A DNA stretch of 35,884 nt from positions 1-35,884 of the forward strand of contig JAFTYU010000010.1 of NCBI GenBank assembly GCA_017461235.1. The letters are read 5' to 3'. The position numbers and the translations under genes were made by a program. Positions within the stretch are counted from its first letter, which is position 1. Every line of letters begins with the position of its first letter. This document shows, one piece after another, positions 1 through 35,884 of the stretch. This stretch comes from Clostridia bacterium. GTDB taxonomy: Bacteria; Bacillota; Clostridia; Oscillospirales; Acutalibacteraceae. Under the pieces are notes generated by a model. The model saw nothing but the letters and a program-made list of their open reading frames with translations. It searched no databases and had not been told where the DNA came from.

Positions 1-3
1 TAC

Positions 4-64
4 ACTCCTTCGTACTTTTTTGTTGCAGTTGGCAGACCGCAACTTCATTATATCACGAAGGAGT
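4..64. repeat. Long stem-loop repeat at left edge
   Basis: Perfect 10-bp inverted arms ACTCCTTCGT (4-13) and ACGAAGGAGT (55-64) enclose a 41-nt loop, which holds a second small stem GTTGC/GCAAC (23-27 with 39-43 region). The loop contains GCAGTTGGCAGACCG (25-39). The reverse complement of that word recurs with two mismatches at 35830-35844 near the right edge. It has no coding potential and is probably one copy of an interspersed palindromic repeat. Family unknown. Confidence 0.5.
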
Positions 65-102
65 TTTCTTTTTGGAATTGTTTCAGCTATATAATTTAAT
101 TG

Positions 103-127
103 AACCACGCGTCTAACGCGTGGTTTT
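103..127 (+). terminator. Hairpin with short T-run
   Basis: Arms AACCACGCG (103-111) and CGCGTGGTT (117-125) with a 5-nt loop, followed by TTTT. It could terminate a rightward gene that lies before the window, or be part of the edge repeat. A similar hairpin occurs at 35755-35773. Confidence 0.45.
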
Positions 128-134
128 ACTATAC

Positions 135-168
135 AAAAAAGCCTTGCACACGCGATGCAAGGCTTTTT
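135..168. terminator. Bidirectional rho-independent terminator
   Basis: Stem GCCTTGCA (141-148) / TGCAAGGC (156-163), loop of 7 nt, with an A-run before and a T-run after so that it works on both strands. On the minus strand it directly follows the stop codon of the P-loop gene at 178-594. Confidence 0.85.
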
Positions 169-177
169 ATTTTGTAA

Positions 178-594
178 TCAGATAACTTTAGCGTTAGCAA
201 AAAGTGCTTCGGGAAGCTTATCCTGATCTTCGGAAACCGTGAACACGAAATTAACGTTAGCTTCATCAGAAACTTTACAGATTTTATTTATAAGAGCAGC
301 GAACTCATCATAATCTCTGCCGACGATTTTGAATGTTGCGTCAACAAAAATGTCAGTTAAGTCGTGGTCCTGAGCGATAACGCCGCATACCATACCGTAG
401 AATGCGTCGCAGCCCTGGATATCGAATCTTTCTGTTTCGATAAGTCTGGCTTTGTGGGTTACCTCATAAGTAAGTAACGGGGATTTTTCAATGCAAACGA
501 CTGTTCCGTCGGATTTTGCTACTGCCTCGTTAATGAGAGCAATAAGTCTTTTTGTTTTGCCGGAACCTTTGTTGCCTATAATAAGTGAAACCAT
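178..594 (-). CDS. Small P-loop NTPase-like protein
   Basis: 138 residues. A clear Walker A motif, GNKGSGKT, sits at residues 7-14, and a hydrophobic strand ending in Asp (DIFVDA) around residues 81-86 resembles a Walker B. Beyond this nucleotide-binding core there is no obvious effector domain, membrane segment or signal peptide, so the protein should be cytoplasmic. Proteins of this size and pattern in Clostridia are usually annotated only as ATP-binding or hypothetical, and I do not recognise a specific function. The ATG is preceded by GGAGGTAAATCATT. It lies 50 nt after pgi on the same strand and no strong terminator separates them (only a small CGCCG-TTCG-GCG hairpin near 622-636), so cotranscription with pgi is likely. 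A strong terminator follows. Confidence 0.8.
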   Translation of the reverse strand: MVSLIIGNKGSGKTKRLIALINEAVAKSDGTVVCIEKSPLLTYEVTHKARLIETERFDIQGCDAFYGMVCGVIAQDHDLTDIFVDATFKIVGRDYDEFAALINKICKVSDEANVNFVFTVSEDQDKLPEALFANAKVI

Positions 595-644
595 AATGAT
601 TTACCTCCGTTGTTTATTTCTCGCCGTTCGGCGTGATTTCTTTA

Positions 645-1973
645 TTAAAGCCTTGCTTCAAGTGCTTTTTTATGTTCCTCGTAGCCCGGTTTGCCGAGGA
701 GTGCAAACATATTCTTTTTATAGCTTTCAACACCGGGTTGGTCGAAAGGATTGATTCCTAAAATATAACCTGAAACCGCACAAGCCTTTTCAAGGAAATA
801 TGCAAGATAACCGAACTCGTATTCGCTCATCTCTGTCAACTCAAGAATCATATTGGGAACTTTACCGTCCGTATGAGCAAGTACAGTTCCGAGGAAGGCT
901 TTCTTGTTAACATAGTCAACGCTCTTGCCTGCCACGAAATTGAAGCCGTCGCCGTTTTCAGGGTCAAGACCTATAATGAGTTCGTTTTTAGGTTTGTCAA
1001 ACGTGACAACCGTTTCAAACATAACTCTCTCGCCTTCCTGAACGTACTGACCGAGTGAATGAAGGTCAGTAGAGAAAATAGCGGATGAAGGATAAATACC
1101 CTTGCCGTCCTTACCTTCACTTTCGCCGTAAAGCTGTTTAAACCACTCGTTCATAAGAGTGTAATCAGGTTCGTAAGAAACCATCATTTCAACAGATTTA
1201 CCCTTGCGGTAAAGGATGTTACGCATAGCCGCGTATTTGTAACAATCGTTTGTATAAACATCGCCTTCAGCGAAAGCCACGCGTGCATCAGCCGCACCTT
1301 TCATCATAAGGTCGATATCAATACCTGCAACTGCAATAGGTAAAAGTCCTACTGCCGTAAGAACTGAATATCTGCCGCCTACGTCATCAGGAATAACAAA
1401 GGTCTGATAACCTTCACGGTCAGAGAGTTCTTTAAGTGTGCCGCGAGCTTTGTCTGTAGTGGCGTAAATTCTTTTGGCGGCTTCTTCTTTGCCGTATTTC
1501 TTTTCAAGCAAATCCTTGAAAACACGGAAAGCAATTGTGGGCTCGGTTGTTGTGCCCGATTTTGAAATAACATTTACTGAAAAATCTTTACCGTCGCAGA
1601 GCGCAACCGCCTCGGCAAGCGCCGCAGATGAAAGTGTATTGCCCGCGAAAATAATCTGTGGTTTTTCAAGAAGATTGCGATTCTGTGATTTACAGAATTC
1701 AATAGCAGCTCTTGCGCCTAAATATGAGCCGCCTATACCGATAACAACAAGAACATCGCTATCGTTGCGAATTTTTTCGGCAGCTTTTTTAATATTCTCA
1801 AACTCGACCTTGTCGTAATCAACGGGAAGGTCTAACCAGCCAAGGAAATCGTTTCCTGCGCCGGTACGGGAATTGAGAAGGTCAACCGCTGCCTTCACCT
1901 CGGGGGCAATTGATTCAACATCGTCTTTGGTAACGAAGCCCTCAAGGTAACGGGTATTAAGCTTAAGTGACAT
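645..1973 (-). CDS. pgi: Glucose-6-phosphate isomerase
   Basis: 442 residues, matching the short bacterial PGI form. Interconverts glucose 6-phosphate and fructose 6-phosphate in glycolysis/gluconeogenesis in the cytoplasm. Sugar-phosphate-binding SIS motifs are visible: [12 protein letters not shown] near residue 80 and [10 protein letters not shown] near 138, followed by the PGI signature region [14 protein letters not shown] near 200. The start ATG has a good ribosome binding site (AGGAGATGAACCA). A sigma-A-like promoter lies about 65 nt upstream, with a 17-bp palindrome between promoter and gene. The gene is complete and the call is secure. Confidence 0.97.
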
Positions 1974-2007
1974 TGGTTCATCTCCTATGGGGTTTAACGA
2001 AAAATGT

Positions 2008-2024
2008 TACACTCACTGAGTGTA
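2008..2024. promoter_or_regulatory. Perfect palindrome in pgi leader
   Basis: TACACTCACTGAGTGTA is a perfect 8-1-8 palindrome just downstream of the expected pgi transcription start. It could be a repressor operator or a 5'-UTR hairpin. I do not recognise the regulator. Confidence 0.45.
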
Positions 2025-2039
2025 CCATTCTTTGCTAAT

Positions 2040-2068
2040 ATTTTACAATAAACTTATTATTTTTTCAA
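2040..2068 (-). promoter_or_regulatory. pgi promoter
   Basis: Minus strand: TTGAAA (2063-2068), 17-nt spacer, TAAAAT (2040-2045). Good sigma-A match, 67 nt from the pgi start codon. Confidence 0.65.
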
Positions 2069-2115
2069 TAGACTTTTTACACTTTAACAAAAAATATCAG
2101 TTTTTTTACGTTTTG

Positions 2116-2289
2116 TTAAAATATAGGCTCTGTTAGTTGGTTATTTTTCTCATTTTCATAACTGCTGACGGTCCCGAGATTACTCTCTGCCCGGCTGACA
2201 ACCGCAAAGCTTGCTGCCGCCAAAGCAGTTACAAGCAATATAACTATTGCAGAAACCGTGAAAAAATTAAAATACCTGTTAAATTCCAT
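2116..2289 (-). CDS. Small single-span membrane protein
   Basis: 57 residues from the ATG at 2289. A TTG 18 nt upstream is possible, but the ATG has GAGAGATGTGTT in front of it. Residues about 9-30 form one strongly hydrophobic helix (FFTVSAIVILLVTALAAASF), followed by a polar tail rich in Ser, Glu and Asn. It begins 10 nt after the spoIIP stop on the same strand, so it is probably the last gene of a gpr-spoIIP operon and may be made in the sporulating cell. I recognise no family. The short length leaves real doubt, but the clean membrane helix and the tight spacing support it. Confidence 0.5.
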   Translation of the reverse strand: MEFNRYFNFFTVSAIVILLVTALAAASFAVVSRAESNLGTVSSYENEKNNQLTEPIF

Positions 2290-2299
2290 AACACATCTC

Positions 2300-3394
2300 T
2301 CATTCAAATTCTCTGTTCAGCATATCCGCCAGCGCCTCACCGATTAATCCGGCAGAATAAACTGATTCTTCAAGGGTATTGGCATCAGTACCGAATTCAA
2401 GCAGCAAGGAGCAGGCTGTAACATCCATATTATATTTTCTGTGGCAAAAAAACACAGGTCGCATAAGACCGGGATTGGATTCTTCTGCGGTACTCTGCAA
2501 ATCAAGTGCAAAAACAAGGTTTTCCTTCCACGTGGGAAAATCTTCAACACCGTTTCCTTCGCAACCTGAAATAATCATAACCTGCGCAGCCTTTTTGCCG
2601 TTGACAATGGCGGTAGGTTTACATTTTGTTCCGCTTTCATAGTGTATAGCATCCCTGTGAACATCAAGTGTAATCTTTATTTCGGGATACTGCTTAAGAT
2701 ATTTTTCAACGCTTACCCTTGAACGCGAATAGGCACCGTTATACGACTCATCATAAATATTCCTGTCGTGAATTACGGTGTAGCCTGCTTCTTCAAGCGT
2801 TTTTGTCAATTCATCCCCTACCCTTATCATATTTTTCGATTTATCGGTAGTTCTTGATACATACTGATTTGAATACCAGCCCAAATCAAGCATCTCATAC
2901 CCCTCCGTGGAGTGGGTGTGATATATAAGAATAGCAGGTTTTTCATTGGGTTTGGTGTTGTATGATGGCGAAGCGGCAAGCAGATTTTTTAAAGAAACAG
3001 TCTGATTTGTTTTATTATCGACTTCCACGATACCGTAGGATATTGTTTTTGAAGTGGCACCCATCTGCACCTCGTCAATATCTCCGCTTTTTTTATAATT
3101 TTTATACTGTTCGCGGACTTGTTCCTTCAGAGTTTGTATATCCGTCGGCGTTTCACTGACGGAAGCTGTGGCATAACCGCCGCCTGCATAGCCTGATATT
3201 GCGTAAATCTGATTTTCATCCGCAGAGCCGCTGTTCATATCGAGAACAGATTCCATCTCGCTGTCGCCGCTGAATCCGCCGAAAACAAAATGCATATTCG
3301 AGCCGATAAATTCGCCGCCGAAAACGCTGCCCGAAACAAGCAGTGTGCATAGAGCAAGGCACAACAAGCCTTGAAGATTTCTTTTTTTCCGCAT
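2300..3394 (-). CDS. spoIIP: Stage II sporulation protein P
   Basis: 364 residues from the ATG at 3394. The open frame extends further upstream, but that extension runs into gpr, and the protein from this ATG begins with a proper basic N-terminus and membrane anchor (MRKKRNLQGLLCLALCTLL). SpoIIP is an amidase/endopeptidase of the DMP engulfment complex (SpoIID-SpoIIM-SpoIIP) that thins septal peptidoglycan. Family blocks are visible in order: AILIYHTHSTEGYE (candidate metal His and Glu), ITLDVHRDAI (second His) and LLEFGTDANTLEE near the end. It lies 68 nt downstream of gpr, the same order as in Bacillus, which supports both calls and marks the organism as a spore former. Confidence 0.95.
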   Translation of the reverse strand: MRKKRNLQGLLCLALCTLLVSGSVFGGEFIGSNMHFVFGGFSGDSEMESVLDMNSGSADENQIYAISGYAGGGYATASVSETPTDIQTLKEQVREQYKNYKKSGDIDEVQMGATSKTISYGIVEVDNKTNQTVSLKNLLAASPSYNTKPNEKPAILIYHTHSTEGYEMLDLGWYSNQYVSRTTDKSKNMIRVGDELTKTLEEAGYTVIHDRNIYDESYNGAYSRSRVSVEKYLKQYPEIKITLDVHRDAIHYESGTKCKPTAIVNGKKAAQVMIISGCEGNGVEDFPTWKENLVFALDLQSTAEESNPGLMRPVFFCHRKYNMDVTACSLLLEFGTDANTLEESVYSAGLIGEALADMLNREFE

Positions 3395-3462
3395 CCCGTA
3401 ACCCCCATATCTGCCGCGGCTATAGTAATACATTAAACAATATGAAAGGGTTTTAACCGGTA

Positions 3463-4341
3463 TTACATCAAAGCGTAAAGTTCCTTTGGCGCAAGAGTGG
3501 GTTGAAGTGCGCAATTTATAGACAGAGCAAGAAGATACGATGCATTTTTCACCATCATATCAATATCTTTAGGTGCAACTATGAGCCCGGAACCCGCCTG
3601 AACATCCCTTTTGGTAATTTTTTCGGGCTTCACACCTGAAATCTCGCACGCCAGTGAAATTGCATCAACAACCGTCGGAATACCAACAGCAATAACAGGT
3701 ACACCTATATATTCTTCATCAATACGTTTGCGCATATTGCCGATACCCGAGCCCGGTGCAATACCTGTGTCGGACATCTGAACGGTATTGCCCAGCCTTG
3801 AAATACTGCCTGCAGCAAGAGCATCGATTGTAATAACACAACGGGGTTTTATAGCTTCACAAATGCTTTTTATATACTCCCCGGACTCAATTCCCGTCTG
3901 ACCGAGAACTCCCGTTGATACGGCGGAAACCGGACGCAATTCACAGGTGAAGCCTGCGTGACGGCGCAGCTCATCATCAATATGGCGCGTTGCAAAAATC
4001 TTTGATGCGGTCATAGGACCCAAAGCATCCGATGTCATATCGGGATTGCCCACACCTGCTACAAGCACCGTCCCTTCTCCTTCGGGTAACAAGGATTTAA
4101 TACTCTGCGTCAGGGCATCAAGCCGTCCGTCCGTAACCTGCGCCTCATCGGAAAAGGCATTCATTTCAATGGTAATATATCTGCCAATCCCCTTCCCCAA
4201 TTTTTCAGCCGCCTGTTGGGTTGTAATATCGATAACGGTTGTCCTGCACTCATCATTCTCGTATTTTTCTACTTTTACACCCGACAAATCATTTTTTATC
4301 ATTTCCTTACGTTCAAGAGCAAGGTCGGTTCTGAAATTCAA
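3463..4341 (-). CDS. gpr: GPR germination endopeptidase
   Basis: 292 residues. GPR degrades small acid-soluble spore proteins during germination. It is made as a zymogen and cleaves off its own N-terminal propeptide at a site that resembles its substrates, and the N-terminus here carries such a sequence (FRTDLALE, residues 3-10). The core block VAGVGNPDMTSDALGP is diagnostic. The downstream acidic segments (ITIDALAAGS) fit the family's aspartate-based active site. The ATG is preceded by GAGGTGATTTTTTGA. It is divergent from ychF and heads the gpr-spoIIP-small-protein operon. A forespore sigma-G-type promoter would be expected. A weak candidate (TGTATA, 18 nt, ATAATAT on the minus strand, around 4355-4385) is visible but not convincing. 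Confidence 0.95.
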   Translation of the reverse strand: MNFRTDLALERKEMIKNDLSGVKVEKYENDECRTTVIDITTQQAAEKLGKGIGRYITIEMNAFSDEAQVTDGRLDALTQSIKSLLPEGEGTVLVAGVGNPDMTSDALGPMTASKIFATRHIDDELRRHAGFTCELRPVSAVSTGVLGQTGIESGEYIKSICEAIKPRCVITIDALAAGSISRLGNTVQMSDTGIAPGSGIGNMRKRIDEEYIGVPVIAVGIPTVVDAISLACEISGVKPEKITKRDVQAGSGLIVAPKDIDMMVKNASYLLALSINCALQPTLAPKELYALM

Positions 4342-4408
4342 AAAATCACCTCGAAAATATTATTTCTTAGGCAAATGCTCCTATACAAAAAGATTTGTAT
4401 CAAAAACA

Positions 4409-4437
4409 TTGAAATACAAATTATAATGTGTTAAAAT
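4409..4437 (+). promoter_or_regulatory. ychF promoter
   Basis: TTGAAA (4409-4414), 17-nt spacer, TAAAAT (4432-4437), 33 nt before the ychF ATG. Confidence 0.65.
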
Positions 4438-4470
4438 ATCACCCGAAATAATGAAAAGGAAGTTTAATAA

Positions 4471-5565
4471 ATGAAGCTTGGTATTGTTGGTTTGCCCAAC
4501 GTAGGCAAAAGTACACTTTTTAACGCACTCACAAACGCAGGAGCACAGGCGGCTAACTACGCATTCTGCACCATAGAGCCCAATGTGGGTGTAGTTGCAG
4601 TTCCCGACAAACGTCTTGACGCACTCTGCGATATGTATAATCCTGTTAAGGTTACCCCTGCAACAATTGAATTTGTTGACATTGCAGGTCTTGTAAAAGG
4701 TGCATCACAAGGCGAAGGTCTCGGCAACAAATTCCTTTCACACATACGTGAAGTTGACGCAATTATACACGTTGTCCGTTGCTTTGATAATGATGACATT
4801 ATGCACGTTGACGGTTCTGTTGACCCACAGAGAGATATTGAAACCATAAACCTTGAGCTTATTCTCTCCGATGCGGAAATTCTCCAAAGAAGAATCGACA
4901 GAACTACAAAGGCTATGAAGGGTGACAAATCTCTCGCCGCAGAGCTTGCAGTTCTTGAAAAGGTACGCGAAGCCCTTGACAACGGTATCTGCGCAAGAGC
5001 CGTTGACCTTACAGACGATGAAAGAGAGATTATAGACACAGTCGCTTTACTTACCGCGAAACCCGTAATCTATGCTTGTAATATGAGCGAAGAAGATTTC
5101 GCATCTAAAATCGACTCCAACGCAAGATACAACGCAGTAAAAGCCCTTGCAGAAGAGGAAGGAAGCCAGGTTCTTCCCATTTGTGCCGAGCTTGAGTCAC
5201 AAATTGCAGAGCTTGAAAAGGATGAAAAAGAAATGTTCCTTGCAGAGCTCGGCATTGAAACAGGCGGACTCGATTTACTCATTGAACGCAGCTATGACCT
5301 TTTAGGTCTTATGAGTTACCTTACCGCAGGTCAACCCGAGGTAAGAGCCTGGACAATCAAGAAAGGTACAAAGGCACCTCAGGCGGCAGGTAAAATTCAC
5401 TCTGACTTTGAACGTGGCTTTATCCGTGCGGAGGTTGTTTCCTTTGATGTACTTATGGACTGCGGCTCAATGCAGGTCGCAAAAGAAAAAGGCCTTGTCC
5501 GTTCCGAAGGTAAAGAATACGTTATGCAGGACGGCGACATTGTTCTTTTCAGATTTAATGTATAA
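4471..5565 (+). CDS. ychF: Redox-regulated ATPase YchF (Obg family)
   Basis: 364 residues, the usual length for YchF/Ola1. This universally conserved P-loop protein binds ATP rather than GTP and associates with ribosomes. Visible motifs: G1 loop GLPNVGKST (residues 7-15), switch region [12 protein letters not shown] near 30, G3 [10 protein letters not shown] near 70, and the altered G4 NMSEED near 205 in place of NKxD, which is the family hallmark of ATP preference. The last 80 or so residues form the TGS domain ([19 protein letters not shown]). The ribosome binding site is AAAGGAAG. The gene stands alone between its promoter and a strong terminator. Confidence 0.97.
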
Positions 5566-5571
5566 AAAGAG

Positions 5572-5610
5572 ACGGTATTGAAATTCGATTGGATTTCAAT
5601 ACCGTTTTTT
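5572..5610. terminator. Strong bidirectional terminator after ychF
   Basis: A 13-bp perfect stem, ACGGTATTGAAAT (5572-5584) / ATTTCAATACCGT (5593-5605), is followed by T6 on the plus strand. On the minus strand CTCTTTTTAT follows, so it can also end the leftward gene at 5613-5765. Confidence 0.92.
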
Positions 5611-5612
5611 AA

Positions 5613-5765
5613 TTACTCACCATAAGAAATATACATTTCCTCTGCTTCAATTTGTGCTTTTTTCAATAACTCGTCAACCTTTTCTTTTTCTTCGGGTTCA
5701 AGCGAATCTGTAATTGCATTAAACAGTTTAAAGTACATTTTTTTATAAATATCCATCACCATCAT
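5613..5765 (-). CDS. Small acidic helical protein
   Basis: About 50 residues, reading MDIYKKMYFKLFN near the start and ending AEEMYISYGE. It is charged and predicted to be almost wholly helical. Four start codons are possible (ATG 5765, ATG 5762, GTG 5759, ATG 5756) and none has a clear ribosome binding site, so the N-terminus is uncertain by three residues. The YFKLFNAITD...KKAQIEAEEMYI pattern resembles small proteins often seen in phage and integrative elements of Clostridia, which I know only as hypothetical. It is transcribed divergently from the ribbon-helix-helix gene at 5850, with palindromes between them, and ends against the ychF terminator. Function unknown. Confidence 0.6.
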   Translation of the reverse strand: MMVMDIYKKMYFKLFNAITDSLEPEEKEKVDELLKKAQIEAEEMYISYGE

Positions 5766-5770
5766 CTCTT

Positions 5771-5833
5771 AGTAGTATTTTTTACTACTTTGTCGCATTA
5801 GTCAATATATAAGGCGAAATAGTGATACTATTT
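5771..5833. promoter_or_regulatory. Two palindromes in a divergent promoter region
   Basis: AGTAGTA-N5-TACTACT (5771-5789) and AAATAGT-N3-ACTATTT (5817-5833) lie in the 84-nt space between the leftward small gene and the rightward ribbon-helix-helix gene. Both contain a TAGT/ACTA core. This is what operators bound by a dimeric RHH autoregulator would look like. I infer binding from position only. Confidence 0.5.
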
Positions 5834-5849
5834 CTATGAGGTGAAGAAA

Positions 5850-5996
5850 ATGAAGCCCTTGAAAGAAAAAATCAGTATCACGATTGATGAAGATTTATTA
5901 AAGGAATTACGCAAAAGAGCAGAGAATGACGACCGTTCATTATCACAATATATCAATTTAGTTCTAAAACAGCATATAGAAAAGACTGTTAAATAA
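5850..5996 (+). CDS. Ribbon-helix-helix (Arc/CopG-like) protein
   Basis: 48 residues. The pattern KISITIDEDLLKELRKRA (one short strand then helix A), a polar turn (ENDDRS), then LSQYINLVLKQHIEK (helix B) is the classic MetJ/Arc/CopG fold used by small DNA-binding regulators and antitoxins. The start ATG is preceded by GAGGTGAAGAAA. It faces a divergent 50-aa gene across palindromic DNA and converges on the HipA-like kinase gene, sharing a terminator with it. It may be an antitoxin or an autoregulator of the divergent pair. No adjacent toxin of a known RHH-partner family (RelE, MazF, Fic) is visible. Confidence 0.8.
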   Translation: MKPLKEKISITIDEDLLKELRKRAENDDRSLSQYINLVLKQHIEKTVK

Positions 5997-6038
5997 AAAA
6001 TGACGTTGTGTGGAGAGTATTCACGCAACGTCTTTTTT
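5995..6038. terminator. Shared bidirectional terminator
   Basis: Stem GACGTTG (6002-6008) / CAACGTC (6026-6032), extended by GTG/CAC with a bulge, with T6 at 6033-6038 and A6 at 5995-6000. It serves the RHH gene rightward and the kinase gene leftward. The kinase stop codon overlaps the T-run. Confidence 0.85.
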
Positions 6039-6847
6039 CAAAAGAAATACTGATATTTTCTCATTTGTTCATATAACACTGACTCTACCTGTTTTATAAT
6101 TTTTTCATCGTACAAGCCCTTTAAATCATCCAGAAGTTTTTGAACATCCTTTCGATTAAAGTATAATTTTAACTTTGAACCGTAAAGTTTTTCCACCGCG
6201 TTCAGTTGTTCATCAAAATCCATATCAAAGGGTTTTGCCTGTATTTTTTTTACATTTTCATAAATCTCACAATCTGATGAATAATCATTTATATCGGATA
6301 ATAATGATAACCCGTTATCAAATATCGGTGCGAATCTGAATTCTTTGTTTTTTTCGTTACGGATAAGGGCAATATTGTTAGTGTGTCTGTCCTCGTTAAG
6401 GAAAAATGCATCAATTCCGAGCATTATTGCAAAATAATCACCCACATCAGTTAGCCCCGTTACATTTTCAATGAAATCTACCGTATAGCGTATTTTATCC
6501 TTTGTATTTTCTTTTTGGGCTATCATATCCGCAAGACCTTTACCAAAATATTGGCGATGAAGTTTTTCAAGAGGTATTAACATCTCGTAGTCATTTTTAA
6601 AATCATCGCTGACACAACCTACACATTCTTTATTATCATACCTGATACGTACCAAATCGTATACAACAAAGTTTTCAACATTTGATTTTTTCAGCAATTC
6701 ACAAACAATATACTCTGCAAGAGCTTCGTAACCCATATGGTCCGCTTTATACCATTTATTTTCAATGTGCCATTTGGGTTGATTACCTTTTGAGGTGTGG
6801 TTTTCGGTTACTTGCTTTTTAGTATTTGTAAAATCAATCGTCTGCAT
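6038..6847 (-). CDS. HipA-like Ser/Thr kinase (toxin-like)
   Basis: 269 residues from the ATG at 6847 (ribosome binding site AGAAGGG). Kinase features in order: an N-terminal loop KGNQPKW...WYKAD that should hold the nucleotide and a lysine, a helix GYEALAEYIVCELLKKS, the catalytic loop FFLNEDRHTNN (Asp-153 and Asn-158 from this start), and the metal-binding APIFDNGLS (Asp-177). These match the HipA C-terminal kinase core. The HipA N-terminal subdomain is missing here and appears to lie in the upstream gene, whose last 14 nt overlap this start, so the two are translationally coupled. HipA kinases phosphorylate aminoacyl-tRNA synthetases or other targets and cause growth arrest, but the target here is unknown. 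The gene ends at a terminator shared with the RHH gene. Confidence 0.85.
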   Translation of the reverse strand: MQTIDFTNTKKQVTENHTSKGNQPKWHIENKWYKADHMGYEALAEYIVCELLKKSNVENFVVYDLVRIRYDNKECVGCVSDDFKNDYEMLIPLEKLHRQYFGKGLADMIAQKENTKDKIRYTVDFIENVTGLTDVGDYFAIMLGIDAFFLNEDRHTNNIALIRNEKNKEFRFAPIFDNGLSLLSDINDYSSDCEIYENVKKIQAKPFDMDFDEQLNAVEKLYGSKLKLYFNRKDVQKLLDDLKGLYDEKIIKQVESVLYEQMRKYQYFF

Positions 6848-7427
6848 TTTCAACCCTTCTTTGATGATAATATTTAAATTTTATCCATAAATTATCGTCG
6901 GCGGTTCTTCCCTTTGTTTTCTCAACAATCTGCAACGGGTCATACGAATCGATGTCAAGCTCTTTTAAAAGACTCTTTAAATTTCCCCTTGTTTTTGGAA
7001 AGCATCTGTCTGCTAAAAACTCCCGGAACTGCTCCCAAGTGGGGTTTTCAATCACGCCAAATGCCCTGTGCAACATATCGTCGGTGCGATTTTTAATTAA
7101 TACTCTTTCATTCGTAAAATCCACATCGATTATAGTACAGGTTTTTTGTCCGTTCATATACATCATACGCAATGTATAACCCTTTTGTGGCGGATGATTA
7201 ACGTATTTATCAACAATCTGCCGTGATGTTCCGTATAGTTTTGCAACACTTTCCATCGTCACACCCTGCTCAAGGAGTTTCTCTATTTCATTTACCTGTG
7301 CCTGGGTAAATTTATGTTTCCTGCCCGCGTTACGATTATAATCTATTTTCTTAGCAATTTTTCTAAGCTCCGACACATCATCGGTTCCGAACAAATCAAC
7401 ACACAAAGCCTTGTAATCAACATTCAC
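6834..7427 (-). CDS. HTH protein with HipA N-lobe-like tail
   Basis: 197 residues from a GTG start at 7427, chosen because of AAAGGAGGCGG just upstream. Residues about 36-75 form a resolvase/transposase-type helix-turn-helix (FTQAQVNEIEKLLEQGVTM, then SVAKLYGTSRQIVDKYV), preceded by basic GRKHK. After NHPPQKGYT comes a beta-rich stretch (LRMMYMNGQKTCTIIDVDF), then FREFLADRCFPKTRGNLKSL and the ending GRTADDNLWIKFKYY. In fused HipA-like proteins of Clostridia, a similar segment ending DxYWI directly precedes the kinase lobe, so I infer that this is the detached N-terminal lobe carrying its own DNA-binding domain. That would make it repressor and kinase partner in one. It starts from a strong promoter that contains a palindrome. 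There is no close named homologue that I can cite. Confidence 0.75.
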   Translation of the reverse strand: MNVDYKALCVDLFGTDDVSELRKIAKKIDYNRNAGRKHKFTQAQVNEIEKLLEQGVTMESVAKLYGTSRQIVDKYVNHPPQKGYTLRMMYMNGQKTCTIIDVDFTNERVLIKNRTDDMLHRAFGVIENPTWEQFREFLADRCFPKTRGNLKSLLKELDIDSYDPLQIVEKTKGRTADDNLWIKFKYYHQRRVENADD

Positions 7428-7449
7428 AAAACCGCCTCCTTTCTGTATT

Positions 7450-7479
7450 TTATGTAATTATTTTAATTTAATTACATAA
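7450..7479. promoter_or_regulatory. Operator-like palindrome
   Basis: TTATGTAATTA (7450-7460) and TAATTACATAA (7469-7479) are perfect 11-nt arms with an 8-nt centre. The palindrome overlaps the -10 box and start of the HTH-kinase operon, a position expected for an autorepressor. Confidence 0.7.
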
Positions 7480-7504
7480 TAAAACAAAAAATATATTTTG
7501 TCAA
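7476..7504 (-). promoter_or_regulatory. Promoter of HTH-kinase operon
   Basis: Minus strand: consensus TTGACA (7499-7504), 17 nt, TATTAT (7476-7481). It is one of the strongest promoters in the window. A strong promoter with an overlapping palindrome suggests tight repression. Confidence 0.8.
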
Positions 7505-7513
7505 TAGTTTTAA

Positions 7514-7547
7514 AGCCCCCGTCTTCCTTTTACGGAAAACAGGGGCT
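7514..7547 (-). terminator. Terminator after CARDB-like gene
   Basis: Outer stem AGCCCC (7514-7519) / GGGGCT (7542-7547) with an imperfect inner stem GTCTTCC/GGAAAAC. On the minus strand it follows the stop at 7576 and precedes TTTAAAA, a weak U-run. Confidence 0.6.
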
Positions 7548-7575
7548 ATTTCATTTAATATTTCCGATAACGTTT

Positions 7576-8670
7576 TTATAGTCTTTTTTCGTCTTCTTCA
7601 CGTTGTTTTTTTGAATTGATTGCAAAGGGTATGCCGAAGCCTGCACCGCCGCCCACAATCAAGCCGACAAGAATAAACAACCACCACAGAGGATTTTTGG
7701 GTTCTTCCTCTTCTTGTTTTTCAGCTTTTTCCACTTTCTTTTCGATTAAAGTTTTAACCGCTTGTTCTTCTTTATACTCTTTGCCGAAAACGTCTTCGTA
7801 GGTAATGGTTATTACACCGCTCACCTCACCGGTTTTTTCGCTGTCAACACGGAGATTAGCCGTTGCCGTACCGCTTTCGCCTGATGGAATTTCACCTGCA
7901 AAGCTACTTCCGCCTGATTCAAGTCCATCAATATCATATTCAACCATACAGTTATAAAGAGTGGATTTGCCTGTATTCATAAGGTTAATGTTAAGTGTAA
8001 CCGTATCCTCCTGAACAACCTTAACGGGAAGGGTTGCGCCGTCAAAAGTCAGCTTCACGGGTTGTCTTACTTCAACGCGAAGTGTGGCGTTTTCAGAATA
8101 CGGTGTACCGTTTTTATCTTCATATTCGCAAATAAAATTCAGCTTATGAACGCCAACCGTTGCATTGTGGATGGTTTTAACTGATATATCCCAGGTATAT
8201 GTATTCCCTGCAGATATAGCGGAAACATATTTTGTACCGAGACCATCGGGACAAATTTCATCCGTTTCTTCACTAAGAGAAAGCTTAATGTTTTTCACCG
8301 ATTTTGAATTATGCATATTTTTAAGGGTTACGGAGACCACACCGTCTTTTTCGGGTGTAAGATAACCGTCCTTAATATTGTAGCCCGTTACCATAAGCCG
8401 TGGTTGTGACATATCTTCAGTAACTTCCGGGATTTTTTCAAGTTCTTTCTCTTGTTCTTCTTTTTCGGCTTTATTTGTTGTTTTTTCTCTTTTGGTTGTT
8501 GTCTCTGTTTTTTTCGTGGTTTCTTCTGTTTTTTTTGTTGTGACTTCCGTACTGCTTTGCGTAGTGGCTTCGGTTGTGACCGCTGTAGATTCAGTCACGT
8601 TTTCTCCCGCCGCCAGACAAGGTACAAGGCACATAGTCAAGCACAGAATAAATACAAATAATTTTTTCAT
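7576..8670 (-). CDS. Exported, membrane-anchored CARDB-like protein
   Basis: 364 residues. Signal peptide at residues 1-21 (MKKLFVFILCLTMCLVPCLAA). A low-complexity Thr/Lys/Glu linker (TTKKTEETTKKTETTTK) runs to about residue 85. Two immunoglobulin-like beta domains follow (about 90-205 and 207-310) with the phrases NTGKSTLYNCMVEYD and PSGESGTATANL that are typical of CARDB / COG1361 S-layer-like domains. A Lys/Glu-rich segment follows, then a C-terminal helix (WWLFILVGLIVGGGAGFGI) and a basic tail. It should display its beta domains outside the membrane. The ribosome binding site is AAGGATG. It lies downstream of the ABC permease in the same direction, but 370 nt of repeat DNA lie between them. 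A role as accessory factor of the ABC exporter is possible but inferred only from position. Confidence 0.8.
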   Translation of the reverse strand: MKKLFVFILCLTMCLVPCLAAGENVTESTAVTTEATTQSSTEVTTKKTEETTKKTETTTKREKTTNKAEKEEQEKELEKIPEVTEDMSQPRLMVTGYNIKDGYLTPEKDGVVSVTLKNMHNSKSVKNIKLSLSEETDEICPDGLGTKYVSAISAGNTYTWDISVKTIHNATVGVHKLNFICEYEDKNGTPYSENATLRVEVRQPVKLTFDGATLPVKVVQEDTVTLNINLMNTGKSTLYNCMVEYDIDGLESGGSSFAGEIPSGESGTATANLRVDSEKTGEVSGVITITYEDVFGKEYKEEQAVKTLIEKKVEKAEKQEEEEPKNPLWWLFILVGLIVGGGAGFGIPFAINSKKQREEDEKRL

Positions 8671-9040
8671 CCAATCACATCCTTCTATAAACTCATTATC
8701 GTATGCGTACCGCGTGCAGTTTGTTGATTAGGGAGATTGACATTTCTTACTCGCGGGTCGGGTAGATCCGACCCTTAGAACCACCAACTACCGTAGGGGT
8801 CAGGCTTGCCTGACCCGCAAAAGCAACCACTAATCACACGGCCCGGGCAAGCCACAGCCCCTACAGTAATCTATTGTTCTAACTGACCGGTGGCAACCAG
8901 ATAGAGAACTACCCACCACCGCTCCGACTAACTGTATTGTAATTTTTAGTTTCAGTCACGCTTGAAGATAAAGTGTAAAACATCTTAACTAAAGGCGGTC
9001 CCCACCCTATTTCAGCAGTGCTGAAACAGGGATGATATAT
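8671..9040. repeat. Gene-free region with palindromic repeats
   Basis: 370 nt without a gene. It is more GC-rich than its surroundings and holds several hairpins: GGGTCGG/CCGACCC (8755-8774), GGGTCAGGC-TT-GCCTGACCC (8797-8816), and outer inverted arms GTAGGGG (8793-8799) / CCCCTAC (8858-8864). The CCGTAGGGGTC...GCCCCTACAG layout resembles the small palindromic repeats scattered through many Clostridia genomes. From about 8880 to 9000 I see nothing recognisable. The promoter of the 7576-8670 gene must lie near 8690-8740, but no good match is visible. Confidence 0.6.
9005..9031. terminator. Hairpin after the ABC permease
   Basis: CCCTATTTCAGCA paired with TGCTGAAACAGGG (13-bp near-perfect stem, one mismatch), located just beyond the permease stop codon at 9041 on the minus strand. 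There is no clear U-run, so it may be an mRNA 3'-end stabiliser or part of the neighbouring repeat instead of a true terminator. Confidence 0.45.
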
Positions 9041-11797
9041 TTACAACTCTCTTATATTCTCAACAATACTGTTTTTCATTTCTTTTCGGATTTTTGCGAT
9101 GACACTCAAGGAACATACGGCAAAAAGTATTACACCGAATGCAAGTGTCACCCAGGGATTAAAGGTCATAGCTGCCATAAGTGGTTTAAGCTCAGGTATT
9201 ACGTGAAGGACAAGATAACTTAAACCGAACACACCGAATCCGATACCGAAGCCCCATTTGAACATTGAGAAAAGCTGAAGGATATACGAAAGCGTTATTT
9301 CCTTTTTATTTGCACCTACGGCTCTGAGAGTACCGATTTTCTTTTTATCTTCTTTGATATTTGATGAAAGGGTGTTGTTTATAATACTTCCGCTGATTGT
9401 ATAAAAGAGTATAACTATTGAGCACACAAGAAGCATAACATTTTTTATAGTCTCCCGCTGTTCTATCTGTATTTCATAATTGGATTGATAGTGCCCCTCA
9501 TCAACACAGTCGGCAACGGACTTAAGAATCGCGGTTATCTCTTTATCTATATTCTCGGTACACTCATCCTTAAGGTCAAAGAATATTTTTCTGTACTTAC
9601 AACGTGGGAAGAACTGCTCCATACCCTGTACGGTTGTAATGATACCCCAATCGCCATGTCTCGGTATGATCGTTTCGTCCATAAAGTCAATAACTGCACC
9701 AATTTCAACCTGGTTGTTATTTACTTCAACATTCTCCTTGGTAACTACAGGCTCGCCTTCAATGTCAAAATTCGAGTTATGCACTTCGGAATACAGCAAA
9801 CTCAAATCAAGCTTCTGTCCTGCCTGATAATCAGATTTTCCGGTTGCGATTATTTCAGCCTCGTCACCGCTGTCAATTACATTCTGAATATTCTCCATAT
9901 TATCATAGACACAAAGAGATGAGCCGTATTCATCGACTCTCCTTACGAGATACACTTCCTTTGGAGCATAAACAATAACCTGTTCACCGCTGTTAAGCTT
10001 ATTGACATCAATTTTTCCGTCATAAACATAATTGTTCAGTTCTTCTATAAACTTATCATCAAGAGCTATTATTTCTGTATCAAGAAACTCACCCTTATAC
10101 TCTGCGGCATTTTTGATATCCGTATATTCAGGCGGCATATCGTATTTTATAATACTTCTGTAATTGTCCTTATCAATATTCTGTAATTTACCCGCATCCG
10201 GAACGTTGGTGTATTCGAGACTTGCTAAAAACCGATAATCAGAAAGAGAATCGAAATTATCAATAATAGAGTTAATTTTAGCATTTTTGTAGCCGTATGC
10301 AGTACGTATGTTTTCATTAAGTAAAACCGTCTGTTTATGGTTTTCGGTAAAGCCGTTATTGCCTTCGGGGTAATTCACCGCATAACCACCCGACCAACGT
10401 GACAAACCCAGGCTATAGTCGTAATCTTCCTTGTAAATATCGTTTACAGCATATGTAAAAAACGACATTATATAAGAAGAACTGACAATTGTAATTATAA
10501 GGAAAATGCTTACAAATATCTGTTTGCGTTTTGATATTGTCAAATCTCTTTTTGCAAGAAGCTTATGCACGATAAATTCCTTTTGCGGACGGATTTTTTT
10601 ATTTTTCAGTTTTCTTGCAGTTTCAATATTTCTTATTGCCTGCATTGGGGTAACCCTTGAAGCGGCAAGAAGCGGTATAAGTGACGCTAAAACAACACAC
10701 AAGAGACTGAAAGCACCGCAAAGAAGAAGCACCCATATATTAGGCTCAAAAAAGGCTTCGTCAAAAATATTATTTACAATTAATTTCACTCCGAAGAAAG
10801 ATAAAAGAAGGCTTACGGGAGTACAAACGATGCCGAGAAGCACAGCTTCACGCATAAACAAAGTAAATATTTGTTTTTTTGTGGCACCAACCGCCCGGTA
10901 CAAGCCGATTTGCTTCTTACGTTCCTTTAAATTTGTTGTAAAAGCATTTATAATGCCCATTGACGAGGCAATTAAAAGAATCGCCACAATTATCAGAATA
11001 TATACAAGGGATAATGATTCATCATCGTTCAACGCAAAATCTTCATTAAATGAGAAAACGCAAGAAGATGAAAGAGTCGGTATCTCACTGAACATACCCC
11101 ATATATCATTATAACCTTTATCAGTGAGCTCTGTGTAGCAGATTATATTCTCTTTGCCGCCCAAATCCACGTATTCATACTCGCTTATAAATGCTGAGGG
11201 GATGTTTTGTTTATCGTCAAAATTTGTTGCTATATTTGACCTTTTATCTCTGAGAACACCCGATAAAACATAGGTTTTCTCCTTCACCACGGGCATTAAC
11301 TCATCATCATTCTGAACCTGAAACTTGAGGGTGATTTTATCACCGGGCTTTGCGGCTATGCCCAACTGCAAGAGGGTGGTTTGCTCAATGGCAATCTCAC
11401 CTTTCTTCTGTGGGTATGTACCGCTTATAAATACAGGGTTTACAAGCTCCTTCGAATTCTCATCTAACTTCACGACGGATGTACCGCTGAGTTTATCTTC
11501 CGAATCAGTAAAAACAAACCCTATAACAGAACCCGTACCGATCGTTTCAAACATATGGGATTTTTTCATTTCATCGAAAATATCCTCGTCATAATCAGCA
11601 CACAGCATATCATACAGTCCTCTATCGGCTTTGTTTTGAGCCTTTGAGGTTGTGTACGCACTAAAGCCAAAATATATTATACTCGATGAAAACACCATTG
11701 AAAGAATGATACCCAAAACCATTAATACATACCGTTTTTTACGGTGCTTCAGATTCCCTAAAGCAAGTGAATTGAAGGTTAGTTTTTTCTTTTTCAT
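9041..11797 (-). CDS. ABC transporter permease, FtsX/MacB type, two modules
   Basis: 918 residues. Layout: an N-terminal membrane helix (about residues 24-46), an extracellular domain to about 265, then three helices (about 266-290, 312-340, 352-380) that form the first FtsX module. The second half repeats this: helix near 428-450, a long extracellular domain, and three C-terminal helices (about 765-790, 815-845, 855-880). The motif GLYRAVGATKKQIFTLFMRE before the second helix of module one, and IGTLRAVGANKKEITLSYI in module two, are typical of MacB/LolCE-type permeases. These proteins do not form a through-pore. They couple ATP hydrolysis to movement of an extracellular domain for export or peptide sensing. 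It starts 6 nt after the ATPase gene, with GGAGGTG embedded in the end of that gene. Confidence 0.93.
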   Translation of the reverse strand: MKKKKLTFNSLALGNLKHRKKRYVLMVLGIILSMVFSSSIIYFGFSAYTTSKAQNKADRGLYDMLCADYDEDIFDEMKKSHMFETIGTGSVIGFVFTDSEDKLSGTSVVKLDENSKELVNPVFISGTYPQKKGEIAIEQTTLLQLGIAAKPGDKITLKFQVQNDDELMPVVKEKTYVLSGVLRDKRSNIATNFDDKQNIPSAFISEYEYVDLGGKENIICYTELTDKGYNDIWGMFSEIPTLSSSCVFSFNEDFALNDDESLSLVYILIIVAILLIASSMGIINAFTTNLKERKKQIGLYRAVGATKKQIFTLFMREAVLLGIVCTPVSLLLSFFGVKLIVNNIFDEAFFEPNIWVLLLCGAFSLLCVVLASLIPLLAASRVTPMQAIRNIETARKLKNKKIRPQKEFIVHKLLAKRDLTISKRKQIFVSIFLIITIVSSSYIMSFFTYAVNDIYKEDYDYSLGLSRWSGGYAVNYPEGNNGFTENHKQTVLLNENIRTAYGYKNAKINSIIDNFDSLSDYRFLASLEYTNVPDAGKLQNIDKDNYRSIIKYDMPPEYTDIKNAAEYKGEFLDTEIIALDDKFIEELNNYVYDGKIDVNKLNSGEQVIVYAPKEVYLVRRVDEYGSSLCVYDNMENIQNVIDSGDEAEIIATGKSDYQAGQKLDLSLLYSEVHNSNFDIEGEPVVTKENVEVNNNQVEIGAVIDFMDETIIPRHGDWGIITTVQGMEQFFPRCKYRKIFFDLKDECTENIDKEITAILKSVADCVDEGHYQSNYEIQIEQRETIKNVMLLVCSIVILFYTISGSIINNTLSSNIKEDKKKIGTLRAVGANKKEITLSYILQLFSMFKWGFGIGFGVFGLSYLVLHVIPELKPLMAAMTFNPWVTLAFGVILFAVCSLSVIAKIRKEMKNSIVENIREL

Positions 11798-11803
11798 TAC
11801 CGT

Positions 11804-12490
11804 TTACACCTCCGTCTGTTTGCTGTCTGAAACTACGGAACCGTCTTCGATTCTTATAACTCGGTCTGCCTGCTCGGCAACGTGCAAATCGTGAGTAACA
11901 AGAATAAGTGTTACGCCTAATTCCTTACTTACATATTTAAGAAGTGAAAGCACCTCTCTACCGCTTTTGCCGTCAAGGTTACCAGTGGGCTCATCAGCAA
12001 AAAGGATTGACGGCTTGTTTGCAAGTGCTCTTGCAATGGCAATTCTCTGTTGCTGACCACCGGAAAGAGCAGACGGAAGATGAGAAAGTCTGTCTTCAAT
12101 ACCCAGAATATCAATTATTTTCTTCAGATACTCTTCATCGGGTTTCTTTTTATCCAGCATAATGGGAAGTAAAATGTTTTCATAACCCGTCAATTCTTCC
12201 ACAAGGTTATATGCCTGAAAAACAAAGCCGAAGCGTCTTCTTCGCAAAATGGAAAGTTGATTATCGTTATATTTTTTCAGGCTTTCGCCATTATATATAA
12301 CTTCACCTGACGTTGAGTTTTCAAGACTGCTCAAAACATGTAAAAAGGTAGATTTACCCGAACCCGACGGACCTGTAACAGCACAGAACTCACCTTTTTC
12401 AAATTCAACGGAAACATCATTAAGAGCCACAACAACATTTTCACCGCTTAAATATTCCTTTGTAAGATTTTTACATTCAATAATATTCAT
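11804..12490 (-). CDS. ABC transporter ATP-binding protein (MacB/LolD type)
   Basis: 228 residues, a single nucleotide-binding domain. Walker A TGPSGSGKST (residues 39-48), Q-loop FVFQAYNLVEELTGYENI, signature LSGGQQQRIAIARAL near 143, Walker B ILFADEPTGNLD, H-loop LVTHD. The EPTGNLDG and YENILLP phrases place it with LolD/MacB/BceA-type ATPases, which fits the FtsX-type permease that follows by 6 nt. The ribosome binding site is AAAGGAGAG. Its upstream region carries a 17-nt site shared with the promoter of the two-component system at 13.3-14.9 kb, so activation by that response regulator is likely. Confidence 0.95.
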   Translation of the reverse strand: MNIIECKNLTKEYLSGENVVVALNDVSVEFEKGEFCAVTGPSGSGKSTFLHVLSSLENSTSGEVIYNGESLKKYNDNQLSILRRRRFGFVFQAYNLVEELTGYENILLPIMLDKKKPDEEYLKKIIDILGIEDRLSHLPSALSGGQQQRIAIARALANKPSILFADEPTGNLDGKSGREVLSLLKYVSKELGVTLILVTHDLHVAEQADRVIRIEDGSVVSDSKQTEV

Positions 12491-12585
12491 AGAAAACTCT
12501 CCTTTGAATTTGATTTTTGAGAATACTGATTCTCTATGTTGATTACATTGTAAAACATCAATCTTAATTTTAGGTGACTTTTATC

Positions 12586-12602
12586 TTAAGATTTCGTAAG
12601 AT
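12586..12602. promoter_or_regulatory. Candidate response-regulator site, ABC operon
   Basis: TTAAGATTTCGTAAGAT contains the direct repeat TAAGAT-N4-TAAGAT (10-bp period, as for OmpR-family regulators). It lies about 100 nt before the ATPase start. A near copy is at 14900-14916. A further inverted half-site (AATCTTAATTTTA) lies at about 12560-12572. Confidence 0.55.
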
Positions 12603-12605
12603 TAT

Positions 12606-12643
12606 AAAAACTCTCTCTTTATAAAATCAAAGAGAGAGTTTTT
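12606..12643. terminator. Bidirectional terminator
   Basis: CTCTCTCTTT (12611-12620) / AAAGAGAGAG (12629-12638), with A5 before and T5 after. On the minus strand it follows the hairpin array and the degraded four-helix-bundle gene, ending transcripts from the HK side before the ABC promoter. Confidence 0.85.
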
Positions 12644-12723
12644 CTCGTGCCATAAGGCACATATCGCTCCGAAGGTATATCGCATCGTCAGATATATCGC
12701 AAATCCGCAAGGATTTATATCGC
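12640..12723. repeat. 84-bp direct repeat, copy A (hairpin array half)
   Basis: Identical to 13185-13268 except for one base (T at 12668, A at 13213). It holds four small hairpins, GTGCC-ATAA-GGCAC, CC-GAA-GG, ATC-GTCA-GAT and AAATCC-GCAA-GGATTT, each followed by ATATCGC. It ends 7 nt before the stop codon of the degraded four-helix-bundle gene. Confidence 0.9.
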
Positions 12724-12730
12724 CCACCGT

Positions 12731-13076
12731 TTATTTTTGATTATTTTTTGCAGTCGTTATTGATGCTATTAGTTTTCTGCGAATTGTACCACACTTATTA
12801 TTAAGCTCCTTATATACTGCAGCATCCAATGATTTCACTTTATAAAGAATTTCAAGCCAATACTCAGTTTCATATGTTTCTTTTAAAGCTATCTCCATTT
12901 TATGTATGAAATCAGCACGACTTTGAGCGTATTTGGCTTCGTGGGAATTTGCGCCTATGAATGAACGCCCTTAAAAGTTGATTAACATAAACACTTCGTC
13001 CTTTTATGTTGTCGCAAACTGTTGTTATTTAAACTGTTAACTCTATTGCTAATTCCTTGATTGTTTTATTATCCAT
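12731..13076 (-). pseudogene. Degraded four-helix-bundle (23S rRNA IVS-type) protein gene
   Basis: Reading leftward from the ATG at 13076 (ribosome binding site AGAAAGGAAA) gives MDNKTIKELAIELTV, then an in-frame TAA at 13029-13031, then ITTVCDNIKGRSVYVNQLLR. Near 12965-12975 the frame shifts, and the rest runs on as RSFIGANSHEAKYAQSRADF, HKMEIALKETYETEYWLEIL and a C-terminus CGTIRRKLIASITTAKNNQK, ending at TAA 12731-12733. LLRSxxSIGAN-HEA-YAQSRADF and KETxETxYWLE are the core of the four-helix-bundle family found in 23S rRNA intervening sequences and, more distantly, in Avd proteins of diversity-generating retroelements. About 115 residues are recoverable, close to full length. Two lesions, a stop codon and a net 2-nt loss, make it a pseudogene unless recoding occurs. 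It sits inside the hairpin-array element. Confidence 0.88.
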
Positions 13077-13090
13077 AAATTTTCCTTTCT

Positions 13091-13290
13091 GCGATATATT
13101 TTGCTTACACAAAATGCGATATAATCGACATATTGCCGATTGCGATATATTTGCCTTGCAAATGCGATATGATATAAATCCTCGTTTTCTCGTGCCATAA
13201 GGCACATATCGCACCGAAGGTATATCGCATCGTCAGATATATCGCAAATCCGCAAGGATTTATATCGCTGCCAAGTTTTACTTGGCAATT
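13091..13290. repeat. Array of about eight small hairpins with 7-nt spacer word
   Basis: Successive hairpins ATTTTG/CAAAAT (13098-13115), AATCG/CGATT (13123-13141), ATTTGC/GCAAAT (13149-13163), GTGCC/GGCAC (13192-13205), ACC/GGT (13213-13221), ATC/GAT (13229-13238), AAATCC/GGATTT (13246-13261) and TGCCAAG/CTTGGCA (13269-13287). Between them stands GCGATAT on the left side (13091, 13116, 13142, 13164) and its reverse complement ATATCGC on the right side (13206, 13222, 13239, 13262). The stems differ from each other but the spacer is constant. Positions 13185-13268 are copy B of the 84-bp direct repeat. The array starts 15 nt upstream of the degraded gene's ATG and overlaps the stop codon of the histidine kinase. 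Confidence 0.9.
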
Positions 13291-14194
13291 ATATCGTCTG
13301 ATATCCATCAATATGCGGAAAACACATAATAATATCAAGTCCCGTTGCAGTATTAACAGCACTAATTGTTCCGTGGTGCTTTTCAACAATGGCTTTGGTA
13401 ATCGCAAGACCGATTCCTGCACTTTGAGGCTTGGCGTTTTTAGCTCTGTGGAATCTCTTAAAGAGCTTACCGACATCCTCTTTATCAACACCGCCACCGT
13501 TATCGGAAACCGTGACAATTGTGGAGCGTTCATTTTCTTCAATAGTTATATTGATTTCGCCATTGTTATCGGTATGCTCGCAAGCATTTTTTATAACATT
13601 TCCCAAAGCTTCTGTTAGCCATTCCTTATCACATCTCATTCGGCTTTTACCAACAACATCGAACTGTTTTTCAGGGAAAATATGCTTCATATCAAGGAGT
13701 ATGCTTTTAAGAATTTCGCTGATTTCATAAAACTGAAAATCCATAACATATGTATCGCTTTTTATCTTTTCAAGGCGTAAAAGCTTTGCAACAAGCTCTT
13801 CGGTTTTCTCCACAAGCTGAAGCTCTTTTTCTGTATGCTCTGTGGGATTCTGAGCATTATCCATTTCAAGGTAAAGGCGAAGTCCTGCAAGAGGAGTTTT
13901 CAACTGGTGGGAAACATCCGCAATAAAATCAGTATTCTTTTTAGTTTCGGACTCGGTGTTTTGCTTTTGCACTTCAAGAGCATTTTCCAAATCGCAAACT
14001 GCATTCTGAAGAGGTGCAAAGTTATCATCTTTTGTACTGAATTTTGTCAGTTCACCTTTTTCAAGATATTTATTGATACTTTTTGTAAGTTTTTTCACAT
14101 TTCTTTTGTTTTGGGTAATCAAAAGACTCAGAATAAGAACAACCAAAAGCAATAAGCAAACAGAAATAATCAAACAGATTTCCAAAGGACTCAT
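13289..14194 (-). CDS. Sensor histidine kinase
   Basis: 301 residues from the ATG at 14194, chosen because GGGAGG precedes it and it overlaps the response-regulator stop as ATGA. There is one membrane helix (residues 3-28) with almost no extracellular part, then a basic linker and coiled region, the HisKA phosphoacceptor box DFIADVSHQLKTPLAGLRL (His-96), the N box ALGNVIKNACEHTDNNG, G1 VSDNGGGV and G2 SAGIGLAITKAIVEKHHGTI. A kinase without its own sensor domain often senses through a partner membrane protein, here plausibly the ABC permease 1.5 kb away. Its stop codon lies inside the hairpin array. Confidence 0.95.
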   Translation of the reverse strand: MSPLEICLIISVCLLLLVVLILSLLITQNKRNVKKLTKSINKYLEKGELTKFSTKDDNFAPLQNAVCDLENALEVQKQNTESETKKNTDFIADVSHQLKTPLAGLRLYLEMDNAQNPTEHTEKELQLVEKTEELVAKLLRLEKIKSDTYVMDFQFYEISEILKSILLDMKHIFPEKQFDVVGKSRMRCDKEWLTEALGNVIKNACEHTDNNGEINITIEENERSTIVTVSDNGGGVDKEDVGKLFKRFHRAKNAKPQSAGIGLAITKAIVEKHHGTISAVNTATGLDIIMCFPHIDGYQTI

Positions 14195-14853
14195 TTGCCG
14201 TCCTCCCATCTGTAACCGATGCCCCTGACAGTAACGATATGCTCAGGACCGATTTTCTCACGAAGTCGGCTCATATGAACGGAAAGAGTGTTGTCATCAA
14301 TGTATGAGCCACCCTCATCCCATATATTTTCCAATAAAATTGCTCTTGTAACAATAACACCGCTGTTTCTTATAAGAGCAGAAAGAATCTGAAACTCCGT
14401 AGGAGTAACAAAAACATTTTCGCCATCTTTTTTAACGGTCATTGTGTTTATATCAATAATAATATTTTCGCAACTGTAAACCGTTGATTTGTTTCTTCTT
14501 AAAAGAGCACGGATTCTTGAAAGCAATTCAAGAAGCTTGAAAGGTTTAGTAACATAGTCATCTGCACCTGCATCAAGACCACGGACAACCTGAACCTCAT
14601 CATCGCAAGCAGTTAAAAAGAGTATCGGCACATCCTCGTTCTTCGAGCGAATGAATCCACACATATCAAAGCCGTTACCGTCAGGAAGCATAACATCAAG
14701 GATTATAAGGTTGAAGTTTTCTTTTAAGAAACTCGCCTTTGCATCCTCAATTGTCCCTGCAGTAACAACACCATATCCTTCCTTTTTGAGCATTTCGCAT
14801 AGCCCGTCACGAAGGAAAACATCATCTTCAGTTACAAGAATTTTCACTGCCAT
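14191..14853 (-). CDS. OmpR-family response regulator
   Basis: 220 residues from the ATG at 14853. An in-frame ATG 12 nt upstream would fall at the predicted transcription start, and GGTGA fits the downstream one. Receiver domain with acidic pair TEDD (residues 8-11), phosphoacceptor Asp-53 in LIILDVMLPDGNGF, and the conserved Lys in YVTKPF. The C-terminal winged helix (TPTEFQILSALIRNSG and SVHMSRLREKIG, VRGIGYRW) is typical OmpR/PhoB. It is the first gene of an overlapping RR-HK pair. Its promoter carries a site shared with the ABC operon, so autoregulation is expected. Confidence 0.96.
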   Translation of the reverse strand: MAVKILVTEDDVFLRDGLCEMLKKEGYGVVTAGTIEDAKASFLKENFNLIILDVMLPDGNGFDMCGFIRSKNEDVPILFLTACDDEVQVVRGLDAGADDYVTKPFKLLELLSRIRALLRRNKSTVYSCENIIIDINTMTVKKDGENVFVTPTEFQILSALIRNSGVIVTRAILLENIWDEGGSYIDDNTLSVHMSRLREKIGPEHIVTVRGIGYRWEDGK

Positions 14854-14869
14854 ATTTATCACCATTTAA

Positions 14870-14916
14870 ATGATAACATACAGCAGTGAATAAATCAAAT
14901 TAAGATTTTGTAATAA
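14870..14916 (-). promoter_or_regulatory. RR-HK promoter with activator site
   Basis: Minus strand: TTGATT (14893-14898), 17 nt, TATCAT (14870-14875). The site TTAAGATTTTGTAATAA (14900-14916, written on the plus strand) lies directly upstream of the -35 box and matches 12586-12602 in 14 of 17 positions. The arrangement suits an activator. Confidence 0.6.
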
Positions 14917-14951
14917 AAAGTCCGTTCACCCTAAAGGCAAACGGACTTTTT
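14915..14951. terminator. Terminator
   Basis: AAAAAGTCCGTT (14915-14926) / AACGGACTTTTT (14940-14951). It ends the leftward gene at 14953-15804, and its minus-strand A/T symmetry allows both directions. Confidence 0.88.
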
Positions 14952-14952
14952 A

Positions 14953-15804
14953 TTATTCGGTTAATTTATAGTGTCTCACGTACACACCTACGGTTTTGTC
15001 GTAATCGAGAACATGGATAAGTGTACCGTCTTCCATAGGATAAACGGTAATGCCTTCTGCTTCGTTACCTGCTAATGAAGGTAATGAACGTTTACAGAGT
15101 GTATCCACCTCGCCGGTTGCGATATCAACAGTAAGGATTCTGTCACTACCTGATTCAGCGTCATTTGAGAGATAAAGCACACCGTCGTAAACCTCACCGC
15201 CCTGAATACGGTAAACAGTTTCAGAGAGTTCAATTATATGTGAGAACTCCATAGTTTCAAGATCACACGCTATAATATAATCGGTTTCATTAAAGGGTGA
15301 GCAATAAAGATAGCCGTTATCTGCATCCACTGCACACCACGGAATGCCGTCAACTAAAAGGTCGGTGCGTACAACGTAACTGTCAACCGCCTCAAGAGTT
15401 TCGCAATCATAGGTAATTATAAGGTTAACATCCTCTGCTTCGTTTTCAACAGCAGCATAAATCATACCGTCATAATAACTTATACCGCCGATATGGTCGG
15501 TATTGTGAGCATCAATATATTTCTGCGGTATTGCTTTTTTATTAACTGTAACCTGCTCGAATGTTTCTGCATCCCATTTAGCGAGACCTGCAACACCAAA
15601 AGCGGTCAGAGAACCCGATGTGTAATAATACTCGCCATCGGTAGTAATACCCTGCCCCGCGTACATAGCCGCATCAAGAACCATTTTTTCTTCTTTTACA
15701 AGTTCAACTTCCTTGGTTGACTTTGCGGTGCCATAATCCATAAAACCGGTAAAAACCATGCAAACCGCTACCAAAAAAGCCCATACACTTTCAAAAAAAA
15801 CCAT
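14953..15804 (-). CDS. Secreted beta-propeller-like protein
   Basis: 283 residues. An N-terminal signal sequence or anchor (residues 3-22, FFESVWAFLVAVCMVFTGF) is followed by repeated units of four-stranded beta pattern: DGEYYYTSGSLTAFGVAGLAKWD, YYDGMIYAAVENEAEDVNLI, DADNGYLYCSPFNETDY, YDGVLYLSNDAESGSDRIL and MEDGTLIHVLDYD. Blades of this type occur in YncE-like and phytase-like propellers. Acidic side chains are frequent. I see no catalytic signature, so substrate and role are unknown. The ribosome binding site is AAAGGAGTGATTTT, with its own sigma-A promoter upstream and a terminator after it, so it is monocistronic. Confidence 0.75.
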   Translation of the reverse strand: MVFFESVWAFLVAVCMVFTGFMDYGTAKSTKEVELVKEEKMVLDAAMYAGQGITTDGEYYYTSGSLTAFGVAGLAKWDAETFEQVTVNKKAIPQKYIDAHNTDHIGGISYYDGMIYAAVENEAEDVNLIITYDCETLEAVDSYVVRTDLLVDGIPWCAVDADNGYLYCSPFNETDYIIACDLETMEFSHIIELSETVYRIQGGEVYDGVLYLSNDAESGSDRILTVDIATGEVDTLCKRSLPSLAGNEAEGITVYPMEDGTLIHVLDYDKTVGVYVRHYKLTE

Positions 15805-15823
15805 AAAATCACTCCTTTAAAAG

Positions 15824-15852
15824 ATAATACAACAACTGTTTCACTTTTTCAA
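15824..15852 (-). promoter_or_regulatory. Promoter of secreted propeller-like gene
   Basis: Minus strand: TTGAAA (15847-15852), 17 nt, TATTAT (15824-15829), 20 nt from the start codon. Confidence 0.7.
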
Positions 15853-15890
15853 GAAAATATTAATATTCTGTGAAAATAATGTAAAAGAAT

Positions 15891-15919
15891 TTGCTAAATT
15901 ACAAACAGTATTGTATAAT
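15891..15919 (+). promoter_or_regulatory. Promoter of PHP-nfo operon
   Basis: TTGCTA (15891-15896), 17 nt, TATAAT (15914-15919). The -35 box sits where the longest open frame would begin (TTG), which argues for the downstream ATG at 15939. Confidence 0.65.
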
Positions 15920-15938
15920 ATCTGTCGGTGATACTACT

Positions 15939-16616
15939 ATGGAATACAAATATGAAACTCATTGCCACACAAAGCTTGTCAGCCGTTGCGGCGCTCTGGG
16001 TATTAAAGATTTAATTGATAAATACAAGGCTGCCGGATACTCAGGTATTGTTCTGACAGACCACTATTCCCCCATGACTTTTGATTTGCCCGATTTTTTC
16101 AACAAGAAAAAGGCAATTGACCATTATCTGCGCGCATATCGAGAAGCAAAAAAATACTCTGATGAGAATTTCACGGTTCTTCTTGGTATGGAGCTCAGAT
16201 TCTATGCCACGGTCAATGATTATCTCGTATATGGCATAACGGAAGAAATGCTTTATGAACTGCCGTTTTTATTGCCGATTTACATTAAACGTGCAAGTGC
16301 AATGCTGAGAGCGAAGGGCTGCTTATTTTTGCAGGCACATCCTTTCAGGCAGTTTATAACCCGTGCTAACCCCCGATACCTTGACGGAGTTGAAATATAT
16401 AACGGAAAAGCCTCTGCGGAAGATAACGTAAAATCCGAAAAATGGGCAAAATCCATAAATGCCCCCATAATGTTAAGCGGCAGTGACTGCCACAGAGATT
16501 CAGGTGTAGCTTTGGGTGGTATTGTTACAAATGAGCCCATAAAGACAAACGATGATTTAATAAGGATATTGAAAAGCGGTGAATTCCGTTTAATTAAGGA
16601 GCAAAAGATATGTTGA
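15939..16616 (+). CDS. PHP-domain metal-dependent phosphoesterase
   Basis: 225 residues from the ATG at 15939 (GGTGATACTACT upstream). PHP metal ligands are visible in order: [10 protein letters not shown] near the start, [24 protein letters not shown] and [10 protein letters not shown]. The family includes histidinol phosphatase, polymerase exonuclease domains and many small phosphoesterases. The small free-standing type seen here often cleaves nucleotides or DNA ends. The gene overlaps the endonuclease IV start by 7 nt, which hints at a role in DNA repair or nucleotide cleanup. That link is inferred from context only. Confidence 0.88.
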
Positions 16617-17443
16617 CTATTGGTTGCCATTTGTCAAGTTCTGCAGGATATCTTGCTATGGGCAAAGAAGCTGTACGCATAGGTGCAAATGATTTTCAGT
16701 TTTTCACCCGTAATCCCCGTGGCGGTACCGCTAAACCCCTTGACCTTGATGACATTAAGGCTTTTGAAGAATACAGAAAAGAAAACGGTATTACTGCTGT
16801 TCTTGCTCATGCACCGTACACTCTCAACGCTTGTTCAAAAGATGCCGGTTTGCGTGAATTTGCTAAAAACACCATGTCAGATGATATTTCACGCCTTGAA
16901 AATATTGATGGCGCAATGTACAACTTTCACCCCGGCAGTCACGTAGGACAAGGCGAAGAGATAGGTATTCAGTTCATTGCTGATATGTTAAACTCCGTTT
17001 TATTCCCCGAACAGAAAACTCTCGTTTTATTAGAAACTATGGCAGGTAAGGGCAGTGAAATCGGGCGAAATTTTCAGGAACTTAAAGATATTGCTGACAA
17101 GGTAAAACTAAACGATAAATTAGGGGTTTGCCTTGACACCTGTCACGTTTTTGACGGGGGTTACGATATAGTCAATGACCTTGACGGCACGTTGAATGAA
17201 TTTGATAAAATCATAGGACTCGAAAGACTTAAAGCAATCCATCTCAATGATAGCATGAACACTTTAGGATGTCATAAAGACAGACATGCAAAAATCGGCG
17301 AAGGCGGTATCGGCTTGCAGGCAATAACAAATATTATCAATCATCCGAAGCTCAGAGAGCTCCCGTTTTTTCTTGAGACACCCAACGACATTGACGGATA
17401 CCAAAAAGAGATTGAACTTTTAAAATCTTTATACCGCGAATAG
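16610..17443 (+). CDS. nfo: Endonuclease IV (AP endonuclease)
   Basis: 277 residues, normal length. Cleaves the backbone 5' to abasic sites in base excision repair. The TIM-barrel zinc ligands are all visible: AHAPY (His-67), FHPGSH, LLETMAG (Glu), [11 protein letters not shown] (Asp and His), [18 protein letters not shown] (Asp and His) and FFLETP (Glu). ATG overlaps the PHP stop codon (ATGTTGA), so the pair is cotranscribed and probably coupled in translation. A strong terminator follows. Confidence 0.97.
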
Positions 17444-17449
17444 CAATTT

Positions 17450-17480
17450 CACAGTCACCTGACAGTGACTGTGTTTTTTT
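17450..17480 (+). terminator. Terminator after nfo
   Basis: CACAGTCAC (17450-17458) / GTGACTGTG (17465-17473), loop of 6 nt, then T7. Confidence 0.92.
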
Positions 17481-17521
17481 CTTTTTTAGCAATGAACTTT
17501 TTTCTTTTTTGACAAAAACCC

Positions 17522-17550
17522 TTGATTTATAATGCTATTTATGATAAAAT
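17522..17550 (+). promoter_or_regulatory. Promoter of TetR gene
   Basis: TTGATT (17522-17527), 17 nt, TAAAAT (17545-17550). A consensus TTGACA lies about 14 nt further upstream but has no suitably spaced -10. Confidence 0.5.
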
Positions 17551-17555
17551 ACGGG

Positions 17556-17604
17556 ATAGTCAAGGGGAGTCGAACCCCGTACGGTTTCGACTCCCCTCGG
17601 CTAT
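17556..17604 (+). other. Stable stem-loop at 5' end of TetR transcript
   Basis: ATAGTC/GGCTAT (outer, one T-G pair), a small internal loop, then GGGGAGTCGAA (17564-17574) / TTCGACTCCCC (17586-17596) around CCCCGTACGGT. It begins at the expected transcription start and ends 14 nt before the ribosome binding site. No U-run follows, so it is not a terminator. Confidence 0.7.
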
Positions 17605-17631
17605 ATCATAACGTAGTGAGGATGTGGGAAT

Positions 17632-18252
17632 TTGATAAATGAGAATAAGCGGCGCAAAAACCACACTGACAGACGTGTGAAAAGAACAAAAAAAGCCTTG
17701 AGAGATGCTCTTTTTGAACTTCTGGAGACCAAGAAAATCAATCAGATTACTGTTACAGAATTAACGTCCCTTGCAGATGTTAACCGTGCAACATTCTATT
17801 TTTATTATACAGATCTGCACGATATGCTCCACCAGATTCAGGATGAAGCCTATGAGATTTTTTCAGAAATTCTCAGCGAATCCACCCCCGCAATATCAAC
17901 AGTTGAGGGTTTCACCGAGTATGTAAACAGAATCCTTATTTTTTGCAAAGAACACGAAACCTTGTGCCGATTCATAATAAACCACGACGGCGACAACCAT
18001 CTTTATCAACAGATTCGTTATCTTATGCTGAAAAATATACCCGACACAAAAACAATCTATCCCGAAAACAACCCTGCAAGATACTCAACCAACTTCGCAC
18101 TCACCGCAGTTACAGGGATAATGATAGACTGGATGAATGACGGTATGCAGATACCTACAGAAGATCTTGCCGAATTTTTTGCAAATCTCTACATAAACGG
18201 TTCGGTTAAAACAAAAGAGCTTTATCTGAATTACGAATCTTCTGAACACTGA
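17632..18252 (+). CDS. TetR/AcrR-family regulator
   Basis: 206 residues from a TTG start at 17632. An in-frame TGA lies 5 codons upstream and no ATG exists before the conserved region, while GAGG/GTGGGA provides a ribosome binding site. Residues about 13-60 form the TetR helix-turn-helix (RRVKRTKKALRDALFELLE, then ITVTELTSLADVNRATFYF). The C-terminal domain (FTEYVNRILIFCKEHETL) resembles the TetR_C_33 ligand-binding type, whose ligand is seldom known. The transcript begins with a stable hairpin. The gene converges on the giant-permease ABC operon, and control of that operon is plausible. The spacer of the ABC promoter contains a TTGT-N4-ACAA palindrome, but I cannot show binding. Confidence 0.9.
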   Translation: MINENKRRKNHTDRRVKRTKKALRDALFELLETKKINQITVTELTSLADVNRATFYFYYTDLHDMLHQIQDEAYEIFSEILSESTPAISTVEGFTEYVNRILIFCKEHETLCRFIINHDGDNHLYQQIRYLMLKNIPDTKTIYPENNPARYSTNFALTAVTGIMIDWMNDGMQIPTEDLAEFFANLYINGSVKTKELYLNYESSEH

Positions 18253-18258
18253 TTATTT

Positions 18259-18296
18259 AAAAAGACTTTGCTCATATCTGAGCAAAGTCTTTTTTA
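18259..18296. terminator. Bidirectional terminator
   Basis: AAAAGACTTTGCTCA (18260-18274) / TGAGCAAAGTCTTTT with a 4-nt loop TATC. Shared by the TetR gene and the convergent ABC operon. Confidence 0.93.
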
Positions 18297-18298
18297 GT

Positions 18299-21200
18299 TT
18301 ATTCAACTGATTTAAGGGATTCAACCATACTGATTTTCTTAAGCTTAAAGTGCATAAGAAGATTAACAAGAATGGCAAAGAATGCAGTGACAGCTATAGC
18401 AATAAGGAAGCTTTGGGGTTCAAGCCTTGTTTTGAAAGTAAGCGTATCAATATCAACAACGCCAATAACCGCTATATTCAACGGTATGCCAAGGAACAGA
18501 CCGCAAACTATACCTATAAGCGTAAGGAACACATTTTCGCGGTAAATATAAGCAGAAACTTCACCGTCATAGAAGCCGAGAACCTTAAGTGTAGCAAGCT
18601 CTCTGATTCGTTCGTTGACATTGATGTTGTTAAGGTTATAAAGAACAACAATAGCAAGCGCCATAGCGGCAACGATGAACAGGACAATAACCATATTGAG
18701 AGTATTTACAATGTTATTGAAGTTCTCAATAACAACTGTTGTAAACACCGAACCACTGATACCTTTCATCTCGTTTATCGTATTTTCTATCTGCGCTCTA
18801 TCCCCTGCCGCAAGGTCAGGTGCAATTTTACAGAAAAGATAGTTAAATGTAAGTGTAGTACCCGTAATCTGATTATAGTATGCCGGTGTCATATAGACGT
18901 AGTGGAAGGTGTAGTTATCCACAATACCCGTAACTTTAACCTGATATTCAACCGTCTTGGAGCCTTCTGTCCAGGAAATTGTCAGATTTTCACCTATATC
19001 AGTATTGGTTTTATCTGCAAGCTTCTTGGATATAACTGCGCCTTCATCGGTTAACGGTATCGGCTTATCATTCAGCTTAAGATTTATAAATCCGCCTAAT
19101 GTTGCGGGATTCTCGGGAACGAGAACATCAATCTCAAGTTCCTTATCACTTCTTTCGGAATAACCCTTACAAACCTTAAGATAACCGAGCATTGATGAGT
19201 CAATGTTTGTAACACCGTTAATATCCGCAACAATCTTACTGTCGTTATAAGATGCCTGACCATCTTCAAGAACAACCTGTAAATCATACTGCGCAATACC
19301 GTTACCCTTGCCGTACTGATTATCAATAACGCCGCTGATAGCATCGCGTAAACCGCAGGCTGCGAGAAGCAATGCCGTACAACCGGCAATACCGATAACT
19401 GTAACAAGGAAACGCTTTTTATTTCTGAAAAGGTTTCTGACAGTAACTTTAGAAGTGAAGCTGAGCCTTTTCCAGATAAAGTCGATGTTTTCAAGGAATA
19501 CTCTTTTACCGGCTTTAGGCGGCTTGGGTCGCATAAGAACCGAAGGTACTGCTGCAAGCTCTTTACGGCAAGCAAGGAATGCCGCAAGCATTGTTGAGCC
19601 CAAAGAAATAACAACACCGAGAACAAGGTACAGCGGCATAAAGCTGATTATAGTTTCCGGCATCTCGTACATAATACCCCACGCGGCGCATAGAATTACC
19701 GGCACGCACGTGAAACCAAGAACAATACCCAGGAACACGCCTATGATGCTTGCCATAGCAGCATATAATAAGTATTTACCCGATATCATTCTGTTGGAAT
19801 AACCGAGAGCTTTCAAAGTACCCAACTGTGTTCGCTCTTCTTCAACCATTCGGGTCAAAGTAGTGAGACATACCATTGTGGAAACTATAAAGAAGAACGT
19901 TGGGAAAATATACGCAAGACGCACCATATTGGATGCCGCCTGACCGTAACCTGTATAACCGGGGCTGTCGTCACGTGTGTAAACAATCCAGCCCACACCA
20001 TCCTGTATATTTTCAAGAAGGCTCATACCCTTCTGATACTCTGTTCTTGCAACGCCAAGCTTCTGATTAGCCTCGTTCTCCGCTTCTTCAAAACGTTTTT
20101 CTGCGGCGGCAATAGTATCTTTAATATTCTGATACTGTGTCATTTTAAGAGCAAGTGTTGCCTGAGCAGTCATATACTCGGTCTGTGCCTGAATTGCACC
20201 GAACTGAAGCTCGTTACCGCTGGACTGAATTTTCTCTTTATATGCGGCAAGTTGCTTTTCGGCATCTTCCAACTGTTTCCTTGCAGCAGTCAGCTGTGCG
20301 TTTGCACTCTTAAGCTGAGCGTCTGCCGACTCCCACTGTGCATAACTGCTGTCATACTCAAGTTTGCCTGCTTTATACTGCTCTTCAGCAACGGCTAGCT
20401 CCGCCTCGTACTGATCGAGAAGCTGGTCAACCTCTACAATAGCATCCGCAGCCATACCCTGTGCTGTAAGGTTTGATGCAGATTTCAGCATCTGTGCAAG
20501 CTCAGGGTTCGTTTCCTCAAGCCTTTCAGCCATCGCATCAAGGTCAAGGTCACTCTGTGCAACATCCTGATTCTCTTTAAGGGTATCAAGAGTAGCTTTA
20601 GTTGTTGTAATAAGGGTTTTTATATACTTTATTTCTTTTTCTGCAACAGTCAGCTGAACATTTGCATCGTCCAGCTTGGCTTTTGCTTCGTCTGCCTGTG
20701 CTTTTTTGTTATTATATTCATTTTCTTTATTGGCAAACTCAACCTGACCTTGTGAAACCGCTGTAACTTTTGCATTGTACTCGTTAACCGCCGCAAGGTA
20801 TTCGTTACTGCCGCTTTGTAACTGACCCTGAACCTTACTGTATTCTTCATCCATAAGCTTCTGGGCGTCCTGTAGTTGTTGTTCACCTGTTTTCTCAAGC
20901 TCATAAAGCTCTTCAATTTGCTTTTTTCCTTCTGCCAACTGACTGTTCACAGAGGCTTCCGCATTATCAATAAGAACCTTTGCAGATGCAACACGCTGTG
21001 GAAGACCAACCGCCAGCTGTGCACGACGCTCTGCAGAAAAGCTGTCTGCCGCTTCGGCAATTTTCTGACGCATAACATCAACATATTCATCATATTCATC
21101 AGAATATGCCTCAAATTCATCTGCACCTTCAAGGGTTACGTACGCTTCACTGTAATATGTAATTTTGTCTGTGAATGCATCGTTGTTAACGTAAATAAAG

Positions 21201-21883
21201 TCACCGAGTTTACCACTGCCTGCAGTTGTCACGCCACGTTCATAGGAAACCCAGTACGGTGTCTGAACAACACCAACTATAGTGAACTCATCATGTTTAA
21301 GATAATATGAAACATCTTCTCCGTCACCGACAACCTTGACTGTATTGCCTATTACAAATTGCTCGGGAGTCGTAAGTCCGCTGCATGTAACAACACATTC
21401 GTTGGGAGCTTCGGGATATCTGCCGTCCTTAAGCTCACCCTCCAAAAGGAGATTAAGGCGGTTTATATATGACGGGTCTTCTGCGCCGTTCTGGAAATTA
21501 ACAGCCTTTGCAAGGTCAACTCCCATAACTCTTACGGTGAGCTCCGAACCGTCGATATCAACTATACCTTCATATTCATCTTTATCATTTTTAACCTGAA
21601 CGTAACCATCAAAGAACTTCGCACCCTGAACTGCTTCGACACCTTCAATGGCTCGCACCTTTTCAAGGTCCTCTTCATAAAGACCAAGGAAGGATTGTAA
21701 CCGAAGGTCCATAAGGTTGTATTTGTGGTAATATTCATCCGCCGTATTGACCATATCGGGGCCTACGGCATTAAGACCACAGAACAATCCGCTACCCATA
21801 GCAACAATAGCTATAATAGATACAAAACGACTGAATGTTCGTTTTATTGAACGGAAACTGTCTGTAATATAGGCATTTGTCAT
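18299..21883 (-). CDS. Giant FtsX-type ABC permease with coiled coil
   Basis: 1194 residues from the ATG at 21883 (AAAGGATAACGTTAAAA upstream). An ATG 30 nt earlier overlaps the ATPase stop but has no ribosome binding site. N-terminal helix at about 20-42 (FVSIIAIVAMGSGLFCGLNAV), an extracellular domain to about 285, then some 350 residues of heptad-rich Glu/Ala/Gln/Lys coiled coil (VASAKVLIDNAEASVNSQL through YQKGMSLLENI). Helices near 660-780 form the first FtsX module (QLGTLKALGYSNRMI). A second module has helices near 830 and at 1065-1185 (ELATLKVLGFYDGEVSAYI). This long coiled coil outside the membrane could reach the peptidoglycan or a partner. Substrate unknown. Paired with the ATPase immediately upstream. 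Confidence 0.92.
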   Translation of the reverse strand: MTNAYITDSFRSIKRTFSRFVSIIAIVAMGSGLFCGLNAVGPDMVNTADEYYHKYNLMDLRLQSFLGLYEEDLEKVRAIEGVEAVQGAKFFDGYVQVKNDKDEYEGIVDIDGSELTVRVMGVDLAKAVNFQNGAEDPSYINRLNLLLEGELKDGRYPEAPNECVVTCSGLTTPEQFVIGNTVKVVGDGEDVSYYLKHDEFTIVGVVQTPYWVSYERGVTTAGSGKLGDFIYVNNDAFTDKITYYSEAYVTLEGADEFEAYSDEYDEYVDVMRQKIAEAADSFSAERRAQLAVGLPQRVASAKVLIDNAEASVNSQLAEGKKQIEELYELEKTGEQQLQDAQKLMDEEYSKVQGQLQSGSNEYLAAVNEYNAKVTAVSQGQVEFANKENEYNNKKAQADEAKAKLDDANVQLTVAEKEIKYIKTLITTTKATLDTLKENQDVAQSDLDLDAMAERLEETNPELAQMLKSASNLTAQGMAADAIVEVDQLLDQYEAELAVAEEQYKAGKLEYDSSYAQWESADAQLKSANAQLTAARKQLEDAEKQLAAYKEKIQSSGNELQFGAIQAQTEYMTAQATLALKMTQYQNIKDTIAAAEKRFEEAENEANQKLGVARTEYQKGMSLLENIQDGVGWIVYTRDDSPGYTGYGQAASNMVRLAYIFPTFFFIVSTMVCLTTLTRMVEEERTQLGTLKALGYSNRMISGKYLLYAAMASIIGVFLGIVLGFTCVPVILCAAWGIMYEMPETIISFMPLYLVLGVVISLGSTMLAAFLACRKELAAVPSVLMRPKPPKAGKRVFLENIDFIWKRLSFTSKVTVRNLFRNKKRFLVTVIGIAGCTALLLAACGLRDAISGVIDNQYGKGNGIAQYDLQVVLEDGQASYNDSKIVADINGVTNIDSSMLGYLKVCKGYSERSDKELEIDVLVPENPATLGGFINLKLNDKPIPLTDEGAVISKKLADKTNTDIGENLTISWTEGSKTVEYQVKVTGIVDNYTFHYVYMTPAYYNQITGTTLTFNYLFCKIAPDLAAGDRAQIENTINEMKGISGSVFTTVVIENFNNIVNTLNMVIVLFIVAAMALAIVVLYNLNNINVNERIRELATLKVLGFYDGEVSAYIYRENVFLTLIGIVCGLFLGIPLNIAVIGVVDIDTLTFKTRLEPQSFLIAIAVTAFFAILVNLLMHFKLKKISMVESLKSVE

Positions 21884-21906
21884 TTTTAACGTTATCCTTT
21901 CAAAAT

Positions 21907-22608
21907 TTACCATTCAATATCAGCAACGGATACAGGATTGGGATTAGTGTGCATACTTACAACACGTCCGCTTTTCATAGAAATAACTCTGTCCGCCATT
22001 GGGGTAAGAGCCTGGTTATGGGTAATAACGATAACCGTCATACCTGTTTCGCGGCTTGTGTCCTGTAAAAGCTTAAGAATCTGTTTACCTGTATTATAGT
22101 CAAGAGCACCTGTGGGCTCGTCGCACAAAAGAAGCTTCGGGTTTTTGGCAAGGGCACGTGCAATTGAAACACGCTGCTGCTCACCACCTGAAAGCTGTGC
22201 AGGGAAGTTATTAAGACGCTCACCGAGACCAACTCGCTCAAGAACCTTTGCAGGGTTAAGGGCTTTGGTACCAATCTGTGTAGCGAGTTCAACGTTTTCG
22301 AGTGCGGTAAGGTTAGGCACAAGGTTGTAGAACTGGAAAACGAAGCCTACGTCAAAACGTCTGTATTCAATAAGGCGTTTACTATCATATTCATTAACAA
22401 GGTCACCTGCAACACGCACTTTGCCGTCGTCGCAATCGTCCATACCGCCTAAAATGTTAAGAACGGTTGTTTTACCGGCACCGCTGGCACCGACAATAAC
22501 ACAAAACTCGCCCTGCTCCACGTTAAAAGTAACGCCGTCAGCAGCATTAATGACGATTTCGCCCATTTTATATCTTTTGTAAACAGAATCAAATTCAATA
22601 AAGCTCAT
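21907..22608 (-). CDS. ABC transporter ATP-binding protein
   Basis: 233 residues. Walker [10 protein letters not shown] (near residue 39), Q-loop [18 protein letters not shown], signature [15 protein letters not shown], Walker [14 protein letters not shown]-loop VITHNQ (Asn follows the His instead of Asp, as in several LolD/MacB-type ATPases). Fits the FtsX-type permease that follows 23 nt downstream. Ribosome binding site GAAAGGCTGAAACAA and a good sigma-A promoter upstream. Confidence 0.95.
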
Positions 22609-22650
22609 TTGTTTCAGCCTTTCAAGTCATTATTTTTCACGATAAAGTTT

Positions 22651-22679
22651 ATTTTACAATATTTGTCGCAACAAGTCAA
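22651..22679 (-). promoter_or_regulatory. Promoter of giant-permease ABC operon
   Basis: Minus strand: TTGACT (22674-22679), 17 nt, TAAAAT (22651-22656). The spacer contains TTGTCGCAACAA (22663-22674), an imperfect TTGT/ACAA palindrome that could be an operator. No terminator separates this promoter from the PBP gene upstream, so read-through from the cell-wall operon is possible. Confidence 0.7.
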
Positions 22680-22712
22680 TGAAAATAACAATTGGTAATA
22701 AAAACTTAACAA

Positions 22713-24101
22713 TCACGCCAATGATTTGTAAATTGCTTCCATAACATCCGATGCAACAGGCAACGCCGCAGATGAACCCCAGCCGCCGTTTTCAACTACA
22801 ACCACTATGGCTACAGGGCATTGCGGATTATCGGAAAAGCCCATAAACCATGAGTGGGGGGTCTGATTATCGGAAATCTCCGCGGTACCTGTTTTTCCGC
22901 ACATTGAAAGTCCTTCAAAATTACCGTCACCGTATTTTATCTTCACATTGTTTCTCATCATACTTTTCACAGCATCGGCTATTTCTGCCGAAATATATGC
23001 TCTTGTCTGTGCAGTTGTTTCTTCAACCACGTATCCCGATGGAGTCGTAACAGACGCAACAGTATATGGCAATACTGCTGTGCCGTCATTGGCAACAGCA
23101 CCTAACACCGTAAGCATATGGTAAGGGTTCACAAGGGTATTGTACTGCCCTACTCCTGCCCACGCTAAATCGCCGTCATCAGCCTGCGATAAATCGAGAA
23201 TACTTGCTTTTGTCTGTGAGTTACCAAAATCAAAGGTTTGTCCGAAGCCGAATTCTTCAGCAGTTGCGATAATATTCTCTTTCCCTGTTTTCAACGCCAG
23301 CTGTGCATAAGCGCAGTTACAGGAATTTGCAAAGCATTCTTCAAAATCCATTTCGCCGTGAACTCTTGGGCAAGTCACCTTCACACCATTGACAAGCATT
23401 TCGCCTTTACAGGTGTATTTCCACGATGAAATATCCGATATATTCTCAATTGCACTTGCTGTAGTAATTATTTTGAAGGTCGAACCGGGTGTATAAAGTC
23501 CGTCTATCAATCGATTCAGGTAAACACCTTCGTATTTTCCGTCTTTATTGTTATTGATTTCTTCTGCAGACGGTTTATTTTCGATATCATAATTAGGACT
23601 CGAAACAGAACAAAGCAGTTCACCCGTTTTATAGTTATAAGCGGCAACAACGCCCTTTCTTCCGTTAAGCTTATCGTATGCCACGGCACTGACCTGACTG
23701 TCTATAGTAAGAATAACATCATTACCCCTACCGTGTTTTTTCAAAGAATAAATGCCCGTTACGGGATTGTAGCCTGTGAGCCTTGTTTTATATGCAGTCT
23801 GCACGCCCGAAGCAATATAGCCTTCTGTATCCCCTACTATGTGCAGAGTAGAGCGTCTGACTCTTTCCGAGTCACTGTAAATACGTTTTTCATTTTCTGT
23901 ATACGCGAGCAATTCACCGTTTCTGTCGGTTATGTTACCGGCGGCAATAAAACTGCCGTTTTCATTGAGATGTTCATTTGCACGCAATGTTGCCCACTTT
24001 TCACCGTTGGTTGCAAAACGCACGGCGAGAACACTCATCCCCACAGCAACTGCTAAAACAAGCAACAAAACTACGTATCCGCGTCTTGCAGTAGTTTTCA
24101 T
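22713..24101 (-). CDS. Penicillin-binding transpeptidase (class B PBP, PbpA-like)
   Basis: 462 residues. N-terminal membrane anchor (residues 8-27) and the three active-site motifs: SxxK in TPGSTFK (Ser-207, Lys-210), SxN in NSCNCAY (Ser-260, Asn-262) and KTG in CGKTGTAE (Lys-403). The pedestal domain is short (DRNGELLAYTENEKRIY), as in Actinobacteria-like PbpA and similar Clostridia proteins. It crosslinks peptidoglycan outside the membrane. Its ATG overlaps the stop of the upstream FHA-SEDS gene by 4 nt, so the two are translated together and should form one SEDS-bPBP synthase. Ribosome binding site GGAGGCGGTGAAGA. Confidence 0.95.
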   Translation of the reverse strand: MKTTARRGYVVLLLVLAVAVGMSVLAVRFATNGEKWATLRANEHLNENGSFIAAGNITDRNGELLAYTENEKRIYSDSERVRRSTLHIVGDTEGYIASGVQTAYKTRLTGYNPVTGIYSLKKHGRGNDVILTIDSQVSAVAYDKLNGRKGVVAAYNYKTGELLCSVSSPNYDIENKPSAEEINNNKDGKYEGVYLNRLIDGLYTPGSTFKIITTASAIENISDISSWKYTCKGEMLVNGVKVTCPRVHGEMDFEECFANSCNCAYAQLALKTGKENIIATAEEFGFGQTFDFGNSQTKASILDLSQADDGDLAWAGVGQYNTLVNPYHMLTVLGAVANDGTAVLPYTVASVTTPSGYVVEETTAQTRAYISAEIADAVKSMMRNNVKIKYGDGNFEGLSMCGKTGTAEISDNQTPHSWFMGFSDNPQCPVAIVVVVENGGWGSSAALPVASDVMEAIYKSLA

Positions 24102-25774
24102 TCTTCACCGCCTCCTTCTGCCTCGAGACGGGGCTTAAAACTTGCGAAAGTTCTCATATCAACAGCCTTAATATAAGCCAGAAGACAAAAACAACTGATT
24201 ATACTTGAGCCACCCTTGCTGACAAAGGGCAATGTTACGCCTGTCAAAGGCAACAAATCGGTTATACCGAAAATACTTAACATAGTTTGGAAAAGCATCA
24301 TTGCAATTGCACCAACACCTGCTATTGCGTAAAAAGCAGATTTAGTCTTCTGTGCATTCAACACCGCCCACACGGCTATCGCCCCATAAACCAACGGTAC
24401 AATAAAGCCCGTTATCAAACCAAATTCTTCGCAAACAACACCAAAAACAAGGTCTTCGGAAGCGGCAAAAACATTTCGCAGCTCACCATTACCCAAGCCG
24501 AGACCGAAAAGACCGCCGCTTGCGGAATATATAAGGGTACGCGTCTGTTGATAACCGCCCTCATCCATATAATCCCACACGTGAAGATATGTGGAAAAAC
24601 GGCTTGCTACGTAAGGCTTTAATATCATTATCAGCACCGCACCGACTGCCGCCACGCCGCAGACGAGTGAAAGCGTTTTTATATCACCTGAGCGCATAAA
24701 CGCAATTACTATAAACGTAAAGAAAAATATAAGTGCAGTTCCGAAATCAAACATTAAAAACAATTCGCCTACACAAATGGCAGAAAAGATTATATACATC
24801 GTAAGATTCTTAATTGACTGAAGCTTTTCGAGAGTTACGGCACCTACAAAAATAAAGGCTATTTTCACGAGCTCAGACGGTTGAAGGGATATACCGCCCA
24901 AAGAAATCCAGTTTTTGGCACCGTTTGTAGTTTCAGCAATAATGAGCGTTGCCCCTAAAATAAGCACAGATGCTCCTGCAAGCACCCATCGTATTGATTT
25001 TAACGTATCAATATTGCGCATTATAACAATCATAACAGAGAATCCGACGACTCCTATAACTATTGCAAGGAACTGTTTGAGAACTGCATCGGGATAGATA
25101 CTGCCGACAATAGCAAGCCCTACGGAGGTGAACATAAATGCTATCATTTCCAACTCAAAATTATGAATACGCAAAACGAACGTCGCAAAAACAAAATAAA
25201 TCCATTGAAGGGCAATAAACCCGAGATAAACCACGATTATCTGCGGTTTGAAAACCCCGTCCGAATACAAATTCAAAAACAAAGAACACATATTAAAGAC
25301 AGCTATAAGAATAAGCACAATTCCGTAAGACGGACGGGCTATAAGCCTGCTCTTATCCTTTATGAATTTATAACGAGCTTCATAAAGAGTGTATTCAAGT
25401 CCGCCAATATCAATAGTATCGCCGTGGTGAACAAAAGCCTTTTTATCTATTTTCTCTCCATTTACGGCGACGCCGGATTTAGAAAAGGTATCGAATACAA
25501 CAAACCCCTTGTTACGGTAAGTTAACACCGCGTGAAGTCGTGAAATGGTATCAAAGGGCAGAACAATATCGCACTTTTTATTTCTTCCCAGAGATGTTTC
25601 TCTGTCGTACAGGAATATCTCTTCATCAGTTATGGTATTGACGAGTTTACCCCTGACAGGGTCCGTAGTTTTTTTAAAAAACAACGCGAGTAACATACGC
25701 AGCACTACATATACAACAACCGCAAGCATAATATAACGCATCCCCGATGTCATAAAGCCAACAAGTGCTTCCAT
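24098..25774 (-). CDS. FHA-domain-SEDS fusion (FtsW/RodA-like glycosyltransferase)
   Basis: 558 residues from the ATG at 25774 (GGGAGGGATATT upstream; a GTG 24 nt earlier is almost at the predicted transcription start). One N-terminal helix (about 12-33), then an FHA domain at about 45-130 with the phosphothreonine-binding residues SLGRNKKCDI (Gly-63, Arg-64), ISRLHA (Ser-78, His-81) and NGEKI (Asn-105). About ten membrane helices follow, with SEDS hallmarks FGTALIFFFTFIVIAFMRSGD and PLTGVTLPFVSKGGSSI. SEDS proteins polymerise lipid II into glycan. An FHA domain suggests recruitment by Ser/Thr kinase (PrkC-type) signalling. In Actinobacteria FhaA/B are separate genes beside rodA-pbpA. Here they are fused. 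Confidence 0.94.
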   Translation of the reverse strand: MEALVGFMTSGMRYIMLAVVVYVVLRMLLALFFKKTTDPVRGKLVNTITDEEIFLYDRETSLGRNKKCDIVLPFDTISRLHAVLTYRNKGFVVFDTFSKSGVAVNGEKIDKKAFVHHGDTIDIGGLEYTLYEARYKFIKDKSRLIARPSYGIVLILIAVFNMCSLFLNLYSDGVFKPQIIVVYLGFIALQWIYFVFATFVLRIHNFELEMIAFMFTSVGLAIVGSIYPDAVLKQFLAIVIGVVGFSVMIVIMRNIDTLKSIRWVLAGASVLILGATLIIAETTNGAKNWISLGGISLQPSELVKIAFIFVGAVTLEKLQSIKNLTMYIIFSAICVGELFLMFDFGTALIFFFTFIVIAFMRSGDIKTLSLVCGVAAVGAVLIMILKPYVASRFSTYLHVWDYMDEGGYQQTRTLIYSASGGLFGLGLGNGELRNVFAASEDLVFGVVCEEFGLITGFIVPLVYGAIAVWAVLNAQKTKSAFYAIAGVGAIAMMLFQTMLSIFGITDLLPLTGVTLPFVSKGGSSIISCFCLLAYIKAVDMRTFASFKPRLEAEGGGEE

Positions 25775-25805
25775 AATATCCCTCCCATTGAAAATCACTA
25801 TTTAT

Positions 25806-25834
25806 ATCATACCATAATAAAAGGAAATAATCAA
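25806..25834 (-). promoter_or_regulatory. Promoter of FHA-SEDS/PBP operon
   Basis: Minus strand: TTGATT (25829-25834), 17 nt, TATGAT (25806-25811), giving a leader of about 25 nt before the ATG at 25774. Confidence 0.7.
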
Positions 25835-25917
25835 CGCGATTAAACTACTGAAATGTTAAAGAATTGCTAATAAAGTGTAAATTAACCGATTTTTGGCTGT
25901 AAGTTCAGTTATGTCAC

Positions 25918-25946
25918 TTGACTTTGACAGTTTTTATAGGTTATAT
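25918..25946 (+). promoter_or_regulatory. galM promoter
   Basis: TTGACT (25918-25923), 17 nt, TTATAT (25941-25946). An overlapping alternative, TTGACA (25924-25929) with TTAATG, is shifted by 6 nt. Confidence 0.55.
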
Positions 25947-25976
25947 TTAATGTAGAGAAATTTGGAGGTATTAGCT

Positions 25977-27020
25977 ATGGCTATAACAAAATCACTTTAC
26001 GGTACGTTAAACGAAAAGGATGTTAACACATACATAATTGAAAACAAAAACGGCACACAAGCGCATCTTATCGAAAAAGGTGCTACTCTCGATAAGCTCC
26101 TTATAAAGGACAAAAACGGGATGCTGACAGATATTCTTATCGGTCACGACACTTTAGACGGACACGTTAACCGCTCCGACTATCAGGGTGTTGTCGTAGG
26201 TCAGTATGCAAACCGTATCAAAGACGGAAAATTTTCAATTGACGGCACGGAATACAACGTTACACTTAATGAAAAAGGTATCACAAGTCTCCACGGCGGC
26301 GGTGAATACAGCTCTGCTGTATGGAATACCGAAATTCTCTCGGACAACGCGGTTAAATTCACTTATTTCAGCCCCGACGGCACTGAAGGCTTCCCCGGTA
26401 ACGTAAATGTCAGCGTTACATACACATTAAATGACAACGATGAACTCGAGCTTTTATACAACGCCGTTTCCGATAAAAAAACCGTTATAAACCTTACTAA
26501 CCACGCCTACTTTAACCTTAACGGAACAGGCAGCGGTGATATTCTCAACCACATTCTTCAGATAAATGCAGACCGATTCACACCTATTGATGAAATCAGT
26601 ATTCCCACAGGTGAGCTCACTCCTGTTGTCGGCACACCCTTTGATTTCACACAGGAAAAGAACATCGGCAGAGACATTGATGAAGAGCATACACAACTGA
26701 AAAACGGTCTTGGTTATGACCATAACTTCTGCATAGCAAATTATGACGGAACGCTTAAAACTGCCGCTATTGCAAAAGCAGATAAAAGCGGTATCGTAAT
26801 GACTGTTAAAACCGACCTTCCCGGTATTCAGCTTTATACAGGCAACTTCTTTGATGGTTCAATCCCCGGCAAAAACGGTATTCCTATGACAAAACGCTGT
26901 GCTTTCTGCCTTGAAACACAGGTTTTCCCTGATTCCCCTAACCATCCTGAATGGCCGTCCTGCATTTATGATGCAGGTGAAACATATTCAGCACGCACAG
27001 TATTTGCCTTTTCCAAATAA
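25977..27020 (+). CDS. galM: Aldose 1-epimerase (mutarotase)
   Basis: 347 residues from the ATG at 25977, directly behind GGAGGTATTAGCT. Interconverts the alpha and beta anomers of galactose and glucose in the Leloir pathway. Family blocks: QYANRIKDGKFSIDG, LHGGGEYSSAVWN, NLTNHAYFNLNG (catalytic His), GLGYDHNFCI and ETQVFPDSPNHPEWP (catalytic Glu). No other galactose gene is nearby, so it appears to be a stand-alone housekeeping gene. I see no terminator after it. The next promoter begins 7 nt after its stop. Confidence 0.96.
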   Translation: MAITKSLYGTLNEKDVNTYIIENKNGTQAHLIEKGATLDKLLIKDKNGMLTDILIGHDTLDGHVNRSDYQGVVVGQYANRIKDGKFSIDGTEYNVTLNEKGITSLHGGGEYSSAVWNTEILSDNAVKFTYFSPDGTEGFPGNVNVSVTYTLNDNDELELLYNAVSDKKTVINLTNHAYFNLNGTGSGDILNHILQINADRFTPIDEISIPTGELTPVVGTPFDFTQEKNIGRDIDEEHTQLKNGLGYDHNFCIANYDGTLKTAAIAKADKSGIVMTVKTDLPGIQLYTGNFFDGSIPGKNGIPMTKRCAFCLETQVFPDSPNHPEWPSCIYDAGETYSARTVFAFSK

Positions 27021-27026
27021 ATACAA

Positions 27027-27055
27027 TTGACTTATACCTTGATTTTTGGTATAAT
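27027..27055 (+). promoter_or_regulatory. Strong promoter of exported-protein gene
   Basis: TTGACT (27027-27032), 17 nt, TATAAT (27050-27055), 44 nt before the ATG. Confidence 0.8.
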
Positions 27056-27098
27056 GAGTTGTATATTTGCAAATTAATTCAGAAAGGAGACACCAAAA

Positions 27099-28967
27099 AT
27101 GAAAAAAAATGTAAAAATCATATCATTTTTTCTCGCCGTAGTTTTACTGTTCGGCGGTCTTTCCGTGTCTGCTTTCGCCAAAGAGTTTGCACCTACAATT
27201 GATATTTCAAATCCCGGTATTCAAACCCAGTATATGTACGATGAAAATGATCCTTCCTGGGTTCGAAAGCTTGTGATTAAAGAAGATATGCTTTCTTCAG
27301 AAGGCATTTTTACGGAAGCTGTGCTCCACCCTGTTACAGATTACCCTTATACCAATGATGCAAAGGGCTTCAACTCCGAAGTGGAGGAATATATAAAAAC
27401 ATACACACTTGACGAAGACTCTCAAAGAGCTGCTTACATATATTTTCTTGAGCAGGTCGGAGCCCTTTCAATCATCTCAGATCCGTCTGCATCCGACAAA
27501 TCAAAAGCAGAATGGCTGCGTAACCAAGGCATAATCATCACCGAAGAAGAGGAAAATGACCCTGATAAAGTGCTGATGATAAGCGCTCTTTACGCAATGA
27601 TGAAAAACGACCTTTACTACGTTTACACCGGTGAGCACCTTACGATTCCTGAAGGTACTCCACTTGAAAAAGCGGTCGTTTTCTACATAGCATCTCTTTC
27701 AGGCAACAACTCGAAGCTTTCACAGTTTATATACAAGTATTTCGGAACAAGCTCTCTCGGCGACCTGGAAGACTATATTTACTACACTTCTCTTATGGCA
27801 CTTTATACTAACGGATACGTTTCCGCTGCAGAAATTGCCACACTCCCACGTGAAGAGGTTTACAGACGCGTTGCTATTATGACAATCCGCAACTACGGTC
27901 TTGCCATTGATTCCGAAAAAGCAACAACACAAGAGCTTCAGGAAAAATACCTGACTGCAATGCTGGGCACACAATATCGTGTCAGTCTCGATCCCGACAC
28001 ATTGAAGAAAACTGCCAACACCCATTCCGTTGCATATTACATTCTTCAACGTATGGCGTACGAAGATGCCAAGCTCACAATTTCTCAGAAAAAATACAGT
28101 TACGAAAGCTGTTTCCGTCTTGTTACGCAGAAAACCGCCCGTTTCGATTTGGAGAAAGAATTTTATTCCGATATACACGAATACAACATATATCTTGAGA
28201 GCATACGAGAAACTATTTCCATAAATCCGACGGCGTTAAACAGCAACTCCGTTCTGACAATAAACGGAACGAAAATATCCGGCGGACAATATGCGAAGGT
28301 TGCACTTTTAAATGCAGAAAAACAAGTTATAAATATTGTTTGTAAAAACACCGACAACGGTGTTACAAAAACATCTTCATATAAAATCAATATTTTCCAG
28401 GGTACAACTCCCCCGGAAGACAGTGACCTTACCGGCATTATCCCAACTTACGGCCCCGGTGACACCACTAACCCGAATCAATCTGCAGGCGGCACGTACG
28501 CCGAGGTTACACTCACAATCCCACAGCTGCCTTATGTGAGTGGTGTAAACGGCATTGCAACCAATTTAGCGGGCAAGCTCCTGTCGCTGAACGATAAAGG
28601 TCAGCTTGTTGATGAATACGGTAACGTTATCAGTCAGACCACTTACGAGACACTCCCGGAGAATTACAAATACGTCCTTACTGATGACGGTATTATCCAG
28701 ACGATATTCGTAGGTGATACCACTGATGTTTCCGACACTGAAGATAACGAAGAAATACAAAAGTCCGAAAGTGTCAGACGAATACTCGTAATCGTTTCTT
28801 TGGTTACATGTATATTATTGATTATTGCCTTAATCACTACACTCATAATTACCAAAAAGAACCGCAACAAGAAATCAAGCGGTGACAAAACAAGAGATCG
28901 CAGGGCTAAAGAAAAAGCTAAAAAAGCTAAACGCGAAGCCAAGGCGGCACGCAAAAGCAATAAATAA
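27099..28967 (+). CDS. Large exported, C-terminally anchored protein
   Basis: 622 residues. Signal peptide at 1-28 ending SAFAK. A helical region of about 370 residues (DSQRAAYIYFLEQVGALSI, VLMISALYAMMKNDLYYVY) contains two similar segments about 100 residues apart. A cadherin-like beta-sandwich domain (about 365-445, ISINPTALNSNSVLTINGT to SYKINIFQGT) follows, then a Pro/Thr-rich stretch, a C-terminal membrane helix (RRILVIVSLVTCILLIIAL) and a very basic Lys/Ala/Arg tail. The tail would lie in the cytoplasm, the rest outside. I do not recognise the family. It has its own strong promoter, ribosome binding site AAAGGAGACACCAAA, and a terminator before the RR-HK-HtrA genes. Confidence 0.8.
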   Translation: MKKNVKIISFFLAVVLLFGGLSVSAFAKEFAPTIDISNPGIQTQYMYDENDPSWVRKLVIKEDMLSSEGIFTEAVLHPVTDYPYTNDAKGFNSEVEEYIKTYTLDEDSQRAAYIYFLEQVGALSIISDPSASDKSKAEWLRNQGIIITEEEENDPDKVLMISALYAMMKNDLYYVYTGEHLTIPEGTPLEKAVVFYIASLSGNNSKLSQFIYKYFGTSSLGDLEDYIYYTSLMALYTNGYVSAAEIATLPREEVYRRVAIMTIRNYGLAIDSEKATTQELQEKYLTAMLGTQYRVSLDPDTLKKTANTHSVAYYILQRMAYEDAKLTISQKKYSYESCFRLVTQKTARFDLEKEFYSDIHEYNIYLESIRETISINPTALNSNSVLTINGTKISGGQYAKVALLNAEKQVINIVCKNTDNGVTKTSSYKINIFQGTTPPEDSDLTGIIPTYGPGDTTNPNQSAGGTYAEVTLTIPQLPYVSGVNGIATNLAGKLLSLNDKGQLVDEYGNVISQTTYETLPENYKYVLTDDGIIQTIFVGDTTDVSDTEDNEEIQKSESVRRILVIVSLVTCILLIIALITTLIITKKNRNKKSSGDKTRDRRAKEKAKKAKREAKAARKSNK

Positions 28968-28977
28968 CAACTGACAT

Positions 28978-29024
28978 AATGGCAATACTGCTCGCCTTTC
29001 GGCAGCAATATTGCCATTGTTTTT
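28978..29024 (+). terminator. Terminator
   Basis: AATGGCAATACTGCT (28978-28992) / AGCAATATTGCCATT (29004-29018), one mismatch, then GTTTTT. Confidence 0.9.
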
Positions 29025-29029
29025 ATCAC

Positions 29030-29051
29030 AACAATTTATTTTAAAATTGTT
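29030..29051. promoter_or_regulatory. Palindrome upstream of RR-HK-HtrA
   Basis: AACAATTT (29030-29037) and AAATTGTT (29044-29051), 6-nt centre, about 70 nt before the response-regulator ATG. Possible operator. The likely -10, TATAAT in TGGTATATAAT near 29080, has no good -35, as expected for a regulated promoter. Confidence 0.35.
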
Positions 29052-29117
29052 CATATATTTTTATTTATTATGGTATATAATGTTTTTATAAATATAAACT
29101 CCTAAGGAGGAATATTC

Positions 29118-29810
29118 ATGGCAAATGCAAAAATACTTATTGTTGATGATGACATTAACATTTGCGAGCTTCTCAGACTTTATCTTGAAAAAGAAGGTTT
29201 TGAAACAGTAGTCGTAACCGGCGGCCTGCAAGCTATTGAAGCCTTCAACACCGCTTCACCTGACCTTGTTTTGCTGGATATAATGCTTCCCGGTCTTGAC
29301 GGTTGGCAGATTTGCCGCGAAATACGCAAGACAGCACAGACCCCGATAATTATGCTCACCGCAAAAGGCGAAACCTTTGACAAGGTTCTCGGTCTTGAAT
29401 TAGGCGCAGATGACTATATAACCAAGCCTTTTGAAACCAAAGAGGTTATGGCAAGAATAAAGGCGGTTTTAAGAAGATCAACAAACCAACTGACATCCGC
29501 TGACGCAATAAAAGAAGTGTCTTATGACAAACTTACGGTTAATCTTACAAACTACGAGCTTATAGTTGACGGCAACCCTATTGATACGCCCCCGAAAGAG
29601 CTTGAGCTTATTTTCCACCTTGCAAGCAATCCTAACCGCGTTTACACCCGTGACCAACTGCTTGACGAAGTATGGGGCTTTGAATACTACGGTGATTCAC
29701 GAACAGTCGACGTACACGTTAAAAGACTCCGCGAAAAACTTGAGGGCGTTTCCGACAAATGGGAACTCAAAACAGTTTGGGGCGTAGGTTATAAATTCGA
29801 AACCAAATAA
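29118..29810 (+). CDS. OmpR-family response regulator
   Basis: 230 residues. Receiver domain with acidic pocket VDDD (residues 9-12), phosphoacceptor Asp-54 in LVLLDIMLPGLDGW and switch Lys in YITKPFE. Winged-helix output domain with TPPKELELIFHLASNPNRVY, SRTVDVHVKRLREKLE and VWGVGYKFE. Consensus ribosome binding site AAGGAGGAATATTC. It sits 9 nt before its histidine kinase and is followed by htrA. Confidence 0.96.
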   Translation: MANAKILIVDDDINICELLRLYLEKEGFETVVVTGGLQAIEAFNTASPDLVLLDIMLPGLDGWQICREIRKTAQTPIIMLTAKGETFDKVLGLELGADDYITKPFETKEVMARIKAVLRRSTNQLTSADAIKEVSYDKLTVNLTNYELIVDGNPIDTPPKELELIFHLASNPNRVYTRDQLLDEVWGFEYYGDSRTVDVHVKRLREKLEGVSDKWELKTVWGVGYKFETK

Positions 29811-29819
29811 GTCAATAAA

Positions 29820-31298
29820 ATGAAATTGTTAAAAAACAAAAAAGGTACTTTCTTTTTTAAGTACTTTATGATTTTTTCCGCAATTGTTCTTGTGAGCTTT
29901 ATTATAATCGGTACGTCTTTTATGTTACTTGTAACAAATACCCTTCTTAACCAGGTAACCGAAGACACGAAAAGCAATGCTTCAAACCTGGCACAAATGA
30001 CTACCGATCTGTTTAACTCCAATGTAATCCGCGAGAATCCACAGGCTGCTGTAATGACAATGTGCAAAAACGTGGAAATTGTTTCAAAAAGCACAGGCTA
30101 CGATGTCTTTATATGCAACAAAGAAGGCGAAGTTATCGTTTGTCCCGAAACCTTGACAGGCTTTGACATAAAAGAAAGTCCGTCATGCGACACCCACGGT
30201 AAAATCCGCATACCTTCAACATACATTCAACGGGTAAAAAGCAGTGAATTCAACGAATTTTCCACACTTGATGATATTTATACATCATACTATTCCGTGT
30301 GTATGTCACCATTATATCTTAACGATACATTTATAGGCTTCTGCGTGGTAAGTGCGCCAATTAACGACAATATAGTTCAGTATGTTGAAAAAACCGTTGT
30401 TATGTTTGTGCTTTGTGCCGCGGCGGCATTGCTGCTTGTTACGGTTGCCGTTTCATTTATGACAGAACGGATAGCAAAGCCAATCAGAAACCTTGAAACA
30501 GCAACAAAATGCTATTCATCAGGTGATTTTTCATACAGAGTACCCGAACTTGACTCAAACGATGAGCTTGCCGCACTCATAACCAAATTCAACGCTATGG
30601 CAACGTCCCTGTCACAGATAGAAAACTCAAGAAGGAGTTTTGTTGCAAACGTATCTCACGAATTTAAAACCCCGATGACTACCATAGGCGGTTTTATAAA
30701 CGGAATCATTGACGGCACAATACCTGCCGAAAAGCAGGATTATTATCTCAAAATAGTTTCTTCGGAGATAAGCCGTCTTTCCAAAATGGTCAACACAATG
30801 CTCAATATTTCGAAAATAGAAACGGGTAACGTGGATATGAATATCGAGCAATTTGATATTTCCCAAAAGCTTGTCACGACCTTCCTTGGTTTTGAACAGC
30901 TTATATCACAAAAGAATATAGAAATTATCGGGTTTGAAGACCTTTCACCTGCCCTTGTGCACGGCGATAGCGCAATGATCGATCAGGTTGTTTACAACCT
31001 TGCCGACAATGCCGTCAAATTCACGAATGAAGGCGGAAAAATAATTGTTAACACCACCGTTGATAAGAACTGTGTTTATTTCGCAATAACAAACACAGGT
31101 AAAGGAATTCCCGAAAAAGATCTTGAAAAGGTTTTTGAACGTTTTTATAAAGTCGACCAGTCACGAAGCACCGATGTCAAGAGTACCGGTTTAGGACTTT
31201 ACCTTATAAAAAGCATCATAGACCTTCATAACGGAACAATAACACTGGAAAGCGAAATTGACTCATTCACCCGATTCACGGTAAAACTTCCCAAATAG
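29820..31298 (+). CDS. Sensor histidine kinase with extracellular sensor and HAMP
   Basis: 492 residues. Membrane helices at about 15-38 and 192-214 bracket an extracellular sensor domain of about 150 residues with four cysteines (CKNVE, ICNKE, VCPE, SCDTHG), a PAS/Cache-like size. A HAMP linker runs from 213 to 265 (AKPIRNLETATKCYSSGDF). HisKA has NVSHEFKTPMTTI (His-280). ATPase motifs are DQVVYNLADNAVKFTNEGG (N box), ITNTGKGIPEKD and STGLGLYLIKSIIDLHNGTI. The ribosome binding site is weak, so translation is probably coupled to the response regulator. Confidence 0.96.
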   Translation: MKLLKNKKGTFFFKYFMIFSAIVLVSFIIIGTSFMLLVTNTLLNQVTEDTKSNASNLAQMTTDLFNSNVIRENPQAAVMTMCKNVEIVSKSTGYDVFICNKEGEVIVCPETLTGFDIKESPSCDTHGKIRIPSTYIQRVKSSEFNEFSTLDDIYTSYYSVCMSPLYLNDTFIGFCVVSAPINDNIVQYVEKTVVMFVLCAAAALLLVTVAVSFMTERIAKPIRNLETATKCYSSGDFSYRVPELDSNDELAALITKFNAMATSLSQIENSRRSFVANVSHEFKTPMTTIGGFINGIIDGTIPAEKQDYYLKIVSSEISRLSKMVNTMLNISKIETGNVDMNIEQFDISQKLVTTFLGFEQLISQKNIEIIGFEDLSPALVHGDSAMIDQVVYNLADNAVKFTNEGGKIIVNTTVDKNCVYFAITNTGKGIPEKDLEKVFERFYKVDQSRSTDVKSTGLGLYLIKSIIDLHNGTITLESEIDSFTRFTVKLPK

Positions 31299-31329
31299 TT
31301 CACTTTTTGCCAAAATTTTATTCACATAC

Positions 31330-31351
31330 TTCTGCTATACTTTAAGCAGAA
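31330..31351 (+). promoter_or_regulatory. Palindrome over the htrA -10 box
   Basis: TTCTGCT (31330-31336) / AGCAGAA (31345-31351), 8-nt centre. The likely -10 TATACT (31336-31341) lies inside and there is no good -35. It precedes GGAGGAACATTTTT and the htrA ATG. Possible operator or leader hairpin. Confidence 0.5.
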
Positions 31352-31367
31352 ACGGAGGAACATTTTT

Positions 31368-32936
31368 ATGGACGATATTTTTAATCCCGAAAATGTCGGG
31401 AACGCAGTTAATAAAGAGCCTGTGCAGGAAAACGTACCCGCCGATACTGCTCCGACAGCCGCAACTCAACAACAGCCACAACCACAAGCTCAAGCTTCTG
31501 CTGATTTTCCGGGTCAACGCCCTGCTGCACCTTTTGCATATAACTCTGTAAATAACAGCAATACTGTGCCAAACAACGCTCCACAGCAGACTATGTATGC
31601 GCAGAATCCCAGGACATCACCTGTTTATTACAACCCTAACGGCTCCACACAACCTGTAGCTCCTGCACCGCAAAAGAAAAAGAAGAAAAACGGAACTGCA
31701 GGCAAGGTGATTTTCAGCATACTGATTTGTGTTTCAATCATCTTCTCATCCATTGCAATTGGTGTAAGTATTGCAAACAACGACTCTAATAACAATAACG
31801 TTACAATTGACAATAACAATCAGACCCAACCTGATATAGATCTCGGTTCAGGTGCGGACCCTGATGTTGAAGATTCTCCCATATCTTATTCGGAGTATTC
31901 AGGCAAGGGCGCGATGTCTTCCGAACAGATTTACGAATCAATAAAAGATATCAACGTAGGCATTCTTGTTTTTGCGCAGACCCAGAGTGCCGGAGAAGGC
32001 TCAGGCATAATAGTGGGTGTTGACGAAACCAAACAATATACCTATATTTTAACTGCTGCTCACGTAATTTCCGACAAGGGTGTTAACGTCCAGATTCAAT
32101 TCAGCGACTCAAGCGAATGTGATGCTGAAATAGTCGGATATGATACCAAAACCGACGTAGGTGTTCTCCGTGTTAAAAAGACAGGCTTTAAAGCCGCCAC
32201 ATTCGGTAACTCGGATAATTTAACAGTAGGTCAGAAAGTATATGCAATCGGCAACCCCGGCGGAACTGAATTTTTCGGTTCATTCACAAGCGGTATGATA
32301 AGTGCAATTGACCGTCCCGTTCCCACCACAAACAGCTCTTATGACCTTCCCTGCATTCAACACAATGCGGCTATCAACCCCGGCAACTCAGGCGGCGCAC
32401 TCGTCAACGAATACGGTCAGGTTATCGGTCTTAACTCATCTAAAATCTCAAGCACGGAATACGAGGGCATGGGCTTCTCGGTTCCTGCAAAAACAGTTCT
32501 TAACGTTTATGAGCAGATTATAAAATACGGCTATGTTACAAACAGACCTATGCTCGGTATAACATATCTGCCCGTTTCCGAAGATTATTCATACTCAGCA
32601 ATCGCTTGGAAAAACAACCTTCCCTACGGTTCAATCGTTATAGCTACAATTAACGAAAACAGTGATTTTGCAAATCACGACGTTAAAGTCGGCGATATGA
32701 TAATCGCAGTTAACGGTGAAAAAATGGAAACCACCGACGTCCTTTTAGAAAAAATTGAGAACGCCGATGTTGGCGACAAGCTTAAGCTGACAATCTGCCG
32801 TGTAAACAACAACAGTAAAATAGAATCAACCTTCGATGTTACGGTTACACTTGTTGAAGACAAGGGCAACACAGCCACACAAACCGAACCCGAAACAACC
32901 CCCTTTGAAAACTACTTTGAAAACTTCGGTTATTAA
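31368..32936 (+). CDS. htrA: HtrA-like serine protease (S1C, one PDZ)
   Basis: 522 residues. A cytoplasmic N-terminus of about 100 residues rich in Pro, Gln and Asn ends in KKKKK and is followed by one membrane helix (about 112-136). An Asn-rich linker (about 138-165) leads to the trypsin-like domain with His-232 (ILTAAHVIS), Asp-263 (KTDVGVL) and Ser-341 (NPGNSGGALVN). A C-terminal PDZ domain begins near GITYLPVSEDYS and includes VKVGDMIIAVNGEKM. It degrades or refolds damaged exported proteins at the outer face of the membrane. It follows the RR-HK pair by 69 nt, as CssRS controls htrA in Bacillus, so stress control is likely but inferred. Ends at a strong terminator. Confidence 0.95.
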   Translation: MDDIFNPENVGNAVNKEPVQENVPADTAPTAATQQQPQPQAQASADFPGQRPAAPFAYNSVNNSNTVPNNAPQQTMYAQNPRTSPVYYNPNGSTQPVAPAPQKKKKKNGTAGKVIFSILICVSIIFSSIAIGVSIANNDSNNNNVTIDNNNQTQPDIDLGSGADPDVEDSPISYSEYSGKGAMSSEQIYESIKDINVGILVFAQTQSAGEGSGIIVGVDETKQYTYILTAAHVISDKGVNVQIQFSDSSECDAEIVGYDTKTDVGVLRVKKTGFKAATFGNSDNLTVGQKVYAIGNPGGTEFFGSFTSGMISAIDRPVPTTNSSYDLPCIQHNAAINPGNSGGALVNEYGQVIGLNSSKISSTEYEGMGFSVPAKTVLNVYEQIIKYGYVTNRPMLGITYLPVSEDYSYSAIAWKNNLPYGSIVIATINENSDFANHDVKVGDMIIAVNGEKMETTDVLLEKIENADVGDKLKLTICRVNNNSKIESTFDVTVTLVEDKGNTATQTEPETTPFENYFENFGY

Positions 32937-32937
32937 T

Positions 32938-32978
32938 AAAAACGACCTGTTCGGGATACCTCCGAACAGGTCGTTTTT
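32938..32978. terminator. Strong bidirectional terminator
   Basis: 17-bp perfect stem (32938-32954 with 32962-32978), core CGACCTGTTCGG / CCGAACAGGTCG, including terminal A5/T5 runs. It separates htrA from the convergent ttcA-like gene. Confidence 0.95.
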
Positions 32979-32979
32979 A

Positions 32980-33696
32980 TTATTTGCCCCATCTGTCAAT
33001 TCCGCCGCGTTGCATTGCCCCCACTATTCTTTCGGGGACATCGCCGTAACGGGCGCTGAGCTCGGCAATCAACATTTTTATTTCTTCACGCTTAGTATTT
33101 TCATTAGCAGGACATCCGCTTTTAACAACAGGCAAATCAAGGCGTTCAGTGGCCGCTGTAATCTCTCTTTCACGGATGTATATGAGTGGTCTTATCATAG
33201 TCAAATCGCGCCTTGAAAGGTACGTTACGGGCGCAAAACAACCAACCCTACTCTCCACCAGGAGATTCATAAGAAAAGTTTCCGCCGCATCATCAAGATG
33301 ATGTCCCAATGCAATTTTATTGCAGCCTGCATCCTTGGCAGCTTCATGAAGAATACCGCGGCGCATTCTTGCGCAAAGACTGCAAGGATTAGTCTCTTTT
33401 CTTATATTAAATATAATCTCATACAAATCCGTGGGCTTGATAATATACTCAACACCGTAGCTGTCGCACATCTCTTTGATGCGTGAAAAATCGCCGTCTT
33501 TGTTATCAAAACGCATATCAAGGGTAATCGCCACTATTTCAAAATCCGCCGAATAAAAACGGCGTAACTCACACAGAGTTTTTAAAAGAATCAATGAATC
33601 CTTACCGCCTGAAACACCAACGGCAATTTTATCACCGTCACTTATCATTTTATAGTCATCTATGGCGGCACGGGTATGACTTAAAATTCTTCTCAT
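32980..33696 (-). CDS. ttcA: TtcA-like tRNA thiolase (PP-loop ATPase)
   Basis: 238 residues. PP-loop GVSGGKDSLILL (residues 27-38) adenylates the base, CSLCARMRR supplies a CxxC pair and SGCPANENTKREE a third cysteine, the set that binds an iron-sulfur cluster in TtcA. GHHLDDAAETFLMNLL is also typical. TtcA makes 2-thiocytidine at tRNA position 32 in the cytoplasm. The TilS/TtcA superfamily is often confused, but the extra cysteines favour TtcA, and tRNA-Ile lysidine synthase proper would lack them. Ribosome binding site AAGAAAGGAAATAT. It follows the YhhN gene by 22 nt on the same strand. Confidence 0.85.
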   Translation of the reverse strand: MRRILSHTRAAIDDYKMISDGDKIAVGVSGGKDSLILLKTLCELRRFYSADFEIVAITLDMRFDNKDGDFSRIKEMCDSYGVEYIIKPTDLYEIIFNIRKETNPCSLCARMRRGILHEAAKDAGCNKIALGHHLDDAAETFLMNLLVESRVGCFAPVTYLSRRDLTMIRPLIYIREREITAATERLDLPVVKSGCPANENTKREEIKMLIAELSARYGDVPERIVGAMQRGGIDRWGK

Positions 33697-33718
33697 ATAT
33701 TTCCTTTCTTAAGATGGC

Positions 33719-34450
33719 TTATGCTTTTATAAAAAGTATGGATGAAGCGAGCAAGGTCTGAGCCAGGAAATATGTAACAATATTAAACACTTTAAGTGGC
33801 TTATTCCTTTTCTGTCCGCCAAACATAATAATACCTAAGGTTGCATCCGAAAGCATAAAGCAAAGAGAACCAATAGCTAATACCAAAAATGCTACAACAC
33901 CATATTTACCGCCATTTAACCAATAACACAAACCGAGAGCCGAGGCTTTCAGGTTCATAACGATAAGAAGTAAAGTGTATATAACAATACCATATTTTAA
34001 AACCGATATGGAAATCTCGATTCTAAATTTAACCATACCTATAATTGCCAAACCGATTAAAGCAAGAGCCAGAATAATCTCATAGATATTAAAGAAACTA
34101 TACTCTTCTGAAACCACAGGAAGCGTTCTTATATACGCAGCAATATACACAATATGTCCTACAAGGAAGTTACAAAAGCCTGTTGCAAAAGCTTTTTGTG
34201 TGTTATTGAGATGTAAAAAGAAATCACCTAACCAACCAAAAATAAGACCTACAAGCATCATTATTGCATAAACGGATTTATTACCCGCAATAGCCATACA
34301 AAGTACGCCAATGCACACAAAGGATGTAGCGCAAATCATCTTATAAAACAATGATTTACGGCATATACCGGGCCACTGCGCCTGTAAAAATAAAGGCACA
34401 AATATAACCTGTAATACTATGCACAATACAAACAGAATTTTTAACAGCAT
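33719..34450 (-). CDS. YhhN/TMEM86-family membrane protein
   Basis: 243 residues from the ATG at 34450 (AGGGGTGTTTTT upstream). The longer open frame would start upstream of its promoter. About eight hydrophobic helices. Family blocks: GLIFGWLGDFFLH (Asp in helix 3), NFLVGHIVYIAAY and GSLCFMLSDATLG. Eukaryotic members are lysoplasmalogenases. Bacterial members have been linked to alkenyl-ether lipid turnover. Plasmalogens are common in anaerobic Clostridia, so this role is reasonable. Cotranscribed with the ttcA-like gene by spacing. Confidence 0.9.
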   Translation of the reverse strand: MLLKILFVLCIVLQVIFVPLFLQAQWPGICRKSLFYKMICATSFVCIGVLCMAIAGNKSVYAIMMLVGLIFGWLGDFFLHLNNTQKAFATGFCNFLVGHIVYIAAYIRTLPVVSEEYSFFNIYEIILALALIGLAIIGMVKFRIEISISVLKYGIVIYTLLLIVMNLKASALGLCYWLNGGKYGVVAFLVLAIGSLCFMLSDATLGIIMFGGQKRNKPLKVFNIVTYFLAQTLLASSILFIKA

Positions 34451-34477
34451 AAAAACACCCCTGATAATTCTACTGAT

Positions 34478-34506
34478 ATTGTAACACATATATTTCCAAA
34501 TGACAA
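34478..34506 (-). promoter_or_regulatory. Promoter of YhhN-ttcA operon
   Basis: Minus strand: TTGTCA (34501-34506), 17 nt, TACAAT (34478-34483), 28 nt from the ATG at 34450. Confidence 0.75.
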
Positions 34507-34510
34507 TATA

Positions 34511-34539
34511 TAAAAACTCCCGCACTGAATGTACGGGAG
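34511..34539 (-). terminator. Terminator of Asn-rich protein gene
   Basis: CTCCCG (34517-34522) / CGGGAG (34534-34539). On the minus strand T5 follows the hairpin. Sits between the stop codon at 34547 and the next promoter. Confidence 0.8.
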
Positions 34540-34546
34540 AGATAAT

Positions 34547-35665
34547 TCAATATTTAAAATCCTTTATGTAAACTTTACTTAAAAGTTCCTGACGTTCGAG
34601 ACCTATAAAACCTATACCAACTACATCGCCCGAGCCCTTAATGCTTACATTAGCAAACTGATTAAGGCTTACAACCTGTAAGGTTTCCGGGTTAAATTCA
34701 AGCTCAACCGAGCAATCGTGATATCTGAGCGAATATTCAATATTTTTAGCAAAAACCGTTACAATCGGGTGATAAACTGTGCCGTCGATTCGCTCTTTGG
34801 ACATAGGTGCGAATACCGCACCCGTATAACTCGGTGATACATTTGAATTCTCAGCAATAGGTTCGGGATTATCTTCGCTAACGAGAACAAAGGTCATTTT
34901 AACATTACCGTTAGGAAGAATCTTATAGGTGAAACTTTCGATTCCGTTAGGGTCAGTAAGGTAGGACCCCTTTTCGCGGAAGAACACGGGAAAAAGAGAC
35001 ATATCCGCATCACCCTTTTCGTGAATATAAGGATCTTTCTCCGCTTCCTCCTTGGGAACGAAAACGTCTAACCCCTCAATAAAGCCCATTAATTTGTTTA
35101 TATCCTCTTCTGTTACCTTTTCCGAACCTTCGGCAACAACACGGTTTTCAGCACCACCCGGAAGTTGCTGATATTCAATTTTTGTAAAACCGGGCTTATC
35201 AGCTTTAGCCTTATTCATAACAAGGGCGTAAATATTCACAATATCCGCCTTGGTTTTATCAGTATTGAGTAAATCGTTTGTAACCTGAGTAATATTCTGA
35301 TTTGTATTACCTTGTGGCTGATTCACATTACCGTTATTGTTGATTATGGCATTGCCGTTATTCTGAGTTCCGTTATTCTGAGTGCCGTTATTTACATTTC
35401 CGTTATTAACGTAATCTCCATTGTTATTACCCTGGGGAGCAATACCGTTATCCGTTGACGGATTACCGATAATCACATTATTATTCTGAACATTATTGTT
35501 ATCATTAACGACGACGCCATCATCACCAGAAACCAAAGTTCCGTTTTTGTTCTCATCAACAACAACACCTACAATAACAAGACTGATATAACTGCTGACT
35601 GCCAGCAAAAGACTCAGGGCAACGCAACCTATAATAAAACCAATTTTTCTTTTACCTTTTTTCAT
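34547..35665 (-). CDS. Exported, anchored protein with Asn-rich linker
   Basis: 372 residues from the ATG at 35665 (AAAGGTTGGTTTTT upstream; the frame also opens with a TTG three codons earlier). A basic start and one membrane helix (about residues 9-33, GFIIGCVALSLLLAVSSYI). A low-complexity linker at about 50-125 has the repeated unit NNGTQ, poly-Asn runs and Gly/Gln/Pro. After it lies a folded domain of about 240 residues with mixed helix and strand (ADIVNIYALVMNKAKADKPGF, then beta-rich PNGNVKMTFVLVSEDN and ECVSLNQFANVSI-like strands near the end). I do not recognise the domain. The linker would span the cell wall. Own promoter and terminator. Confidence 0.8.
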   Translation of the reverse strand: MKKGKRKIGFIIGCVALSLLLAVSSYISLVIVGVVVDENKNGTLVSGDDGVVVNDNNNVQNNNVIIGNPSTDNGIAPQGNNNGDYVNNGNVNNGTQNNGTQNNGNAIINNNGNVNQPQGNTNQNITQVTNDLLNTDKTKADIVNIYALVMNKAKADKPGFTKIEYQQLPGGAENRVVAEGSEKVTEEDINKLMGFIEGLDVFVPKEEAEKDPYIHEKGDADMSLFPVFFREKGSYLTDPNGIESFTYKILPNGNVKMTFVLVSEDNPEPIAENSNVSPSYTGAVFAPMSKERIDGTVYHPIVTVFAKNIEYSLRYHDCSVELEFNPETLQVVSLNQFANVSIKGSGDVVGIGFIGLERQELLSKVYIKDFKY

Positions 35666-35695
35666 AAAAACCAACCTTTAAAAATGACTATATTA

Positions 35696-35724
35696 AGATT
35701 AGCCTAAAACCGACAAAAAGTCAA
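35696..35724 (-). promoter_or_regulatory. Promoter of Asn-rich protein gene
   Basis: Minus strand: TTGACT (35719-35724), 17 nt, TAATCT (35696-35701), 31 nt before the ATG. Confidence 0.7.
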
Positions 35725-35754
35725 TAAAATTAACATTAATATAACAATAAACAT

Positions 35755-35778
35755 CCACCCGCCAAGCGGGTGGTTTTT
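35755..35778 (+). terminator. Hairpin with T-run at right edge
   Basis: CCACCCGC (35755-35762) / GCGGGTGG (35766-35773), 3-nt loop, then T5. Resembles the CCACGCG hairpin at 103-127. Could be a terminator for a gene outside the window or part of a repeat. Confidence 0.5.
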
Positions 35779-35779
35779 C

Positions 35780-35884
35780 ATATGCGGGCATAGCCCTATG
35801 CTCTTCGCGTATGCGTAAACGCATAAGTACGGTCTGCCAGTTGCGTAAGATTGTTACTTGCTACCCGTAAACGGGCCGTATCCA
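35780..35884. repeat. Hairpin-rich repeat at right edge
   Basis: Contains GCATAG-CC-CTATGC (35788-35802 region), TATGCG-TAAA-CGCATA (35810-35825 region), CGGTCTGCCAGTTGC (35830-35844) and CCCG-TAAA-CGGG near 35864. No coding frame is convincing. The CGGTCTGCCA word is shared, in inverted orientation, with the repeat at the left edge. The element continues beyond the window. Confidence 0.5.

Follow-up and report, generated by a model that had tools for sequence, protein, structure and literature searches.

Arrays in which a 7-nt word alternates with small hairpins are, judged by sequence comparison, a recurring part of a small and apparently mobile element that carries a poorly understood PF05635 gene in a gut bacterium, and repeated 7-nt words likewise flank relatives of this gene in other bacterial phyla. 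Our preferred reading, which we hold with about even confidence, is that the array in the window (the whole 35,884-nt stretch of DNA that was analysed) forms the end region, built of words and hairpins, of a small mobile element; the sole recognisable gene of this element would belong to PF05635, and its ends would act as DNA.

In the window, four copies of the word GCGATAT (W) at 13091, 13116, 13142 and 13164 (+ strand) precede four copies of its reverse complement ATATCGC (W') at 13206, 13222, 13239 and 13262. The left half-array (13091..13170, +) alternates its four words with three hairpins, at 13098-13115, 13123-13141 (imperfect) and 13149-13163. It is followed by a connector (13171..13191, no strand assigned), of which 13171-13182 is the exact reverse complement of 13255-13266, that is, of the outer hairpin arm and the start of the last word; the same relation is present in relatives. 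The right half-array, called R (13192..13287, +), contains the four W' words and five hairpins (13192-13205, 13213-13221, 13229-13238, 13246-13261 and a terminal one at 13269-13287). The eight successive hairpins (13098-13287) and the connector relation in relatives were read by eye from the sequence. Taken singly, the word was found 16 times in the window, compared with a mean of 4.34 in shuffles, and the paired pattern GCGATAT-N8-30-GCGATAT gave 9 matches versus 0 in 100 shuffles. The array folded better than all of 200 shuffles, with a z of -7.12 as DNA and, for the fold of the transcript that had been proposed as a check, -6.56 as RNA.

A preliminary description of this DNA is partly supported by these results. 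Its account of eight tandem hairpins with a constant word and variable stems is borne out by the sequence and the shuffles. The mirror symmetry it described holds for the words and for 13171-13182, but not for the hairpins, which differ between left and right. It was also right that the array is not a CRISPR, a candidate rejected because the constant unit is 7 nt long and most intervals are palindromes. CRISPR arrays consist of identical repeats of 20-50 nt with unrelated spacers. Both CRISPR and TIGR (TIGR-Tas) arrays alternate a constant unit with variable units as here, but the variable units of the present array are self-complementary hairpins, its constant unit is 7 nt and its linked gene is PF05635. 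A described structured RNA was rejected as well, with 0 Rfam matches at gathering score and no tRNA found in the window.

A broken PF05635 gene (23S_rRNA_IVP, a four-helix bundle; 12731..13076, - strand), identified by profile matches, sits between the half-arrays. The remnant matches PF05635 at 12767-12958 (E 1.4e-13; to 12970 in another search), and a second piece at 12966-13061 lies in a different frame with one stop. The orthologues at the same site are open in three same-genus relatives, with frames of 127, 127 and 185 aa. Between the array and the gene start is a ribosome-binding-site-like stretch (13077..13090, -). On the other side of the gene lies a second, near-identical R copy (12647..12723, +), with a hairpin at 12647-12660 and ATATCGC at 12661, 12677, 12694 and 12717. 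A terminator-like stem-loop with A and T tracts (12606..12643, no strand assigned) abuts this copy, and a similar stem-loop stands beside the element in full and solo sites of relatives; this stem-loop and the ribosome-binding-site-like stretch were recognised by eye. The second R copy and the gene between the half-arrays had been overlooked in the preliminary description, whose statement that no known family explains the array proved wrong, because the array accompanies PF05635 genes.

The neighbouring genes form a same-strand run (9041-14865, -) of response regulator, histidine kinase, the array with the four-helix-bundle remnant, ABC ATPase and FtsX-type permease, and the insert looks as though it splits a sensor-transporter operon. 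The window's own genome (G000, 2.15 Mb) has six PF05635 matches at five loci, two of which are flanked by a GCGATAT array. Its locus L033 shows by eye the same architecture with another word, GTGAAAT/ATTTCAC. The array-type protein L031 matches TIGR02436 (E 1.5e-22).

The association between array and gene was counted in named loci, the best 80 of a longer list fetched by alignment of array-type proteins, which is a query-biased set. A mirrored 7-mer was found within 400 nt upstream of the gene in 71 of 78 loci (two of the 80 were dropped for short upstream sequence), compared with 2/73 and 10/68 in control stretches and a shuffle expectation of 4.75. Written towards the gene, the commonest form in Oscillospiraceae relatives is W-h1-W-h2-W-h3-W-h4-connector-W'-h5-W'-h6-W'-h7-W'-gene, where the connector, read by eye, is an inverted repeat of the first word plus the 5' arm of the first hairpin. 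The W half is repeated after the gene in the window and in some relatives. Four plus four exact 7-mers was the commonest word count (18 of 78 loci from the best 80), not including L128, whose 4+4 7-mer differs from its array word; the one-mismatch 4+4 counts (6/71 and 2/29) are unreliable because loose matching adds spurious words.

Loci chosen by Pfam match gave a second estimate. In the family, 18 of 25 loci had a 7-mer mirrored upstream (12) or inverted across the gene (7), versus 1/25 for a far control; 29 of 30 loci were used (L044 was left out), four of the 29 were dropped at contig ends, and the genomes had been picked mainly for having arrays. In the phylum, the number was 10 of 26 (2 mirrored upstream, 8 across the gene), versus 1/26 for the far control, with L116-L118 left out of the 29 for a partial match or a score under the cut-off. 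Therefore, the mirrored hairpin form is frequent in the family and rare in the phylum sample. PF05635 itself was present in 25 of 119 phylum genomes, 23 of them above the curated cut-off. An RlmD-like C-terminal motif was observed at most 700 nt upstream in 13 of the best 80 named loci (L142-L145, L131, L132, L177 and others). The upstream gene of L143 is RlmD (TIGR00479, E 6.6e-95), and its stop codon (1242-1244) falls inside the array, which begins at 1228.

The array recurs outside the window. The pattern GCGATAT-N8-30-GCGATAT matched 41 times in the own genome versus 0 for the reversed control, and arrays were read at the window and at all of ten other places. At least one match was detected in 101 of 150 family genomes, many of them few and chance-like, while seven of the 150 had at least 20 matches each (control 0 to 2). 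Arrays are also present in other genera. A solitary array and a word at chance level, the two outcomes that the preliminary description had set against its own proposal, were thus not what the search of the genome and its relatives returned. Among the matches listed, a protein at least 70% identical to L031 was held by four of the seven array-rich genomes and by 2 of the 143 others; no GCGATAT-type four-helix-bundle protein at this identity was among the matches listed for G037, G064 and G073. The idea that array-rich genomes require a cognate protein was therefore rejected, and the present-day presence of the gene is not required.

Word and protein are inherited together. On a tree of the 80 proteins (few alignment columns, many open forks), seven words on 71 labelled rows, from a word list made after reading the loci, needed 10 changes, compared with a minimum of 40 and a mean of 44.9 in 200 label shuffles. 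GCGATAT, TCGATAT and GTGAAGT each form one clade; GTGAAAT and ATGAAAT are mixed. This co-inheritance could be explained by plain linkage.

The window site was compared in 22 same-genus genomes, mostly incomplete drafts like the other genomes compared, and 10 of the 22 were not assessed. The full element was found in four (G000, G276, G286 and G282), a single R half in one (G279), no array in five (G275, G273, G272, G277 and G057) and another insert in two (G283 and G284). The empty sites are not clean: they carry different terminators, with flanks 74-91% identical, and the exact joints are unreadable because of these other terminators. At a second site, the array of G286 is absent from G000, G284, G276 and G282, and the site also holds other repeats. 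Both sites were examined for a clean empty site with target duplication: the array was clearly absent in relatives, but the exact joints could not be made out. Neither transposition nor an excision product nor a duplicated target was observed at the sites compared. The two R copies within one element are alike (L212 in G286 and the window), and their loops differ between species. By sequence the paired R copies resemble homogenised direct repeats, and the single R of G279 resembles a solo terminal repeat. Of 64 testable arrays (of 71 labelled), 27 lay at the foot of a stem-loop, versus 108 of 1280 random positions, which is suggestive of insertion there; most arrays do not follow this rule in its strict form, however, and terminators are frequent in intergenic regions.

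Two kinds of neighbouring sequence were also observed. The other insert at the window site in G284 and G283 (L215 and L216) is about 385 nt long and has a very small hydrophobic ORF whose product resembles, by eye, a type I toxin-like peptide. Several gene-less arrays (L012-L018 in the own genome, L236 and L239) adjoin plain heptamer minisatellites of the CTCCTAA, TTACGCA, ACTTGCC and TGCATTT types, as if elements were nested.

The hairpins are conserved. Between-word intervals formed hairpins in 289 of 424 cases in the named loci (71 of the best 80 were used for interval and stem-pair counts), versus 25.6 in shuffles, and in 161 of 171 cases in dispersed same-genus copies (n = 29), versus 11.1. 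Covariation was examined in 14 copies; 15 had been chosen from the 29 for full arrays, and L222 was dropped as misaligned. Hairpin helices were paired in 94.8% versus 92.8 in shuffles, although one helix was paired in only 76.5%. Six hairpin pairs were altered on both sides (shuffled mean 2.3), a number reached by 0 of 500 shuffles. For the nested word pairs W1:W1' to W4:W4', pairing was 99.0% versus 94.3 in shuffles, with 13 both-side cells versus 3.6 (0/500) and 4 both-side pairs versus 2.7 (90/500). In both comparisons, sequences that are related to one another can exceed shuffles of this kind. The word trunk varies exclusively at position 1 of the word, and letters 2 to 7 are invariant. 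In L225, L242 and L244, TCGATAT replaces GCGATAT in all eight words, while the mixed copies L223 and L235 hold words unable to pair. The concerted change of all eight words fits either word pairing or protein recognition and does not tell the two apart.

In some predicted folds the 7-bp word helices form a trunk from which the hairpins branch off, most clearly in L011 as DNA, and the minimum-energy fold deviates from this trunk model in other loci. Serial insertion of hairpins at the word, as put forward in the preliminary description, is unsupported; the hairpins vary partly by compensatory substitution and the word frame is largely fixed, which looks like descent of the whole array.

The loops point to DNA. 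On the W' strand, 85 of 133 three-base loops read C(GNA)G and 50 of 75 four-base loops read C(GNNA)G, so that 135 of 208 obeyed the cGNAg/cGNNAg rule, versus 0 of 208 on the other strand. This set comprises the 208 of 424 intervals with a clean stem and a loop of 3-4 nt (the count excludes 147 that lack a 3-pair stem and 69 whose loops are longer); the AGCTAAA family (58 intervals) contributed no stems, which we attribute to a shifted word boundary. DNA mini-hairpins with GNA or GNNA loops closed by G-C pairs are described as extraordinarily stable in part of the text of PMC4686876. GNRA made up 26 of the 51 GNNA loops; therefore there is no purine preference at the third loop place. Non-Watson-Crick stem pairs, counted with a symmetric rule that does not favour G.U and summed over both sets, were G.T 22, A.C 4 and other mismatches 20 on the W' strand; relative to the gene-sense strand they were G.T 16 and A.C 10. 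These loop and pair counts rest on related, non-independent sequences. Because the favoured fold lies on opposite strands in the two halves, DNA fits better than one transcript.

The array might instead be a structured RNA, either an autoregulatory 5' leader of the four-helix-bundle mRNA or a stand-alone RNA binding the protein through the word. The preliminary description had listed a structured RNA; the DNA-type loops and the opposite structured strands speak against an interpretation purely as RNA, and we consider the RNA explanation unlikely. It gains from the strong RNA fold (z -6.56), from the position of the window array within a same-strand gene run, and from the in vitro cleavage of Coxiella IVS RNA by RNase III (PMC4990558, in part). 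Promoter-like sites separate array and gene in 0 of 13 GCGATAT loci, and arrays of this class, which is that of the window, abut the ribosome-binding site of the gene and are therefore probably transcribed with it. Against this, 11 of 17 loci of the GTGAAAT class have a promoter-like site downstream of the array and before the gene, and the mRNA therefore does not always include the array. Moreover, the loops obey the DNA rule without GNRA preference, the G.T/A.C bias follows the W' strand in each half rather than the gene-sense strand, and the window has no Rfam match at gathering score.

The other explanations concern how the array spread. REP/BIME-like palindromes could have been spread by an unrelated transposase such as Y1/RAYT with the four-helix-bundle gene as a passenger, and the many dispersed intergenic palindromes and the presence of Y1_Tnp in 9 of 12 array genomes agree with this. 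However, Y1_Tnp was not found in G000 (94% complete), G139 (98% complete, 37 array matches) or G275 (76% complete), word identity follows the PF05635 protein, and the array adjoins that gene in 71/78 loci, though these were found through the protein; we regard this explanation as rather improbable. We likewise give little weight to an origin without mobile or recognition function, by replication slippage and template switching at palindromes with local copying by homologous recombination. The direct R copies in one element are near-identical, a solo R exists, and polymerase slippage has been hypothesised for heptamer over-representation (PMC4692102, in part); but compensatory changes, the loop rule, a similar word frame across genera with different words and dispersal to unrelated sites speak against it. 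It would be quite surprising if the array were a template-directed product of a reverse transcriptase, as in diversity-generating retroelements. The hairpin contents are variable in a constant frame and one PF05635 member, L036, has a weak match to the Avd model (6.2e-9; 36.1 bits, below the 80-bit cut-off), but RVT_1 was present in only 4 of 12 array genomes and was not found in G000 (94% complete). Neither Y1 transposase nor reverse transcriptase is thus supported as a universal partner.

The reading as the end region of a mobile element is supported by recurrence, gene association, co-inheritance, hairpin conservation with some compensation, full, solo and empty states, and DNA-type loops. 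Under this reading, the PF05635 (IVP/S23, Avd-like) protein or its complex would recognise the 7-nt word, and the hairpins would fold on the W'-reading strand, in single-stranded or extruded DNA, keeping the words at fixed spacing. Left and right words could pair into a trunk of four 7-bp helices with the hairpins as side branches, and gene-less arrays would be mobilised in trans. Movement of the element is putative, and none of the enzymes sought was common to all array genomes; we know of no catalytic function of PF05635.

The element has likenesses to several known systems. Like REP/BIME with RAYT (TnpA-REP), it comprises dispersed intergenic palindromes, mirrored arrays and DNA hairpins. 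The palindrome of REPs is conserved, and REP/BIME with RAYT has a GTAG or CGTC tag at one end; here the constant part is the linker word, the stems are variable and the gene linked to the array encodes a four-helix bundle rather than Y1. Avd of diversity-generating retroelements is a distant homologue of the PF05635 protein and forms a pentamer that binds reverse transcriptase, and the solved relatives 2RLD and 2GSC have five chains each. Unlike those retroelements, no reverse transcriptase was found in the own genome and no template/variable repeats were noticed.

The 23S rRNA intervening sequence (IVS) shares the protein family of the array gene (PF05635, TIGR02436), and the Azospirillum insert in 23S rRNA has inverted heptamers around its gene. 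The IVS sits in rRNA, whereas the window element is intergenic, between histidine kinase and ABC transporter genes, in a window without rRNA match. Also unlike the IVS, the words alternate with variable hairpins, and the mirrored array precedes the gene, which in some copies is followed by an additional half. An IVS is excised from RNA by RNase III and has terminal inverted repeats that pair; the W and W' words of the present arrays pair in 99.0% of cells, but both of these halves lie on one side of the gene, and in some copies a W half follows the gene. In the Coxiella IVS, two to three tandem heptamers precede the S23 gene and the terminal stem is 28 bp long, and IVS function and origin are called unclear (PMC4990558, in part). 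The heptameric tandem repeats of cyanobacteria, Xanthomonas and Beggiatoaceae have a 7-nt unit and are mostly intergenic, as the array is, but have no hairpins between units, and the available parts of the two papers mention no PF05635 link (PMC4692102, PMC4679880). The same parts suspect horizontal spread of the TAACTGA heptamer by a mechanism that is not evident, and the over-representation of heptamer repeats in bacteria has no settled explanation in the portion of PMC4692102 available. Hairpin-word arrays or a heptamer-IVP rule were not found described beyond these partial precedents in the literature covered, which included few subscription papers or preprints.

Heptamer flanks extend beyond the family. 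At the 26 phylum loci, lag-7 identity was 0.358 upstream and 0.356 downstream of PF05635 genes (controls 0.289 and 0.266), and at least two inverted 8-mers were common to both gene flanks in 23 of 26 loci versus 4 of 26 controls. Six plasmid loci, chosen from 31 matching records to spread taxa, span three phyla (cyanobacteria, Gemmatimonadota, Azospirillum). Their inverted 8-mers across the gene numbered 27, 2, 24, 27, 27 and 13, versus 3, 0, 1, 1, 12 and 0 in controls; Calothrix is weak and the Gemmatirosa control is high. On the Azospirillum lipoferum plasmid AZO_p2 (L209:601-921), a four-helix-bundle match lies inside large-subunit rRNA with inverted heptamers around it, and we identify this insert from its sequence as an intervening sequence flanked by inverted heptamers. 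The PLSDB table lists no feature at this place.

A broader proposal, which we put forward tentatively and with less than even confidence, is that PF05635 genes define a class of mobile elements spread across bacteria, each ending in inverted arrays of a 7-nt word read by its protein. Its members would include 23S rRNA intervening sequences and some of the heptamer repeats that lack an explanation; the plain inverted tandem heptamers at other PF05635 genes, including the 23S rRNA insert, would be simpler ends of the same kind. The window would show the most elaborate form, in which stable DNA mini-hairpins stand on either side of each word and the whole makes a fishbone with 7-bp helices and four-way junctions. 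Tying the IVS and heptamer repeats to one element with a readable word would make it directly testable whether each protein binds its own word, and would supply natural word-protein pairs and DNA hairpins whose variable stems are under selection. The Anabaena sp. 90 plasmid pANA02 (L206) carries, between cas6 and cas4, a four-helix-bundle gene that has inverted heptamers, and such inserts may explain why 23S rRNA IVP is listed beside CRISPR adaptation genes in the part of PMC10910872 available.
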